Below, in pieces: positions 1-64,000 of a stretch of DNA of 64,000 bases. The notes under the pieces were generated by a model. That model worked only from the letters and a program-made list of their open reading frames with translations, was not told the origin of the DNA and did no database searches. The stretch spans positions 21,011-85,010 of the forward strand of contig MGDH01000015.1 in NCBI GenBank assembly GCA_001790855.1, read 5' to 3'. A program made the translations under genes and the position numbers. The stretch comes from Candidatus Schekmanbacteria bacterium RIFCSPLOWO2_02_FULL_38_14. GTDB taxonomy: Bacteria > Schekmanbacteria > GWA2-38-11. Each line of letters starts with the position of its first letter. Position 1 is the stretch's first letter.

Positions 1-1
1 G

Positions 2-1108
<1,107 letters not shown>

Positions 1109-1145
1109 TAACAAAGATTAGAGCTAAAATTACTAAGCAAGTATA

Positions 1146-1195
1146 AAAGGGTTCAAGTATATTAAAAAATAATTTAATGCTTGAACCCTTTTATT
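1146..1195. terminator. Bidirectional rho-independent terminator between ahcY and trxA
   Basis: AAGGGTTCAAG and CTTGAACCCTT form the stem, extended by ATTAAA/TTTAAT with a small bulge. A-rich sequence lies on the left and TTTTATTTTATT on the right, so it can end both the rightward ahcY transcript and the leftward trxA transcript. Confidence 0.85.
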
Positions 1196-1229
1196 TTATT
1201 AATTGTTTTTCCAAGAATTTTTCATATTA

Positions 1230-1550
1230 TCAGGCTTTATCGATCATTGCCTTTATCTGGACTTTGCTTTGTGCACCAATGAGATGATCCACAACTGCAC
1301 CACCTTTAAAAAGCATAAGCGTGGGAATACTCATAACCTTATATTTGGAAGCAATAGAGGGATTATCATCAACATTTAACTTTCCAACCTTAACTTTACC
1401 TGAATATTCTTCAGAAATTTCCTCAACTACAGGTGCTACCATTCTACATGGTCCACACCAGGTAGCCCAAAAGTCAACCAGTACCGGAATATCCGATTTC
1501 AAAACCTCTTGTTCAAAGTTTTTTTCAGTAATTTCAATCTCTCTTCCCAT
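1230..1550 (-). CDS. trxA: Thioredoxin
   Basis: General protein-disulfide reductase of the cytoplasm, normally recycled by thioredoxin reductase. The 106-residue length is typical. The active site WCGPC is at residues 31-35 inside FWATWCGPCRMVAP, and the cis-proline is in MSIPT (Pro about 76). The buried Asp of the family is in LVDFWA. The start is set by an excellent ribosome-binding site, AAAGGAGG, six to seven bases before ATG. It runs convergent to ahcY and shares its terminator. No thioredoxin reductase gene is in the window. Confidence 0.97.
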   Translation of the reverse strand: MGREIEITEKNFEQEVLKSDIPVLVDFWATWCGPCRMVAPVVEEISEEYSGKVKVGKLNVDDNPSIASKYKVMSIPTLMLFKGGAVVDHLIGAQSKVQIKAMIDKA

Positions 1551-1614
1551 TTATCCTCCTTTATCAACAAACTATCCCGTAACAGAGATTTGAGGAATTC
1601 TTTTGATTGTAGAA

Positions 1615-2658
1615 TTAAGAAAATATTTTTTTATTCTCCTTAACCCATTCTACTAACTTTAATACGCCTTTTTTGGGTTCAATCTCTGGTTTCCAGCCAA
1701 GTTCCCTTCTTGCTTTAGAAATATCTGAAATATACACTTTTTGATCGCTTGGCCTCCAATCTCCAAATTCTAATAAACTTCTTTTTCCTGTGGTTTTTTC
1801 TAATATATCCAGAAGTTCTAAAAGTGAAAGGGTTTTGGTATATCCGCCACCAGTATTAAAAACCCCGCATTGAATATCACTTTTTAAAAACGCCTCATAT
1901 GCCCTGATAAGATCAGTTACAAACAAAACATCTCTGACCTGTTTCCCATCCCCATATATTCTGATTGGATTATTCATCATAGTAGCTATTGCAAACCACG
2001 AAACCCATCCCTGGTCTTCAACTCCAAACTGCCTTGTTCCGTATATGCATGACATTCTAAAAACACCAATTTTCAATTCATACTGGTGAGAGAAATCCTG
2101 CATATAGATATCACCGGTAAGTTTAGAACAGCCATATGGTGTATGCTCACAGAGGTCTATTGAAAAACTTTCAGGGATTCCAAATTTATACTTATCATCA
2201 AATCTGTATCTTGTCTTTTCTTCAAAAACTTTTATTTTATTAACATTGTGACCATAAACTTTGTTTGTAGAGCAATAAACTATTGATGGTCTTTTTTTTA
2301 ATCTTCTTGCTACTTCCAATACATTAAATGTACCCGCCGCATTTACAGAAAAATCAGGTTCAGGATTTACTACGGATGTTGTTACTGCTGTTTGGGCTGC
2401 TGCATGAATTATTATCTCAGCATCTGATGCAGCTCTTTTTAAACTTTCAAAACTCCTGACATCCCCTTTTACCAGTTTTATTTTTTTTAATGATTTTAAA
2501 TAATTCCAGTTAAACCTTGCATTTCTCTCATCTTTTCCAAGCAATTCAGCCCTTGAAAGATTATCAAAAACAACGACATCATAGCCGTTTTTTGAAAAAT
2601 ATTCTGCTGCATGACTTCCTATGAATCCCGCCCCTCCGGTAATTAAAATTTTACTCAT
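1615..2658 (-). CDS. NAD-dependent sugar-nucleotide epimerase/dehydratase (CDP-tyvelose 2-epimerase-like)
   Basis: Extended short-chain dehydrogenase acting on nucleotide sugars for surface polysaccharide. The Rossmann motif GGAGFIG is at residues 8-14. The catalytic residues are S130/T131 in YCSTNKVYG and the YxxxK pair Y175/K179 in TPYGCSK. STNKVYG, the segment FRMSCIYGTRQFG with DQGWVSWF, and GDGKQVRDVL resemble CDP-paratose/CDP-tyvelose 2-epimerases more than plain GalE. The substrate is an inference, because no tyvelose, abequose or other CDP-sugar pathway gene is nearby. Length (347 aa) is normal. A good sigma-70 promoter (2715-2743) lies about 50 bases upstream, so it is probably monocistronic. 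Confidence 0.85.
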   Translation of the reverse strand: MSKILITGGAGFIGSHAAEYFSKNGYDVVVFDNLSRAELLGKDERNARFNWNYLKSLKKIKLVKGDVRSFESLKRAASDAEIIIHAAAQTAVTTSVVNPEPDFSVNAAGTFNVLEVARRLKKRPSIVYCSTNKVYGHNVNKIKVFEEKTRYRFDDKYKFGIPESFSIDLCEHTPYGCSKLTGDIYMQDFSHQYELKIGVFRMSCIYGTRQFGVEDQGWVSWFAIATMMNNPIRIYGDGKQVRDVLFVTDLIRAYEAFLKSDIQCGVFNTGGGYTKTLSLLELLDILEKTTGKRSLLEFGDWRPSDQKVYISDISKARRELGWKPEIEPKKGVLKLVEWVKENKKIFS

Positions 2659-2714
2659 TATTATTTTATTACCTCAGATTAAAAATGTGAACTTGTTGCA
2701 GTAAAGATTTTTTT

Positions 2715-2743
2715 TCATAATAATTTTTTTGTATATATGTCAA
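2715..2743 (-). promoter_or_regulatory. Sigma-70 promoter for the epimerase gene
   Basis: Read on the minus strand: -35 TTGACA (2738-2743, perfect), a 17-base spacer, then -10 TTATGA (2715-2720). Expected start near 2708, giving a leader of about 50 bases before the ATG at 2658. Confidence 0.7.
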
Positions 2744-3026
2744 GCTATTTATAATTTGATGCTGCCTCCAATTTCACGCAAAAGAAACTGTAACATGATA
2801 CTTGGGAAGGAAAAAATAAACCCCTTCACCTTTCCTGAACACCTTCTCAATGGAGGCAACATTACTTTCTATGTTTCATTTTATAATTTACATTTTCTAA
2901 ATCTTAAAATTTAAACCTTCAACAAAACTATTCCTTTTCAATAGATTGATTTATAAGAACATTGCTTTTAGCTTTTTACAATTATTAATAACAACTCCTG
3001 CCTAAAACTAAAATATTTTTCTTTCC

Positions 3027-3055
3027 TTGACATTCTTAGATTAAATGACTTATCT
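3027..3055 (+). promoter_or_regulatory. Sigma-70 promoter for the radical SAM gene
   Basis: -35 TTGACA (3027-3032, perfect), 17-base spacer, -10 TTATCT (3050-3055). Expected start near 3062, about 60 bases before the ATG at 3122. Confidence 0.65.
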
Positions 3056-3121
3056 ATATCAAAATTTTATGCTAACCGTACAAGATAATAAGCATAAAAA
3101 TTATTTTAATCTATAAAATCT

Positions 3122-4201
3122 ATGGATACCAAGAAGTTAAAGGTTGACTTACAGTTTTATGGTGTGAAGATAGGTAACCTTCAGGAAAAAATAAGGGCTA
3201 CGGGGGCAGGACCTGCTTCAAATATAACTTTTTCAATCGAAGAAATTCCAATTAATGCCCCTGTAACAGAATTTCTGACTGAATCTTCACCTTATGAAAT
3301 AAAAAAAGACTCTGAAATCTTTAAACTTTTCAAATCAGATGAATATATTACTGATATCCTATTCCCAAAAACTCCTAATTTTTATAATCAGAAAACTGCA
3401 AAAGGAGTTCCCTATTACAAAATAGCCCTTTTTCACGGATGCAAATGCATTGCCACTACTGTTTTTCAGAAGTGTGATTTATGGAGAGAAGGCTTGCAAT
3501 GCAAATTCTGCGCAATTGAGTTCTCTTTAGAAAATAATAGTACTATCCCTGTTAAATTGCCTGAAGACCTTGCTGAAGTTGCATGGTATGCAAAAACTTA
3601 TGATGACATTAGTTTTTTTACACTAACAACTGGCTCTTCAAAAAATCCTGAAGGGCTTACCAAACATCTTTGCAATTGTATAAAAGCAATAAAAATAAAG
3701 TCAGGTATTCCTATTCACATACAGGTATCTCCAAATGGAAATATCAAAAGTATTAAGGACCTATACGATGCAGGGGCTGACACAATTGGAATCCACATAG
3801 AAAGTTTTGATAAGAAAGTAAGAAGCGAAATACTTCCCGGAAAAAACAGGATTGATATTGAAACCTACAAAATATTCTGGAAAGAAGCTGTAAATGTATT
3901 TGGAAGAAATCAGGTTAGCAGTTTCATAGTAACAGGAATCGGAGAAAGCACAGACTCAATTTTAGAAGGAAGCAAAATGCTTTGTGAAATGGGAGTCTAT
4001 CCTTATATTGTCCCACTTCATCCGGTTCCAAATACCCCTTTAAGTTTTAAAAGATCAATTGACCCTGATAAACTAACTGAGATATATGAAAGTGTCAGCA
4101 GACTATTAAAAGAAAACAATCTTTCATGGCAAAATTCTCTTGCAGGATGTGTTCGGTGCCGTTCATGCTCGGCACTACCAGAATTTGAAGATATTACCTG
4201 A
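3122..4201 (+). CDS. Radical SAM protein, MSMEG_0568-like
   Basis: A 359-residue protein whose body and Cys-rich tail resemble the MSMEG_0568 group of radical SAM proteins (tentative, by recall). The presumed [4Fe-4S] ligands are C118, C127 and C130, in KCDLWREGLQCKFCAIE. The spacing is Cx8CxxC rather than the canonical Cx3CxxC. Two further Cys (C107, C109) precede them in HGCKCIATT, and the C-terminus has CVRCRSC followed by SALPEFE, suggesting a second metal site. The middle (TGSSKNPEGL, IHIQVSPNG, GADTIGIHIESFD) fits a TIM-barrel radical enzyme. It opens a rightward series leading to MetH-activation, MetV and MetF genes, so a link to cobalamin or methyl metabolism is possible. Its reaction is unknown to me. 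Confidence 0.75.
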   Translation: MDTKKLKVDLQFYGVKIGNLQEKIRATGAGPASNITFSIEEIPINAPVTEFLTESSPYEIKKDSEIFKLFKSDEYITDILFPKTPNFYNQKTAKGVPYYKIALFHGCKCIATTVFQKCDLWREGLQCKFCAIEFSLENNSTIPVKLPEDLAEVAWYAKTYDDISFFTLTTGSSKNPEGLTKHLCNCIKAIKIKSGIPIHIQVSPNGNIKSIKDLYDAGADTIGIHIESFDKKVRSEILPGKNRIDIETYKIFWKEAVNVFGRNQVSSFIVTGIGESTDSILEGSKMLCEMGVYPYIVPLHPVPNTPLSFKRSIDPDKLTEIYESVSRLLKENNLSWQNSLAGCVRCRSCSALPEFEDIT

Positions 4202-4230
4202 TCTTATTAATTTCTCAATTTTTACTTATT

Positions 4231-4899
4231 TTACTCAACCACGTTGAGAATTCCGCTGAGAGTTGTAAAAGATCGACCTCTATATCTCTGCCGCATCCCT
4301 GTAATTTTAAATGACCATGTATACACACCAACTTCTTTCTCGATTGTCCCAAGTTCACTTTCAAAGCCACTAAAGAGTACAGCGAAATGGATAGAAAACA
4401 TCTTACCAGAGGCAGTAAAGGCATCAGTAGCAAACATTGTACCTGATACAGTGGTACCAGCAGAATCTGTACCGCTAAAAATAAAATCATTATCTACTAC
4501 TGATACTTTTATAAACTTCTTTCCCATTCTATCAACCTTTATTTTAATCCTGCCAGAGAGTTCTAATGACCTTTTGTCGTTTCCTGTCCCATTAATTGAA
4601 AATACTACCTTAGCTTCTTTAGTTTTAGGTATCTTTCCAAGCTTTGAATAGGAAAATGTAAAAGTTGGTCTTTCCCCTACTTTCTGGTTAAGTACTAAAC
4701 CACTAATCTCACCACCGCTTGGTTGGCTCAAATCAAGAACACTATTTTCCATCTTCAATTCCTTTAAAATGAATTCCTTATTCCTTTCTGAAGCATCTGT
4801 TTCAAGATTATAATATTTTGCAGAACTCATTGTTAGAAACAGCACACACAGGGGTGCTATAGCAAAAATACTCAATAGTACTAATCTCTTTTTCCTCAT
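4231..4899 (-). CDS. Hypothetical exported protein
   Basis: I do not recognise this 222-residue protein. The N-terminus is a signal peptide or membrane anchor: MRKKR, then a hydrophobic run to about residue 27 (LVLLSIFAIAPLCVLFL). The rest looks all-beta, with alternating hydrophobic strands, no Cys and no obvious catalytic motif, so a periplasmic or lipid-facing beta-sandwich is plausible. The ATG follows a good site, GAGGAG, with normal spacing. It is convergent with the radical SAM gene (30-base gap), so it is not part of that operon. Confidence 0.7.
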   Translation of the reverse strand: MRKKRLVLLSIFAIAPLCVLFLTMSSAKYYNLETDASERNKEFILKELKMENSVLDLSQPSGGEISGLVLNQKVGERPTFTFSYSKLGKIPKTKEAKVVFSINGTGNDKRSLELSGRIKIKVDRMGKKFIKVSVVDNDFIFSGTDSAGTTVSGTMFATDAFTASGKMFSIHFAVLFSGFESELGTIEKEVGVYTWSFKITGMRQRYRGRSFTTLSGILNVVE

Positions 4900-5055
4900 T
4901 TCAGCACTCCTCTAAAAATTGGGATACTCCTCGCATCAACTGCTTTGCAGAGCAGATACTGCTATTTCATTTTTAAAAAATGGATGTCCTTCTTGACAAA
5001 CCCATGGGATTCAAATAATTACACTTCATTAAATTTATAAGTCAATAATATTTTT

Positions 5056-5781
5056 ATGTATCCAAGTTTGTTAGCTATGAAAATCACTAAAATAAACCCT
5101 TATGGCCTCCAGCTCGTAACAGAAATACCTTTGACCATTAATAGAAGCGAAATCTATCGCCTCTCAGGAGTCAAGGGTGAAAACAAAAAACTCACGCCCA
5201 AGCTCGAAGAAATCATTGATGATAAAATTGCTCAGGCTCAACATCTGATAAATCCTAAAGCACTATATGTTATTAAAGATGTTGCAGAGGTAGAAGAAGA
5301 AAAAATTTCATTTCAAGATAAAAACTATCTCAATGTAAAATCTTTCAGAAAGTTTATATCCTCTATCAAAAAAATGGCTATTGCTCTTTGTACTCTTGGG
5401 AAATCCATAGATGAAGAGGTTACAATACTTAATGATAAAGGTTCTTATACAGAGGCACTAATCCTTGACGCGATTGGCTCAGTTGCTGTTGAAGATATTG
5501 CAAATAAGATTAACTTTCTCATTTGTGAAAAAGCTAATAAATTCGGATTACATACAAGCCAGCGCTTCAGCCCAGGATATGGAAACTTCGAACTTAGTGA
5601 GCAGGAAAATATTTTTAATATTATAAATGCTAAAAAAATAAATGTAAGTCTCACAAACTCTTTTATGATGGTTCCTAAAAAATCTGTTTCATTTTGTGTA
5701 TATTTGGGAAAATTGAAAGAGCACATACCTAAACAATGTACTATTTGCGGCTTAACCGACTGTCAGTTCAAAAGATATTAA
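5056..5781 (+). CDS. Stand-alone vitamin B12-dependent methionine synthase activation domain protein
   Basis: Corresponds to the C-terminal SAM-binding activation domain of cobalamin-dependent methionine synthase, which reductively remethylates oxidised cob(II)alamin. Diagnostic segments are GSYTEALILDAIGSVAVEDI and RFSPGYGNFELSEQ, the latter containing the SAM-binding RxxPGY. The C-terminal CTICGLTDCQFKR tail is typical of the free-standing versions in anaerobes. The catalytic modules of MetH are absent here, so a partner must lie elsewhere. A second in-frame ATG at 5077 is equally possible, since neither has a clear ribosome-binding site. A weak promoter-like TTGACA lies at 4993-4998. Confidence 0.88.
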   Translation: MYPSLLAMKITKINPYGLQLVTEIPLTINRSEIYRLSGVKGENKKLTPKLEEIIDDKIAQAQHLINPKALYVIKDVAEVEEEKISFQDKNYLNVKSFRKFISSIKKMAIALCTLGKSIDEEVTILNDKGSYTEALILDAIGSVAVEDIANKINFLICEKANKFGLHTSQRFSPGYGNFELSEQENIFNIINAKKINVSLTNSFMMVPKKSVSFCVYLGKLKEHIPKQCTICGLTDCQFKRY

Positions 5782-6097
5782 GCATTTAATTAACCAATCG
5801 AATCAGATTTGTATCAAACATTGGATTAATTCCAATACTATATTAAAAATTGACCTGTTATCTTCTTGATTTATATCTAAGATTTCTTATGATTCGCAAC
5901 CATTTCCCTTCAGGTATCCCATCAGGAGCGTAAAATACATAAAGAAATTATCCTGAAAAGTCTTTTTGCGTCTAACTTTTTCAATCTATAATATTTAAAT
6001 ACTACCGATTGGTGTAATCAGAGTAATTAATCTTTAACAGTAGACAGAAATCTCTTTTACCCTTTACTTTTAAAAAATTACTTTATATTAAAAAAGT
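5782..6097. other. Intergenic region, no gene seen
   Basis: 316 AT-rich bases between the activation-domain and PHP genes. I see no open frame of substance, tRNA, strong terminator hairpin or clear promoter. Confidence 0.5.
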
Positions 6098-6865
6098 ATG
6101 ATTGATATTCATTGTCATATAATACCTGAAATCGATGACGGACCTAATAGTATAGAAGAATCCCTTGCAATGGCAGATATTGCAGAAAACGATGGGATAA
6201 AAACTATAGTGGCAACCCCACATTTTCTTGAAGGGTTATATCAACCTACTTCATATTATATTCTAAACAAAATTAGAAACTTAAACAATTATCTTGCTAG
6301 CAACAACATAAACTTAAAAATAATTTCAGGTGCTGACCTTCATATTTCCCATGAAATTGTTGAGAGAATAAAATCAAATGAATTTCTTACCATAAATGGT
6401 ACAAGATACGTACTCATTGAACTACCATCACAATTTCTCCACGATAAAATAAAAGAACTTCTAAGAAAAATGATTAATAATTCTTTAATACCTATAATAA
6501 GTCATCCAGAAAGAAATTATCTTTTCCAACGCTCTCCAAATCTTCTCTATGACTATATAAAAGATGGTGCTTTAGCGCAAGTAACTGCCATGAGCATAAC
6601 AGGGGATTTCGGATATGAGGCAAAGAGAACAGCAAAAAAAATGATAATTAACCGCCTTGTTCAGATTATTGCCTCCGATGCTCATTCTAAGGAATCAAGG
6701 CCACCAATTCTTTCTAAAGCCCTTAATGCCGTCTCCAAAATACTTTCCCCTGATGAAGCCTATGATATGGTTCAAACAATACCAGAAGCTGTTATAAATG
6801 ACCATAAGGTTTATACTTCCCCCCCTGAAAAAGTTAAAAACCTTTTCTCTTTATTTGTACGTTAA
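6098..6865 (+). CDS. PHP-domain tyrosine-protein phosphatase (CpsB/CapC/YwqE type)
   Basis: Metal-dependent phosphatase of the polymerase-and-histidinol-phosphatase fold. Family members dephosphorylate the autokinase that controls capsule or exopolysaccharide export. Metal-ligand motifs are all visible: MIDIHCHIIPEIDDGP at the start, ATPHF about residue 43, GADLHIS, PIISHPERN and IIASDAHS. Length (255 aa) is typical. No Wzc-like kinase or Wza gene is in the window, so its partner is elsewhere or its substrate differs. It is separated from both neighbours by untranslated gaps, so it need not belong to the methyl-cycle cluster. Confidence 0.9.
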   Translation: MIDIHCHIIPEIDDGPNSIEESLAMADIAENDGIKTIVATPHFLEGLYQPTSYYILNKIRNLNNYLASNNINLKIISGADLHISHEIVERIKSNEFLTINGTRYVLIELPSQFLHDKIKELLRKMINNSLIPIISHPERNYLFQRSPNLLYDYIKDGALAQVTAMSITGDFGYEAKRTAKKMIINRLVQIIASDAHSKESRPPILSKALNAVSKILSPDEAYDMVQTIPEAVINDHKVYTSPPEKVKNLFSLFVR

Positions 6866-7024
6866 ATAGTTTAAACTATAAAATTGACTTATTGTCAATC
6901 AGGCCACAATTTGTGCATAAACAGCTTGAATTTACAAATAAAATAATCTATTCAGTTTTTAGTTGCAAAAAGCTGTTAAGTTGAAGTAATGTTGTTAAAA
7001 TTAAAATCTCAAGAAGGAGATTTG

Positions 7025-7693
7025 ATGATTGTTGGAGAAAGAAAGCCAATCAAAGAAATCCTTGAAATGATAGAAGGATATGAAAGAATTCTTATTGTCG
7101 GTTGTGGTACATGCGTAGCAGTGTGCTTTGCAGGAGGAGAAAAGCAGGTAAAAATTCTGGCTTCTGCTTTAAGAATATCAAGAAAACTTAATGGCAAGAA
7201 AATAACCATCGAAGAAATAACTGTAGAAAGGCAATGTGAAAAAGAATTTGTTAATGAGTTAAAAAAACTCATCTCCTCAAGTGACGTTATTATATCTCTT
7301 GCATGCGGAATTGGAGCTCAGACTTTAACCGAACTCTTTCCAGAAAAAATAACCTTTCCGGGATTAAACACAACATTTATAGGAGCGCCTGTTGAACATG
7401 GAATCTGGGCAGAAAGGTGCAGGTCATGCGGAGATTGTATTTTAGACTTAACCGGAGGTATTTGCCCGATTTCAAGATGTTCAAAAAGCCTTTTAAATGG
7501 TCCATGCGGCGGAAGTAAAAATAGTAAATGTGAAGTTAATCCAGATATTGATTGCGCATGGCAATTAATTTATAAGAGGTTAAAGCTTATTGGTAAAATT
7601 AATCTCATGACAGAAATAATTCCTCCAAAGAAAAGATCTGTAATTGATAATGGTATACCAAGAAAAATAATCAGAGAAGATATAATGATATAA
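7025..7693 (+). CDS. metV: MetV, zinc-binding partner of methylenetetrahydrofolate reductase
   Basis: This Cys-rich family (methylenetetrahydrofolate reductase C-terminal-domain protein) binds zinc and forms a complex with MetF in acetogens and other anaerobes. Cys motifs visible are VGCGTCVAVC near residues 25-34, ERCRSCGDC, GGICPISRC and NGPCGG with SKC, typical of the family. The start at 7025 is chosen because AAGGAG (7014-7019) sits five bases before it; an ATG at 6989 lacks such a site. metF begins 35 bases downstream, so the two are probably co-transcribed. Length from this start is 222 aa. Confidence 0.88.
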   Translation: MIVGERKPIKEILEMIEGYERILIVGCGTCVAVCFAGGEKQVKILASALRISRKLNGKKITIEEITVERQCEKEFVNELKKLISSSDVIISLACGIGAQTLTELFPEKITFPGLNTTFIGAPVEHGIWAERCRSCGDCILDLTGGICPISRCSKSLLNGPCGGSKNSKCEVNPDIDCAWQLIYKRLKLIGKINLMTEIIPPKKRSVIDNGIPRKIIREDIMI

Positions 7694-7728
7694 TTCCATA
7701 CATTATCTTAAATCTTATTTTCCATTTG

Positions 7729-8601
7729 ATGAGCTTAAAAAATCTTTTTGAAAAAGGGAAATTCGTTCTAACGGCTGAAGTGGAGCCACCAAAAGGAACT
7801 GATGTTTCAAAAATTTTTGAAATATCAGAATCTTTAAGAGGCAAAGTTGACGGATTAAACATTACCGACCAACAGAGCGCTGTAATGCGTCTTGGCTCAC
7901 TTGCGTCATGCCATCTTCTAATAGAAAAGGGATTTGAAGTCATCTTTCAGGTCACCTGTCGTGACAGGAATTGCATAGCCCTTCAATCAGACCTTTTGAG
8001 CGCCTCTGTACTTGGTATAGAGAATGTCCTTATTCTTACAGGTGACCACCCACAGTTAGGAGACCATCCTGATTCTAAACCAGTTTTCGACCTTGATTCT
8101 GTCCAGCTTCTTCAGATTGCAAAAACCCTTGAAGGAGGGCACGACTTCGTAGGAAACAAATTGATGAAAGAACCAAATTTTTTTTTAGGAGCAGCCATCA
8201 ATCCTGGGGCAGACCCGATAGAACCTGAAATTATCAAAGCTGAAAAAAAAGTAAAAGCAGGTGCCTCATTTTTTCAAACCCAAGCTATATACGACTCTGA
8301 AAAATTTAAACAATTCATTGAAAAAACAAAACACCTCAATGTCTTTATAATGGCAGGAATTGTTCTTTTGAAATCTGCTAAAATGGCTCGATATATGAAT
8401 GAAAAAATAGCTGGCGTATGTGTCTCTGATGATATCATTGAACGTATGGAAAAAGCAGATGATAAACGAAAGGAATGTATTGAAATTTCAGTATCCATAA
8501 TCAAAGGAATTCAAGACTTCTGCCACGGTATTCATTTCATGGCGCTTGGGTGGGAAGACCTAATACCTGAAATCATAAAAAGATTAAATCTTGGCAAATG
8601 A
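7729..8601 (+). CDS. metF: 5,10-methylenetetrahydrofolate reductase
   Basis: Reduces methylene-THF to methyl-THF, the methyl donor for methionine synthesis or for the methyl branch of the Wood-Ljungdahl pathway. Family features include the N-terminal EVEPPKGTD strand, the LILTGDHPQ segment and GAAINPGADP, then KVKAGASFFQTQAIYD near the flavin/folate pocket. At 290 aa it is the short, single-domain bacterial form. The preceding metV supplies the partner subunit typical of anaerobes using non-NADH electron carriers. ATG 7729 is preferred to the adjoining TTG. Its last codon and stop overlap the next gene by 4 bases (ATGA). Confidence 0.95.
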   Translation: MSLKNLFEKGKFVLTAEVEPPKGTDVSKIFEISESLRGKVDGLNITDQQSAVMRLGSLASCHLLIEKGFEVIFQVTCRDRNCIALQSDLLSASVLGIENVLILTGDHPQLGDHPDSKPVFDLDSVQLLQIAKTLEGGHDFVGNKLMKEPNFFLGAAINPGADPIEPEIIKAEKKVKAGASFFQTQAIYDSEKFKQFIEKTKHLNVFIMAGIVLLKSAKMARYMNEKIAGVCVSDDIIERMEKADDKRKECIEISVSIIKGIQDFCHGIHFMALGWEDLIPEIIKRLNLGK

Positions 8602-9587
8602 AAGAAGAAATTCTTTTAAAAACTGAAAATCTTAAAACCCACTTCATAACAAACAGTGGAACTATTAAGGCTGTTGATGGAGTCAATATTGAAGTTAAAA
8701 GAGGAGAGACATTAGGACTTGTAGGAGAATCAGGCTGTGGTAAAAGTGTTACAGCCCTTTCTATTCTACGATTAATTCCAAGCCCTCCAGGAAAAATTGT
8801 AAGCGGTAAGATTTATTTTGAAGGCAAAAACCTCTTAGAACTTGAAAATAAAGAAATGAGAAAAATCAGAGGAAATAAAATATCTATGGTCTTTCAGGAG
8901 CCGATGACTTCTCTAAATCCGGTCTTTACCATTGGAAATCAGATAGCAGAAGTAATCATACTACATCAAAAACTGAAAAAAAAAGATGCTTATCAAAAAA
9001 CTATTGAGATGTTAAAAAAAGTAGGTATTCCTTCTCCTGAACAACGTATCAAGGAATATCCTCATCAGATGAGTGGAGGAATGCGGCAGAGGGTTATGAT
9101 AGCCATGGCACTTTCCTGCAATCCTGAACTTCTCCTTGCAGATGAACCAACAACAGCTCTTGATGTTACAATTCAAGCCCAAATCCTTGAGCTAATAAGC
9201 AAACTTAAAAGCGATTTTGGGATGTCTGTTCTTTTAATCACTCATGACTTGGGTGTTGTTGCTGAAGTCTGCCAGAGTGTTGCTATCATGTATGCAGGAA
9301 GAATTGTGGAATATGCTGATGTTTATACAATATTCGAAAATCCGTTGCATCCCTATACCAGAGGACTATTAGTATCAGTTAAAAAAGAAGGTAATAATGG
9401 AAAAATAAGGGGAAGGCTTTCTACAATTCCAGGAACTGTTCCCAGTCCATTGGACTTGCCAAAGGGATGTAAATTTGCCCCTCGATGTCCGATTGCTGAG
9501 CCTGAGCATTTTGAAGAAGAACCACCCTTAGAAGAAATTAATCCAGGGCATCTTGTGGCATGTTTTAAGGCTAAGATAAAATTATAA
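8598..9587 (+). CDS. ABC transporter ATPase, OppD/DppD family
   Basis: ATP-binding subunit of a peptide or nickel importer. It has Walker A GESGCGKS, the Q-loop region MVFQEPMTSLNP, signature MSGGMRQRV, Walker B LLADEPTTALD and the switch His in LITHDLG. The C-terminal oligopeptide-transporter extension contains CKFAPRCP, the usual Cys-rich motif of OppD and DppD. Translation is coupled to metF by a 4-base overlap. No permease, OppF-like ATPase or binding protein follows; a strong terminator comes 38 bases after the stop. It is therefore an orphan ATPase or serves permeases encoded elsewhere. Confidence 0.93.
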   Translation: MKEEILLKTENLKTHFITNSGTIKAVDGVNIEVKRGETLGLVGESGCGKSVTALSILRLIPSPPGKIVSGKIYFEGKNLLELENKEMRKIRGNKISMVFQEPMTSLNPVFTIGNQIAEVIILHQKLKKKDAYQKTIEMLKKVGIPSPEQRIKEYPHQMSGGMRQRVMIAMALSCNPELLLADEPTTALDVTIQAQILELISKLKSDFGMSVLLITHDLGVVAEVCQSVAIMYAGRIVEYADVYTIFENPLHPYTRGLLVSVKKEGNNGKIRGRLSTIPGTVPSPLDLPKGCKFAPRCPIAEPEHFEEEPPLEEINPGHLVACFKAKIKL

Positions 9588-9624
9588 ATCTGCCAGCTTT
9601 TGTCCAGATTTAAAAAGAAATAAA

Positions 9625-9662
9625 AAAGGCATCCCGATAAATCGGGATGCCTTTAATTTTTG
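9625..9662. terminator. Strong bidirectional rho-independent terminator
   Basis: Perfect 14-base stem AAAGGCATCCCGAT / ATCGGGATGCCTTT with a two-base AA loop, a T-rich tail on the right and an A-rich one on the left. It separates the convergent OppD-like gene and the Ig-repeat gene. Confidence 0.92.
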
Positions 9663-9675
9663 CTTTTATTCCTAT

Positions 9676-12600
9676 TTAGTTCATAAAAACCCACTCAAAG
9701 TTTACAGACGTAGCATTTCCTGAAGCATCAGGAGCAGAGTTTAAAACCTTAATTACAAGCTTAGCAAATTTCCCCTCTGTTGTTTTAACCCAATAACCAT
9801 GATTTGCCACAGGAATTACATTAAAGGCAAATCCAGTTGTAGGTGGAGTTGTCATTTGGGTAAGAGTAACTACTCCTGCATCCAGTATTCCTCCATCAAA
9901 AGCAACACCACGGAGTTCTGGACTTGAAGGTATGCCAGCAAACTCTAAATCTCCCTGCCCTGAAGCAAGTGTAACTTCAGCTCCCGTTGAGAAATCAAAG
10001 TTCCCTGCTCCACTGAAGTGGTTAAGAAGGGTATTATTTTTTACTGTCGGTGTCTGCGGTGAGGTTGAATTCACAGTGAAATTAAAGGGCTGGCTTGAAA
10101 CTCCCTTCCATGTTACTAGAATACCAACTGGGCCGCTTACACCTGATGGCGGAATAGTAACGTTTACACTGTAAGTCTGGTCAGTAGAGTTCAGCAGTCC
10201 ACCAATAGTGAAACCTGCTTGAATTCCTCCTATCTTGTAACCGACTTCAGTAGGAGTTCCCTGAGCACCAGGAAAAGAAGTTCGAACTTCTATTATTGTT
10301 CCTGCGTTTGCGTTCGTCACTGGAAGGTTATTCACAAAAACTCCTTTTATAGATGGAGCCTGACCCTGTGTTCCTGTCTCACTTACAACACTCACATTGT
10401 AGGGAGTGCTGACAATTGTTCCAAGAGTTGCTGTGATAGAAGCATTACCCACAGTCTTTCCTTTAAGTATAGGGTTCCCAAACGAGTCTGTTACGATTTC
10501 TGCAATAGCTGGACTGTTAGAATTGAAAGTAATTCCTGTTGGAGGAGGCACAATATTACCAAAGCTATCTTTTGCAATAACTTGAATGTTTGCCTGCTCG
10601 TTTACTTTAATAGAGGAAGGACCCTGAAGCTGTAAGCTGGCAACATTAGTTTGACCGCCTGTTGAACTACCCTGAACCAGTATAGTTAGGATATTACTTG
10701 TAATGCTTCCACTAATAGCTTTTAATGTAGCTGTACCAGCGCCTATAGCTTTTACACTGGTAAACCCTGTGCTATCAGTAAAAACATCAATAATCCCTGC
10801 AGGTTCTTTCTCATAGGTAATACCGCTTGGAGGTGGAACCTGAGCACCAGTTGAATCCTTTGCCTTCACAGCTAATGGAGCAACTGTCCCCTGAGTCATA
10901 ATTGATGGTGGCCCTGAAATTTCAAGAAATGCAACCGCACCACCAGTACTTGTTCCACTAACAACTGTTATCTGAACGACATTACTTACTATATGATTTC
11001 CCAATGGAGTATCAATAGAGGCAGTTATGTTTGCTGTTCCTGCTGACACACCAAAGATAACTCCATTTCCACCTTGGTCAATAAAAACCATTGCCTTGCT
11101 TGTATCACCTGATTCAAATTTCACACCACTTGCTGGAACAATCATGCCTGTTGCATCTTTAGCTGTAACAGGAGGCATTACAAACTGTTGTCCAACAAAA
11201 ACTGGTGGCATAGATGGAAGAAACAGAGATGCAATCTCTCCAAAACTGCCTGTTGGTTGATTAACAGTAACCTCAATTTCCTTAAATATATTTCCAAGAA
11301 CAGCTTTTATTTTTGCCTTTCCAGCACTCAGGGCATTCAGTATCGCATTTCCTGCAAAATCAGGTACTACTCCAACTATTGATAGATTGTCTGAGCTGTA
11401 AGTTATACCGGTTGCTGGAACAGGCTTACCATACATATCTCTGGCTGTAACAAATAGAGTAAAACTCTGTCCTACATTCAATGGAGGTGGGAAAGGAATG
11501 TCCAGAAAAGCTACCTGGCTTGTTCCACCTGTAGATTGTATAACCGAGATATGAACAGTCTTTGATATAGAAGTATTTGTAGCAAGAGCAGCAGTTATAT
11601 CAGCTTCTCCTTGACCAATTGCGTTAATATTTCCATTATTCGCCGGATCAGGCATAACACTTGCTACACCCGAATTTGATGAAGTATATAATATTGAACC
11701 CGGTCCTAATGGAACCTGCATACCATACTGACTTCTTGCCATAACAATTAGTTGAAAAAACTCTCCTACTTTCATCGTAGGAGGTGGTGGATTCATAATA
11801 TCTAAAAATGCTATCTGACCACCTCCACCAGTAAAGGTATTTACCGTAACAGTAACAGTTTTCGTGAGAGTACCAAGAGTTGCCGTAATGTTTGCGGTAC
11901 CAGCGCCCATTCCTGTCAACACTGCATTATTGGCAAAATCAGAGCTAACAGAAACTACTGCCGGCTTATCCGTTGTGTATGCTATACCTGCAAGAGACAC
12001 TGACTTACCACTCTGATCTAATGCCTTAACAAATAAGGTAAAAGTCTGTCCTACTGTCAATGGAGGTGGGAAAGGCATATCCAAGAACATTGCCTGACCA
12101 CCACCGGTAGATGTTGCTGCAACTTTAACATGTACAGCATTAGCCATGACAACAGACCCATCAGATTTTTTTACACTGGCATGAATATCTGTCTCTCCAG
12201 CACCTGCCCCATACAAAACAGCATTGAAACCCTGATCTTTTGATATAGTCACAACCGCAGGATTATCTGATGAATACTCTATATTGAATGGCACAGGCAT
12301 AGGCATTCCATATTGATTCCGCGCGTTCACAAACACTGTATAAGTTTGACCTACATTCAATGGAGGTGGATATGGCATATCAAGAAATGCCACATCACCA
12401 AATCCACTTGTAGGTAAAGGATTAACCTTTACCATTATAGAAGCCTTCTCCGCACCATTAATTTTGGCAACTACCTTGACTGGATTGAGTGGTGTCTCAG
12501 CTTGAGCATTTAGCACCAAATTGTTACCCGGATCTTTGGATACTGATACCTTGGATGTATCCTCTGAACTGTATTCTATGCCAAATGGAACAGGCATCGG

Positions 12601-15081
12601 CATTCCAAAGGAATTACGTGCCATCACAAACACGGTAAAGGTCTGACCAACATTCAGTGGAGGCGGATACGGCATATCCAGGAAAGCAACATCAGCACTG
12701 GTTCCACTACTTTGTGCTTTTACGACAATATGTGCCTTTCCTTGAATAGTACCCACACTTGCAGTTATATCAGCCTCGCCCTGACTATTAGCAGTAATAA
12801 CTGGGTTATTAGTATAGTCAGTTTTTACTGTTACTATATTTGTATCGCTTGAGGAATAAGAAATCCCTGCGGTCGGTACTGGCATACCATAAGAATTCTT
12901 TGCATTTACAAAAATAGGAAGTGTCTGATTAATTTCCATTGAAGGAGGAACCTGGAGGTTAATAAATGCTATTTGGTCAAAACCTCCAATACCACCACCA
13001 ATTTTACCAACTACCTTCAATGTAACTGGGTCACTCTTTACAGTCCCAAGTTCAGCAGTTATCTGTGTTTCCCCTTCAGCAATTGCAGAAACATTCCCTG
13101 AACCGCTTGCATCAACAGATGTTGTTGCTACAGATGTATTGCTGGAAACATAGTTAACCCCGATTGGAGGTACTGGCTTTCCATTAGCATCTCTTGCAAG
13201 AACATTTAGTGGGGCACTAACACCAACAGGTAAAACAGAGGGTGCAAATACCTTCAGGGAAGCAATAGCTCCGGTTTCCCCGGTTGATTCAGTAACTTTT
13301 ATTTTAAGTGTATTACTTGTTAAATTCCCGGAAGTCGCTGTTATTTTTGCCTCACCAACAGCTAAAGCATTTACAAATCCATTGCCATTTGCATCAGCTT
13401 TAACAGAGATTATATTAGTATTATCTGAAGAGTAGGAAACATTAGAAATAGGCAAGAAGTTTCCTTTTTTATTCTTGGCTGAAGCTGTAATAACAGCATT
13501 GGAGCCTACAGTTAAATAACTTGGTCCTGATATCATAAGAGAATCTGCTTCACTTTTAATTTCTTTTACTACGTCTATTTTTAAAGGACTGCTGTCTTTT
13601 TCTTCTGTGCTTCCAATTACTTCTACACTACCTTCAGAAAGCCCTGTTATTGAAGCAGTGCCATCATCATTAGTTACTATAGATGCGATTGTTTCATCGT
13701 CTATGAAATACTCTATTCCTACTGGGGGAATAGTTTTTTTGCTTTTTGTTTTTGCAGAAGCTGTAATAGTCTCTGTTGCACCAATCAAAATCTGTTTTGG
13801 ACCTGAAAGCTTCAGAAATAAAATTTTGTCTTTTGCGCTTAGACTATTTACAACTATAGCTTCTGCTGTAGCAGATTTTGATGTATCAACAACACTTACA
13901 GCTTTAATTTTTACCTTTGAAGGGCTTGGAACTGTGGAAGGTGCTGTATAAACTCCATAATCAATAATACCGACATTCTCATTTCCACCTTCAATATTAT
14001 TTACATACCATATAACATCAGTATTAAATGTTCCTGTAACAATTTCTGAAAAAATTGTATTTTCATTTACAGGCACTGTTGCTGATGTTGGAATTATTTT
14101 GACAACTACTGGTTTAAACTTTACCTTTGCCAGAGCAAAAACACTTTCATCATTAACTAAATATGCTCTTACTGTTATAATTTTAGCTTTTGGCATCACA
14201 TCAGGCGATATATAAATCCCGTCTTCGTCTACTTCACCAAGAGTTCCATCATCATTATCAATTGCCCAGAGTATATCAGCTTCAGGGTCTTTTGCTATTG
14301 CTTCAAATGCAATTTCATCTCCCAGTTCGATAATCTTAGATTTTGGCACAATCCTTAGAGGAGGTGCTTTTTTTTCAGATTTTTTTGCTTTCTCTTTCTT
14401 GGCTTCCTTCCTGGATTTAGATTTTTTTACAACCAATATTGATTTCTTTTTACTTCTATCATTGTTAGTCTGATATTTTGATGCCTTTTTATTTACTCCA
14501 ATAAAAGAGGCAGGAATTGAAATATCAAATTCATCATCAAAGTTCTGGCTAAAACCAATAAAGGTTCCTGCCTTGTTCCATCCATTAAAAAATGGTTCAT
14601 CATCAGAAATGCCTCCTTCATAAAATGATACCCATGCATCAAGGACTCCACCTATTTCTTCATCTTTGTCAAATGTTCCTGAGTTGTCTTCATCACCATA
14701 TAAAACTACATCATAATCAGCTACCATTACATTCTGGCTTCTTGAATCAGGGAAATCCTCACCTATAAGGCTTAATTCCTCTTTCCCTACTTTTTCAGGC
14801 AATGAAAGACTGTATTTTCCGTCGCCATCTTCATTTGCTAAAACAGAAACCATTTCATTTCCGGTTACCCTGTTTATCAAACCGACTCTAAGCTTTACCC
14901 CCACAGGAATATTTCCTTTGATATTTCCATGCAAAGCAAAAGAACTTTCATTATTTCCATTCTCATTTGAATATTCATTAGCTCTTACAATATCCAGTCC
15001 TAAGCTTGATAAAAAGAAAAATGTCAGCACAATCAATGTTGTAATACTAAAAGTTCTTTTTTGAGTCATTTTTTGTATCAT
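9676..15081 (-). CDS. Giant exported protein with tandem bacterial Ig-like (Big_2-type) domains
   Basis: 1801 residues. An N-terminal signal peptide ends near residue 35 (hydrophobic TTLIVLTFFFLSSLGL, then VRANE). It is followed by a globular region with an EF-hand-like calcium loop (DEDNSGTFDKDE, about residue 130) and a Lys/Ser-rich linker near residues 208-240. Two divergent Ig-like units come next, then about twelve repeats of 90-100 residues with a common pattern: AFLDxPxPPPLNVGQTFTxF, then ARNxxGMPxP, xYSSDN and GEADITA. The fifth and sixth repeats are nearly identical at their starts. The last ~250 residues differ and show no LPXTG or PEP-CTERM anchor that I can see. A surface adhesin or structural role is inferred. 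Strong ribosome-binding site AGGAGG. Confidence 0.88.
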   Translation of the reverse strand: MIQKMTQKRTFSITTLIVLTFFFLSSLGLDIVRANEYSNENGNNESSFALHGNIKGNIPVGVKLRVGLINRVTGNEMVSVLANEDGDGKYSLSLPEKVGKEELSLIGEDFPDSRSQNVMVADYDVVLYGDEDNSGTFDKDEEIGGVLDAWVSFYEGGISDDEPFFNGWNKAGTFIGFSQNFDDEFDISIPASFIGVNKKASKYQTNNDRSKKKSILVVKKSKSRKEAKKEKAKKSEKKAPPLRIVPKSKIIELGDEIAFEAIAKDPEADILWAIDNDDGTLGEVDEDGIYISPDVMPKAKIITVRAYLVNDESVFALAKVKFKPVVVKIIPTSATVPVNENTIFSEIVTGTFNTDVIWYVNNIEGGNENVGIIDYGVYTAPSTVPSPSKVKIKAVSVVDTSKSATAEAIVVNSLSAKDKILFLKLSGPKQILIGATETITASAKTKSKKTIPPVGIEYFIDDETIASIVTNDDGTASITGLSEGSVEVIGSTEEKDSSPLKIDVVKEIKSEADSLMISGPSYLTVGSNAVITASAKNKKGNFLPISNVSYSSDNTNIISVKADANGNGFVNALAVGEAKITATSGNLTSNTLKIKVTESTGETGAIASLKVFAPSVLPVGVSAPLNVLARDANGKPVPPIGVNYVSSNTSVATTSVDASGSGNVSAIAEGETQITAELGTVKSDPVTLKVVGKIGGGIGGFDQIAFINLQVPPSMEINQTLPIFVNAKNSYGMPVPTAGISYSSSDTNIVTVKTDYTNNPVITANSQGEADITASVGTIQGKAHIVVKAQSSGTSADVAFLDMPYPPPLNVGQTFTVFVMARNSFGMPMPVPFGIEYSSEDTSKVSVSKDPGNNLVLNAQAETPLNPVKVVAKINGAEKASIMVKVNPLPTSGFGDVAFLDMPYPPPLNVGQTYTVFVNARNQYGMPMPVPFNIEYSSDNPAVVTISKDQGFNAVLYGAGAGETDIHASVKKSDGSVVMANAVHVKVAATSTGGGQAMFLDMPFPPPLTVGQTFTLFVKALDQSGKSVSLAGIAYTTDKPAVVSVSSDFANNAVLTGMGAGTANITATLGTLTKTVTVTVNTFTGGGGQIAFLDIMNPPPPTMKVGEFFQLIVMARSQYGMQVPLGPGSILYTSSNSGVASVMPDPANNGNINAIGQGEADITAALATNTSISKTVHISVIQSTGGTSQVAFLDIPFPPPLNVGQSFTLFVTARDMYGKPVPATGITYSSDNLSIVGVVPDFAGNAILNALSAGKAKIKAVLGNIFKEIEVTVNQPTGSFGEIASLFLPSMPPVFVGQQFVMPPVTAKDATGMIVPASGVKFESGDTSKAMVFIDQGGNGVIFGVSAGTANITASIDTPLGNHIVSNVVQITVVSGTSTGGAVAFLEISGPPSIMTQGTVAPLAVKAKDSTGAQVPPPSGITYEKEPAGIIDVFTDSTGFTSVKAIGAGTATLKAISGSITSNILTILVQGSSTGGQTNVASLQLQGPSSIKVNEQANIQVIAKDSFGNIVPPPTGITFNSNSPAIAEIVTDSFGNPILKGKTVGNASITATLGTIVSTPYNVSVVSETGTQGQAPSIKGVFVNNLPVTNANAGTIIEVRTSFPGAQGTPTEVGYKIGGIQAGFTIGGLLNSTDQTYSVNVTIPPSGVSGPVGILVTWKGVSSQPFNFTVNSTSPQTPTVKNNTLLNHFSGAGNFDFSTGAEVTLASGQGDLEFAGIPSSPELRGVAFDGGILDAGVVTLTQMTTPPTTGFAFNVIPVANHGYWVKTTEGKFAKLVIKVLNSAPDASGNATSVNFEWVFMN

Positions 15082-15303
15082 TTTAAAACCTCCTAAAAAA
15101 AAGTTTCTAACTTTGAAAAAATATTTTAATGGCTATTTGCAATTTCTATGCCAAATCAGAAAAAATTTTATTTTAGAGATGTTTGTAGTTGATTTTATTG
15201 ATTTTTAGCAGAAAATTTAAGTTTAGAATTTTGTTGGAAAGATTAAAAAAAGCGTTATAACTTTAACGGTTAATGTTAGTTTTTTGCCATTTAACGTAAA
15301 GAT

Positions 15304-16512
15304 TCATTTTTCAATAGAAACATTAAAACCCTTTGATTCCAGAATATTTATTATCTCTTTTATGTGGTCAAATCCCTTTGTCTCTAAATCAAGTTTTACC
15401 CGTGTTTTTCCAAAAGGAATATTTAATGCTGCTCTCTCGTGAACAATATGAAGTATATTTGCTTCTGCAATTCCAAACATTTCTGCAATTTTTGCAAGTG
15501 CTCCTGGAATATCATTGATATCTATTATAATTCTCGTAAACCTTCCTGCCCTCAGAAGACCTTTTTCAATAATTCTTGACACCATGTTAACATCAATATT
15601 TCCACCGCTAATAACCAGCACGACTCTTTTCCCTTCAAATTTAACCTTTCCTCCTAAAAGGGCTGCCAATGGTGCTGCACCTGCTCCCTCTACTGTTAAT
15701 TTTCCCTGTTCCATAAACATCAATATTGCTTCAGAAATCTCCTCCTCATTAACAGTAACAATTTCATCTACATACTTTTCTATTATTGGAAAAGTCTTTG
15801 TCCCTACAGATTTTACAGCGATTCCGTCTGCAATTGTTTTTACCATAGGAAGATGGACAACCTTCCCCATCTTTCTTGAGAAAAAAGCTGATGCTGCCTC
15901 TTCTGCTTCTACTCCTATTATTTTCACTGAAGGATTTTTCTCTTTAATTGCTACAGATATTCCTGATATCAATCCTCCTCCGCCTATTGGAACAATAACC
16001 ATATCAATGTCTTCTGCCTGCTCAAGTATTTCAATCCCAATAGTCCCCTGTCCTGCTATCACATCGTAATCATCAAAAGCATGAATGAATACCCGATTCT
16101 TTTCTTTGCAGATTTCCATTGCTTTTTCATATGCATCATCATAGGTACTGCCATTAAAAATAATCTCTGCTCCAAAAGATTTGCAGGCCCTTACTTTAGT
16201 CAATGGAGTTCCTTTAGGCATCACAACAGTAGCTTTGATCCCAAAAGATAAGCATGCATAAGCAACACTCTGTGCATGGTTTCCTGCTGAAGCTGTTACT
16301 ACCCCTCTTACTTTCTCCTCTTTTGTAAGCTGGCTAATAAAGTTAAATGATCCTCTTATTTTAAAAGACCCTGTTTTCTGCAAATTCTCAAGCTTCAGAT
16401 AAATATTAGTTTTAAAATAGTCACTTAAAATCTCAGATTTTATAAAATTCTTTTCATTAATAATGCCTTTCAATCTTTTCTTTGCCTGCTCAATATCTTT
16501 TACTGAAATCAT
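15304..16512 (-). CDS. ilvA: Threonine ammonia-lyase (short form with ACT-like tail)
   Basis: PLP enzyme converting threonine to 2-oxobutyrate and ammonia, for isoleucine synthesis or catabolism. The PLP lysine is K51 in TGSFKIRGSFN, and the PLP-phosphate loop is PIGGGGLISG. The last ~75 residues (RIIIDINDIPGALAKIAEMF...) form an ACT-like domain, making this the ~400-residue form rather than the ~500-residue form with two ACT-like units. The ATG follows AGGAAG. Its unstable imine product is the classical substrate of RidA, encoded at 31972. A 222-base gap separates it from the Ig-repeat gene. Confidence 0.95.
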   Translation of the reverse strand: MISVKDIEQAKKRLKGIINEKNFIKSEILSDYFKTNIYLKLENLQKTGSFKIRGSFNFISQLTKEEKVRGVVTASAGNHAQSVAYACLSFGIKATVVMPKGTPLTKVRACKSFGAEIIFNGSTYDDAYEKAMEICKEKNRVFIHAFDDYDVIAGQGTIGIEILEQAEDIDMVIVPIGGGGLISGISVAIKEKNPSVKIIGVEAEEAASAFFSRKMGKVVHLPMVKTIADGIAVKSVGTKTFPIIEKYVDEIVTVNEEEISEAILMFMEQGKLTVEGAGAAPLAALLGGKVKFEGKRVVLVISGGNIDVNMVSRIIEKGLLRAGRFTRIIIDINDIPGALAKIAEMFGIAEANILHIVHERAALNIPFGKTRVKLDLETKGFDHIKEIINILESKGFNVSIEK

Positions 16513-16693
16513 ATTATCTTCCTGAAAAGTGTTTTTACATTTTTACAATTTTTTGTTTTTTAAAATTCTTAAAAAGTTTAATGTTTTAAATATTTTAGAA
16601 TATATAATCTATTAATTGTTTGAATCAATACAAATCTAAAGTCTTACTTTGTATTTGACAAATAAAATCCCTCTTGTTAATTTTCTTTTAAGC

Positions 16694-18496
16694 ATGGTTA
16701 ATCTCATACATATTCTTCCAAATAACTTAGTCAACAAAATCGCGGCAGGAGAGGTTATAGAAAGACCATCCTCAGTTGTAAAAGAGCTCGTTGAAAACTC
16801 AATAGATGCTTCAAGCGCTGAAATCTCTGTTTTCATAAAAGATGGCGGCAAAAGATCAATAAAAGTTGTTGATAATGGAATCGGAATGAGCGAGTCTGAT
16901 GCTCTTCTTTCTCTTGAAAGACATGCTACAAGTAAAATAAACGAAGAGAAAGATCTTGACCACATCAGCACTCTCGGTTTCAGAGGTGAAGCCCTTCCAA
17001 GCATAGCTTCTGTATCACAGTTAACATTAAAAACCCGCACAAAAAATTATGAAAGCGGAACAAAAATTGATGCTGACGGTGGCAAAATCATCAGTGTTTC
17101 AAAAACCGGAATTTCTGAAGGAACGGAGATAGAAGTAAGAAATATTTTTTACAATACCCCCGCAAGGCTGAAATTTTTAAAATCAGCTACTACTGAATTA
17201 AACAATATCAATGACACGATTGTGCGCCTTTCGCTGTCTAATACTCTCATCTCTTTCTGCTTTTCCCATAATGACAGAGAAATGATAAATCTTCAGAAGT
17301 CAGAGAATATTATAACCAGAATCAAATTTATCTTCGGAAATGAATTTTCAGAAAATTTATTACAGATTAAATCAGAAGATGAAACCACTGTACTTGAAGG
17401 ATACATATCTAAACCAGACTTATTGAGAAACTCAAGAACAGACCAGTATATATTTGTAAACGGTAGAAGCATAAAGGATAGAACAATATTTCATGCTATT
17501 ATGGAAGGATATAAATCGATTATACCAAGAGAGCAGTATCCTTCTGTCTTCCTGTTTCTCAAAATAGAGCCATCACAAATAGATGTTAACACTCATCCTG
17601 CAAAAGTTGAAATAAAATTTGCAAAGCCTCAGAAAATTCACTCTCTGATTTCAAAAACAATATCTGAAACCTTGGATAAAAACAGACTTGTAAAATCTTT
17701 TGTGAGCAGAAAAGAATTTATTGCACCAAAGGAATATCCTGAATTTATATCTTTCGATAAAGAATCAGACCTTTTTCAGAAAATAACCTTTGATAAGCAA
17801 AATAACAATGTTTCTGAAATTCTAAACAAATATTTCCCTGTTGAGCCTAAAGAATATTTAAGGACAGAAGAATCAAAAAATGGATACAACAACTCCAATC
17901 TTCTGCCATATATTTCACTTTTAGATTTAAGAATATTAGGACAGATAAAAAATTCTTTTATTATTGCAGAATCCAGTGATTCATTAGTATTTGTCGACCA
18001 GCACGCAGCGCATGAGAGAATATTATATTTTAATTTAAAAAAACAGGTTCTTGAAAATAGTTTGGAAGTCAAACCCCTGCTTTTTCCTCTTACCATAGAT
18101 ACAAGCTTTCGTGACAAACATCTTATTAACGAACACAAAAAAAACCTTTTGGCTTGTGGTTTTGAGGTAGAAGAATTTGGAGCAAACACAATTATAATAA
18201 AAAGCATTCCTTCTCTTCTTGATGAAAAATATGCAAAATCAGCTATTCTTGCTTTAATTGACGATTTGAGTTCTTACAGCAGAAAGGAAAACATGCGTGT
18301 ATTTGAAGATTCCATTCTGAAATCAATTGCCTGCCACAGCGCTGTGAAAGCAAACCAGAAACTGGAAATTGATGAAATGAAATTTCTTCTAAAAGAAATG
18401 GAAAGAATAAAATTTTCTGATTTTTGTCCACATGGAAGACCAGCAATATTTGAACTGAAGATCACCGAAATCGAAAAAAGATTCCTCAGAAGATAA
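16694..18496 (+). CDS. mutL: DNA mismatch repair protein MutL
   Basis: GHKL ATPase that couples MutS mismatch recognition to strand removal. The start at 16694 puts the conserved opening (HILPNNLVNKIAAGEVIERP) at its normal place; an upstream in-frame ATG would add 15 unconserved residues. ATPase motifs are ELVENSIDA, DNGIG and GFRGEALPSIASVS. The C-terminal dimerisation region carries VDQHAAHERILYF, close to the endonuclease motif DQHA(x)2E(x)4E but with Phe at the final Glu position. ACHSAVKAN and FCPHGRPAIFEL, the other metal-site motifs, are kept. Endonuclease activity is therefore likely but not certain. Confidence 0.96.
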   Translation: MVNLIHILPNNLVNKIAAGEVIERPSSVVKELVENSIDASSAEISVFIKDGGKRSIKVVDNGIGMSESDALLSLERHATSKINEEKDLDHISTLGFRGEALPSIASVSQLTLKTRTKNYESGTKIDADGGKIISVSKTGISEGTEIEVRNIFYNTPARLKFLKSATTELNNINDTIVRLSLSNTLISFCFSHNDREMINLQKSENIITRIKFIFGNEFSENLLQIKSEDETTVLEGYISKPDLLRNSRTDQYIFVNGRSIKDRTIFHAIMEGYKSIIPREQYPSVFLFLKIEPSQIDVNTHPAKVEIKFAKPQKIHSLISKTISETLDKNRLVKSFVSRKEFIAPKEYPEFISFDKESDLFQKITFDKQNNNVSEILNKYFPVEPKEYLRTEESKNGYNNSNLLPYISLLDLRILGQIKNSFIIAESSDSLVFVDQHAAHERILYFNLKKQVLENSLEVKPLLFPLTIDTSFRDKHLINEHKKNLLACGFEVEEFGANTIIIKSIPSLLDEKYAKSAILALIDDLSSYSRKENMRVFEDSILKSIACHSAVKANQKLEIDEMKFLLKEMERIKFSDFCPHGRPAIFELKITEIEKRFLRR

Positions 18497-18573
18497 GCTT
18501 GCCCTTCCCAAATTCTGCTTGCTATCGATTATAGTATTTGTTATTTTATAAAAAATCCTAAATCCTAAACAAT

Positions 18574-18610
18574 GCTTCGACTTTGCTCAGCATGGTGAGT
18601 TTGTCGAACC
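18574..18610. repeat. Short imperfect palindrome between mutL and moaB
   Basis: GCTTCGAC and GTCGAACC bracket a second inverted pair around CAGCATGGTGAG. It is preceded by AAATCCTAAATCCTAAAC, the same text seen at 40340-40465. It has the look of a dispersed intergenic repeat and not of a terminator. Confidence 0.6.
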
Positions 18611-18675
18611 ACTAAATTCAAATGTTCTAAACTGTTTTGAATTTTGATTATTAGAGTTTTGATAAGGAGTCCTTT

Positions 18676-19179
18676 ATGGGACATAAAGACCATAAAGAGA
18701 AAGCTAAAAATTCTGTTAAATGCTTTATAATTACTGTAAGTGATTCAAGAACTCCTGATACAGATGAAAGCGGTAAATTTATATCAGACATTTTGAAAAT
18801 AAATGGACACAATGTTATTGGCTATGTGATTTTAAAAGATGAACCAAATCTTGTCTGCGAATTTGCAAGAAATGAATCATTGGAAGTGGATGTTGAAGCT
18901 ATAATAATAAATGGTGGCACAGGCATATCTTCTAGAGATTCAACATTTGAAGCAGTTGATGCCATTTTAGAAAAACGCTTGACGGGCTTCGGAGAACTTT
19001 TTCGTTATTTAAGTTATATAGAAATCGGTTCATCTGCCATTATGAGCAGAGCGTGTGCAGGAGTTTTGAATAAAAAGATAATAATTTCATTGCCGGGGTC
19101 AGAAAGCGCTGTAAAGCTTGCAATGAACAAATTAATCCTTCCTGAACTCTCCCATATGATATGGGAAGTGAACAGATGA
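18676..19179 (+). CDS. moaB: Molybdopterin adenylyltransferase-family protein (MogA/MoaB)
   Basis: Acts late in molybdenum cofactor assembly by adenylylating molybdopterin before metal insertion. Typical segments are FIITVSDSRTPDTDESG, the catalytic and binding loop INGGTGISSRDSTFEAV, and the C-terminal LPGSESAVKLAMNKLILPEL. At 167 aa it fits MoaB better than the larger MogA or the multidomain MoeA. The start follows AAGGAG with normal spacing. No other moa/moe gene is nearby, and the gene lies between two repeat islands. Confidence 0.92.
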   Translation: MGHKDHKEKAKNSVKCFIITVSDSRTPDTDESGKFISDILKINGHNVIGYVILKDEPNLVCEFARNESLEVDVEAIIINGGTGISSRDSTFEAVDAILEKRLTGFGELFRYLSYIEIGSSAIMSRACAGVLNKKIIISLPGSESAVKLAMNKLILPELSHMIWEVNR

Positions 19180-19182
19180 TTG

Positions 19183-19252
19183 TTGGAATGTTGCATGTTA
19201 AAATGTTTGAATGCTTGAATATTTAAAAGTTTAAATGTCGGCATGTTAGAAA
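19183..19252 (+). repeat. Left degenerate arm flanking the S23/IVP gene
   Basis: Run of irregular units such as GTTGGAATGTT, GCATGTTAAAATGTTTGAATG and GGCATGTTAG. Read in reverse complement, the sequence at 19640-19714 contains the same units in nearly the same order, so the gene sits between inverted arms. Confidence 0.7.
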
Positions 19253-19263
19253 GTCAAGAAGAA

Positions 19264-19638
19264 ATGGGGAAAATTGAAAGATTTGAGGAAATAGAAGCAT
19301 GGAAAGAAGCTTGTAGTCTAGCAGAAATAATTTATAAAATAACAAAACTTGAAAGATTTTCCAAGAACTACGGGTTAAAAGAGCAAATTCAAAGAGCATC
19401 TGTTTCAATTGCATCAAATATTGCTGAAGGATTTGAAAGGCAAACAAAAAAAGAATTCATTTATTTTCTTTACATTGCCAAAGGTTCAGCAGGAGAAGTA
19501 AGAACTTTACTGTATTTAGGTAGGAAACTTAATTATTTTGATGAAAGCCAATATAATGAAGTCTTGCAAAAATGCATTTACGTATCAAATCTGATTGGTA
19601 AATTTATTCAATACTTAAAAAAATACTCCAACACATAA
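19264..19638 (+). CDS. Four-helix-bundle protein of the S23/IVP family
   Basis: Small helical protein related to the product encoded in intervening sequences of some 23S rRNA genes; its biochemical role is unknown. Hallmarks: FEEIEAWKEACSLAEIIYKIT near the start, then KNYGLKEQIQRASVSIASNIAEGFER, and a final helix pair. The ATG at 19264 gives the family-typical start; an ATG at 19243 falls in the left flanking repeat. The gene is not in an rRNA operon here but is bracketed by inverted degenerate arms, and a truncated relative sits at 31814-31927. The association of this family with repeat arms suggests past mobility. Confidence 0.9.
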   Translation: MGKIERFEEIEAWKEACSLAEIIYKITKLERFSKNYGLKEQIQRASVSIASNIAEGFERQTKKEFIYFLYIAKGSAGEVRTLLYLGRKLNYFDESQYNEVLQKCIYVSNLIGKFIQYLKKYSNT

Positions 19639-19714
19639 CATGCCAACATTCCAACATTCAAACTTTGTAACATTTTAACATGCTAACTTTAGAACATTCT
19701 AACATTTCAACATG
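19638..19714 (-). repeat. Right degenerate arm flanking the S23/IVP gene
   Basis: Contains AACATGCCAACATTCCAACATTC and TAACATTTTAACATGC-like units (given here as short pieces), the inverted counterparts of the left arm at 19183-19252. The start codon of the following MFS gene lies at its outer edge. Confidence 0.7.
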
Positions 19715-20884
19715 GCATCATTAAAACTGGATAAAGGTCTACTCCCAATATTGCTAACAGTTCTTCTCATGGGATTTGGAATGAGCTTTGTTACTCCACT
19801 TATTCCTTTGATTATAAAAAATACCGGTTCATCTCTCGCAAGTATAGGACAAATAGGCGCAACATATTTTCTGTTTTTTACTATTTTAACCCCCTTCTGT
19901 GGGAAAAAAGTTGATAAGATAGGCTCAAAAAAAATTATGTTTATTGGATTATTATCCTATGCTGTAAGTATAATGTTTGTACCATATGTAAAGACTGTTA
20001 ATGCTTTTTACATTATCCGTGCTTTGCATGGTATAAGCACAGCATCCCTTTTTGTTGCCACAGAATCTGCCATAAACATACTTTCCTCTCCTGAGAATAG
20101 GGCAAAAAATACCAGTTATTATGCTTTGGTATTCGGACTTGGATTTGCCGGGGGCCCGGCTATTGGTGCAACACTCTATTCAATCAATATATATCTCCCA
20201 TTCTTTTTATGTTCCACCTCATTCATTTTGGCAGCATTAATAAATTTACTCTATTTTAAGGATACAAAAATTGAAGTGCAGAGCAAGATATATAGCTTCA
20301 AAGATTTTCTCAATGCACTAAAAATTCCAATTGCTGCAGCAATGTGTTATGCTTTTGTAGAAGTCTGCATAGGAGTATTTCTCTCTTTGTATTTGGACTC
20401 AATGAACATAAAAGGAACATATTTGGGTATAGTATTCACAGTCTTTGCCATTGGAGCAATGGTTTCTCCAATCCCTTCCGGAAGGTTTGCAGATAGATTT
20501 GGAAAATTTCCCACCATATATATCTTCTCATTTTTACTGGCTGTAACAATTTTTTTATTTAACGTTTTAAATGGTTTTGTTTCTATAATCTTACTTATCT
20601 CAGGGGTTGGTTTTATCGCAGGAGGACTTTACCCTGTTGCTCTTGCATTAATTGCTGACCTCATTCCAAAGAATAAGATTGGTGCGGCAAACTCCGCTTT
20701 TTCTTTTTCTTATGGTTTAGGTAGTATAATTGGTCCGTTAGTTACCGGAAGGTTTATTGATTATTACGGCATAAAATATCTTTTTTATCCAATGAGCTTT
20801 GTAGCCTTTATTTTTTTTATTATTTCAGTTTTTGATGCACTTAAGAAACCAAGATTATCAAAAATCAGTCAACGAGCTAATTAA
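19712..20884 (+). CDS. MFS transporter
   Basis: Twelve-helix major facilitator permease, 390 aa. The MFS loop 2-3 motif appears as GKKVDKIGSKKIM, and a second copy in the C-terminal half is SGRFADRFGKFP, so both six-helix halves are intact. The first helix starts at about residue 9 (LLPILLTVLLMGFGMSF). The N-half segment FVATESAINILSS with RAKNTSYYALVFGLGFAGGP resembles drug/H+ antiporters (DHA1-like), but the substrate cannot be read from sequence. Start ATG lies at the edge of the IVP right arm without a clear ribosome-binding site. Confidence 0.9.
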   Translation: MASLKLDKGLLPILLTVLLMGFGMSFVTPLIPLIIKNTGSSLASIGQIGATYFLFFTILTPFCGKKVDKIGSKKIMFIGLLSYAVSIMFVPYVKTVNAFYIIRALHGISTASLFVATESAINILSSPENRAKNTSYYALVFGLGFAGGPAIGATLYSINIYLPFFLCSTSFILAALINLLYFKDTKIEVQSKIYSFKDFLNALKIPIAAAMCYAFVEVCIGVFLSLYLDSMNIKGTYLGIVFTVFAIGAMVSPIPSGRFADRFGKFPTIYIFSFLLAVTIFLFNVLNGFVSIILLISGVGFIAGGLYPVALALIADLIPKNKIGAANSAFSFSYGLGSIIGPLVTGRFIDYYGIKYLFYPMSFVAFIFFIISVFDALKKPRLSKISQRAN

Positions 20885-20904
20885 GATTCTGTGGGTTAAG
20901 TAAA

Positions 20905-21912
20905 ATGTATAAGAATAACTCTAATCCCCCCTTGCCCTCCTTTTCTAAAGGGGGGACGGGGAAATTTTTGAACCCTTCCGACAAAAGCATTATTATAATC
21001 TCAGGCCCCACTGCATCAGGAAAATCTCAGATTGCATTATCAGTTGTCAGAAAACTTGACCTTGAAATAGTAAATGCCGACTCAATGCAGGTTTACAGAT
21101 ATCTTGATATTGGTACAGCAAAACCATCTTTAAATGATAGGAAACTAATCAAACATCATCTGATAGACATAGTTGACCCTGATGAACAGTATGATGCAGG
21201 TAGATATGTTGAAGAAACTGATAATGTTATTGCAAATCTTTTAAAAGAAAAAAAATTTCCTCTGATAGTTGGCGGGACAGGGCTTTATATAAAGGCTTTA
21301 ATTTTTGGACTTTTCCATTCACCTCCAAAAGATTTAAAAATCAGAAATGACTTAAAATTAAAAGTAAAGTCATCAGGAATTGAAAACCTTTATTCTGAAT
21401 TAAAGCAGACTGACCCTCTGAGTGCACAAAAAATAAAGCCAACAGACACTCAGAGAATATTAAGGACGCTTGAGGTGTTTCTCATAACAGGCAAACCGAC
21501 TTCCTTTTTCCAGAGCCAACACGGATTCAGAAAGCCTAGATACAAATACCTGTACTTTTGCCTCAGGAGAGAGAAAGAAGAACTGAATAAAAGGATAGAA
21601 GCGAGGGTTGATAAAATGATTGAAACCGGGTTTGAAGAAGAAGTCAGAAACTTGCTTGAAATGGGTTATAGTTATGATTTAAACTCACTTAAAAGCCTCG
21701 GCTATAAAGAAATGATTGGATATATTAATGGTAAGTATAATTTGTCTGAAACAATCAACTTGATTAAAAAAAACGCCAGGCACTACGCAAAAAGACAACT
21801 CACATGGTTTAAAGCACAACCTGATGTTGTATGGATTGATTTAAAAGGCGATGATATTGAAGCTCCAGCCAAAGAAATAAAAGAAAGAATGGAAGCTTTT
21901 TGCTGTCCATAA
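20905..21912 (+). CDS. miaA: tRNA dimethylallyltransferase
   Basis: Adds a dimethylallyl group to A37 of tRNAs reading UNN codons, the first step to ms2i6A. The P-loop is GPTASGKS, followed by NADSMQVYRYLDIGTAKP and VGGTGLYIKAL. SLGYKEMIGYI and the final ARHYAKRQLTWFK are typical C-terminal motifs. The first ~20 residues are unusual: codons 7-20 (NPPLPSFSKGG...) are translated from a dispersed CCCCCC...GGGGGG palindrome. If the ATG at 20905 is used, the repeat forms part of the protein. A TTG at 20968 just after the repeat is an alternative start giving a family-like N-terminus. Confidence 0.95.
   Translation: MYKNNSNPPLPSFSKGGTGKFLNPSDKSIIIISGPTASGKSQIALSVVRKLDLEIVNADSMQVYRYLDIGTAKPSLNDRKLIKHHLIDIVDPDEQYDAGRYVEETDNVIANLLKEKKFPLIVGGTGLYIKALIFGLFHSPPKDLKIRNDLKLKVKSSGIENLYSELKQTDPLSAQKIKPTDTQRILRTLEVFLITGKPTSFFQSQHGFRKPRYKYLYFCLRREKEELNKRIEARVDKMIETGFEEEVRNLLEMGYSYDLNSLKSLGYKEMIGYINGKYNLSETINLIKKNARHYAKRQLTWFKAQPDVVWIDLKGDDIEAPAKEIKERMEAFCCP
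20922..20964. repeat. CCCCCC/GGGGGG palindromic repeat inside the 5' end of miaA
   Basis: AATCCCCCCTTGCCCTCC, then TTTTCTAAAGGGGGGACGGGG, an imperfect inverted repeat. The type is known to me as a common dispersed element whose translation gives the peptide NPPLPxFSKGG. Confidence 0.8.
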
Positions 21913-21970
21913 GAAAAAAAGCTTGCAAAATATTTTCTGGTTTGCTAATAAATTTTTTCAAAAAACTGCT

Positions 21971-22501
21971 ATGTATCATTATTTTTCAAACAATTCGGTT
22001 CTTGTATTAAACACAAGTTACGAAGCCATCAATATCTGTGATGTCAGGAGAGCAATTGTTCTTGTTTTAGGCGGTGTTGCAACTCCTGAGGAATATACAA
22101 ACAGAATTTATCGTTCTCCATCAACCACTGTGAAAGTGCCAGCAGTGATAAGGCTCAACAGATATATCAAGATATCTTACAAGCTCATCACATTCAGCAG
22201 GAAAAATATATTCCTCCGCGACAACTACACCTGCCACTACTGCAGGGACCAGTTCAAGCCAAAGGAACTGACAATTGACCATGTTCTCCCAAAATCAAAG
22301 GGTGGATGGAACAGCTGGGACAACGTTGTAAGCGCCTGCATTCCCTGCAACAAGAAAAAAGGAAATAAAACACCCGAAGAGGCTCAGATGTTCCTTTTGA
22401 AAAAACCAAAAACCCCAAACCTGCCAATCTATCTTCAGATAATCAGGAACATTGGCAACCACAACAAAGAATGGAGAAAATATCTTTTTTTTGACTACTG
22501 A
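21971..22501 (+). CDS. HNH endonuclease family protein
   Basis: The HNH/zinc-finger core is FLRDNYTCHYCRDQFKPKEL, then TIDHVLPKSKGGWNSWDN, and CIPCNKKKGNKTPEEA, giving two CxxC pairs and the catalytic DH. The ATG at 21971 (MYHYFSNNSVLVLNTSYEAI) matches the usual start of this abundant bacterial family, with an N-terminal segment NTSYEAINICDVRRAIVLVL. The biological substrate is not known; members occur outside phages and restriction loci. It follows miaA by 58 bases and may be co-transcribed. Confidence 0.88.
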   Translation: MYHYFSNNSVLVLNTSYEAINICDVRRAIVLVLGGVATPEEYTNRIYRSPSTTVKVPAVIRLNRYIKISYKLITFSRKNIFLRDNYTCHYCRDQFKPKELTIDHVLPKSKGGWNSWDNVVSACIPCNKKKGNKTPEEAQMFLLKKPKTPNLPIYLQIIRNIGNHNKEWRKYLFFDY

Positions 22502-22552
22502 TAAAAGCTCCAGCATTTAATAGGATATAGAAAAACTTATCCACTGTCATTG

Positions 22553-22571
22553 CCTGCCTACCGCAGGCAGG
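22553..22571. repeat. CCTGCCT/AGGCAGG palindrome, copy 1
   Basis: CCTGCCTACCGCAGGCAGG, 19 bases, inserted in the GTCATTGC repeat. Confidence 0.85.
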
Positions 22572-22617
22572 CAAGCAGGTCCCTCGCTCGTCATTGCGAA
22601 GGGCTTTAGCCCTGAAG

Positions 22618-22637
22618 CCTGCCTGACGGTAGGCAGG
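22618..22637. repeat. CCTGCCT/AGGCAGG palindrome, copy 2
   Basis: CCTGCCTGACGGTAGGCAGG, 20 bases, at the right edge of the shared GTCATTGC element. Confidence 0.85.
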
Positions 22638-22846
22638 CAATCTCGCTCGGGATAAACTCCGCAATCTTAACAAAAAGCTGATAGCTGAGTGCTGAAGACT
22701 ATAAGGTGAGATTGCCACGTCGCTTTGCTCCTCGCAATGACATTTTATTACTTTTAAAATATTCTATAAAAGATTAAGTTGTAAGTTGTAGAGGATAAAC
22801 TTAGAATATACTTTATAATTGAGTAAAATCTTTATTACCATACAGC

Positions 22847-24058
22847 ATGAAGCTTGAAACCTTAAACTTAAACTCAAGGCACTTTGAACGCCTGACTTAT
22901 TATCTTGATAAGGAACTTTTCCGTCTTAAAAAAGATAATCTTCACAGAGTACTGAGGGCAGTTGAGAGTCCACAGTCCCCGGAAGTAATAATCGAAGGGA
23001 AAAGATTCCTTCTCCTCTCGTCAAACAATTACCTCGGCCTTGCAAACCACCCCTACATCAAAAAAAAATCTGTTGAGGCTTTAAAAAAATACGGCACAGG
23101 CTCAGGAGCCTCACGTCTAATCTCAGGGAACACAGCTCTTTACAATTCGCTTGAAAAAAAAATCGCTGGTTTTAAAAGATGTGAATCCTCTCTTGTTTTT
23201 TCATCCGGCTATGCTGCAAATATTGGAACTATTTCAAGCCTTGCAGGAAAAAATGATATAATTTTTTCAGATAAACTCAACCACGCAAGCATTGTTGACG
23301 GATGCCGTCTTAGTAGGGCTGAAACCTTAATCTATCCGCACAAAAACCTTAAAGTCCTTGAAAAAGGGCTCGGGGAAGCAAAAAAATATCAGAAGCGCAT
23401 TATAATCACGGACAGCATTTTCAGCATGGACGGCGACCTTGCGCCCCTGCCCGAAATCCTTGAGCTTTCTGAAAAATATAATGCCATACTTATGGTCGAC
23501 GATGCCCACGCAACAGGAGTTCTTGGAAAGAATGGAAGAGGCTCAGCAGAATATTTCGGCATAGAAGGAAAAATTGACATTTATATGGGAACTCTGAGCA
23601 AGGCTCTTGGAAGCATTGGCGGTTTCATTGCAGGTTCAGGAAAGCTCACCGACTACCTGATTAACAGGGCAAGGAGCTTCATCTATTCAACAGGCCTTCC
23701 TCCGTCATCGCTTGCAGCGTCAATTGCTGCAATTGAAACAATAGAGAGCAACCTTAACTTTAAGGAGAAACTCTGGAGGAATGTAAATTTCCTGAAAGCA
23801 GGGTTTGATTCTATGGGTTATGACACTATGAACACAAAAACCCAGATAATACCCGTACTGCTTGGAAGCGAGAGAAAAACAATGAAGGCAATGAGCTATT
23901 TATATGACAACGGAATCTTTATCCCGGGCATCCGTCCGCCGACTGTTCCGAACGGCAAATCGCGTCTCAGGGTTACTCCAATGGCAAACCACACTGCAAA
24001 AGATCTTGAACATGTTCTTGAGGTGTTCAGGAAGATGAAAAAAATCTTGCACCATTAA
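22847..24058 (+). CDS. bioF: 8-amino-7-oxononanoate synthase / glycine C-acetyltransferase family
   Basis: Alpha-oxoamine synthase, a PLP enzyme condensing an amino acid with an acyl-CoA. The PLP lysine is K252 in YMGTLSKALGSIGG. Other conserved parts are SSNNYLGLANHP, GTGSGASRLISGN, DKLNHASIVDG and VDDAHATGV. The C-terminal GIRPPTVPNGKSRLRVTPMA favours BioF over Kbl, but no other biotin gene is adjacent, so the substrate (alanine/pimeloyl versus glycine/acetyl) stays open. The 403-residue length includes a ~35-residue N-terminal helix. It overlaps the 3' end of the convergent porin gene by 4 bases. Confidence 0.9.
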   Translation: MKLETLNLNSRHFERLTYYLDKELFRLKKDNLHRVLRAVESPQSPEVIIEGKRFLLLSSNNYLGLANHPYIKKKSVEALKKYGTGSGASRLISGNTALYNSLEKKIAGFKRCESSLVFSSGYAANIGTISSLAGKNDIIFSDKLNHASIVDGCRLSRAETLIYPHKNLKVLEKGLGEAKKYQKRIIITDSIFSMDGDLAPLPEILELSEKYNAILMVDDAHATGVLGKNGRGSAEYFGIEGKIDIYMGTLSKALGSIGGFIAGSGKLTDYLINRARSFIYSTGLPPSSLAASIAAIETIESNLNFKEKLWRNVNFLKAGFDSMGYDTMNTKTQIIPVLLGSERKTMKAMSYLYDNGIFIPGIRPPTVPNGKSRLRVTPMANHTAKDLEHVLEVFRKMKKILHH

Positions 24059-25536
24059 AACTTAAACACTGTTTCAAAATACATAAAATCTGCATCATTC
24101 TTTTCGGTGAATATCTTCTGTACAACCCTGTCGCCAAAGAAGTGCGCATAGTAGGCTGTGAGAGTCAGAAACTTAAAGATATCATAGTCAACCTGTACAT
24201 CAAGAAGTTTGCCAAGGTCTTTCTTATTATTACTTGGCCTTCCTGCATATCCGAAAATCATTCCTCCCTCACGTGTTGCGCCTGCGCCTGAGTACCAGCG
24301 GTCATTCTTCTCTTTCAGACGAAGCAAATGAAAATCTGACCTGACTGTCAGGTTATCAAGCGGTTTAATTATCAGCATTCCTGAGGTGTCTTCATTGTTC
24401 ATCATATTGAATATAGGAAATCTGGCATAGGACCTTGCAGTGGGCAATAGCTGGAAAAATGTCTCGTGGTCCCCGTCATTGGTATCGTTATCCCCAGACC
24501 CTACAAAATAACCAACCCTGAGCCATGGCTTCCACGGAACTTTTGTGAACTGATAACCTGCCTCTGCAGTTGCTGCAAAAGCCTTGTGGTCCTGCTGATA
24601 CCATCTGCCAAACTGAACTGCTCCCCATGCCATCACATCAACCTGTCCGGGTCCGAAATCATAAGCACCAACAAAGTTAGCGCCAAAAGTGTTTATCTCA
24701 ATATCAGCATTGTCTGAGACAAGACCTGTATTATCAACCCTTGGAACCTTTGACCTGTCATCCTTATAGTAGATGTAAAAGAGCCTCTCTTCCCCGTTTG
24801 GAACCAGTGCGGATTTTTTCACAGTAAGAGATGTGCTTAAAAGCTTTATATCTTCCATATCCTTTGAAGCGTTTATCTCAAAGCCTCCCTGTGTCGGATG
24901 TGAACCCATCACAGTAAGGTTCATAGTGCTGTTATCATAACCAACCTGAAACCCGTCAAAGGCTCTTGTTACTGCAGAATACCCGAAAGCACCTATGAGC
25001 CTTTCTCCCACCCTGTTTCTTTTCACCCACATAATTTTTGGGTCATCAGTTATGACCTCAAGCCCATCGCTGTAATCAAACCTTCCCAGCCTTGTTGAAA
25101 CACCGCTGTCAAAAACATTTTTGAGATCAATGTATGCGCTGCGCAATACCAGTCCGTGCGGGCTTTTACCCTGGCTTGTATTGCTTGCATAATAGGTCGG
25201 ACCAACTCCCAATGCGCCTGCAGGAGCAGGAGCAATCCCGTCATCAGGAAGGTGAATAAGGTGCACATACTGTCCCTGAACATAGGCGCTTATGTATTTT
25301 GAATCAAATTTCAATCCAAGCCTTGTGCGGTTAAACATGAACCAGTAGTCATTATTTGCAGAACTTGCCTGCGTAGCAAACCAGTCATTGTACTCATACC
25401 TGAACCTCACTTCTCCGTTTATTGATAATTTCCCGGCATCATTTGGAAGCTTGTAGATGTCGATGTCAGCGCTGGCAAGTCCGGCAAGAACAGAAAAAAA
25501 CAGGCAGGTTGAAATCAGGAAAAACTTTTTGAACAT
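24055..25536 (-). CDS. Outer-membrane beta-barrel porin, alginate-export-like
   Basis: A 493-residue protein with a clear signal peptide (MFKKFFLISTCLFFSVLAGLASA, split at about residue 23). The mature start, INGEVRFRYEYNDWF, is typical of alginate-export/AlgE-like barrels. Alternating aromatic and polar beta-strands run to the end, and the C-terminal strand finishes FMYFETVFKF with a terminal Phe, the usual signal for BAM-dependent insertion. The substrate is unknown, since no alginate genes are present. The start follows GGAGGAT. Presence of this protein is the best evidence in the window for an outer membrane. Confidence 0.85.
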   Translation of the reverse strand: MFKKFFLISTCLFFSVLAGLASADIDIYKLPNDAGKLSINGEVRFRYEYNDWFATQASSANNDYWFMFNRTRLGLKFDSKYISAYVQGQYVHLIHLPDDGIAPAPAGALGVGPTYYASNTSQGKSPHGLVLRSAYIDLKNVFDSGVSTRLGRFDYSDGLEVITDDPKIMWVKRNRVGERLIGAFGYSAVTRAFDGFQVGYDNSTMNLTVMGSHPTQGGFEINASKDMEDIKLLSTSLTVKKSALVPNGEERLFYIYYKDDRSKVPRVDNTGLVSDNADIEINTFGANFVGAYDFGPGQVDVMAWGAVQFGRWYQQDHKAFAATAEAGYQFTKVPWKPWLRVGYFVGSGDNDTNDGDHETFFQLLPTARSYARFPIFNMMNNEDTSGMLIIKPLDNLTVRSDFHLLRLKEKNDRWYSGAGATREGGMIFGYAGRPSNNKKDLGKLLDVQVDYDIFKFLTLTAYYAHFFGDRVVQKIFTEKNDADFMYFETVFKF

Positions 25537-25677
25537 ACATATCCTCCATAAAAAAATCCTGAATTTACTTTGTTATCTTTGAAACCTCTGCTATAGGTTA
25601 CTATAGAAAATTTCACTGAGTCAAGAAATTTTAAAAATGGTTAAAAGATGTGACAGGGACTATGTTGAAGGATTTTT

Positions 25678-26655
25678 ATGCCAGTATCAGAAATAAAAAT
25701 TGGGAGCTTAAAATTATCAGGAAATATATTTCTTGCGCCAATGGCAGGAATCGCAAACCTGCCATTCCGCCTCATTGCAAAAAGGTTTGGTGCCACACTC
25801 GTGTTCTCAGAGCTTTCAAGTTCTGAAGCCCTGATAAGGGATGGGAAAAAGACCTTTGACATTCTAAGAACAGCTCCTGAAGAAAAGCCAATAATCTTCC
25901 AGATTTTCGGCTCAAACCCTGACTCCGTTGCTGAGGCTGCAAGAATCGTTCAGGAACTGAAGCCTGATGGAATTGATATAAATATGGGATGTGCTGTCAG
26001 GAAGGTAATAAAATCCGGCTCAGGCGTGGCACTGATGAAAGACCCTGAAAAGATAAAAGAGATTTTGAAAAAGGTTCGCAAGGCTGTCTCTCTGCCTCTT
26101 ACAATAAAAATCCGTTCAGGATGGAACTCCAAAAACATAAATGCGCTTGAAATCGCGCTGATTGCAGAAGATGAGGGAGTGGATGCCATCACAATCCACC
26201 CGCGGACAAAAGAGCAGATGTTCAGCGACAGGAGCGACTGGTCTCTGATAAGAAAAATAAAACAGAAAATAAAAATTCCTGTAATTGGAAACGGGGACAT
26301 TAACACCTGCCTTGATGCCAGGAGAATGTTTGAGGAAACAGGGTGTGACGCGGCAATGGTTGGGAGGGGTTCAATGGGAAGGCCATGGATATTCAGGGAA
26401 ATAAGGGAATATCTTGATTCCGGAAAAATTCCTGATGAACCCTTGAAGACAGAGATTGAAAAAACCATAATTGACCACTTCAACCTCTCAATTGAATTCC
26501 TGGGGCAAAGAAGAGGAACAGACCTGATAAAAAAACATATCGCATGGTACACAAAGGGGTTTCAGGATAGCTGTCAGTTAAGGAAAAAGATTTATTTAAT
26601 GAACAGAAAAGAAGAAATATTGTCTGCCATAAAAGTTTTTTTCAGCTACATTTAA
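25678..26655 (+). CDS. dusB: tRNA-dihydrouridine synthase B
   Basis: FMN enzyme reducing specific uridines to dihydrouridine in tRNA. The opening (IGSLKLSGNIFLAPMAGIANLPFR) and the catalytic Cys in DINMGCAVRKV are as expected; most homologues read GCPVKKV, so Ala replaces Pro next to the Cys. LTIKIRSGW and ITIHPRTKEQMF supply the Lys and His of the active site, and GNGDINTC with GRGSMGRPWIF binds the FMN phosphate. The start has AAGGA eight bases upstream. Its 3' end overlaps the convergent RAYT gene by 14 bases. Confidence 0.95.
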   Translation: MPVSEIKIGSLKLSGNIFLAPMAGIANLPFRLIAKRFGATLVFSELSSSEALIRDGKKTFDILRTAPEEKPIIFQIFGSNPDSVAEAARIVQELKPDGIDINMGCAVRKVIKSGSGVALMKDPEKIKEILKKVRKAVSLPLTIKIRSGWNSKNINALEIALIAEDEGVDAITIHPRTKEQMFSDRSDWSLIRKIKQKIKIPVIGNGDINTCLDARRMFEETGCDAAMVGRGSMGRPWIFREIREYLDSGKIPDEPLKTEIEKTIIDHFNLSIEFLGQRRGTDLIKKHIAWYTKGFQDSCQLRKKIYLMNRKEEILSAIKVFFSYI

Positions 26656-27196
26656 AAATTGCATCCTCTAACGGATTATTCCCTGTTTTCTCTTGATTCT
26701 CTCTGTCAAGATGCCATTTTAATGGATTGTTCTGTATGTATTCCCTTATTTTATTTAATTCATTCTCATTCCTGATAATATGTTCATAATAATTCCGTTG
26801 CCAGAATTTGCCATTCAAATTTAATTTGTTTTCGTCAATATATTTTATCCAATCATTAACACATGATGATTTAAATCTTCCAATGATTTCACCAATTGTA
26901 GGGGCAGGTCTTGCGCCTGCCCTCTTCTTTTGGGCAACCGCAAGGGTTGCCCCTACAGTTATTATTCCATGTATATGGTTTGGCATAATGATAAATTCAT
27001 CCAATTGGATATTAAAAAATTTTTCTGGTATTTTCTGCCATTGCTGTTTCAGGATTTCTTTTAATTCTGAAAATTTTTTAAAATATAATTCTCTGTCTTT
27101 TGTGCAAATAGTAATAAAATATATACCGCTGTTTGAATAATCATACCCTTTCAATCGTATAGATTTTCTGTAATGAAAATTACAACTATTTTTCAT
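26642..27196 (-). CDS. REP-associated tyrosine transposase (RAYT, IS200-like Y1 family)
   Basis: Single-domain HUH nuclease, 184 aa. The HUH motif is in IIMPNHIHGIIT and the catalytic Tyr in FWQRNYYEHIIRNENE, followed by KIREYIQNNPLKW typical of RAYTs. Such proteins are domesticated relatives of IS200 transposases that process REP sequences; the E. coli enzyme recognises a GTAG tetranucleotide beside the REP hairpin. Between the HUH motif and TIGEIIGRF this protein carries ~19 extra residues (GATLAVAQKKRAGARPAPT) encoded by a GTAG...CTAC double palindrome at 26898-26956. It is 3 bases from the Nramp-like gene. No terminal IS ends or target duplication are evident. Confidence 0.92.
   Translation of the reverse strand: MKNSCNFHYRKSIRLKGYDYSNSGIYFITICTKDRELYFKKFSELKEILKQQWQKIPEKFFNIQLDEFIIMPNHIHGIITVGATLAVAQKKRAGARPAPTIGEIIGRFKSSCVNDWIKYIDENKLNLNGKFWQRNYYEHIIRNENELNKIREYIQNNPLKWHLDRENQEKTGNNPLEDAIFKCS
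26898..26956. repeat. REPIN-like double palindrome inside the RAYT coding frame
   Basis: 59 bases starting GTAG and ending CTAC. Two hairpins, GGGCAGG...CCTGCCC and GGGCAACC...GGTTGCCC, are separated by TCTTCTTTT in opposite orientation. The reading frame stays open through it. Confidence 0.88.
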
Positions 27197-27199
27197 AAA

Positions 27200-28456
27200 T
27201 CAGAAAAGGTCTGGCTTGAATGTGCTGACAATAAGAAGAATAGTAAGAATAACCAGCATTATCGCTGTTCCTCCTGAAAGAATATTGGAGAACCTGCTGT
27301 TCACATGCTCTCCCATTATCTGCCTGTCATTGATAAGCCTGAGCATTATGAATAGAATTATTGGAAGGAGTATTCCGTTAACCGTCTGCGCAAAGAACAT
27401 TATCGTAATCAAGTTGTAACTTGGAACAATAACAAAAAATGCCCCTATGATTATGAAAACAGTGTAAAAGCTCAGAAACTGAGGCGCCTCGCTGAATTTC
27501 TTGCCAATCCCTGATTCCCATCCAAAAGCCTCAGACAGAGCATAGGCTGTGGTGAGCGGGAGGATTATTGCTGAAAGTATTGAAGCATTTAAAAGCCCTA
27601 TTCCAAAAAGGATAAAACAGTACTCTCCGGCAAGAGGTTTTAGTGCAAGGGCTGCATCCGAAGCGGAATTTATATCCACCTGATTAGCATAGAGAGTCGT
27701 AGCTGCTGCAACAACTATAAAAAATGCAATGAAGTCTGTGACAAAAGAGCCTAAGTAAACATCCACTTTTGCATACTTATATTCCTCAACCTTTATTCCC
27801 TTGTCAACAACTGCTGATTGAAGATAGAACTGCATCCACGGAGCAATGGTTGTTCCTATTACCGCTATGGAAAGATTTATGAATTTGGGGTCATACCTGA
27901 AATTCGGGGTAACAAGCTGTGACATAATGTGGAGCCATTGCGGTTTTGCAAGAATTCCTGAAACAATGTATGAGGCATAAATAATGCAAAAAAAAAGCAT
28001 TACCCTTTCAACACCTCTATAGCTCCCCTTGACAACGAGCGCCCATATCAGCAGCGCACCAAGGGGAACGGAAATATACCTGCTCACTCCAAAAAGCTCA
28101 AGGGAAGCGGCAATCCCTGCAAATTCTGAAATTGTCACTGCAAGGTTTCCAAAAAGAAGAAGGAGCATTGATAAAAGAGTTATTTTCACTCCAAACCTCT
28201 CCCTTATCAGGTCTGCAAGCCCCTTTCCTGTCACCACTCCCATCCTTGCTGACATCTCCTGCACAATTGCAAGAATGAATGTTATTAGAAACAGAAGCCA
28301 CAAAAACCTGAGCCCCTCACGGGCTCCGGCAATGGAATAAGTTGCAATCCCTCCTGCATCATTGCCAGCATTTGATGCAATGATTCCGGGACCAAGTATT
28401 GCCAGAAATATTATGAACTTGTTTCTTCTCAGCCTTGAAAATATTTTCAGTTTCAT
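27200..28456 (-). CDS. Nramp-superfamily divalent metal transporter lacking the canonical metal-site residues
   Basis: SLC11-type permease with about 11 helices, 418 aa. Helix 1 reads GPGIIASNAGNDAGGIATYS where Mn/Fe Nramps have DPGN, and helix 6 reads GTTIAPWMQFYLQS where they have the M-P-H motif with the metal-binding Met. Loss of that Met and of DPGN is known from Nramp-related Mg2+ transporters, so a transition-metal role should not be assumed. Immediately upstream is a soluble protein with MgtE-N and CBS domains, which fits magnesium. The start has AGGAAA. The RAYT gene follows 3 bases after its stop. Confidence 0.85.
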   Translation of the reverse strand: MKLKIFSRLRRNKFIIFLAILGPGIIASNAGNDAGGIATYSIAGAREGLRFLWLLFLITFILAIVQEMSARMGVVTGKGLADLIRERFGVKITLLSMLLLLFGNLAVTISEFAGIAASLELFGVSRYISVPLGALLIWALVVKGSYRGVERVMLFFCIIYASYIVSGILAKPQWLHIMSQLVTPNFRYDPKFINLSIAVIGTTIAPWMQFYLQSAVVDKGIKVEEYKYAKVDVYLGSFVTDFIAFFIVVAAATTLYANQVDINSASDAALALKPLAGEYCFILFGIGLLNASILSAIILPLTTAYALSEAFGWESGIGKKFSEAPQFLSFYTVFIIIGAFFVIVPSYNLITIMFFAQTVNGILLPIILFIMLRLINDRQIMGEHVNSRFSNILSGGTAIMLVILTILLIVSTFKPDLF

Positions 28457-28505
28457 ATTCTATTTTCCTGCAACAAGCTGCCGGGAATATGTTCGCTTTG
28501 TATTT

Positions 28506-29771
28506 TCACGTCCGCTGCCGTTTCTTTCTTGAAGATGGAGGGAGCAAAAGGTCAACAATGTCATCAACTGTTACTATGCCAAGCATTTTATTCTCTTCAT
28601 CAACAACAGGAACAGCATAGAGGTTGTATTTTGAGATAAGCTCTGCAACCTTCATCTGGTCTGTTCCAGGGCTCACTGTTTTAATCTTGGTTCTCATAAT
28701 CTCTGAAATAATTGCCATCGGGCTGGCAAGAATCAAATCCTTCATCGAAAGCACCCCAAGAAGATGCTCAATGTCGTCAATGATGTAAATGTAATAAATC
28801 ATCTCCACATCAGGAGACATCAGGCGCAGGTTTTTGAAAACATCACTGACAGTCATATCTCCTGTGAATCCCAGATATTCAGTTGTCATCAGGCCTCCTG
28901 CTGTATCTTCCTCGTGCTCAAGGAGTTCCTGAACATCCTCTGCTTCTTCCTTTTCCATCTTATTCAAAAGCTCCTGAGCCTTTTCTTCTGACAGGTCCCC
29001 GAGTATGTCAGCAGCTTCATCAGGATGCATCCGTTCAAGAATATCAGACGCCTTTTCCTCGTCCATCCTGTCTATGATTGTTGCCTGTGTCCCGGGCTCA
29101 AGTTCGTGCAGAGCCTCTGCTGCTTTTTCAAGGTCAAGAGAATTAAAAAGCGCGGTCTTTCCGTTCAACGACACCTGGCTTATGATGTGAGCAATATCTG
29201 ACGGGTGAAGCTCGGAGATTTTCTGTCTTGTAATTCTCAGTGTAAGTTTTGTAAGTTTCGGCTCAATCGGCTGTAAAAAATTCCAGCTTATGAGCTTTGA
29301 TGAAATGCTGTAGCCAAAAAGCCCCCACAGCTGCTTTCCGATATGCTCAATGCTGAGACGGCGCAAAATCCCGCTAAACCCCACATCAACTGCAATCAGA
29401 CAGAGATTCCCCTCAATATCACCAAGCTTTATATCATTTACCCTTACAATCTTTACCCCGTACACATCAACAATCTGCTTGTCCAGAAGGTCCCTGCATA
29501 TCAGAAGGTCTTCTTCTTTTGCCTTCTGCTCAGCAAGCTCGCTCAAAAAGTTTTTTACTGAAATGATTCTTTTGTTGAAAAGGTTTATGTTCTCGAAAGG
29601 TATGAGGATGTGGTTTCTTTTTTTTGAAGTAACTACAACTGATTCAATTCTTGGAAAGACCTCGCCGGTCCTTACAAGAAAATCAGTTATCCTGCCGACC
29701 TCTTCACCTGCCCTGTCAAGGACAGGCTTTTTTAATACCTCGCTTACAAAAATATCTCCGACAAAATACAC
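28506..29771 (-). CDS. Soluble PRC-barrel / MgtE-N / CBS-pair protein
   Basis: 421 residues with no membrane segment. Residues ~1-80 and ~85-165 look like two PRC-barrel-like units (EVLKKPVLDRAGEEVGRITDF; QIVDVYGVKIVRVNDIKL). Residues ~180-285 are the helical MgtE N-domain (LHPSDIAHIISQV, MHPDEAADILGDL). Residues ~290-415 are a CBS pair (GGLMTTEYLGF... VPVVDEENKMLGIVTVDDIV). In MgtE channels this N/CBS cytosolic part senses Mg2+ and gates the pore. Here the pore is missing and an Nramp-like carrier is the next gene, 49 bases on, so it is probably that carrier's sensor or regulator (inference). The start is GTG with AAGGAG six bases upstream. Confidence 0.85.
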   Translation of the reverse strand: MYFVGDIFVSEVLKKPVLDRAGEEVGRITDFLVRTGEVFPRIESVVVTSKKRNHILIPFENINLFNKRIISVKNFLSELAEQKAKEEDLLICRDLLDKQIVDVYGVKIVRVNDIKLGDIEGNLCLIAVDVGFSGILRRLSIEHIGKQLWGLFGYSISSKLISWNFLQPIEPKLTKLTLRITRQKISELHPSDIAHIISQVSLNGKTALFNSLDLEKAAEALHELEPGTQATIIDRMDEEKASDILERMHPDEAADILGDLSEEKAQELLNKMEKEEAEDVQELLEHEEDTAGGLMTTEYLGFTGDMTVSDVFKNLRLMSPDVEMIYYIYIIDDIEHLLGVLSMKDLILASPMAIISEIMRTKIKTVSPGTDQMKVAELISKYNLYAVPVVDEENKMLGIVTVDDIVDLLLPPSSRKKRQRT

Positions 29772-30177
29772 GGCTTTCTCCTTTTTATCTGTTTCATTCA
29801 GGCAATAAACAGAAAAACACTTTTAAAGCGGAGATTACCTTTTAACATTCTGCACAGCAATTGTTATATGCGGATTATTTTAACAGACAATTGATAAAAA
29901 GGAAAGTTTAAACTTGAAATCCGGGAAAAGAGCCTTTTCCCCGTCCATTAACGGAACGTATTCAAGCCTTCGCCGGTTCAACAATGAAATGCAACACTTG
30001 GGAAAGCAGAAATGATGCTATCCTAAGTGGCTATTGGAAAACACTATGTTCACCCCGTTAGAAGTTTTTAAAACTTCTAACGGGGTTCATTTAAACCTGA
30101 CCGAGAGAGATCAAATAACCCCGTGCTTCCGCATGTGGCTTTTGAGTATATTTTTCATATTGTCATTCCCGCGAAAC
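29772..30177. other. Intergenic region holding a long perfect palindrome
   Basis: 406 bases without a credible gene, upstream of the leftward MgtE-N gene and downstream of the leftward nnr gene. The only strong feature is a 35-base palindrome at 30052-30086. A short TGACCGAGAG stretch at 30099-30109 echoes the TTGACCGAGAAT arms at 60384. Confidence 0.6.
30052..30086. repeat. 35-base perfect palindrome
   Basis: Two 17-base arms, ACCCCGTTAGAAGTTTT and its inverse AAAACTTCTAACGGGGT, separated by one T. No T-run follows, so it resembles a dispersed repeat more than a terminator, though it could stop leftward transcription poorly. Confidence 0.75.
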
Positions 30178-31761
30178 TTATCCTTGACTGACTATTTTCA
30201 TGCTCTTCTGAGAAAGAATCTCTCTTATAGCCGCTGGAATTCCTTTAAGAATATCCATTGCTGTGAGCGACATCTCACCTCTTTTCTCTGCCATTATGTC
30301 ACCGCTTAGACCGTGAAGATAAACTCCTGCCTTTGCTGCATCAATAGGAGAAAACCCCTGTGAGATAAACCCTGCAATCATTCCGGTTAACACATCCCCT
30401 GCCCCGCCTGAAGCCATTCCTGGATTGCCTGTAAGATTAACAAAAACAGTTCCGTCAGGTCCGCTTACCACTGTATTTTTCCCCTTAAGAACAACATAAA
30501 CTCTGTTTGCTCTTGCAAAATCTCTTGCAACTTCAATTCTGTTCTTTTGAACCTCCTTTGCTGAAAGCCCGCAAAGCCTGCCCATCTCTCCGGGATGTGG
30601 AGTTATCACAACATCTTTTTTTGCAGATTTTAAAATTTTTGCATCACCCTGTAAAGCGTTTATCCCGTCAGCATCAAGAACAACCGGAACATCAAGCTTT
30701 TTTATAAGACTCCTGACAACCTCGCAGGTTTCTGTGTTTGTTGAAATACCCGGACCAATAACAGCAACTGTTTTCCCTCTGGAAAACTCCAGCATAATTT
30801 TCTCAGCCTTTTTTGAAAAAGTCTTCTCAGATGTTTCAGGAACAGGAAGAGACATCACCTCTGTTAGCTTCATCTCAACAATTGGATTCAGGCTCTCAGG
30901 TATTGCAAGGGTTGCAAGCCCTGCGCCGGACTTCAATGCAGCCTCGCTTGTCATTGTAGCTGCACCTGTTTTTCCGGTTGAACCTGCAATGACAAGAACA
31001 TGCCCGAAATCCCCCTTGTGTGCATTCTCTCTTCTTGGTTTTAAAAGCCCTGCAATCTCTTCTTCTTCTATCAGGAAGGTCTTTATCCTGCTTTCATCTA
31101 TGATTTTTACAGGAATCCCGATATCCCCAATTTCAACAACCCCTGCAAATCTTGCAGCAGGGTAGCTTACAAGGCTAATCTTTGGAAGACAGAGCGCAAC
31201 TGTAAGGTCTGCAGCAATTGAAGGACCGATAATCTCGCCTGTGTCAGAGGAAATCCCTGAAGGAAGGTCAATTGAGACAACCGGAATCTCCAGCCCGTTG
31301 ATGTATTCTATGACATCTCCGTAAAAACCTTTTACCCCTTCAGACAACCCTGTTCCAAATATTGCATCAACTATTATGTCGCTGTCCTCAATAATTCTTT
31401 TAACTTTTAAGCTAAACCTCTCCTTGCCTGAAACCTCGATGACGTCTATCCCGCCTTTGATTGCAGTTTTAAGATTTATCCTTGCATCTCCTTTTATGTT
31501 TTTTCTCTCAGCAAGGAGAACTATCAGCGGCTCCCCTCCGCTGTTTTTAATATGCCTTGCAACAACGCAGCCATCACCGCCATTGTTTCCCTTGCCTGCA
31601 ACAATCGTAACTCTCAGACCCCTCAAATCCCCAAAATATTCTTCAATACATGAGAGAACGCTCAATCCGGCATTCTCCATAAGAATGACTCCGGGTATCC
31701 CCCATCCCTCAATAGCCTTTCTGTCAATCTCTCTCATCTCCTGCGCAGTAACTATTTTCAT
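30178..31761 (-). CDS. nnr: Bifunctional NAD(P)H-hydrate epimerase / ADP-dependent dehydratase
   Basis: Repairs hydrated NAD(P)H: the N-terminal YjeF domain (residues ~1-210) epimerises R- to S-NAD(P)HX, and the C-terminal ribokinase-like domain (~225-515) dehydrates it with ADP. N-domain signatures are TAQEMREIDR and GKGNNGGDGCVVARH; C-domain signatures are HKGDFGHVLVIAGS, VITPHPGEMGRL and NPGMASGGAGDVLTGMI. The ATG at 31761 follows AGGAG and gives the usual N-terminus; an upstream TTG would add 16 residues translated from a repeat arm. 527 aa from this start. It lies beside ridA, another metabolite-repair gene. Confidence 0.95.
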   Translation of the reverse strand: MKIVTAQEMREIDRKAIEGWGIPGVILMENAGLSVLSCIEEYFGDLRGLRVTIVAGKGNNGGDGCVVARHIKNSGGEPLIVLLAERKNIKGDARINLKTAIKGGIDVIEVSGKERFSLKVKRIIEDSDIIVDAIFGTGLSEGVKGFYGDVIEYINGLEIPVVSIDLPSGISSDTGEIIGPSIAADLTVALCLPKISLVSYPAARFAGVVEIGDIGIPVKIIDESRIKTFLIEEEEIAGLLKPRRENAHKGDFGHVLVIAGSTGKTGAATMTSEAALKSGAGLATLAIPESLNPIVEMKLTEVMSLPVPETSEKTFSKKAEKIMLEFSRGKTVAVIGPGISTNTETCEVVRSLIKKLDVPVVLDADGINALQGDAKILKSAKKDVVITPHPGEMGRLCGLSAKEVQKNRIEVARDFARANRVYVVLKGKNTVVSGPDGTVFVNLTGNPGMASGGAGDVLTGMIAGFISQGFSPIDAAKAGVYLHGLSGDIMAEKRGEMSLTAMDILKGIPAAIREILSQKSMKIVSQG

Positions 31762-31783
31762 ATCTGTCTCCTGTAGGTTTAAA

Positions 31784-31813
31784 AAGGGTTCTAGGATTCG
31801 AGGGGTCAAGGGT
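31784..31813 (+). repeat. Left arm of the second IVP-type element
   Basis: AAGGGTTCTAGGATTCGAGG followed by GGTCAAGGGTT. It is the inverted counterpart of 31933-31967 and abuts the broken end of the S23/IVP fragment. Confidence 0.7.
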
Positions 31814-31927
31814 TTATTTTCTACCGTATTTCTCCTCTTTTGGAAAATCTTTTGTTATTCTATAAATATCTAAACATATCTGATAGGACTTCTGCCAGAC
31901 CTTTAATTCTTTATAATTCTTCAGCAT
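31814..31927 (-). pseudogene. Truncated S23/IVP four-helix-bundle gene
   Basis: Reading leftward from ATG 31927, 37 codons give MLKNYKELKVWQKSYQICLD, then IYRITKDFPKEEKYGRK and a stop. This matches the first helix of the S23/IVP family (compare EIEAWKEACSLAEIIYKIT in the gene at 19264). The remaining two thirds, starting with the conserved SxIAEG region, are gone: the frame runs directly into the left repeat arm. The fragment is bracketed by inverted arms at 31784-31813 and 31933-31967, as the intact gene at 19264 is bracketed by its own arms. It is certainly non-functional as a four-helix bundle. Confidence 0.82.
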
Positions 31928-31932
31928 TTCAC

Positions 31933-31967
31933 TCGACCCCTTGAATCCTCGAACCCTCGAATCCTAA
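31933..31967 (-). repeat. Right arm of the second IVP-type element
   Basis: CTCGACCCCTTGAATCCTCG then AACCCTCGAATCCTAAA, matching the left arm at 31784 in reverse complement. The ridA stop codon is 5 bases away. Confidence 0.7.
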
Positions 31968-31971
31968 ATTT

Positions 31972-32355
31972 TCAATCCTTATACGCAATTGCATCTATCT
32001 CAATCCCGACATCCTTTGGAAGCCTTGACACCTCAACTGTTGCCCTTGCAGGAGGATTTATCTGGAAATACCTTGCAAAGACCTCATTGAATTTTGCAAA
32101 CTCCTTAATCTCCTTCAGATACACGGTTGTTTTAATAACATCATTCAGGTCCATTCCTGAGAAAATGAGAATATTCTTTATATTCTCCATAACCCTTTCA
32201 GTCTGCTTCTCTATTCCGCCCTGAACTATCTCTCCGCTTTTTGGGTCTATTGGAATCTGGCCAGAAGTAAAAAGCCATGGACCTACCTTTACAGCCTGCG
32301 AATAGGGACCTATTGCCTTTGGCGCAGTATCAGTCTGGATAATATCTTTTTTCAC
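31972..32355 (-). CDS. ridA: RidA-family 2-iminobutanoate/2-iminopropanoate deaminase
   Basis: Hydrolyses reactive enamine/imine intermediates released by PLP enzymes such as threonine dehydratase (ilvA at 15304). 127 aa, the typical trimer-forming size. The opening [18 protein letters not shown], the central [11 protein letters not shown] and the catalytic Arg in [15 protein letters not shown] are present. The start codon is GTG, supported by a strong ribosome-binding site, AAGGAGG. It lies 210 bases from nnr across an IVP-type remnant. Confidence 0.94.
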
Positions 32356-32450
32356 CTTTGCCTCCTTTATGAATAAGCTCTCAGCAATCAGCTTTCAGCC
32401 CTCAGTTATTGAACGAACTACCCCACACTGCACGCTGGCTGACCGAGAAT

Positions 32451-32501
32451 GTCATTGCGAGCAGGTCCCTTGCTCGTCATTGCGAAGGGCTTTAGCCCTG
32501 A
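32451..32501. repeat. GTCATTGCGAGCAGG repeat without inserted palindrome (empty site)
   Basis: GTCATTGCGAGCAGGTCCC, then TTGCTCGTCATTGCGAAGGG and CTTTAGCCCTGA. It aligns nearly base for base with 22546-22615, except that the CCTGCCT palindrome after GTCATTGC is missing here. Confidence 0.8.
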
Positions 32502-32544
32502 CAAAAAGGGAATTCTTTGTCAACCTGCAAGCTACAGAAAATTA

Positions 32545-34701
32545 TCACCCTCCAACTCTTTCAACAAGCGTTATCTCTTTCAGTCCCTTTAAATCTTTAA
32601 TCGTCTTGTTAAGCTGTTTGACATTGCCAACCTCGAGAACAAAATCCATAGTAGCCTTTTTATCCTCATTCGTGTTGATTTGCGCTGAAGTAATGTTTAT
32701 GTTGTTTGAGGCTATGACTGAGGTGACTTTTGCAAGAATTCCCTTCTTGTCTGTTGAAACCACAATAATCCTTACAGGTCTTTTTGTCTCTTTTGCAAGG
32801 TCCCACTCAACATCTATTCTCCTCTGAGGGTCTATGTCTATCTTGCTAATAAAAGGGCAACTGCGAGTGTGAACGGTTACTCCCCTTCCCCTTGTGATAA
32901 AACCCCTTATCTCATCACCAGGAACAGGGTTGCAACATTTTGCAAACCGTATAAGTATATTATCAAGGTCTTTAATTTTTATCCCTTCTTCTTTCCTGCC
33001 CATCACTCTTTTCAGAGCGCTTCTTATGCGGGATTCTTTTTTTGCCTCCTGCTGCTGCAAAGTCTCTTTTGGCAGGAATTTGCTTGCAATCTGAAATGGC
33101 GCAAGCCTTCCGTAGCCGATGGCAGTAAATAACTGGTCTGCTTTATGGAACCCGAGGTTTTCATAAACCCTCACAAATTCCTGTGAACAGAAAAGTTTTG
33201 TTGGATTGAGATTATATCTCTTGAACTCCCTTTCGCAGATTTCAGTCCCAAGCTTCAGGCTTTCATTCGCCTCCTCGTCCTTGATGAACTGCTTTATCTT
33301 GCTTTTTGCCCGCGGAGTAACAACAAATTTGAGCCAGTCCTTGCTCGGGTGTTTTACCTGTGAAGTGATTATGTCAACTGTATCACCGCTTTTTAAAATC
33401 TCCCTCAGCGGAACCATCTTTCCGTTAACCCTCGTCCCAACGCATCTGTGACCAACATCAGTATGGATGCTGTATGCAAAATCAACCGGGGTTGCCCCTT
33501 TTGGAAGGCTCTTTACATCTCCCTTTGGAGTGAAGATATATACCTCCTGAGGGAAGAGGTCCATCTTAATCCCTTCCATAAATTCCCTTGGGTCTTTCAT
33601 ATCACCCTGCCAGTCAATAAGCTGCCTTAACCAGTTAAACCTCTCGCTCTGAATATTATCTATCTCTCCTTTCTCCTTGTATACCCAGTGTGCAGCAATA
33701 CCCTCCTCGGCAATCTTGTTCATTTCGCTGGTTCGTATCTGAATCTCTATCCTCTGCCCACTGGGACCAATGACAGTAGTATGAAGGGACTGGTACATAT
33801 TTGCCTTTGGCATTGCAATGTAATCCTTGAATCTTCCCGGAACAGGAGTCCATATGGAATGAATAATGCCCAGTGTTGCATAGCAGTCGCTCACAGATTT
33901 TGTTACTATTCTGAAACCAAGCAGGTCATAGACTTCATCAAAGGAAATATTTTGCTTAATCATTTTCTGGTAAATACTGTTGAAATGTTTTGGCCTTCCT
34001 GCAACATCAATATCAAGGTTTGCCTGTTTAAGATGAGAAAGGATTATTCCCCTCACCTCTTCAATATATTTTTCTCTCTCATTCCTTTTCTTTGAAATTT
34101 TTTTTGCAAGCTCATAATAGACCTGAGAGTTTAGAAACCTGAGAGCCAGGTCTTCAAGCTCCCATTTCATCCACCCTATTCCAAGTCTGTTGGCAAGCGG
34201 CGCATAGATGTCAGCAGTCTCTTTTGCTATTATTCTCTGTTTTTCATGAGGCAGGTGCTCGAGGGTTCTCATATTATGAACCCTGTCTGCAAGCTTAATA
34301 AGAAGAACCCTTATGTCCTTTGACATTGCAAGAATCATCTTCCTGAAGTTTTCAGACTGCTGTTCTTCTGAAGAAGTGAACTCAATCCTTCCTATTTTTG
34401 TAACACCGTCAACAAGCGCCGCAATCTCCTCTCCAAACATTTCAGTGAGCTGGCTTAGGGTTGCTTCAGTGTTCTCAATGGTGTCGTGAAGTATCCCTGC
34501 GGCAATTGTGGGAATATCAAGTCTGAGGTCAGCAAGTATGTTTGCTACTTCAAGGGGGTGGAAAAAATAAGGCTCTCCTGACATCCTCTGCTGGTCTCTG
34601 TGGACCTTGGCTGAAAAGATGTAAGCCTTCCTTATTAAAAAACCGTCTTTGCCCTTTATGTAGGAATTTATTTTGTCAATCAGTTCTTCACACCTTATCA
34701 T
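32545..34701 (-). CDS. rel: RelA/SpoT-family (p)ppGpp synthetase/hydrolase
   Basis: Long stringent-response enzyme, 718 aa. Domains in order: HD hydrolase (~25-180), synthetase (~235-350), TGS (~385-450), helical region, and C-terminal ACT (~640-715). The synthetase has the RxKD motif (RFKD, 290-293) of bifunctional or hydrolase-competent enzymes and YQSLHTTVIGP. TGS is IFTPKGDVKSLPKGATPVDFAY. In the HD domain H48, H72, D73 and D139 are kept, but the HDxxED motif reads HDTIEN, with Asn77 for Asp. Its start overlaps the end of a broken transglutaminase-like gene, so it was probably translationally coupled to that gene. Confidence 0.95.
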   Translation of the reverse strand: MIRCEELIDKINSYIKGKDGFLIRKAYIFSAKVHRDQQRMSGEPYFFHPLEVANILADLRLDIPTIAAGILHDTIENTEATLSQLTEMFGEEIAALVDGVTKIGRIEFTSSEEQQSENFRKMILAMSKDIRVLLIKLADRVHNMRTLEHLPHEKQRIIAKETADIYAPLANRLGIGWMKWELEDLALRFLNSQVYYELAKKISKKRNEREKYIEEVRGIILSHLKQANLDIDVAGRPKHFNSIYQKMIKQNISFDEVYDLLGFRIVTKSVSDCYATLGIIHSIWTPVPGRFKDYIAMPKANMYQSLHTTVIGPSGQRIEIQIRTSEMNKIAEEGIAAHWVYKEKGEIDNIQSERFNWLRQLIDWQGDMKDPREFMEGIKMDLFPQEVYIFTPKGDVKSLPKGATPVDFAYSIHTDVGHRCVGTRVNGKMVPLREILKSGDTVDIITSQVKHPSKDWLKFVVTPRAKSKIKQFIKDEEANESLKLGTEICEREFKRYNLNPTKLFCSQEFVRVYENLGFHKADQLFTAIGYGRLAPFQIASKFLPKETLQQQEAKKESRIRSALKRVMGRKEEGIKIKDLDNILIRFAKCCNPVPGDEIRGFITRGRGVTVHTRSCPFISKIDIDPQRRIDVEWDLAKETKRPVRIIVVSTDKKGILAKVTSVIASNNINITSAQINTNEDKKATMDFVLEVGNVKQLNKTIKDLKGLKEITLVERVGG

Positions 34702-34975
34702 ACCCTATCTCCACCAAATCCACATTCAACTTCCCGAGAAGCTGCAAAAGCTTTAATTCCTCTCCGCGTTCTGCCTCAAAAAAACAATATGTGTTGCATC
34801 TGCAGGCATCTGACCAAAGGTCGGGTCAATATCAATCCACTCTCCGAGAAACGCCTCGCACCAGACGTGATACAAAAACCCTCCGAAATATTCTGAATAT
34901 ACTATTCCGCCAACAACCCTGCAGGGAATTCCTGATGCCCTCAGGAGCGCTGCAGCATTATTTATACTATATATA
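34688..34975 (-). pseudogene. Transglutaminase-like protein, C-terminal remnant with frameshift
   Basis: The leftward frame gives AAALLRASGIPCRVVGGIVY, GGFLYHVWCEAFLGEWIDID, then PTFGQMPADATHIVF, the second half of a transglutaminase-like domain with its catalytic His and Asp. The catalytic Cys and everything before it are missing, replaced by AT-rich sequence at ~34976. At a run of seven T on the coding strand the frame shifts: the next frame continues EAERGEELKLLQLLGKLNVD and stops at 34688, overlapping the rel start. The homopolymer shift could be a sequencing error, but the missing Cys half cannot. Confidence 0.75.
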
Positions 34976-35033
34976 TTAAAAATTAAGATTTTCAATAAAA
35001 ACCTTAAGAAAATCAGTATTTGATTTTTTTATC

Positions 35034-35062
35034 TTGACACAGAAAAGCCTCTAAGTTATAAA
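35034..35062 (+). promoter_or_regulatory. Sigma-70 promoter for the DksA-like gene
   Basis: -35 TTGACA (35034-35039, perfect), 17-base spacer, -10 TATAAA (35057-35062). Expected start near 35069. Confidence 0.7.
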
Positions 35063-35157
35063 AAATAAGAATAAAATATAAGCATGTCATCAAACTATTG
35101 CTAATAGTGACAGCGCTATATGGAGTGGCGCTGTATTTATTTTATGGTAGTAAAAAT

Positions 35158-35664
35158 ATGCCAAAAACAAAAAAACGGAAAAAGGCGAAGCCGGTAAAAG
35201 CAGCAAAACATGGCAAAGCAGCAAAACATGGCAAAGCAGCAAAACATGGCAAAGCAGCAAAAGCAGCAAAACTGGTAAAGCCCGAAAAAGAAAAAAAAGA
35301 AGTAGCGGGCAAATACGAGCCTATAAGAAAAATCTTAGAGGAACAGAGGGCTACCCTCATCAGAGAAGCAATGGCAGCAATAAATAGCACTATGAATCCT
35401 GAGCTGGAGACATACTCTGACCCCGGTGACCAGGCATCAGCAGAATCTGACCGCAACTTCTTCATAAGGCTTAAAGAAAGAGAACAGAAGCTGATAAAAA
35501 AGATGGAGCTTGCGTTGGAACAGATAAAGAACGGAACCTTTGGCATATGCGAGGTCTGCGGCAAAGAAATAGGTATTAAAAGACTCAAGGCAAGGCCTGT
35601 TGCCACTCTATGTATTGAGTGCAAGACAGATGCTGAAAAGGAAGAAAAAGCAAGAAACCTTTAG
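35158..35664 (+). CDS. DksA/TraR C4 zinc-finger protein with a Lys/Ala-rich repeated N-terminus
   Basis: 168 residues from the ATG at 35158. The C-terminal half is DksA-like: a coiled-coil region (KYEPIRKILEEQRATLIREA and EREQKLIKKMELALEQIKNG), the acidic tip-like DPGDQASAESD, and a four-Cys zinc finger CEVC...CIEC. DksA-type proteins enter the RNA polymerase secondary channel and work with ppGpp, whose synthase gene lies just to the left. The first ~45 residues are strongly basic with three tandem KHGKAA units (18-base DNA repeats), a low-complexity histone-H1-like tail. A TTG at 35098 would add 20 hydrophobic residues and is disfavoured. Confidence 0.88.
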   Translation: MPKTKKRKKAKPVKAAKHGKAAKHGKAAKHGKAAKAAKLVKPEKEKKEVAGKYEPIRKILEEQRATLIREAMAAINSTMNPELETYSDPGDQASAESDRNFFIRLKEREQKLIKKMELALEQIKNGTFGICEVCGKEIGIKRLKARPVATLCIECKTDAEKEEKARNL

Positions 35665-35804
35665 ACTGATTTATTAGTCCTTTCACAGTCTTTTAATCTC
35701 CGACATAAACCCGTTAAATGCCACAAAAAAACCATTTTGATATTTTTCTAAAAATCCATCAAAACATATTCCCGTCAGAGGTATCTCAGACAAGGAGGTA
35801 TTTT

Positions 35805-36077
35805 ATGAATATAGAGGCTTTAAAGGCTATTGAATTAGGAATACCTTTATGGCAGATGGCTTTCTGCGTTGCCTTGATTTCATTATTTATGTTGTTTGGT
35901 AAGGATAAACATTGTATTTCTGTTTCTCTTGTTTTTTTCCTGTACTGGGGGTTTTTCCATAACCGCATAAAGCTGCATGAACTTTTTGGCAGTTCGCCAT
36001 TCTTTATGACATCTTACATAGTCTGTGCAATAATTCTTTTTTTCCTCATCCTTATTTCATTTTTCATCAAAGAATGA
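35805..36077 (+). CDS. Small membrane protein, unknown
   Basis: A 90-residue protein I do not recognise. The start is fixed by AAGGAGG seven bases before ATG 35805. Three hydrophobic helices are visible: about residues 17-32 (LWQMAFCVALISLFML), 38-54 (CISVSLVFFLYWGFFHN) and 64-88 (FMTSYIVCAIILFFLILISF). A few charged residues (GKDKH, HNRIKLHE) lie in the loops. It follows the DksA-like gene by 140 bases and is convergent with the RHH operon. Confidence 0.65.
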   Translation: MNIEALKAIELGIPLWQMAFCVALISLFMLFGKDKHCISVSLVFFLYWGFFHNRIKLHELFGSSPFFMTSYIVCAIILFFLILISFFIKE

Positions 36078-36085
36078 AGAGTTAG

Positions 36086-36853
36086 TCAGAGCTTTCCAAC
36101 CTTCCTGATGTCTATCAGTTCTTCTTTTGGAGGGAATTTCACTATCTCGCCCATTTTCTTTTCAGTTTTTCTGATTTCAAATTTTCTCTGAACCTTCAGC
36201 GTAATCACACCATCAAAACCATTGTTGCCTGCAATAAATTCTTTAACGCTTTCAAGCTCATTCTGGCTAAATATCTTTTCTGAGATTTTTACCAGCTCGT
36301 TCATAGTATTTTTATTCAGCTTCCCAATTCCTGTCAAAGGATCATCAGTCTCATATATTTCTGCATAATCCTCAAACGTGGTTAAGTTAAAACCGGAAAC
36401 CATTTTCCCGTAAGCTGAAACAAAAGCATCTATTTTTTCTTTATGCATTTTCTTAAATTCAAATTCCATCTGTTTTCTGAGCTCTTTTTCCTGAATTTCA
36501 GCCTTCTCGTTTTTAAGTTCTATTCTTCCGTGTATGAGTTGGTAGGTGCAGGAAGCATTAACGCTCTCTCTCCATCTCCGGACGACAAAGCCCTCTCTCC
36601 CGTTTGTTGCCTCCATATAGCTTTCTTTCACCGGGTTCATATGCGGTCTGTTGCAAACCATTGAATCCCTGTTAACAATCAACTCTTCAATGCTGTGTTT
36701 TGCGTGCCTGATTATTAAATGAGTCCTGTCATTGGAATAAATTTCAACAAAGTCTTCTTCCTCTTTGCTGAATTCATATTCAGGGTAGGTATCATAAGGG
36801 GTGAAACATATTACCAAATCACACTCAATGCATCTGAAAAATCTCTCTGTCAT
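36086..36853 (-). CDS. Unknown protein in a two-gene unit with an RHH-like protein
   Basis: 255 residues, no recognised family. It begins MTERFFRCIECDLVICFTPY, with a CxxC that could bind metal. It contains the segment IIRHAKHSIEELIV and, in the middle (residues ~113-150), a highly charged helix (KNEKAEIQEKELRKQMEFEF) likely to be a coiled coil. No signal peptide or membrane span. The start overlaps the stop of the upstream RHH-like gene by 4 bases, so the two are translationally coupled. It could be a regulator, or the effector of a toxin-antitoxin-like unit; nothing in the sequence decides. Confidence 0.65.
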   Translation of the reverse strand: MTERFFRCIECDLVICFTPYDTYPEYEFSKEEEDFVEIYSNDRTHLIIRHAKHSIEELIVNRDSMVCNRPHMNPVKESYMEATNGREGFVVRRWRESVNASCTYQLIHGRIELKNEKAEIQEKELRKQMEFEFKKMHKEKIDAFVSAYGKMVSGFNLTTFEDYAEIYETDDPLTGIGKLNKNTMNELVKISEKIFSQNELESVKEFIAGNNGFDGVITLKVQRKFEIRKTEKKMGEIVKFPPKEELIDIRKVGKL

Positions 36854-37044
36854 TGTTTATTATTCTTTTGAGCAAAAGGAAGGATTTTCTGTGCCTCAAT
36901 CTTTTCTGCATGCTTTTCAAGAAATTCCCTGAATGCAAGCAGGCAGACATTGCTGAATGACCTTAATTCTCGGTCAGCATAATGCCTTATTTTCTCAATC
37001 AACTCCATATCCTTTTCACTTATATAAATAGTTACAGGTGGCAT
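36850..37044 (-). CDS. Ribbon-helix-helix-like small protein
   Basis: 64 residues. The opening PPVTIYISEKDMELIEKIRH resembles the beta-strand and first helix of Arc/MetJ-type DNA-binding proteins, followed by SFSNVCLLAFREFLEK as a second helix. An operator-like palindrome lies 23 bases upstream of the start, fitting autoregulation. The start has AAGGGGA with normal spacing. It is the first gene of a two-gene unit with 36086-36853. Confidence 0.7.
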   Translation of the reverse strand: MPPVTIYISEKDMELIEKIRHYADRELRSFSNVCLLAFREFLEKHAEKIEAQKILPFAQKNNKQ

Positions 37045-37066
37045 ATCAATCCCCTTATATTGTTAC

Positions 37067-37088
37067 ATAATATATGAGAATATATTAT
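37067..37088. promoter_or_regulatory. Operator-like palindrome upstream of the RHH operon
   Basis: ATAATATAT-GAGA-ATATATTAT, two perfect 9-base arms. It lies between the divergent RHH and glycosyltransferase genes and could also serve as a -10 region for either. Confidence 0.6.
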
Positions 37089-37171
37089 ATGATGTCAACA
37101 AAAATCTTCTTAAACCCCCGTCACAAATTCATTTGACTTCACCTTATATCTATTAGTAAAATTCAAAAATT

Positions 37172-38149
37172 ATGGCTAACAGAATTTCTGATAACATCCC
37201 TGATGTCTCCCTTTATCTTTCTGTTGTTATACCTGTTTTCAATGAAGAAGAGAGTCTCCCTCATCTTGCTGACAGGCTGCACAAATCTCTTCAGGAACTC
37301 AATAAGAAATATGAGGTGATACTTGTTGATGACGGTTCCACAGACAGCAGTGAAACAGTATTGCGGGAGATATGCAGGAATTTCCCATACTTTAAAGCCA
37401 TACGCTTTCGCAGAAACTTCGGACAGACTGCTGCCATTGCCGCAGGACTTGACCACGCAAAAGGAGAAATCATAATTACCCTTGATGCAGACCTGCAGAA
37501 TGACCCTGAAGATATACCAAACCTTCTATCCAGACTTAATGAGGGTTATGACGTGGTCAGCGGTTGGAGGAAAAACAGAAAGGATACTTTCCTTACTCGC
37601 AAGTTGCCGTCTTTTATAGCCAACTGGTTAATCGGCTATGCAACAGGAACAAAACTCCATGATTATGGATGTACCCTGAAAGCATATAAGACTGAAGTCA
37701 TAAAGGATGTCTCCTTGTACGGAGAACTCCACAGATTCATACCTGCCCTTGCAAGCCTTGAAGGTGCAATAGTGACAGAAATGCCTGTTAATCATCACGA
37801 AAGAAAATTCGGGAAAAGCAAATATAATCTTTCAAGGACACTTAATGTTATACTTGACCTCTTTACAGTCTCCTTTTTAAGAAGATATCAGACCCGCCCA
37901 ATACAGATTTTTGGGAAAATAGGAGCAATATCCTTTCTGCTGGGATTTGCCATATCCGCATATCTCTCCTTCGAAAAGATTTTTTTTGGAGCCTCTCTTG
38001 CTAACAGGCCTCTTCTCATACTGGGAGTATTATTGATTTTAGCAGGAATACAGCTTTTAAGCCTTGGCCTTATAGCAGAAATGCAAATCAGGACCTATTT
38101 TGAATCCCAGAAAAAGCCAATATACAGGATAAGGGAAATTATAGAATAG
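37172..38149 (+). CDS. Family 2 glycosyltransferase, polyprenyl-phosphate type
   Basis: Transfers a sugar from a nucleotide donor to a lipid phosphate (dolichol-phosphate-mannose synthase/ArnC/GtrB-like). The GT-A domain (~1-235) has VVIPVFNEEESLP, LVDDGSTDSS, RNFGQTAAIAAGLDHAKG and the DXD-like LDADLQNDPED. Two C-terminal helices follow (about 248-268 and 283-303) that anchor the GtrB type in the membrane. The sugar and acceptor are unknown. No clear ribosome-binding site. It diverges from the RHH operon and stands alone, 74 bases before nfeD. Confidence 0.92.
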   Translation: MANRISDNIPDVSLYLSVVIPVFNEEESLPHLADRLHKSLQELNKKYEVILVDDGSTDSSETVLREICRNFPYFKAIRFRRNFGQTAAIAAGLDHAKGEIIITLDADLQNDPEDIPNLLSRLNEGYDVVSGWRKNRKDTFLTRKLPSFIANWLIGYATGTKLHDYGCTLKAYKTEVIKDVSLYGELHRFIPALASLEGAIVTEMPVNHHERKFGKSKYNLSRTLNVILDLFTVSFLRRYQTRPIQIFGKIGAISFLLGFAISAYLSFEKIFFGASLANRPLLILGVLLILAGIQLLSLGLIAEMQIRTYFESQKKPIYRIREIIE

Positions 38150-38223
38150 AAGCAGGTGAAGATTCTGCTTGCCAATTTTCTGAAATTCACGCATAATTTT
38201 TTCAGACAAAGGAGTGTTGGCAG

Positions 38224-39510
38224 ATGAAAAAAACAATAATCCTGATTATAGTCTTCCTGCTTCTTCTGACCTTCTCGGTTCTTGAAGCAGACCAGCCTCA
38301 GATAGATGTCATAACTGTTGACGGGGTCATAAACCCTGTAACAGCAGACTTCATCACCGCTTCCATAGAAAGGGCTACAGGCGACAAGGCGGAGTGCCTG
38401 ATAATACGGCTTGATACTCCGGGCGGTCTGGTGGACTCAACAAGATTAATTATCAAAGGAATTATGGCTTCAAAAATTCCTATTGTGGTATTTGTTTCTC
38501 CAAGCGGTGCAAGGGCAGCCTCCGCGGGAGTATTCATAACCCTTGGAAGCCATGTTGCTGTAATGGCGCCAAGCACAAATATCGGAGCAGCCCATCCTGT
38601 AACCATCGATGGAGGAGGAGACAAAGACTCTGTAATGGGAGAAAAAATCGAGAACGACCTTGCTGCTTACATAAGAACAATAGCAAACAAAACAGGGAGA
38701 AACGCTGAATGGGCTGAAAAAGCTGTAAGGGAGAGCGTGTCAATCACAGAACAAAAAGCCCTTGAAGAAAAAATAATAGACTTTATTGCAAAGGACATGG
38801 ATGACCTCATTGCAAAGCTTGACAAAAGAAAAATTATAACTGCTGCCGGAGAAAAGGTGATTAAGGCAAAAAACGCAAGGGTTAACCATATTGAGATGAC
38901 CACGCCTCAGAAATTTTTCAAGGTCATAACCGACCCGAACATTGCCTATCTGCTGATGATGATAGGAATGGCTGGAATATTTTTTGAACTTAAAAGCCCG
39001 GGGCTGATTTTTCCGGGAATTGTTGGTGTCATAAGCCTGATTCTTGCTTTTTATGCCCTGCAGACTCTCCCGATAAACTATGCCGGATTGTTTCTTATCC
39101 TTTTTGCAGTACTGCTCTTCATTACAGAATTGTATGTGCCAAGTTACGGATTGCTCACAACAGGCGGAATTATTTCCCTTGTTCTTGGCTCAATGATGCT
39201 AATTGATACACCTTACCCGTTTTTAAAAGTCTCTTTAAATGTAATTCTCCCTGCCGCGCTTTCAATTGCTGCAATATTCTTCTTTCTTGTAGGAGCAATC
39301 GTAAGAGCGCATTCCAAAAAAACAACAACAGGAAAGGAAGGACTTATTGGGACAACCGGGTCCGCAGAAACTGATATAAAAAAAACAGGCACGGTTATGG
39401 TCCATGGAGAACTATGGAATGCTGTCAGCGATGAAGAGATAAACGAGAAGGAGAAGGTTAAAATAACTGGCATAAATGGTCTCTTGCTTAAAGTGGAAAA
39501 GTTGAAATAA
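38224..39510 (+). CDS. NfeD-family membrane-bound serine protease (ClpP-class)
   Basis: Long NfeD, 428 aa. After a signal peptide (to about residue 21) comes a ClpP-fold protease, with IIRLDTPGGLVDSTR and the nucleophile Ser in PSGARAASAGVFITL, then AEKAVRESVSIT bearing the presumed Lys of a Ser-Lys dyad. Several helices follow (about 235-350), then a C-terminal OB-fold (GLIGTTGSAETDIKKTGTVM) with the family ending. In archaea such proteases cleave the C-terminus of the partner stomatin. The slipin gene follows 36 bases on, the usual NfeD-stomatin pair. Confidence 0.94.
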   Translation: MKKTIILIIVFLLLLTFSVLEADQPQIDVITVDGVINPVTADFITASIERATGDKAECLIIRLDTPGGLVDSTRLIIKGIMASKIPIVVFVSPSGARAASAGVFITLGSHVAVMAPSTNIGAAHPVTIDGGGDKDSVMGEKIENDLAAYIRTIANKTGRNAEWAEKAVRESVSITEQKALEEKIIDFIAKDMDDLIAKLDKRKIITAAGEKVIKAKNARVNHIEMTTPQKFFKVITDPNIAYLLMMIGMAGIFFELKSPGLIFPGIVGVISLILAFYALQTLPINYAGLFLILFAVLLFITELYVPSYGLLTTGGIISLVLGSMMLIDTPYPFLKVSLNVILPAALSIAAIFFFLVGAIVRAHSKKTTTGKEGLIGTTGSAETDIKKTGTVMVHGELWNAVSDEEINEKEKVKITGINGLLLKVEKLK

Positions 39511-39546
39511 TTGTATTTTTTTTAAACTTTTAATGGAGGATTTTTT

Positions 39547-40299
39547 ATGAACGGAATAGTAATTTTTATTTCAATAGTCCTTCTCTACATCCTTATGTCA
39601 ATCAAAATACTGAATGAATATGAAAGAGGTGTCGTCTTCAGGCTTGGAAGAATTATCGGCGCAAAGGGACCCGGTGTCATTCTGGTCTTTCCTGTAATAG
39701 ACTCTATGATGAGGATTGACCTCAGGGTTGTAACCACTGATGTCCCGCCTCAGGATGTAATTACAAGGGATAATGTAACTGTTAAAGTCAATGCCGTGAT
39801 TTACTTCAGGGTCATTGACCCCAACAAAGCAGTTATAGAAGTAGAAAATTATCTCTATGCTACTTCCCAGCTTGCACAGACAACGCTGAGGAGCGTTTTA
39901 GGACAGTCAGAACTGGATGAACTCCTCGCCCACAGAGATAAAATAAACCAGCAGCTTCAGGCTATTCTGGACAAGCAGACAGAGCCATGGGGAATAAAGG
40001 TAACTGCAGTTGAAGTCAAGAATGTAGATTTGCCTCAGGAAATGCAGAGAGCAATTGCCAAACAGGCTGAGGCAGAAAGGGAAAGACGGGCAAAAATAAT
40101 AGCCGCCGAAGGAGAATTTCAGGCAGCTGCAAAGCTTGTGGATGCTGCAAAAATGATTCAGGAACACCCCGCAGCGCTTCAACTGCGATATCTGCAGACC
40201 CTTGTTGAGGTTTCCACAGCATCCAATAATTCAACAACAATATTCCCAATACCAATTGACCTTTTCAGACCGTTTATTGAGGGAATAAAAAAGGTATAA
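39547..40299 (+). CDS. Slipin / stomatin-like SPFH protein
   Basis: Membrane-microdomain scaffold, 250 aa. One N-terminal hydrophobic hairpin ([15 protein letters not shown]), then the SPFH domain ([40 protein letters not shown]), followed by a helical region rich in Ala/Glu/Arg ([20 protein letters not shown]) and the C-terminal oligomerisation segment. The ribosome-binding site GGAGG sits just before ATG. Together with the upstream NfeD protease it forms the conserved membrane quality-control pair. Confidence 0.95.
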
Positions 40300-40330
40300 T
40301 GGGGTTTTTTGAGTATTTGGTTGCGTTAAA

Positions 40331-40465
40331 TCCGAAACTCAAAATCCTAAATTCCCTGCCTGTCCGCAGACAGGTAAACAATATCAAATGGCAAAAATCC
40401 AAAATTGAAAACATTTTGAACATTTGAATTTAGGATTTGTTTGGGATTTAGATATTAGAATTTAG
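40331..40465. repeat. AAATCCTAAATT/GAATTTAGGATTT inverted island, reaching into cobB
   Basis: Left text AATCCGAAACTCAAAATCC and right text GAATTTAGGATTTGTTTGGG with GAATTTAGGATTTT are inverted relatives. A CCTGCCT-type palindrome (40355-40374) is inserted in the left part. The right end encodes the last codons and stop of cobB. Confidence 0.7.
40355..40374. repeat. CCTGCCT/AGACAGG palindrome, copy 3
   Basis: CCTGCCTGTCCGCAGACAGG, stem CCTGYCTG with loop TCCG. Confidence 0.8.
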
Positions 40466-41197
40466 GATTTTATTTAACTTCTCCACAAGCTCTGGCAGGA
40501 TTTCTCCAGCCCTGCCCATTACAGAGTAATCAACAAGGTCGGATATCGGAGTAGGATCCCTGTTTATTTCAACAACGCAGGCGCTGTTCTCCTTTGCAAT
40601 CATTGCAAAGGAAGCAGCAGGCTGGACAAGAGCAGAGGTTCCAACTGAAAAAAAGAGCTCACATTTCTCTATTGCCTCATAGGATATTTTTATGTCTTCT
40701 GAATCAAGAGACTCACCAAACCATACTATGTGAGGCCTGAGCATTTTTCCGCATTCACACATTGGCGGAATATCTTTCAGTGGAACTTCAATGTTTTCCG
40801 AAACCCTTTCTTCCCCTGTACATCTCACTCTCCAGATATTTCCGTGTATTTCCCTCAGGTTTTTGCTTCCGGCTTTTACGTGCAGTCCGTCAACATTCTG
40901 CGTTATTAGTAAAAAATCAGGATAAACAGTCTCAAGCTTGGCAATTGCATAATGCCCTGGATTTGGCAGGCATTTGGAAATTATCTGCCTTCTCCAGTCA
41001 TACCATTCCCATACAAGCCTTGGATCTCTTGCAAAAGCGTATGGTGTTGCAAGCTCTTCAGCCATGTATTTTCTCCATAGCCCGTCTTCGCCCCTGAATG
41101 TTGGAACCCCGCTCTCAGCAGAAATGCCTGCCCCTGTCAGAACAACAACCGATTTTGCTCTCCTGCATCTTTCAATCAACTCTCTTGAAAATTCCAT
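40448..41197 (-). CDS. cobB: Sirtuin, NAD-dependent protein deacylase (class III, SIRT5/CobB-like)
   Basis: Removes acyl groups from lysines using NAD. NAD-binding GAGISAESGVPTFRGEDGLW, catalytic His in LREIHGNIWRVRC and LITQNVDGLHVKAG are present; MCECGKMLRPHIVWFGE supplies part of the zinc site. The Y-x-x-R signature in WEWYDWRRQI is the one that favours succinyl/malonyl/glutaryl lysine over acetyl-lysine. The ATG at 41197 follows AGGAAAGGGG; an upstream TTG is less likely. The last residues (KILNSNI) and the stop codon are encoded by the right end of a dispersed repeat, so the natural C-terminus has probably been replaced. Confidence 0.94.
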   Translation of the reverse strand: MEFSRELIERCRRAKSVVVLTGAGISAESGVPTFRGEDGLWRKYMAEELATPYAFARDPRLVWEWYDWRRQIISKCLPNPGHYAIAKLETVYPDFLLITQNVDGLHVKAGSKNLREIHGNIWRVRCTGEERVSENIEVPLKDIPPMCECGKMLRPHIVWFGESLDSEDIKISYEAIEKCELFFSVGTSALVQPAASFAMIAKENSACVVEINRDPTPISDLVDYSVMGRAGEILPELVEKLNKILNSNI

Positions 41198-41246
41198 CCC
41201 CTTTCCTTTCAAACAATTTCAAATTTTCAATTTTCAATTTAAAATT

Positions 41247-42083
41247 CTATTCCTCCTTCTCAATCTCCATCTTTCCATTCACTATCTTCAGATATCCCAT
41301 TCTCGCCCTGATATCGTGTTCAAAAATCAAAAGCCATTTCTTTGCCAAAGCCTGATTCAATATCTTTTTTTTCATTTCAATTGACTCTTCAGGGAAAAGG
41401 TCATATCCCATTCCCCACGTTATTGGAAGATGAGAAATGGTCGGAACTAAATCTGCGAGATAAAAAGCCTTTCCCCCTTCGCTTTCAATGAGTACTGACT
41501 GATGATGCCTGTTGTGTCCCGGGGTTTTCATAACCCTTATCCCCTCTTCAACCGTCTCATCATCATACAAAAATTCTACCCTCTTATGCTCCATTAACGG
41601 CAAAAAATTTTCCCTGAGATAACTCCCCCTTGTCCTCTCACCGGCATTTAGCGCATCATCCCATTCCCCCCTTTGTATAAAATATTTTGCCTTTGGAAAT
41701 GCGGGTATAATTTTTCCGCCTTCCGAAATCACAGTATTTCCACCAGCATGGTCAAAGTGAAGATGGGTGTTAATCACAATATCAATGTCTGATGGTGAAA
41801 TGTTTAATTCTGAAAGGGATTTTGCCAGATTTTTATCTTTGTTTATCCCGTAAATCTCATAATGCTTTTTATCCCATTTATCCCCTATCCCTGTATCAAC
41901 AAGAATATTTCTGTTTCCTGTTCTGATTAAAAGCGGATTCAAACCGCAGGTTATGCGGTTTTTCTCATCAGGAGTTTCTTTTTTCTCCCATAAAACCTTT
42001 GGCACAATGCCGAACATTGCACCGCCATCAAGCTTAAAAGTTCCGTCAGACAGAGAAAAGATTTCAAATTTACCAAACTTCAT
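41247..42083 (-). CDS. MBL-fold metallo-hydrolase
   Basis: Zinc-dependent hydrolase of the metallo-beta-lactamase fold, 278 aa. The metal motif HxHxDH is in INTHLHFDHAGG, with later ligands in KTPGHNRHHQSV and the Asp of YLADLVPT. The N-terminal pattern (FGKFEIFSLSDGTFKLDGGAMFG) is like quorum-quenching lactonase-type relatives, but many family members have unrelated substrates, so function is open. Start at ATG 42083; an ATG 12 bases earlier sits directly on AAGGA and would lack spacing. It is followed 50 bases on by cobB and may share its message. Confidence 0.88.
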   Translation of the reverse strand: MKFGKFEIFSLSDGTFKLDGGAMFGIVPKVLWEKKETPDEKNRITCGLNPLLIRTGNRNILVDTGIGDKWDKKHYEIYGINKDKNLAKSLSELNISPSDIDIVINTHLHFDHAGGNTVISEGGKIIPAFPKAKYFIQRGEWDDALNAGERTRGSYLRENFLPLMEHKRVEFLYDDETVEEGIRVMKTPGHNRHHQSVLIESEGGKAFYLADLVPTISHLPITWGMGYDLFPEESIEMKKKILNQALAKKWLLIFEHDIRARMGYLKIVNGKMEIEKEE

Positions 42084-42104
42084 ATGTGTGACCATTCCTT
42101 AAAA

Positions 42105-42262
42105 CGGGTTCAAGGGGTCTAGGGGTTAAGGATTCAGGATAACTTAAAGTTCAAAGTTTGAAGTTTTGAACTGTAGTTTTTAGCTTTGCATTTTAAGTTT
42201 TTAATTTTTTACACTTGCTCCTACCCTCTTGAACCCTCGACCCCTTGAATCCTTGAACCCTT
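42105..42262. repeat. IVP-type inverted arms without a gene
   Basis: Left arm (42105-42140) ACGGGTTCAAGGGGTCTAGG with GGTTAAGGATTCAGG; right arm (42223-42262) CTTGAACCCTCGACCCC with TTGAATCCTTGAACCC. The ~80 bases between are AT-rich degenerate text (AAAGTTCAAAGTTTGAAG) with no S23/IVP coding. The arm sequence matches that around the pseudogene at 31814. Confidence 0.7.
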
Positions 42263-44637
42263 TACATCACTGTCTCCACCCACACCCTAAATCCGTCCGT
42301 TCTTAATGTTACTGCTCCGTTTATATCTGTTCTGTATATTTTTGCACCTGATTTTTTGTAATCTTCCAGTGTTTGCTCTGAAGGATGGCCAAAAGGGTTG
42401 TTGGCTCCAACAGAAATCACAGCTATTTCTGGTGAAACTTTTTTTATTAATTCAGAATTTCCAGAAACCTTCCCTCCGTGATGGGGTACTTTGATAACAG
42501 TACTTTTAATATCTGCATCCCTTAGTATTATATCCTCTATTGCCTCTTTTTCAATATCTCCTGAAAAAAGAATCTTGACCTTTTTGTATATGACCTGAAA
42601 GACAAGCGACTGGTTATTCATATTCTTCCAAAACCCGTTTTTTCTGTCACATAGTTTTTCAGAAGGATTTAAAAAACGGATTGATATGTCTTTGCCAATT
42701 TTAAACTCTTCTCCGCTCATAATCCTTTTTTGAGGAATATTTCCTTTCTGAATTTTTTCCTTGATTAAAGAATAATTTAAACTGCGGTTATCTGTTGCGC
42801 ATCCTTCCCGGAAATTTTTTACTTTAAAATTATCAAGCACTGCCTTAATCCCGTTCATATGGTCCGGATGCGGATGGGTAAGAATGAGATAGTCTATGGT
42901 TTTAATCCTGCTGAAGAAAAGATAGGGAGCAACAACCTGCCCTCCCACATCAAACCTGTCATCGCGAGTGCCTCCTCCGTCAACAAGCGCGGTTTTTCCG
43001 TCAGGAAATCTTATAAAGACAGAATCGCCTTCTCCAACATCCATAAAGGTTATTCTCATTTCATCAGAACCAAATGACGGAAAAATGTTTGTGAAGAAAC
43101 TGCATGTCAGAATGACTGCAAGAAAAATCAAAACAGTCTGCGCCATTTTTCTCCCTTTTGAATAAACAATGAGGAATATCAAAATATAAAATAACGATAT
43201 TTCAATAAAACCCGGAGTAAAAACCCTGATATAAGAGAATGGCAGCCTGCTGAAATATTCAACGACTTCAAGCATTGATGAAAGCATCAAATCCAGCGCC
43301 CTGACAACATAAAACAACGGCATTGAAGGAATACTTGCGCAAAATAAAAAGAAAATCCCTGTCCCGAAAATTAAACTCGCAATGGGAACAGCAACAAAAT
43401 TCGCAAGAACCCCGGTAAGAGAGATGCTATTAAAATAAAAAGCTAAAACCGGAGTAACACCAATCTGTGCCGACAGGGATGCTGAAACAAGCCCTCTCAT
43501 ATACCTGAAGGGTATGAATTTCAGAACATTATTAAACTTTGGTGTGAGGTAGATTATAAAAAAAGTAGCAGCAAAGGTAAGGATGAATCCAACATCAAAA
43601 ACTGCATTTGGTTCAATCACAAGGATTACAAAAGCAGCAATGCAGAGCGTGTTATAAATTTCATTTTCTCTCCTTATGATTACTGAAACAAAATAAACTG
43701 CTGTCATTATCATTGCCCTTTTAACAGAAGGCTGCATTCCTGCTAATACAGAATAAAACACAACAGCAATTATTGATGGAAATGATGCAATTGAGGGTTT
43801 AAAGCCAATTATTCTGAAAAGCATATAGAATATAAAGCCCACAAGCCCGATATTGAAGCCTGAAATGGCAAAAATATGGTATGTTCCTGAGCGCTTGAAT
43901 GTCTTTTCTATTTCTTCAGTTAAGCTGCTTCTTTCTCCAAAAAGTGTTGCAACAAGCATTGAGGAATTGGGAGTAACAAAATTCCCATTGATTCTATCTA
44001 TTAAAAATTTTCTCCAGTCATAAACCCACTCAAGGAAAGGATTTCCGGCGCCTTTGATTTTATCAGCTATGAAAAGGTCATTTTTTATTCTTGCAATAAC
44101 AAGTATTCCTTTGGATTTTAAAAACTTCTGGTAATCAAATCCTCCCGGATTTTTGTACCCTCTTGGAACTACCAGCCTTGCATAGACCTTCAGCCTGTCT
44201 CCGTAATCTACATTGCCCCCGCCTTTGTATATATTTGCTTGAACCATGCCTGTAACAGCAAATATTTTATCTTTTTTCTCCAGTCTTTCTGCTTCAAGGA
44301 TAAAGGAAGTCCTGTCCTTGTGTTCTTCCGGGATAGAAACAACTGTTCCGGAAAGTAAAGCATCTTCTCCAGAGGTAATCTTGTGAACTATATGATTTAT
44401 TGGAATTAAATCGTTTGAAAGAAAACTATAAAAACAGCCAACAGCAAAAGCGAGAAGCATTAAAAATATTTTTACTGATTTTTTGTACTTTAAGCCAAGG
44501 ATTCCTGAAAGAAAAATAACTGACAGGATACAGGTATATGAGAATAAATCATTGAACACTGGAAATATGCGGCTAAAAATAAGCCCGGATAGAAAAGGAA
44601 AAAATGTTATTGTTATTGGTCTTCTTAGTTTCTGCAT
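42262..44637 (-). CDS. comEC: ComEC/Rec2 DNA-internalisation protein
   Basis: Inner-membrane channel for single-stranded DNA in natural transformation, 791 aa. The N-terminal part has two helices and a soluble DUF4131-like/OB region (~60-200). The central competence domain (~225-510) starts GERSSLTEEIEKTFKRSGTYHIFAISGFNIG, given here as family landmarks GERSSL and FAISGFN. The C-terminal MBL domain (~530-785) has LILTHPHPDHMNG, a D in ILFSGDIEKEA and VPHHGGKVSG. All three parts are present, so the protein looks complete. comEA is 2 kb away on the same strand, but the two are not adjacent. Confidence 0.95.
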   Translation of the reverse strand: MQKLRRPITITFFPFLSGLIFSRIFPVFNDLFSYTCILSVIFLSGILGLKYKKSVKIFLMLLAFAVGCFYSFLSNDLIPINHIVHKITSGEDALLSGTVVSIPEEHKDRTSFILEAERLEKKDKIFAVTGMVQANIYKGGGNVDYGDRLKVYARLVVPRGYKNPGGFDYQKFLKSKGILVIARIKNDLFIADKIKGAGNPFLEWVYDWRKFLIDRINGNFVTPNSSMLVATLFGERSSLTEEIEKTFKRSGTYHIFAISGFNIGLVGFIFYMLFRIIGFKPSIASFPSIIAVVFYSVLAGMQPSVKRAMIMTAVYFVSVIIRRENEIYNTLCIAAFVILVIEPNAVFDVGFILTFAATFFIIYLTPKFNNVLKFIPFRYMRGLVSASLSAQIGVTPVLAFYFNSISLTGVLANFVAVPIASLIFGTGIFFLFCASIPSMPLFYVVRALDLMLSSMLEVVEYFSRLPFSYIRVFTPGFIEISLFYILIFLIVYSKGRKMAQTVLIFLAVILTCSFFTNIFPSFGSDEMRITFMDVGEGDSVFIRFPDGKTALVDGGGTRDDRFDVGGQVVAPYLFFSRIKTIDYLILTHPHPDHMNGIKAVLDNFKVKNFREGCATDNRSLNYSLIKEKIQKGNIPQKRIMSGEEFKIGKDISIRFLNPSEKLCDRKNGFWKNMNNQSLVFQVIYKKVKILFSGDIEKEAIEDIILRDADIKSTVIKVPHHGGKVSGNSELIKKVSPEIAVISVGANNPFGHPSEQTLEDYKKSGAKIYRTDINGAVTLRTDGFRVWVETVM

Positions 44638-44674
44638 AATTTTCTTAAGTCTATAATAGCAAAGCTTTGCTTTG

Positions 44675-44693
44675 CCTGCCTACCGCAGGCAGG
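44675..44693. repeat. CCTGCCT/AGGCAGG palindrome, copy 4
   Basis: CCTGCCTACCGCAGGCAGG, preceded by GCAAAGCTTTGC, a second palindrome. The rest of 44638-44895 is degenerate text (TTTTCACTATTCACTTCACTG) without a gene. Confidence 0.85.
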
Positions 44694-44895
44694 CATCTAC
44701 TTTTCACTATTCACTTCACTGATTCCGAATCCATCACTCCCAACGATTCCTGACCCATCACTTCCAACTTGTTCAGAAACAGCAATTTCACAGCCATCAG
44801 CCTTTTAAGTAGACTTTAACAGATTTTGATGATATAAGAAAACTAATTTTTAAATTTAATCTGTGTAATCAAATAATAATTTTCAGGAGAAACTA

Positions 44896-45744
44896 ATGTT
44901 TAAAATTGCAGGCATTCAGGCTGCATGCAGTGAAGATAAAGACAAAAATTTAGAAAACACCATCAGTCTGATCCGTATGGCAGCAGAGCGTGGAGCAAAA
45001 ATTGTCGGATTACAGGAACTATTCAACATCCAATGGTTTCCTTATGAGATAAATGAAAATAACTTTGCCCTTGCTGAAAAAGAAGACGGGAAAACAATCA
45101 AAACCCTGCAGGCTCTGGCAAAGGAAAAGGAGATTGTCCTCATATGCCCCTTTTTTGAGCAGGACATAAGCGGCGTATATTACAATACTGCTGTTGTAAT
45201 CGACGCTGACGGAAGCATAGCAGGCAAATACCGCAAAAACCACATACCTGAACATCCTTACTGGGAAGAAAAATATTATTTCAAGCCCGGCAACCTCGGT
45301 TTTCCTGTATTTGCAACCAGATATGCAAAAATCGGGGTTCAGATATGCTGGGATGTTTTCTTTCCTGAAGTATCAAGAATTCTTGCAGTAAAAGGCGCTG
45401 AAGTCATTTTTTCTCCAACAGCATCTGACTCAGTTTCTGCAATACAGAAGTGGGAAAAAGTAATTTCCTCAAACGCCATTGCAAACAATGTTTTTATTTT
45501 CCGCGTAAACCGCGTCGGCAAGGAAAAGCACCAGCAGTTTTACGGCAAGAGTTTCTGCGTGAATCCTGAGGGAAATTTTATCTGTGGTCCCAGCAATGAA
45601 AAGAACAGCATATTAATTGCAGACATAGATTTAGACCAAATAACTGAAGCCAGGAGGCTTTGGACATTTATGAGAGATAGGAGAGAGGAAATATACGGGG
45701 AAGTTGCAGGGTTGTCCCTTAAAAAACCCCTAAAGAAAGGGTAA
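44896..45744 (+). CDS. Carbon-nitrogen hydrolase, N-carbamoylputrescine amidase-like
   Basis: Nitrilase-superfamily amidase, 282 aa. The Glu-Lys-Cys triad lies in GLQELFNIQWFP, KYRKNHIPEHP and QICWDVFFPE. The segments FEQDISGVYYNTAVVIDADG and EKYYFKPGNLGFPVF, with an aromatic- and acid-rich substrate loop, resemble AguB/N-carbamoylputrescine amidases and omega-amidases. No agmatine deiminase (AguA) is in the window, so the polyamine role is an inference. Ribosome-binding site CAGGAGA before ATG. Convergent with the MtnX-like gene. Confidence 0.88.
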   Translation: MFKIAGIQAACSEDKDKNLENTISLIRMAAERGAKIVGLQELFNIQWFPYEINENNFALAEKEDGKTIKTLQALAKEKEIVLICPFFEQDISGVYYNTAVVIDADGSIAGKYRKNHIPEHPYWEEKYYFKPGNLGFPVFATRYAKIGVQICWDVFFPEVSRILAVKGAEVIFSPTASDSVSAIQKWEKVISSNAIANNVFIFRVNRVGKEKHQQFYGKSFCVNPEGNFICGPSNEKNSILIADIDLDQITEARRLWTFMRDRREEIYGEVAGLSLKKPLKKG

Positions 45745-45762
45745 AAAGGGAATAATATTACA

Positions 45763-46422
45763 TCACCTTTTAACAAAAAATTTATGAGATTCAAATAGCC
45801 TTCTAACATCATTAAAATCCATAAATTCATAATGAGAAATTTTATTTTCCACACAAAATTCTTTCAGAAATCCCTTAGCAAACACAATATCTGCGCAGGA
45901 TGCAGGACAGCGGTCTGAGGGACCATCACCTATAAAGATAATCTTATAACCTTCATTCTTTCTTGCCTCAACCACCATTCTCTTGCAGAAGCCGCAGGGA
46001 TTATCCTTTCTCGGGCAAAGCTTGTGGCTTTTTTTATCAAACTCGAGCACCCATTCATTGCCTTTAAAGTTAAGCCTGTTTGAATGAAAAGGTATTTCCC
46101 CAAGCCCTTCTCTTTCAAGAATCCTCCTGATATAATAATCAAGCCCGTCGCTGACTATTTCAACTCTGACATTATTTTTTTTGCAACCGAAAAAAAAGGC
46201 TTTGAAGCCTTCATCTATTTCAACTGTCTCAATAAACCTGTCAAACTTCTCTTTAGTAATATCTATGCTTTTAAGAAGTTTTTTATATGCTTCTTCTGTG
46301 CTTAGTCTTCCGTCAACCCACTGCCTGTCTGTTTCCTGCCAATTAAATTTAGCAAATTCATCCAGAAGCAGATAGCAGACATCCCGCTTTGTAACAGTTC
46401 CGTCAAAATCGGTTAAAACCAT
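45763..46422 (-). CDS. HAD-superfamily phosphatase, MtnX-like
   Basis: 219 residues from ATG 46422. HAD motif I is LTDFDGTVTKRDV at the very start, motif II IVSDGLDYYI, and motif III/IV FIGDGPSDRCPASCADIVF. These resemble MtnX, the 2-hydroxy-3-keto-5-methylthiopentenyl-1-phosphate phosphatase of methionine salvage, and related phosphoserine-phosphatase-like enzymes. A CPRKDNPCGFCKR segment in the cap could bind metal. No other methionine-salvage gene is near, so the substrate is uncertain. A TTG at 46440 would add six residues; the ATG gives the usual short N-terminus. Confidence 0.82.
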   Translation of the reverse strand: MVLTDFDGTVTKRDVCYLLLDEFAKFNWQETDRQWVDGRLSTEEAYKKLLKSIDITKEKFDRFIETVEIDEGFKAFFFGCKKNNVRVEIVSDGLDYYIRRILEREGLGEIPFHSNRLNFKGNEWVLEFDKKSHKLCPRKDNPCGFCKRMVVEARKNEGYKIIFIGDGPSDRCPASCADIVFAKGFLKEFCVENKISHYEFMDFNDVRRLFESHKFFVKR

Positions 46423-46468
46423 CAGCCTTCTATCTCTCAAATCGCACCTATAATGAGGGGTTAGAAAC

Positions 46469-46488
46469 CCTGCCTATCGATAGGCAGG
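46469..46488. repeat. CCTGCCT/AGGCAGG palindrome, copy 5 (perfect)
   Basis: CCTGCCTATCGATAGGCAGG, a perfect 20-base palindrome. Confidence 0.88.
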
Positions 46489-46529
46489 ACATTCCTACCC
46501 ACTGATTTTCTGTCAGTTTTGCACTGATA

Positions 46530-46566
46530 ATGAGATTGCTTCGTCGTTTCACTCCTCGCAATGACG
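46530..46566. repeat. GATTGCTTCGTCG...CTCGCAATGAC repeat
   Basis: GAGATTGCTTCGTCGTTTCA then CTCCTCGCAATGACG, the same family as 22710-22742 and the edges of 55622-55708. Confidence 0.75.
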
Positions 46567-46647
46567 CTTTGTATTCTAATGTTATTCCGGAATCAATCTG
46601 CTAATTAACTCCTTACTTAATACTTACAACTTAATCCTTAATTCTTA

Positions 46648-47046
46648 TCACCTCACTGCAATAAAATCCTTCATCTTCCCGTACCTTTTCTCCCCTATTC
46701 CCTTAACCTTCATTATCTCTTCTTTCCTTGCAAATATCCCATTAGTCATCCTGTAAGAAATTATTCTTTTTGCAAACGTTTCACCGATTCCAGGAAGTTT
46801 CTCCAATTCATCCTGAGAAGCTTCGTTTATATTAATTAATTTTAAAGGCTTGAAACCAGCTTCTCTGTTCTCTTCTATTTTGTTCTCTTCTATCTCATCT
46901 AAATAAATTACTTCTATTTTTGTCCTGTTTTCTTTTACGACATTATCATTAACTTTATTCGTTGCATAGAATCTGTAAAGACCTGTTCCAATCAAAATAA
47001 AAATAATTATTGCTGTTATTATCTGCTCTTTTTCTTCTCTGCTCAT
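46648..47046 (-). CDS. comEA: ComEA-type helix-hairpin-helix DNA-binding protein
   Basis: 132 residues. An N-terminal anchor helix (IITAIIIFILIGTGLYRFYA, residues ~9-28) places the rest in the periplasm. A linker precedes the C-terminal double helix-hairpin-helix (ININEASQDELEKLPGIGETFAKRIISYR, landmarks LPGIGETFA and VKGIGEKRY). It would bind incoming DNA and hand it to ComEC (42262). ATG 47046 is preferred to a TTG four codons earlier. Length and order match the usual ComEA. Confidence 0.9.
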   Translation of the reverse strand: MSREEKEQIITAIIIFILIGTGLYRFYATNKVNDNVVKENRTKIEVIYLDEIEENKIEENREAGFKPLKLININEASQDELEKLPGIGETFAKRIISYRMTNGIFARKEEIMKVKGIGEKRYGKMKDFIAVR

Positions 47047-47245
47047 AATCGTTTTCAAGAGATTTATTTTTTAAATATAATTGCCAGTCTATTTAAAGTC
47101 AAAGCCTATAATTTAAGTTGCCAGAGATTTGCCCCTGCTGAATACTATTCACTGACGACGATTTTACTCAAAACACCAAACTTCATTTTCCCTTGACTCT
47201 GAGCTTAAAATCATTTATTTTTAGAGAAATTTCAAAAGAATCTTG

Positions 47246-47281
47246 GCTGAGGCATCTTGCCTCAGGCAGGCAGGATGCCTG
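47246..47281. repeat. AGGCATC/GATGCCT imperfect palindrome
   Basis: AGGCATCTTGCCT and AGGCAGGATGCCT around CAGGC. The element gives a false N-terminal extension to the next gene if translation is assumed from 47257. Confidence 0.7.
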
Positions 47282-47310
47282 ACCTATTTATTTTAACACT
47301 GAAAACAAAC

Positions 47311-47577
47311 ATGGATGACAAATTAAGAAAAAGAGTTACTTCCTGTATTGAAACTGTTTTAGACATTCACGAAGTATTGGGTAATGAAGGTTTTGATGAA
47401 GAGGTCCTGAATGAAATCCAGTATGCAAGAGAAAGACTTGACGAAATCCACTTTTTAGGTGTTAACGAAGAACAGGTTAAAAAAATAGAAGAGGCAACCT
47501 CCAAACTATTAGACGTCTTAAATCAGCTTTCGAAAAACTACGGATTTAACCATTCGTTAATAAGAGTAATTCATTAG
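47311..47577 (+). CDS. Small helical hypothetical protein
   Basis: 88 residues starting MDDKLRKRVTSCIETVLDIH. Acidic, wholly helical in appearance, with no Cys pair, signal or membrane span. I do not recognise a family. An ATG at 47257 would extend it by 18 residues encoded largely by a palindromic repeat, so the later start is preferred, although no clear ribosome-binding site precedes it. It ends 78 bases before the ion transporter on the same strand and might be its regulator; that is speculation. Confidence 0.6.
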   Translation: MDDKLRKRVTSCIETVLDIHEVLGNEGFDEEVLNEIQYARERLDEIHFLGVNEEQVKKIEEATSKLLDVLNQLSKNYGFNHSLIRVIH

Positions 47578-47655
47578 TAGTTGATAGCCACCTGATATTA
47601 TATTTCAAAAAATGAATTTTTTGACAATCTCTTTTTAGTAAAAAAGATAAATATA

Positions 47656-48942
47656 ATGGAAAATGTTACAATAATTCCTGTTAATCCTTTGATGATTTTC
47701 CCTTTTGTTTTTCTCCTCCTTTCCATAGCAGTTATTCCTTTAATCAATAAGCACTGGTGGGAAAGGAATTATCCTGTTTTTTCTTTTGGATTGGGGTTTG
47801 TTGCAATTATTTATTATATTTTTTTTCTAAAAAATAGTGCCAGAATGGTACACACAGGACTGGAGTATATCAGTTTTATCACCCTAATTGGCTCTCTTTT
47901 TGTTGTCGCAGGTGGTATCCATATTAATATAAAGGGACAGTCAACACCACACGCAAATGTAATTATGTTATCTATTGGTGCGCTCGTTTCAAATGTTTTG
48001 GGAACAACAGGAGCATCAGTGCTCCTTATAAGGCCATATCTAAAGGTAAATAAGTATCGTCTTACAAGTTACCATGTTGTTTTTTTCATTTTTATTGTGA
48101 GTAACATTGGAGGAGCCCTTACCCCAATAGGCGACCCTCCTTTATTTCTTGGATACTTAAAGGGGGTCCCTTTCTTTTGGGTAATTAATAAGGTTTGGTC
48201 TGCCTGGCTTTTGGCTATAAGTTTACTACTTATAATTTTTTACTTAATTGATTATCGCTATTATATAAGAGTTAAAGAAAAACTTAGAGAAGAGGTCGAA
48301 TTTAAAGGCGAAGAAACCCATGTTTTAGGTCTTTATAATATCTTATTCCTCATTCTCATCCTCATAGCAGTTTTTATTAATAAACCCGTATTATTAAGGG
48401 AATCTATTATGGCAGGCGCTGCAATTTGTTCATATTTTACAACAAGAAAAGAAATACACGAAAGGAATAAGTTTAATTTTATTCCCATAAAGGAAGTTGC
48501 AATTCTTTTTGCTGGAATTTTTGCAACAATGGTCCCCTGCCTTGACTGGCTTCAGATTAATGCAGGAAAACTTGGGATAGAAACTCCCGGGCAATTTTTC
48601 TGGGGGACAGGTATTTTGTCAGGTGTTTTAGACAATGCTCCTACATATCTTAATTTTTTAAGTGCATCATTTGGGTTGCATGACCTTCAACTTGATAACC
48701 AGACACATATGGTAATATTTCTTGAACAGCACTGGAAATATCTTCAGGCTATTTCAGTGGCTGCTGTCTTCTTTGGCGCAATTACATACATAGGTAACGG
48801 ACCTAATTTTATGGTTAAATCAATCTCTGAGCAGGAAGGTGTTCATTGTCCAAGCTTTTTTGGATATATCATAAAATATTCTTTGCCAATTTTGGTACCG
48901 ATTTTTGCATTTATATGGCTTCTATTTTTCAGGGTTAACTAA
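47656..48942 (+). CDS. Ion-transporter superfamily permease (NhaD/CitMHS-like sodium:proton antiporter)
   Basis: 428 residues with ~11 helices. The repeat motifs GALVSNVLGTTGASVLL and NIGGALTPIGDPPLFLGYLKG in the first half, and TGILSGVLDNAPTYLNFLSA in the second half, are the inverted-repeat substrate loops of this superfamily. The GDPPLFLG form is usual in proteins annotated as sodium:proton antiporters, but citrate or arsenite transport cannot be excluded. Preceded by a poor ribosome-binding site. It stands between a small hypothetical gene and the convergent trehalose operon. Confidence 0.85.
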   Translation: MENVTIIPVNPLMIFPFVFLLLSIAVIPLINKHWWERNYPVFSFGLGFVAIIYYIFFLKNSARMVHTGLEYISFITLIGSLFVVAGGIHINIKGQSTPHANVIMLSIGALVSNVLGTTGASVLLIRPYLKVNKYRLTSYHVVFFIFIVSNIGGALTPIGDPPLFLGYLKGVPFFWVINKVWSAWLLAISLLLIIFYLIDYRYYIRVKEKLREEVEFKGEETHVLGLYNILFLILILIAVFINKPVLLRESIMAGAAICSYFTTRKEIHERNKFNFIPIKEVAILFAGIFATMVPCLDWLQINAGKLGIETPGQFFWGTGILSGVLDNAPTYLNFLSASFGLHDLQLDNQTHMVIFLEQHWKYLQAISVAAVFFGAITYIGNGPNFMVKSISEQEGVHCPSFFGYIIKYSLPILVPIFAFIWLLFFRVN

Positions 48943-49025
48943 AAAATTAGATACAGTTAAATATTTTGCCCAAGATAAAATCATAAATATCCATCCGCTT
49001 ATTTTCACCTAACAATCCCTTTTAA

Positions 49026-50240
49026 TTATAAATGAACCACGTCTTCTGGATGATACAGCGAAAGAAACAAAAGCATATACTCTCTAAGGTGGCGCGTAAG
49101 CAAAAAGTTATTTTTTATATGCTCCTTGCCATTTTCGCCTAATTTCTTAGAATATTCTGAGCTATTGAGTAATTGTTTAATGGCAAAAGCAGCTCCCTCA
49201 ATTGAATGACAAAGTAATCCAGAATATTTATGTTTTATCTGTAAAGGAATCCCTCCGACATTGGAGGCAACCACTGGCTTTGCCTTCCAAAGGGCTTCGG
49301 CAACAGTTAAGCCAAAGCCTTCTTTCAGAGATTTCTGTATAATAATAGTTGATGCTCTCTGTAACGCGTTTACTTCAATATCGCTATGAAACAAGAGTAA
49401 AACGTGTATATCTTTGTCTTGCTCAGCCTTTTCCCGCACTTCTTCAAGGACTTTTATCCCTTCGGGGTCATCTTCTGCAGTGCCGCCGGCCAATACAAGC
49501 TGGCAATCAATATATTTTTTAACCTGTCTATAAGCCTCTATGACTCCAACAGGATCTTTTAAGTGATCAAAGCGAGAGATTTGCGTAAGTATAGGTTTAT
49601 TCTTGAGGATCCCATACTTTTTCAATACTGAGTCTATAATTTCAGGAGATAATTCCTTATTTTTATCACTCAATGGATCAATAGAAGGAGAAATCAAAAA
49701 TTGTCTTATTGGTAGGACCGCTTGTGAAAAAGTTGGAACGGAAAATACTGCTGAATCGTAATTAACAATAAAATCCATTAAAAATTTCCATACCTTTTGA
49801 TTAGGATTTGATACATCTACATGACAACGCCAGATCCACTTGTTATTGGATTTCTTCCTTATCAAGGCTATCGGCTGTGGGTCATGCACAAAAACAATTT
49901 CACCATAAGTGTTTACTTCCTCTATATTTTTTTGGCTCGTTTCCATAAAGATATCAAAATCGCGCTGCGTTATTTCTTCAACCCTGCCATGCAGGGCGTT
50001 GTGGAATTTTTTGGTTACCTCAAAAAACTGCTCTCCGCCTTTTATCACATCCCATCTTGAATCAATGCCGAGTTCTTTTAATAGCGGAACCATGCGGTTT
50101 AATATTTCTGCGACACCCCCACCAACAGATGTAGAATTGATGTGTTGAATAATCTTACCCTCCAACCTCTGCGCAAGAAGTCTTAAATCATCTACAACTG
50201 ATTGGCCAACGATAGGGATATATTCATCTAATTTTGCCAT
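49026..50240 (-). CDS. treT: Trehalose glycosyltransferring synthase (TreT-like)
   Basis: GT4-family enzyme, 404 aa, joining a nucleotide-diphosphate-glucose and glucose to trehalose in one reversible step. Family landmarks: HINSTSVGGGVAEILNRMVP, HDPQPIALI, ISRFDHLKDPVGVI, and KEGFGLTVAEALWKAKPVVA with VGGIP (donor and catalytic Glu region). It is the last gene of a four-gene leftward unit, starting 1 base after the DUF5752 gene, so it is certainly co-transcribed. The operon therefore encodes two trehalose routes, TreT and OtsA-OtsB. Confidence 0.93.
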   Translation of the reverse strand: MAKLDEYIPIVGQSVVDDLRLLAQRLEGKIIQHINSTSVGGGVAEILNRMVPLLKELGIDSRWDVIKGGEQFFEVTKKFHNALHGRVEEITQRDFDIFMETSQKNIEEVNTYGEIVFVHDPQPIALIRKKSNNKWIWRCHVDVSNPNQKVWKFLMDFIVNYDSAVFSVPTFSQAVLPIRQFLISPSIDPLSDKNKELSPEIIDSVLKKYGILKNKPILTQISRFDHLKDPVGVIEAYRQVKKYIDCQLVLAGGTAEDDPEGIKVLEEVREKAEQDKDIHVLLLFHSDIEVNALQRASTIIIQKSLKEGFGLTVAEALWKAKPVVASNVGGIPLQIKHKYSGLLCHSIEGAAFAIKQLLNSSEYSKKLGENGKEHIKNNFLLTRHLREYMLLFLSLYHPEDVVHL

Positions 50241-50241
50241 A

Positions 50242-50913
50242 TCACTTAGCTATTCTATTTTCTATCATATTTATGAGGGCACTCCTTAATCCTTCAAGGG
50301 TATGGGTGTAAGGATCAAGCCTTGCGATTTCGTAAGCTAATTCTTTATCGCCAATAGAGTTTTCTATCCAGTTGGAAAAATCACTGTTGTTTCTTTCCAG
50401 TCTTAAGCGCGCTTCAAAAACATGAAAATATATGGAATCGATAGTAACTTTTCTTAAGATATCTACAAATTCTTTCAAATTATAAACAACATAACTTGTA
50501 GGCAATATAAAGCTTACCGATTTGACAAAATGAAACTCTTCACCCTCCCAGACGAATTTTAACTTAGCCAAAGCATTGTTCTTTAGATAGTCCTCAATGG
50601 TTTCTGCAATTTTGTCTCGAAGACTACGAATAGTTGAATATTGGACAGTATCGATACTGGCTAGTTTCTCGCCAAGCTCATCTTCGCCAAGTAACTCAGT
50701 AACCCAGTAGGCAAAATCATTAGGTGGTTCTGGAGAAAGGTATTGATGCTCCTGTAAAAATCTATGCGTATGATGATAAATAGAAGAGTCTGAAACCTCT
50801 TTGATAAGGTCTAATAATTGACCTAAGGTAGTAGCTCTTAATCCGGTCAGTTCTGACAAATGTAGCCTTGTGTAAAATCTAAACGGTTCTTTGGCTCTTA
50901 TTAAATCTTTCAT
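50242..50913 (-). CDS. DUF5752-family protein in the trehalose operon
   Basis: 223 residues of the DUF5752 type, function unknown. Two similar halves are visible: LKEVSDSSIYHHTHRFLQEH-like (LLDLIKEVSDSSIYHHTHRF) in the first and LRKVTIDSIYFHVFEARLRL in the second, each followed by FxxWxxxxxGDxELAxxxxxxD. This is an internal duplication. The conserved His/Tyr/Trp/Asp pattern could form a binding pocket. It sits between otsB (5-base gap) and treT (1-base gap), tight coupling that argues for a role with trehalose enzymes, perhaps regulatory. Confidence 0.82.
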   Translation of the reverse strand: MKDLIRAKEPFRFYTRLHLSELTGLRATTLGQLLDLIKEVSDSSIYHHTHRFLQEHQYLSPEPPNDFAYWVTELLGEDELGEKLASIDTVQYSTIRSLRDKIAETIEDYLKNNALAKLKFVWEGEEFHFVKSVSFILPTSYVVYNLKEFVDILRKVTIDSIYFHVFEARLRLERNNSDFSNWIENSIGDKELAYEIARLDPYTHTLEGLRSALINMIENRIAK

Positions 50914-50918
50914 TTTCT

Positions 50919-51716
50919 TTAATTTTTACATAAACATAAAATCTTTTTTAAAAACTCAAAGACTTCCTGAGTATCTTTTAGATAATATTTTGCCTGCGAA
51001 TTTTTTGGCTTTCCTATGTATATAGTCAATCCTTTATTTTTTAACATATCAAAGGCATCTTCGTCGGTTACATCATCACCAAGATAAATGGGCATAATCG
51101 GATGGTCGCCTAAAATAAATGTCTGTCTTGCAAGAAGCCACGCTACTGCCATGCCTTTGTTCCATTGCACCGGCGGTTTTATATCTATAACCTTCTTCCC
51201 ATAACTAACCTTTATCTTATTTCTTGCTAAGAATGGTTGAATAACCTCTTCAATTATTTTCTTGGCTAATAAATAGCTGCTTCTGGTAGCCAAGCGATAA
51301 TGAACACTTAGTGTCACATCTTTATCCTCTACAAATATGCCTTTTATTTTTGACAACTTATCAGTTAATTCCTCTTTTAAATTTCTTATAATTGAAAACA
51401 ACTGAGATGAAATCTGGCTTTCAAACTTTATCTTAGACCCTCCTATTTCTAATCCGTGATTTCCTACATAAATAATCCTTTTTAAACCAACCATTCTTTT
51501 TATATCTTTTAATGCCCTTCCACTGATAATTCCTACGCTACATCCTTGCTTAGTTGACAAATCCCTTAGAAGATTTCGCATATCCCAGGAAATAGCTGCC
51601 TTATCCGGCTGTTCTACAATAGGAGTCAGGGTGCCATCATAATCTATAAAAAGGTAGATGTGCCTATTAATGAAATCTTCCCTCAGCTCATCCCACTTGC
51701 TAAATAAATATTTCAT
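50919..51716 (-). CDS. otsB: Trehalose-6-phosphate phosphatase
   Basis: HAD phosphatase releasing trehalose from trehalose-6-phosphate, 265 aa. Motif I is FIDYDGTLTPIVEQPDKA with both Asp; motif II is GIISGRALKDI; the cap includes VGNHGLEI; motif III/IV reads KGMAVAWLL and PIYLGDDVTDEDAFDML. All are standard for OtsB. It begins 15 bases after otsA ends and is followed 5 bases on by the DUF5752 gene. Confidence 0.95.
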   Translation of the reverse strand: MKYLFSKWDELREDFINRHIYLFIDYDGTLTPIVEQPDKAAISWDMRNLLRDLSTKQGCSVGIISGRALKDIKRMVGLKRIIYVGNHGLEIGGSKIKFESQISSQLFSIIRNLKEELTDKLSKIKGIFVEDKDVTLSVHYRLATRSSYLLAKKIIEEVIQPFLARNKIKVSYGKKVIDIKPPVQWNKGMAVAWLLARQTFILGDHPIMPIYLGDDVTDEDAFDMLKNKGLTIYIGKPKNSQAKYYLKDTQEVFEFLKKILCLCKN

Positions 51717-51731
51717 ATATTCAATAAACTT

Positions 51732-54326
51732 TTAGTCTTTTTTCAATGCGGTTAATTCGGTAATAATATTTCCTGCCCAGCGGTAAACATTATTTTCCTT
51801 TACAATATTCCGCATATTCTCCATCCGTTTTAATTTTTCATTAACTGGCATTTCTATGGCAAGCTTTATAGCATCAGCAAATTCTTCTATAGAATATGGA
51901 TTTATCTGTATGGCATCAATCAATTCTCTGGAAGCTCCAGTAAAACAGCTTAATATCAATGCTCCTTTTAAATCAATTTTTGACGCAACATATTCCTTAG
52001 CCACTAAGTTCATTCCATCGTGCAAGGAGCTTACAATGCAGAAATCAGCAAGGGCATAAAACGGCTTAATTTCTTCAGGGGAAAAATGCCTTTTCAGATA
52101 TATTATTGGCTTCCAGTTTCCATCAGCGTACTTCCAGTTCTTCTTTTCTATCAGTTCATCTATTTCTCCAATTAAATCATGATAGCGTTTTATATGGGTA
52201 CGACTTGGGGCGCCCAATTGTATGTAAACAAATTTATTTTTATATTGAGGGTTCTTTTCCAAAAACCTGTCTATGGCTAATATGCGCTCTATTATACCTT
52301 TGGTATAATCAATTCTTTCAACACCTATGCCAATTATTTTATCTTCTACTTCAAATTCTTTAAGAATCTTGTTTGCCTGTTCAGTTTTCATTTCAGAAGC
52401 ACCATTACTAAAGTAACCGTCTATACTTATAGGGAATGCCCTTATAAATGTCTCTTTGCCGTAGCGTATTACGCTAAATCTTTCTGTGTCTATACGAGAC
52501 TCAAGAAGCCTATTGGCAGTATCCAAAAAATTATTACAATGATATTGAACATGAAAACCTATTAAATCGCAGGCTAACATTCCTTCTAAAATCTCTTCAT
52601 GGTAAGGGCAGATTGAAAAAACTTCCGGGTTTGGCCATGGAATATGCCAGAATAATGCAATTGTCGTATCCGGGCGTCTCTCTTTTACAAACTTTGCAAG
52701 GAGAGTAAAGTGATAATCTTGAATAAATAAAAAGGGATTCTTTGCAGGCAATTCTTCTAAAATACTTTCAGCAAATTTTTGATTTACTCTCTTATACATA
52801 TGCCAATCTGTTTCTCTAAATATTGGTCTGGTATGAGTAATATGACAAAGAGGCCATAATCCTTCATTTGAAAATCCATAATAATAGCCTTCTTCTTCTT
52901 CCTTTGATAGCCAAACTCTTTTGAGAATGTAGCGGTTATCTTCGGGGGGAACTCCCAGCTTATTTTTTGAATTTACAAATTTTCTGTCCGCATTACTACC
53001 TCCATGAGCAACCCAAGTTCCGCCACAGGTTCGCACTATGGGGTCTAAGGCAGTTACCACTCCGCTTGCAGGTCGAAGACACTTGAATACCCCTGTAGCT
53101 TCATCTATAACATGCATATAAGGTTCTCTGTTTGATACGATAACCAAAGCATTTTCGCCTAATTTAGCATGGATGATATCTTTAAGTTTTGCCTCAGTCC
53201 ACAACTCTTCTTTCTGAAGACGGGCTGAGGCTTCTTTAGCGACTGCCTTCCGGGCTACCCTTAAACTCAAAGCCACTTGCTCAACTTCACCGGCAAGTTT
53301 TCCAAGTTCTCCTTTTTCTTTAATGGAATGAGACGAATCTATTTCCCCCTTTTGAAAACGCTGAAACCATTCGGTCAACTGCTGAACTGGTAGAATAAAT
53401 ATCTGTCGCTGGATTAAAACTGTTATTGAAGCTATCAAAACTATCAAAATGATTAGAGGGATACTTATGCGTTTCCATAACTCTGTCAATCGTGTAAACA
53501 CATATGAAGTGTCATATATAACCTCAACCAATCCAAGGATATTGTTGCCCTCATCTATGACAGGGAGAATGTAACTATACACTGAATATTCCTTAAATTT
53601 TTCTAATTCACCCCGCGGGATTTTATTGTTTATTATATCTTTAAGATAGGGCTTTTCTTTCTGGCTCCAGTCTGAAATTCGCTCGGTAATAGCCAAAATC
53701 TGACCATCTTTATCGTAAACAACGCAGCCCTGTAGTCTCTCTCTTTTCTGAAAACTTTCAACCAGACGATTAGCGGTATTTAAATCATTTGAAGTGTCAT
53801 ATATAATCTCTACTAACCCAAGAAGATTGTTTTCATCATCCATAATAGGTAATATATAACTGTATACTGAATACTCTTTAAATCTTTCTAATTCTTCTCG
53901 CGGGATTCTGCTGGCTATTATTTCTTTAAGGTAAGGTTTATCTTTTTCTCTCCAATCAGCAATCCATTCATTAATGGCTAAAATACTCTCATCTTTATCA
54001 TAGATAACACAGCCTTGAAACCTCCCGCGTTTTTGAAAGCTTTTGACTAAACGATTAGCAGATTTTAAATCATTATTGATAAGTATATGCCTAACAGATA
54101 ATTCAATGCGTTCGGCATCGATCTTAGCTTTTTTTTGAAGGTCATCCAGACTTATAAAAATATGTTTTGCTGACAATTCGAGACTTTCTGCCACTGTCTT
54201 AGCTTTTCTTTTTAAATCATCCATCATTCTATCTTCTTCAAAGCGAATCTGAATTATACTGAATATTGTAAAAACAACAGAAACAACAATTAAAATAGGT
54301 AAGATAAACAGTAAGACTCGTTTCAT
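51732..54326 (-). CDS. otsA: Membrane sensor-HAMP-trehalose-6-phosphate synthase fusion
   Basis: 864 residues. A signal-like helix (4-24) and a second helix (~286-307) bracket an extracytoplasmic region. That region holds two near-identical modules, residues 87-178 and 182-274, each SANRLV/TANRLV...GCVxYDKD...PYLKEII...EYSVYSYILP...LLGLVE. A HAMP linker (~308-362) and coiled coil lead into a GT20 domain (~392-862) with IVSNREPY, FWHIPWPNPEVF, GVERIDYTKGI and LHDGMNLVAKEYVA, so the synthase site looks intact. It makes trehalose-6-phosphate from UDP-glucose and glucose-6-phosphate. The layout implies direct control by an extracytoplasmic signal. A second small duplication occupies residues 41-62 and 66-87. 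First gene of the operon; start has AAGGA. Confidence 0.93.
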   Translation of the reverse strand: MKRVLLFILPILIVVSVVFTIFSIIQIRFEEDRMMDDLKRKAKTVAESLELSAKHIFISLDDLQKKAKIDAERIELSVRHILINNDLKSANRLVKSFQKRGRFQGCVIYDKDESILAINEWIADWREKDKPYLKEIIASRIPREELERFKEYSVYSYILPIMDDENNLLGLVEIIYDTSNDLNTANRLVESFQKRERLQGCVVYDKDGQILAITERISDWSQKEKPYLKDIINNKIPRGELEKFKEYSVYSYILPVIDEGNNILGLVEVIYDTSYVFTRLTELWKRISIPLIILIVLIASITVLIQRQIFILPVQQLTEWFQRFQKGEIDSSHSIKEKGELGKLAGEVEQVALSLRVARKAVAKEASARLQKEELWTEAKLKDIIHAKLGENALVIVSNREPYMHVIDEATGVFKCLRPASGVVTALDPIVRTCGGTWVAHGGSNADRKFVNSKNKLGVPPEDNRYILKRVWLSKEEEEGYYYGFSNEGLWPLCHITHTRPIFRETDWHMYKRVNQKFAESILEELPAKNPFLFIQDYHFTLLAKFVKERRPDTTIALFWHIPWPNPEVFSICPYHEEILEGMLACDLIGFHVQYHCNNFLDTANRLLESRIDTERFSVIRYGKETFIRAFPISIDGYFSNGASEMKTEQANKILKEFEVEDKIIGIGVERIDYTKGIIERILAIDRFLEKNPQYKNKFVYIQLGAPSRTHIKRYHDLIGEIDELIEKKNWKYADGNWKPIIYLKRHFSPEEIKPFYALADFCIVSSLHDGMNLVAKEYVASKIDLKGALILSCFTGASRELIDAIQINPYSIEEFADAIKLAIEMPVNEKLKRMENMRNIVKENNVYRWAGNIITELTALKKD
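53505..54068 (-). repeat. Tandem duplication encoding the two extracytoplasmic modules of OtsA
   Basis: Units at 53793-54068 and 53505-53783, each about 276-279 bases. DNA is alike throughout but many third positions differ, so the duplication is not recent. Confidence 0.85.
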
Positions 54327-54356
54327 CTTATTTTTCCTTTTCTCAGTCGAAATTTA

Positions 54357-54375
54357 CCTGTCTACAGCAGACAGG
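54357..54375. repeat. CCTGTCT/AGACAGG palindrome, copy 6
   Basis: CCTGTCTACAGCAGACAGG, upstream of the trehalose operon start (31 bases from ATG), so it lies in the leader or promoter of otsA. Confidence 0.8.
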
Positions 54376-54507
54376 GATGAGGTCGCTTCTATGAAAAAAA
54401 ATATCGTAAGATGACAAAAAAGGGTCGCTTTAACCACAACTTTTGTAAAAGCAATGCACTATTACAGCTTTCTAAGCAATATGGAATTTTTCAGAGTAAT
54501 GCACTAA

Positions 54508-55599
54508 TTATCTTGCCTGCTCCTTTGCATTTGCAAGTTTTGCTTTCACCTGGTGTATCTGTTTTCTTTTGGCGTTTTTTGAAACTTCCAGTCTCTTCCA
54601 AATAACCAGTATTGAACTTGCTATATACACAGTTGAGTATGTTCCAGCAATCATTCCCACAAGCAGAGCAAAGGAAAAATCATGTATTATAGGGCCACCA
54701 AATATAAATAGCGAAATAACTGCTAAGAGTGTTAACCCAGAAGTCAGAATAGTCCTGCTGAGAGTCTGGTTAAGTGAGGTATTTACTAAGGTCTCATAAT
54801 CTTCATCTCTTTTCTTAGCCATATTTTCTCTAATCCTATCAAAAATTACAATTGTATCATTAATAGAAAAACCTATAATTGTCAAAATTGCAGCCAAAAC
54901 AGACAGAGTAAATTCCTTATTTGTAATTGCCAAAAATCCTGCTGTAATTGTCACATCATGAATTAATGCCACAATACCAGCAAATGCCTGCCGCAAGTCA
55001 AACCGTATGCATACTGTCAGTGAGGCAACAAGAGCTAAAACTGATAATACGGTTAAATTCACCCATGAGAATGTTGAAAAAACCCATGTCAGAAGAGCAA
55101 TAACTATAATGGGAATCGCAACTTTATTCTGGAATCTGTATGATATGTAGATTATCATACCAATAATAGAATAAATCAAAGCACTCTGCGCCTTATATCT
55201 CAAATCCTCGCCTGCTGCAGGACCAACCATTTCAACTCTTAAAATCTCAAAGTTGGCTTTATTAAATTTTTTACCCAAAGCGTTTGTTATCCGTTCACTT
55301 ATTTTCCCTGCTTCGCTCAATATTGTTTTTACAAGAACATCCTTTTTATTTCCAACATGCTGAATCTCGCTTTTACCAAGACCAACTTCTCTCAATGCAT
55401 CTCTTATCTGTACAACCTCTACATCCTTTGTAAATCTTATCTCTACTAAAGTTCCACCGGTAAAATCTATACCGGGATTCAGACCTCCACGAATAAATAT
55501 AGCAGCTAACCCTATAACAATCAGACATATTGAAACGGATATGAAAATCCATCTTTTTCCTATGAAATTAATATTTATGCCAGGTTTAAAAATCTCCAT
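54508..55599 (-). CDS. secF: Protein translocase subunit SecF
   Basis: Uses the proton-motive force with SecD to finish protein export. 363 residues from ATG 55599, which has AAGGAG six bases before it; a longer frame from 55626 lacks that. Family landmarks: FKPGININFIGKRWIF at the start, the first periplasmic domain with GGLNPGIDFTGGTLVEI, then helices 2-6 with VALIHDVTITAGF and IGFSINDTIVIFDRIREN. The C-terminus is rich in Lys. Separated from secD by a 167-base repeat island, although the two are normally adjacent or fused. Confidence 0.96.
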   Translation of the reverse strand: MEIFKPGININFIGKRWIFISVSICLIVIGLAAIFIRGGLNPGIDFTGGTLVEIRFTKDVEVVQIRDALREVGLGKSEIQHVGNKKDVLVKTILSEAGKISERITNALGKKFNKANFEILRVEMVGPAAGEDLRYKAQSALIYSIIGMIIYISYRFQNKVAIPIIVIALLTWVFSTFSWVNLTVLSVLALVASLTVCIRFDLRQAFAGIVALIHDVTITAGFLAITNKEFTLSVLAAILTIIGFSINDTIVIFDRIRENMAKKRDEDYETLVNTSLNQTLSRTILTSGLTLLAVISLFIFGGPIIHDFSFALLVGMIAGTYSTVYIASSILVIWKRLEVSKNAKRKQIHQVKAKLANAKEQAR

Positions 55600-55621
55600 T
55601 ATAACTCCTTTTTGCCAATAT

Positions 55622-55708
55622 GTCATTGCGATGGAGCCACCTGCCTGCCGACAGGCAGGCGCTTCCAGAGTTTATCCTGAGCTTATCGAAGGAGTCGCTC
55701 GCAATGAC
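55622..55708. repeat. Composite repeat between secD and secF
   Basis: Outer arms GTCATTGCGA and TCGCAATGAC (perfect 10-base inverted repeat). Inside are a CCTGCCT palindrome (55640-55659) and the text AGTTTATCCTGAGCTTATCG. Three element types are stacked. Confidence 0.85.
55640..55659. repeat. CCTGCCT/AGGCAGG palindrome, copy 7
   Basis: CCTGCCTGCCGACAGGCAGG, nested in the composite repeat. Confidence 0.88.
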
Positions 55709-55766
55709 AAACGAGGATTATCGCACAATCGCAATGATATTAAAAATTTTTGTTATTCAACATCTT

Positions 55767-57317
55767 CTAAATACTGAGTTTTGTCATTTTCTTGGATACC
55801 AGCCTCATGTCAAAAATTACCCTTGAAACAAATACAGCAGTAAACATGCTGATAATAAGTCCAATACTCAATGTAACGGCAAATCCCTTGACAGGGCCTG
55901 TGCCGAACTGAAACAAGACAACTCCTGCAATCAGGGTTGTAACATTGGAATCAAGAATCGTCGCAAATGCCCTTGAAAACCCCATCTGAATAGCAGATTT
56001 TATTGTCCTTCCGAGCCGCAATTCCTCTCTTATTCTTTCATATATCAGAACATTGGCATCTACAGCCATACCAAGTGTCAGTGCAATTCCTGCAATACCG
56101 GGAAGGGTAAGTGTGAATTTAAAGTATGACATTGCTCCAAGCAAAAGTATTCCATTTAGAAGAAGGGCAAAATTTGCAACAAATCCCGACCACTTGTAGT
56201 AAATTACTATAAAGACAACGATTACAAAAAAACCTACAACTGAGGCTACAACTCCAGCCTTAACAGAATCAGCACCAAGCGTAGGACCAACTGTCCTCTC
56301 TTCAAGATAGGTTATTTCAGCAGGCAAAGCCCCTGCCCTTAAAATAACAACCAAGTCTTGTGCTTCATCATATGAAAAATTTCCTGTAATTTCCCCCCTG
56401 TCAGTTATTTTTGACCTTACAACAGGCGCTGACTGAATCTTTCTATCAAGAACAATTGCAAGTTGCTTTCCGATATTCTCTTCTGTAACCCTGCCAAACG
56501 CATTTGCTCCTTCACCATCAAACTCAAAATTTACTGCAGGCATTCCGTTTTCATCCTGCCCAACCCTTGCATCCTTTAAATACCTTCCTGAAACCTGAGC
56601 CTCTTTGGTTACGACAAGATATCCCTTGATACCTCCACCATCCTGCTCTCTCAGGTAATAAGGCAAAATCTCAAGGTCATCTGGAAGCTGGTTATTATAT
56701 TTTTTTAAAATATCTTCAGGGCTTGCGCCTTCTCCCCTGACTATTTTAAATTCCAGAACCCCTCCTGTCTTAATTATCTTTTTAGCCCTTTCAGGGTCAT
56801 CCAGTCCCGGAAGCTGGATTACAATGCGGTCCTTTCCCTGTGCCTGAATTATTGGTTCGCTTACACCAAATTTATCAACCCTGTTTCTTATTATCTCAAT
56901 TGCCTGCTGAACAGTAAGGTTCATATAATTATTTGCTATGCTCTGGTCAAAAGAGTAAATTAATTCTGCCTCTTTTTCAGCGCTGAATTTAAGCTCTGAA
57001 AAGTTTTTCTTAATAAGGGCTTTTACGTTTTCAATATCGTTTTTATTTAGAAGTTTTATGGAAATGTTTCTATTGCCATCAACCTTTATTTCTGAGGAAG
57101 AAAACTTTTTCTCCTCAAGGTTTCTCTTTAGTATGTTTTTCACCCTGACTACCTCGTTATCCAGAGCCTTCTTTGTGTCTACCTGTAAAAGAAGATGAAC
57201 CCCTCCCTGAAGGTCAAGCCCGAGTTTAATCTTTTCATCCAATGGATAAACAGACCATAGGGACAATGCAACAAGAACTATTATTAGAATAACTTTCCAC
57301 TGCAAATCTTTTTTCAT
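55767..57317 (-). CDS. secD: Protein translocase subunit SecD
   Basis: 516 residues. N-terminal helix (10-27), then the periplasmic P1 domain with LGLDLQGGVHLLLQVD, IRNRVDKFGVSEP and IVIQLPGLDDPERAKKI (landmark QLPGLDDPERAK). Five helices at the C-terminus contain LPGIAGIALTLGMAVDANVLIYERIREE, landmarks GMAVDANVLI and SRAFATILDSNVTT. The ribosome-binding site is GGGAG. It precedes secF in the same direction and follows yajC, the standard yajC-secD-secF order. Confidence 0.97.
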   Translation of the reverse strand: MKKDLQWKVILIIVLVALSLWSVYPLDEKIKLGLDLQGGVHLLLQVDTKKALDNEVVRVKNILKRNLEEKKFSSSEIKVDGNRNISIKLLNKNDIENVKALIKKNFSELKFSAEKEAELIYSFDQSIANNYMNLTVQQAIEIIRNRVDKFGVSEPIIQAQGKDRIVIQLPGLDDPERAKKIIKTGGVLEFKIVRGEGASPEDILKKYNNQLPDDLEILPYYLREQDGGGIKGYLVVTKEAQVSGRYLKDARVGQDENGMPAVNFEFDGEGANAFGRVTEENIGKQLAIVLDRKIQSAPVVRSKITDRGEITGNFSYDEAQDLVVILRAGALPAEITYLEERTVGPTLGADSVKAGVVASVVGFFVIVVFIVIYYKWSGFVANFALLLNGILLLGAMSYFKFTLTLPGIAGIALTLGMAVDANVLIYERIREELRLGRTIKSAIQMGFSRAFATILDSNVTTLIAGVVLFQFGTGPVKGFAVTLSIGLIISMFTAVFVSRVIFDMRLVSKKMTKLSI

Positions 57318-57369
57318 AGGAACTCCCTATTGCTTTTCTACTATTAAGCTTATCTTATCACGTCACTTT

Positions 57370-57711
57370 TTATTTCTTTTCTTCCTCTTTTTCTTTTTCT
57401 TTTTCTCTAAAAACTGTTTGAATGGCATTTCTTGCAACATCAACCTTAACATTATCAGCAATTTTTACAACAAGAATGTCATCCTTTATCTGGACAACAA
57501 TACCATATATCCCTCCCTTTGTTAATATCTTATCTCCCCTTGTAATGTTTGAAAGCATTTCCTGTAATTTTTTCTGCTCTCTCTGCTGAGGTCTGATAAG
57601 AAGCAAATAGAATAAACCAAAAATCGTCAGCATCATTGCGATAAATGCAAAACTGGAACCCGGGGTCTGCTGCTGACCTCCCGGAGCCATTGCATAGGCT
57701 ATACCAAACAT
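57370..57711 (-). CDS. yajC: Preprotein translocase subunit YajC
   Basis: 113 residues with one membrane helix (residues ~22-41, FAFIAMMLTIFGLFYLLLIR) followed by RPQQREQKKLQEML, the family signature. The cytoplasmic tail has GDKILTKGGIYGIVVQIKDD and ends in a run of Lys/Glu. Strong ribosome-binding site AAAGGAGG. First gene of the yajC-secD-secF unit and 117 bases downstream of tgt, a common arrangement. Confidence 0.95.
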   Translation of the reverse strand: MFGIAYAMAPGGQQQTPGSSFAFIAMMLTIFGLFYLLLIRPQQREQKKLQEMLSNITRGDKILTKGGIYGIVVQIKDDILVVKIADNVKVDVARNAIQTVFREKEKEKEEEKK

Positions 57712-57828
57712 TATTACCTCCTTTATAACGATTATTCAGACTAAAAAAAGTTACACAGATTTTTAAATTTAATTTGTCTAATCATAATTTTCAAATCATT
57801 GCAAATTAATATATCAATTACCATAACA

Positions 57829-58953
<1,125 letters not shown>

Positions 58954-58994
58954 TCAATCTCTTGTAGCTTGCCTTAAATGCAAAATTCAAAACC

Positions 58995-59080
58995 GTAGAA
59001 ACACACCTTTAGGTGTGTTGTTTTATTTTTTCATCAACAGGTCCCTGCCTACCGGCAGGCAGGTAAAGACCTGTTTCTAC
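58995..59080. repeat. GTAG...CTAC REPIN-like element with nested palindrome
   Basis: Left hairpin GTAGAAACACACCTTTAGG with TGTGTTG; right hairpin AACAGGTC...GACCTGTTTCTAC. The loop of the right hairpin is filled by a CCTGCCT palindrome (59044-59063). Confidence 0.82.
59044..59063. repeat. CCTGCCT/AGGCAGG palindrome, copy 8
   Basis: CCTGCCTACCGGCAGGCAGG, sitting exactly in the loop of the right GTAG-type hairpin. Confidence 0.9.
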
Positions 59081-59105
59081 ATTATCCTCATTCTAAACTC
59101 GATCA

Positions 59106-59148
59106 CGCAGGCTACCTGTCTGCCGTTAGGCAGGAAGCCTGCGGCTAC
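59106..59148. repeat. GTAG-type hairpin (minus strand) with nested palindrome
   Basis: Outer stem CGCAGGC (59106-59112) / GCCTGCG (59137-59143), ending CTAC at 59145-59148. Its loop holds CCTGTCTGCCGTTAGGCAGG at 59115-59134, copy 9 of the family. The rest of 59149-59234 is degenerate text with repeated CTACT and AACTCTTAACTCTC units. Confidence 0.82.
59115..59134. repeat. CCTGTCT/AGGCAGG palindrome, copy 9
   Basis: CCTGTCTGCCGTTAGGCAGG, nested as described for 59106-59148. Confidence 0.85.
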
Positions 59149-59234
59149 TGACTACTATTTACTATCCACTCTACTACATCAAACTCCTAACTTTTTCTTC
59201 ACTCTGAACTCTTAACTCTCAACTCTGTCGCACT

Positions 59235-60326
59235 CTATATAATAAACATTGCATCGCCATAGCTGTAGAATCTGTATTCCATTTCAATTGCCTTCCTGTA
59301 ACAATCCATAATATTTTCAAGCCCGCAAAAAGCTGAGACAAGCATCAGGAGCGTTGATTTTGGAAGATGAAAATTTGTAATCAGAGAATCTATTGCTTTG
59401 AATTTAAACCCCGGATATATGAATAAACTCGTTTCTTTTTCCCCTTCTGTGAACTTTCCATATTTTTCTATTTCAGATTCAAGCGTTCTTGCAGTGGTTG
59501 TTCCAACAGCAATTATTCTCCTCTTGTCTCTTCTTGCTTTGTTTAGCTTCTCTGCATTATCTGAAGCAATTACATAGCTTTCAGAATCCATTATATGTTC
59601 TTTTATATTGCTGACTCTTACTGGCTTAAATGTTCCAAGCCCGACGTGAAGAGTTATGTTTATAATTTCAACTCCTGTTTTTTTTATCCTTTTCAGAAGC
59701 TCATCAGAAAAATGAAGTCCTGCTGTTGGCGCTGCAACAGCCCCTCTTTCCCTTGCATATACTGTCTGGTAGCGTTCCCTGTCAGTAAATAGTGAATAGT
59801 GAACAGTATTTGGTAAGTACTGTTCACTATTCACTAACAACTTCCTCTTAATATACGGAGGAAGCGGAGGCTCACCAATTCTGTCTAAAATCTCAAAAAT
59901 ATCGTTGCGGGTTTCAAACTCTAAAATTCCCTTCCCGTTTCCGTCTGATTCCCTTATTATTCCTTTTAATTCACCGTTGCCAAAGCAGAGAGTAGCGCCT
60001 TTTTTAATCCCCTTATTTGTATTTATCAGAACCTCCCAGATATTTTCTTCTGCTTTACCGTTTTTCCAGTTTTTGAGAAGAAGTATCTCAATCCTGCCTC
60101 CGGTATTCTCCTTAACTCCACGAAGCCTTGCAGGAAAAACCTTTGTATCATTAATAACAAGAACATCTGTATTCATCAGAAAATTTGCTATCTTAAAAAA
60201 ATTTGTATGGATAAGCGAACCTGTATTTCTGTCAAACACCATGAGCTTTGAACTATCCCTTTTTCCAAGTGGATACTGGGCAATTAATTCCTCGTGCAAA
60301 CTGTAATCAAAATCTGATAACTGCAT
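59235..60326 (-). CDS. queA: S-adenosylmethionine:tRNA ribosyltransferase-isomerase
   Basis: Transfers the ribosyl part of SAM to preQ1-tRNA, giving epoxyqueuosine. 363 residues. Conserved landmarks: FDYSLHEELIAQYPLGKRDSSKLMV at the start (short forms: LIAQYPLGKRD), VINDTKVFPARLRG, the GGRIEILLL strand, YQTVYARERGAVAAPTAGLHF, and ITLHVGLGTFKPV. Between PPLPPYIKR and DRERYQTVY the protein has ~20 extra residues (KLLVNSEQYLPNTVHYSLFT) encoded by a perfect inverted repeat (59791-59835). The frame is intact, so the insertion appears tolerated in a loop. Confidence 0.96.
   Translation of the reverse strand: MQLSDFDYSLHEELIAQYPLGKRDSSKLMVFDRNTGSLIHTNFFKIANFLMNTDVLVINDTKVFPARLRGVKENTGGRIEILLLKNWKNGKAEENIWEVLINTNKGIKKGATLCFGNGELKGIIRESDGNGKGILEFETRNDIFEILDRIGEPPLPPYIKRKLLVNSEQYLPNTVHYSLFTDRERYQTVYARERGAVAAPTAGLHFSDELLKRIKKTGVEIINITLHVGLGTFKPVRVSNIKEHIMDSESYVIASDNAEKLNKARRDKRRIIAVGTTTARTLESEIEKYGKFTEGEKETSLFIYPGFKFKAIDSLITNFHLPKSTLLMLVSAFCGLENIMDCYRKAIEMEYRFYSYGDAMFII
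59791..59835. repeat. Perfect inverted repeat in frame inside queA
   Basis: Two exact 18-base arms, AGTGAATAGTGAACAGTA and its complement, with a 9-base spacer. The text resembles the degenerate CACTATTCAC runs at 44703-44720. Confidence 0.9.
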
Positions 60327-60634
60327 AATCTATAAACAACTTTAATTAGTTCACTGTAAAAGGTAGAAACAGGTCTTTACAGGTTGACCGAGAATTCAAT
60401 TTTAATAAAATTGGTCTCAATAGAATCAAACAGTTAGTAAGCCCAAAATTGGCAAAACCGCTATTCTCGGTCAACCTGTTTAGACCTGTTAAATATAAAT
60501 AACAGACCTAAAGGTCTGTTTCTACAAATTTGCTTTATCCTCTTTTTAGTAAAGCCATTGAGGATTTACCTCTCATTTAACTGTTAGATTTGCTATCATT
60601 TGAGAAAGGTAAAAACAAGAAAATAATCTTTTAG
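60327..60634. other. Intergenic region occupied by a large REPIN-like element
   Basis: 308 bases upstream of queA (leftward). Most is the 163-base repeat at 60363-60525. The remaining bases toward 60634 are AT-rich and show no gene, and I could not assign a promoter for queA with confidence. Confidence 0.6.
60363..60525. repeat. GTAG...CTAC REPIN-like element with 28-base inverted arms
   Basis: Begins GTAG (60363-60366) and ends CTAC (60522-60525). The first unit has arms 60368-60395 and 60463-60490, 28 bases with two mismatches, running AACAGGTC-TTTA-CAGG into TTGACCGAGAAT, around a 67-base loop. The second unit is AACAGACCTAAAGGTCTGTT, a simple hairpin. The short version of the first unit would be AACAGGTC...GACCTGTT, so the longer part looks like an insertion in its loop. 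Confidence 0.85.
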
Positions 60635-60859
60635 TTACTTTCTTCCAAACAGGGAGAATATAATTGTGAGGATAATGCTTATTATTATTGAGGTTGCAAG
60701 AGGGAAATAAAAGGTAAAGTTCTTTCTCTCTATCCTGATATCACCCGGAAGCTTTCCAAGAAAAGGAATCTTTGGCAGAAAGGTAATGAGCAAGCCAATT
60801 ATGACAAGCAGCACTCCTATAAATATCAACATTTTCCCAAAATCAGAAAACAAAACCAA
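60635..60859 (-). CDS. DUF2905 family membrane protein
   Basis: Up to 74 residues with two helices: GKMLIFIGVLLVIIGLLITFL, a short loop with the family motif LGKLPGDIRIERKNFTFYFP, and ATSIIISIILTIIFSLF. Function unknown. The start is uncertain: the frame opens at a TTG (60859); a second TTG two codons on is better spaced from GGAGA, and the first ATG (60832) would remove part of the usual N-terminus. It lies between queA and a toxin-antitoxin-like pair. Confidence 0.85.
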   Translation of the reverse strand: MVLFSDFGKMLIFIGVLLVIIGLLITFLPKIPFLGKLPGDIRIERKNFTFYFPLATSIIISIILTIIFSLFGRK

Positions 60860-60886
60860 TCTCCAAAATATTAATTTAAAAAAAAT

Positions 60887-61246
60887 TCATTTCTTTCTCT
60901 TTATTCTAGTTGACGATTTTGAGACAACAACCAATGTTCCTTTTAGCTCAGAAACATCAATGGAAGATAAATAATTTATTACACGATTATAGATTTCTTT
61001 GCCTCGCATTCCTTTAGGACGGATGAATATTATCCCGGGAAGAAGGTCTGGAGGAAAACGGAGTATGTTAGAAAAATCCGAATCCATTGATATGATTCCA
61101 AAATTGTTTTGAATCGCATAATAATAAATTTTTTCATCATCCTGACCAACTAAAGCAGATGAAGAAACATCTATGCTATCTGGATAAAATTTTAAGAGTG
61201 TGTTTTTAATATCAGTTGGAAGATTCTCATCAAGAAGAAATTTCAT
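60887..61246 (-). CDS. DUF5615 (PIN-like) putative toxin
   Basis: 119 residues of the PIN-like DUF5615 type: MKFLLDENLPTDIKNTLLKF at the start, then IISMDSDFSNILRFPP with acidic residues expected to bind metal, and IIFIRPKGMRGKEIYNRVI. Such proteins pair with DUF433 partners and are regarded as probable RNases of toxin-antitoxin systems. The start codon overlaps the stop of the DUF433 gene by one base, so translation is coupled. Confidence 0.85.
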   Translation of the reverse strand: MKFLLDENLPTDIKNTLLKFYPDSIDVSSSALVGQDDEKIYYYAIQNNFGIISMDSDFSNILRFPPDLLPGIIFIRPKGMRGKEIYNRVINYLSSIDVSELKGTLVVVSKSSTRIKRKK

Positions 61247-61467
61247 TATGTAATGGTAGCCTCTTCATAATTCAATAACTCTGCTGCAAAACGAATTCCT
61301 TCAAGAATATGTTCTTTGGTTAATTGGGGATATGCTTTCAAAATGTCTTCAATTGTATCACCTGCTCCCATCATTTCTAGAATGATATGAACCGGAATTC
61401 TTGTTCCTGCAAAGCAAGGTTTTCCTCCGCAAACTCCTGGCTTTGATTCGATGAATTTAAAATTCAT
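61246..61467 (-). CDS. DUF433 putative antitoxin
   Basis: 73 residues typical of DUF433: IESKPGVCGGKPCFAGTRIP, then VHIILEMMGAGDTIEDILKAYPQLT, landmarks GGKPCFAGTRIPV and AYPQLTKE. The family has a winged-helix-like fold and is usually the first gene of a pair with a DUF5615 protein, as here. It likely neutralises the partner and may repress its own promoter. A ribosome-binding site (AAGGA) precedes the start. Confidence 0.88.
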   Translation of the reverse strand: MNFKFIESKPGVCGGKPCFAGTRIPVHIILEMMGAGDTIEDILKAYPQLTKEHILEGIRFAAELLNYEEATIT

Positions 61468-61542
61468 ATTATTTTTCCTTTCATCTATATTAAATATATA
61501 GCGGTTCTAATTAAAGTGCAACGAAAAATTAGAGTTTGGATT

Positions 61543-62088
61543 TTAAGCTTTGACATTTGAGATTAACTTATTATGCCTCTCTCTTTCGCTAAAAACACAC
61601 CCACAATACTTCTGTCTGTACAGCCCCATCTCTTTTGAGACCTTCACACCTTCCTGCCATCCCTGCCTGAAATCCTCATAATAAAATTCTATCCCTAAAT
61701 CCCTGCCAAGCTCATTCCCAATATCTTTTACAACTTCGTGCTTCATATATATGCTGTAAAGGAGTGATGTGGAAAAGCAGTCGAAGTTCAGTTTCACAGC
61801 CTCTTTTGCTGTTTCTTCAAGACGAATTGAATAGCATATTTTGCATCTGTTTTCAATGTCATCATTTATAGATTCAAAAAATTTTGCAATATCATATTGC
61901 TCATTATAATAAACCTCAAAACCCACTTTCTCTGAAAATTCTTTAAGAGTATCCATTCTTTTCAAATATTCCTGAAAAGGGTGAATATTAGGATTATAAA
62001 AAAATCCCTTTACCTCAAAAGATTCCTCAAGAACTCTCTTGGGGTAAATAGCACATGGTGCGCAACAGATGTGGAGAAGAAGTTTCAT
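61543..62088 (-). CDS. queH: Epoxyqueuosine reductase QueH
   Basis: Reduces epoxyqueuosine to queuosine in tRNA, replacing the cobalamin enzyme QueG in many bacteria. 181 residues from ATG 62088 (MKLLLHICCAPCAIYPKRVL). The metal and cluster Cys are CCAPC near the start, NRCKICYSIR in the middle and QKYCGCVFSERERHN near the end, as in DUF208/QueH. The GTG six codons upstream lies in a repeat and is less likely. With tgt and queA it completes the visible queuosine genes. Confidence 0.93.
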   Translation of the reverse strand: MKLLLHICCAPCAIYPKRVLEESFEVKGFFYNPNIHPFQEYLKRMDTLKEFSEKVGFEVYYNEQYDIAKFFESINDDIENRCKICYSIRLEETAKEAVKLNFDCFSTSLLYSIYMKHEVVKDIGNELGRDLGIEFYYEDFRQGWQEGVKVSKEMGLYRQKYCGCVFSERERHNKLISNVKA

Positions 62089-62095
62089 ATAAAAT

Positions 62096-62155
62096 TTCCC
62101 CCTCACCCTAACCCTTGCCTGCCTGCCTGCGGTAGGCAGGCAAGGGGAGAGGGAA
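62096..62155. repeat. CCCTCACCCTAACCC...GGGGAGAGGG repeat with nested palindrome
   Basis: Outer text CCCCCTCACCCTAACCC and GGGGAGAGGG frames TTGCCTGCCT...AGGCAGGCAA, which holds copy 10 of the CCTGCCT family at 62122-62140. Confidence 0.8.
62122..62140. repeat. CCTGCCT/AGGCAGG palindrome, copy 10
   Basis: CCTGCCTGCGGTAGGCAGG, nested in the repeat at 62096-62155. Confidence 0.85.
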
Positions 62156-62241
62156 TTACTTTCTAACCCCTCATTTCCTCACCAGTGAAAGAGAACATAG
62201 CCTTTATCACCTTCTCATTGACGGAATGCTCTCTCGAACTT

Positions 62242-62276
62242 CCCCTCCCTTGACGGGAGGGGATTAAGGGGAGGGT
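62242..62276. repeat. CCCCTCCC/GGGAGGGG palindrome
   Basis: CCCCTCCCTTGACGGGAGGGG followed by ATTAAGGGGAGGGTG. It lies just after the cstA stop and might also act as a weak terminator, though no T-run follows in the leftward direction. Confidence 0.65.
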
Positions 62277-62289
62277 GATATTATTCCCA

Positions 62290-64000
62290 TTAGCAATTAA
62301 TATCTGGTTTCGGGTTACTTTTAGTAGCCTCCATCTCAGAGCTAACCGCTACAACATCAGCCCCTTTGAAAATTCTGACCCATTTGACAGATGAATCAAA
62401 AATTATAACTACAACCAGTGCCATCATTATAGCTGTAATGGCTGTATTCAAATATCCCTGGAAAATTACACTCTGCACATCTGAGTTAAGCAGTAAAGCT
62501 ATGGAATTAGCTTTATCAGGATTTGTTGAGGGAAGAAAATTATCAAATATAGATTGCCAACCTGCTGTCAGAGTAAGAATAGTCATAAAAACCATTGGCA
62601 AAAAGGTTGTCCATGCATATTTAGCTTTGCCCATCCTGATTATGAAAGTGGTCCCGATACAGAGCGCCAGTGTTGCAAGCAACTGGTTTGCAATGCCAAA
62701 CATGGGCCAGATTGAGGATATACTTCCTGTGTAAATAAAATAAGACCAGCAGAACACAACTACAGCACTTGCCAGCAGATTTCCCGGAAGCCAGTCTGCC
62801 TTCCCAAAGGGCTTATAAAAATTTCCTCCAAATTCCTGGAGGAGAAACCGTGCTACTCTTGTCCCTGTATCAACTGTCGTTAATATGAACAATGCTTCAA
62901 ACATTATTGCAAAGTGATACCAGTATGACATTAACCCCTTCATTCCGGGAATAGATGAAAATATCTGAGCCATGCCAACTGCAAGAGACACAGCACCCCC
63001 TGGCCTTCCAGACAACTGCTCTCCGACAACTTTTTCAAGCTCTGGCAGATGGATAATATTAAGCCCCATCTGTTTAAATTTTTCAGGGATTACATTTATT
63101 GCAAAATAATCAGATGGCTCAAGAGCACATGCTGCAATAATAGCTATAAGAGCAACAAAGGATTCGGCAAGCATAGCTCCAAAACCAATCAACTTGATAT
63201 CAGACTCTTTATCAATCATTTTGGGCGTAGTGCCTGAGCTTATCAGGGAATGGAATCCTGAGATTGCCCCACATGCAATTGTTATGAAAACGAACGGAAA
63301 TACTTTCCCTGGAATAATAGGACCGCCGCCATGGATAAATCCTGTTATAGCTGGCATTTTAAGCTCCGGCATTACACAGGTTACCCCAATAGCTAAAAAA
63401 GCAATTGTCCCAATCTTCATAAATGTACATAGATAATCTCTCGGGGCAAGAAGAACCCAGACAGGCAGAATTGAGCCAGTTAAACCATAGATTGCTATGA
63501 AGATTGTTATCTCTTTCGGATCAAAGGTAAAATATGGCGCGAGAAAGGAGCCTGGAACCCATTTGCCGAAAATAACAGTTACCGCAAACAAAACTATTCC
63601 TATAACAGTTGCCTGTTTAATATGGCCCGGTTTTAACTTATGCATGTAAAATCCCATAAAAAGCGCAATTGGTGTTGTCATAGCTATGATAAATGTACTC
63701 CATGGGCTTTCTTTGAGAGCATTAACAACAGCCAGTCCAAGCCCTGCAAGGGCTATGATAATTATAAATAGTATGGCTAATGCAGTGGCAAACCCTGTAA
63801 CAGGCCCAACTTCTTTTTTTGCAATCTCAGCAAGAGATTTCCCTCCACATCTCACAGAAGCAAAAAGAATTATAAAATCATGGACTGCACCTCCAATAAC
63901 ACCACCAATCAAAATCCACACAGTTCCTGGCAGATATCCAAACTGGGCAGCAAGTACTGGACCAATCAGAGGACCTGCTCCTGCAATGGATGCAAAGTGA
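62290..64000 (-). CDS. cstA: Carbon starvation protein CstA-family transporter (5' end outside window)
   Basis: Polytopic permease importing peptides or pyruvate. The frame is open to the window edge ([20 protein letters not shown]), so the first ~70 residues are missing. Family landmarks are [40 protein letters not shown] (short: [12 protein letters not shown]), [15 protein letters not shown], and [20 protein letters not shown] with LQEFGG. At least 12 helices lie in the visible ~568 residues. It is probably complete at the C-terminus (ends [10 protein letters not shown]). Confidence 0.95.

Follow-up and report, generated by a model that had tools for sequence, protein, structure and literature searches.

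HAMP and Cache modules drive kinases, cyclases, phosphatases and chemoreceptors, and the Cache fold serves mostly for the binding of small molecules. Trehalose is a compatible solute. According to the accessible parts of a 2016 survey, the known ligands of Cache domains are mostly organic acids and amino acids, with no sugars reported as of that year, and its table of partner domains contains no glycosyltransferase (PMC4822843). The same parts present the duplication of a single Cache domain as the proposed origin of the dCache_2 and dCache_3 families (PMC4822843). GT20 enzymes are described as monomers, dimers or tetramers, and a helix and a loop of the N-terminal domain of OtsA shift by up to ~12 A upon closure of the enzyme around its substrates, as stated in the available part of a study on M. 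thermoresistibile OtsA (PMC6879718).

The DNA analysed here, called the window, is a stretch of 64,000 nucleotides from Candidatus Schekmanbacteria bacterium RIFCSPLOWO2_02_FULL_38_14 (contig MGDH01000015.1). It carries, at 51732..54326 on the (-) strand, a gene for a protein of 864 amino acids with the order TM1, stalk, two Cache modules, TM2, HAMP, linker and GT20 domain. No description of a Cache/HAMP-GT20 fusion was found in the accessible parts of the open-licence literature, and a report on trehalose synthesis in Omnitrophota leaves HAMP unmentioned in its available parts (PMC8542988). We consider it probable that the protein is a one-component transmembrane receptor-enzyme, in which signalling through Cache and HAMP would open or close the GT20 active site and OtsB, encoded by the next gene, would finish trehalose.

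The fusion was aligned with 59 relatives, giving 60 sequences in total, and its 392 N-terminal residues were modelled with AlphaFold2 (mean pLDDT 88). Relatives were searched in a contig scan using one genome per species and a three-sequence profile. All features of the fusion gene and of its downstream neighbours given below lie on the (-) strand.

The bounds of the open reading frame are exact, with an ATG start and an AGGA motif just upstream. Two membrane helices had been proposed in an earlier annotation of this DNA made without database searches (the sequence-only reading), and they agree with two strongly hydrophobic segments, TM1 (54261..54317, residues 4-22, hydropathy 3.13 over 19 residues) and TM2 (53412..53468, residues 287-305, hydropathy 3.03). 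TM1 begins a continuous predicted helix at residues 2-84, and after two PAS-like modules TM2 lies inside a predicted helix at 274-325, which is followed by a connector and a helix at 339-371. We infer a membrane topology with the sensor outside the cell. The chain is kept end to end in 59 of the 59 aligned relatives, and the spacing between TM1 and TM2 is near-constant.

The model of the region between the membrane helices has the features of the Cache fold, namely a long N-terminal helix and a PAS-like sheet between two transmembrane helices, and judged by this predicted structure the sensor is a Cache domain. It was matched to the sensors of WalK (4ywz; Z 15.5, rmsd 2.7 over 133 residues), CitA (2j80; Z 13.8) and DcuS (Z 12.7), the match to WalK and CitA covering residues 54-190, and the family sequence profile independently found the WalK sensor (E 4e-5). 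The two modules, M (53790..54074, residues 85-179) and M' (53505..53789, residues 180-274, adjoining TM2 in sequence), are predicted to be stacked along helix 2-84 in a double-Cache arrangement; over both of them the model matched Mlp24 (6iop; Z 14.2, residues 32-279, rmsd 4.1) and KinD (Z ~14), and double-Cache chemoreceptors together with KinD align over residues 26-280 with Z ~12-14 and rmsd 4-6. Pfam scores of the window protein were below the gathering thresholds (sCache_3_2 21.4 against 28.4, CHASE8 22.7 against 27, dCache_1 21.1 against 45), and 28 of the 60 aligned sequences gave a match to sCache_3_2 at E up to 0.01. Since these three named Pfam Cache families score below gathering, the sensor is classed as Cache by its fold and assigned to no single one of them.

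The tandem arrangement of two modules had been noticed in the sequence-only reading, but not that they are copies of each other, nor that a stalk segment is duplicated as well. Residues 59-178 have no counterpart in the 59 aligned relatives. The stalk segment h (54150..54224, residues 35-59) corresponds to residues 35-59 of the single-module relatives, and h' (54075..54149, residues 60-84) is its tandem copy: the two are identical at 14 of 25 positions, the next best 25-mer of the protein reaching 7 of 25, and none of 200,000 shuffles did as well. The modules, of 95 amino acids each, are 73% identical in protein and ~74% in DNA. The additional 120 residues are best read, from the sequence, as two separate tandem copies, one of a 25-residue stalk and one of a 95-residue module; a single duplication of 120 residues would give the order h-M-h'-M' and is rejected in view of the observed order h-h'-M-M'. 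Together, the two events would have given a sensor with one Cache module a second module and a lengthened stalk, as in double-Cache receptors, the resulting fold being predicted to lie on one helix of 83 residues. No second member with a double module was seen among the relatives in the alignment and in the scans of sampled genomes, the others having a single Cache domain. The differences between M and M', at ~26% of bases, fall mostly on third codon positions, and identities of 84, 89 and 51% at the three codon positions argue that both modules have long coexisted under purifying selection and thus that the sensor is used. The residues conserved in the family are retained in M', but M has changed at the positions corresponding to E196, G208, T214 and G239; of the two, M' is therefore more likely to have kept the original function.

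The segment directly after TM2 (53253..53402, residues 309-358) is very probably a HAMP domain, as the sequence-only reading had it. For the window protein by itself, Pfam placed HAMP on residues 312-356 with 14.5 bits, against a cut-off of 25, and it matched 8 of the 60 members at E up to 0.01; the family profile matched 2y0t (AF1503) and 2l7i over this segment (E 0.007-0.008), P313, W320 and E347 are invariant, and the model shows the helix, connector and helix of a HAMP domain, the first helix (274-325) including TM2 and the second being 339-371. A coiled coil, also proposed earlier, was not borne out: after the HAMP exit helix 339-371 the model has a short linker helix from residue 378, and these short helices rule out a long coiled coil. 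The linker (53151..53252, residues 359-392; A366, W376, T377 and L381 invariant) enters the first strand of GT20 and joins its N-terminal domain, part of which is mobile in OtsA, just before the active-site residue R400. The invariance of W376, T377 and L381 is to be expected if the geometry of the junction matters. W376 and L381 are also found in L003, an apparently soluble, sensor-free relative of the same GT20 branch (53% identical), so that this part of the linker seems to belong to the enzyme branch and to have been reused in the fusion.

The existence of L003 means that the enzyme can do without a sensor, and it lends some weight to the view that the N-terminal half is a mere membrane anchor or dimeriser, which places the synthase at the membrane and carries no signal. 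We regard this as rather unlikely. A complete Cache module with HAMP exceeds what an anchor needs, the sensor positions F192, R195, G200, Y204, P255, G265 and D272 are common to the Omnitrophota-type and the more distant sensor sets, and in the window copy the sensor has been doubled with both modules held under selection.

If the N-terminal half is a receptor, its cue may be considered. The sequence-only reading had proposed that production of trehalose-6-phosphate is switched directly, with no transcription step, by an external signal such as osmolarity or a periplasmic ligand. The analysis supports a genuine Cache-HAMP receptor in frame with an apparently complete GT20 domain, present in several phyla, but it lends no support to osmolarity. 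Osmolarity or membrane tension as the cue, a variant of the receptor-enzyme explanation, would suit the role of trehalose as a compatible solute. According to the accessible parts of the survey, the yeast osmosensor Sln1 likewise contains a Cache domain (PMC4822843), so that such a domain may serve in osmosensing. We nevertheless find this variant unlikely, since the sensor comes closest in fold to WalK, CitA, DcuS and amino-acid chemoreceptors and no feature of the sequence suggests osmosensing. The predominance of amino and organic acids among the ligands covered in those parts (PMC4822843) also makes a nutrient or metabolite cue likelier than osmolarity itself, and a small-molecule ligand is thus the likelier cue.

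The GT20 domain (51747..53150, residues 393-860) is apparently intact, in agreement with the first description of the gene. Pfam PF00982 matched residues 394-859 with E 2e-117 and 393.2 bits (gathering 32.5), nearly over its full length (profile positions 3-472 of 473). The best sequence and fold matches are to OtsA/Tps1, with E 4.1e-79 for the sequence match to PDB 5jij and target-normalised TM scores of 0.84-0.90 for the OtsA/Tps1 structures in the rows shown. The donor and acceptor contacts given for M. thermoresistibile OtsA in the available part of its description, Arg18, Gly39, Tyr90, Asp144, His168, Arg286, Lys291, Arg324, Asp385 and Glu393 (PMC6879718), map in the 5jij alignment to R400, G422, Y482, D537, H561, R671, K676, R709, D770 and E778, all of them invariant in the 60 aligned sequences. 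The position of OtsA Gln146 is His539 in the fusion, and Arg365, which is not conserved outside mycobacteria, was left out of the count. In NCBIfam the fusion scores 416 bits with the OtsA equivalog TIGR02400, under the cut-off of 564.85, and it is likewise under the cut-off of the OtsAB equivalog. With these scores, trehalose-6-phosphate synthesis is deduced from the residues and from the adjacent otsB, and a different acceptor sugar is possible. Trehalose-6-phosphate, the product named in the sequence-only reading, is thus favoured by the contact residues and the neighbouring genes, though the cut-off for OtsA is missed; the enzyme appears to work like OtsA by residues and context, while not being filed as a TIGR02400 equivalog.

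The sub-threshold OtsA and OtsAB scores, together with a match of 308 bits to the glucosylglycerol-phosphate synthase family TIGR02398 (cut-off 569), might instead indicate a sensor-enzyme with another GT20 product, such as a glucosylglycerol-phosphate-like compound. This is very unlikely in our view: the residues aligned with glucose-6-phosphate contacts are kept (R400, Y482, D537, R709), OtsA/Tps1 proteins are the closest in both sequence and fold, and the next gene, 15 nt downstream, encodes the trehalose-6-phosphate phosphatase OtsB (50919..51716; TIGR00685 191.4 bits, above the cut-off of 68), with a TreT-like trehalose synthase of the GT4 type further on (49026..50240; Pfam TreT_GT1 5.5e-55). 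Between these two lies a gene for a DUF5752 protein (50242..50913; Pfam 7e-69).

The order fusion, OtsB, DUF5752, TreT was found in 36 of the 51 testable loci, and DUF5752 lies downstream of the fusion in 39 of the 51. DUF5752, of which no mention was found in the accessible parts of the open-licence literature, is a candidate partner or regulator of the trehalose enzymes. Two trehalose routes, OtsA-like/OtsB and TreT, are placed in one operon (49026-51716), an arrangement conserved among Omnitrophota; the TreT reaction may be reversed to recover glucose. Promoter-like sites were at chance level only; those resembling terminators exceeded it by about one standard deviation. Short palindromes of the form CCTGCCTGCCGGTAGGCAGG are repeated throughout the window, with one copy at 54357-54375 just upstream of the fusion start and others near 22550, 40360, 44673, 55640, 59055, 59115 and 62120, among other places. 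The window also contains a tandem repeat at 35197-35260 with at least three copies of the 18-base unit AAAGCAGCAAAACATGGC, and an open reading frame for the carbon starvation protein CstA (62290-63681) whose profile match starts only at position 166 of 560; the N-terminal portion of this frame may be split off, frameshifted or initiated at another site.

The contig scan confirmed at least 559 proteins related to the enzyme, soluble and fused ones counted together. Nearly all of the best 80 of these match over both sensor and enzyme, the remainder being cut by contig ends, and more than 100 fusion relatives were found in uncultured bacteria, so that the related fusions which had only been suspected in the sequence-only reading do exist, at ~80 other loci in many separate assemblies. 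Among the matches listed, Omnitrophota dominate with 65-78% identity, and Nitrospirota, Elusimicrobiota, Acidobacteriota, Bacteroidota and others follow with 45-51%. At strict thresholds the sensor part was detected in 77 of 384 sampled genomes of the phylum of the Omnitrophota locus L027 and in 16 of 295 of that of the Nitrospirota locus L086. An assembly or sequencing artefact, either two joined genes (the case that the sequence-only reading had raised against itself) or an expanded repeat giving the double sensor, has next to no probability: the double module was indeed seen in the window genome only, but the number of separate loci excludes joined genes and no assembly error makes two modules differ mostly at third codon positions.

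In a quick tree of 94 GT20 domains all fused proteins form one branch, adjoining L003, with an SH-aLRT value of 84, which is not strong. The single branch suggests that the fusion probably arose once and then spread. The window protein is nested in the Omnitrophota part of this tree. Compared with Omnitrophota, identities reach 78% for the fusion and 83% for TreT, whereas those of the neighbouring housekeeping gene tgt are only 51-56% and those of the 16S rRNA 74-77% (longer matches). The fusion was absent from the three other genomes sampled of the window genome's phylum, one of which is only 70% complete. Taken together, the nesting, the identities and this absence indicate that the four genes were acquired together, probably by horizontal transfer from Omnitrophota. 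No other gene of the window travels consistently with the cassette in the compared Omnitrophota loci, the scan of viral contigs gave no match that would point to a viral or mobile origin, and PADLOC detected no defence system. Fusions with 64-71% identity were also seen in genomes labelled Victivallis, Goldbacteria, Planctomycetes or Phycisphaerae, Deltaproteobacteria and Syntrophales; these loci (L067, L070, L074, L077, L078, L081, L084) are nested in the Omnitrophota branch and reflect either repeated horizontal transfer or misbinned contigs.

The conservation of Cache, HAMP and GT20 as one unit across several phyla makes direct control without transcription the natural reading. In the receptor-enzyme that we propose, the external Cache sensor, doubled in this protein, would bind a small ligand or sense an envelope cue, and a change at the Cache dimer would move TM2 and rearrange HAMP. 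The HAMP exit helix and the invariant W376-T377-L381 linker would relay this motion to the N-terminal Rossmann half, in which R400 lies, and opening or closing of GT20, whichever direction the cue favours, would set the rate at which glucose-6-phosphate and NDP-glucose give trehalose-6-phosphate. Given the large movement of that half when OtsA closes, as reported in the part of the study cited above (PMC6879718), locking or freeing it would be a simple rate switch. OtsB would then convert trehalose-6-phosphate into trehalose, TreT and DUF5752 acting in the same metabolism.

We lean, by a little, towards a broader proposal: that these proteins form a widespread one-component class in which a biosynthetic glycosyltransferase is gated by Cache-HAMP in a direct and reversible way and an external chemical cue thereby sets the level of trehalose, or of trehalose-6-phosphate as an internal signal, without transcription, and that in this lineage a single Cache sensor became double through two small duplications lengthening the stalk and the module. 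The fusion puts the same HAMP/Cache relay on a metabolic enzyme whose product is easy to measure. Should the relay work, it would offer a ready system for studying the effects of HAMP motion on an enzyme whose cycle of opening and closing is well described; it would also constitute a short route from an outside signal to a compatible solute. A step from single to double Cache is otherwise inferred from old families; with its modules still so similar, this copy provides a comparatively young case, and it would show in readable form how double-Cache sensors can arise.

Compared with known systems, the fusion resembles the Cache receptors, such as WalK, CitA, DcuS and the Cache cyclases and chemoreceptors, in its TM1-Cache-TM2 layout and in its fold, and HAMP follows Cache as in many receptors of this type. 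The output of those receptors is a kinase, cyclase, phosphatase or chemotaxis domain, whereas here it is a biosynthetic glycosyltransferase. With the dCache receptors Mlp24, TlpA, Tlp3 and KinD it shares a pair of PAS-like modules stacked along a single long N-terminal helix, but unlike in these receptors its modules are 73% identical and the duplication is seen in its lineage only. The solved OtsA/Tps1 enzymes (PDB 5jij, 1uqu, 6jbi) are alike in fold, in donor and acceptor contact residues and in the adjoining otsB, yet they have no transmembrane Cache-HAMP module, and the GT20 branch of the fusion, under the OtsA equivalog cut-off, stands apart from the other sampled GT20 domains. TreT of the Thermococcales type belongs to a different family and catalyses a different reaction; a TreT-like enzyme shares the operon with the fusion but lies outside it. 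Both halves of the protein thus belong to known families, and their combination appears, from its sequence, to be a HAMP receptor whose output, a metabolic one, is unusual.
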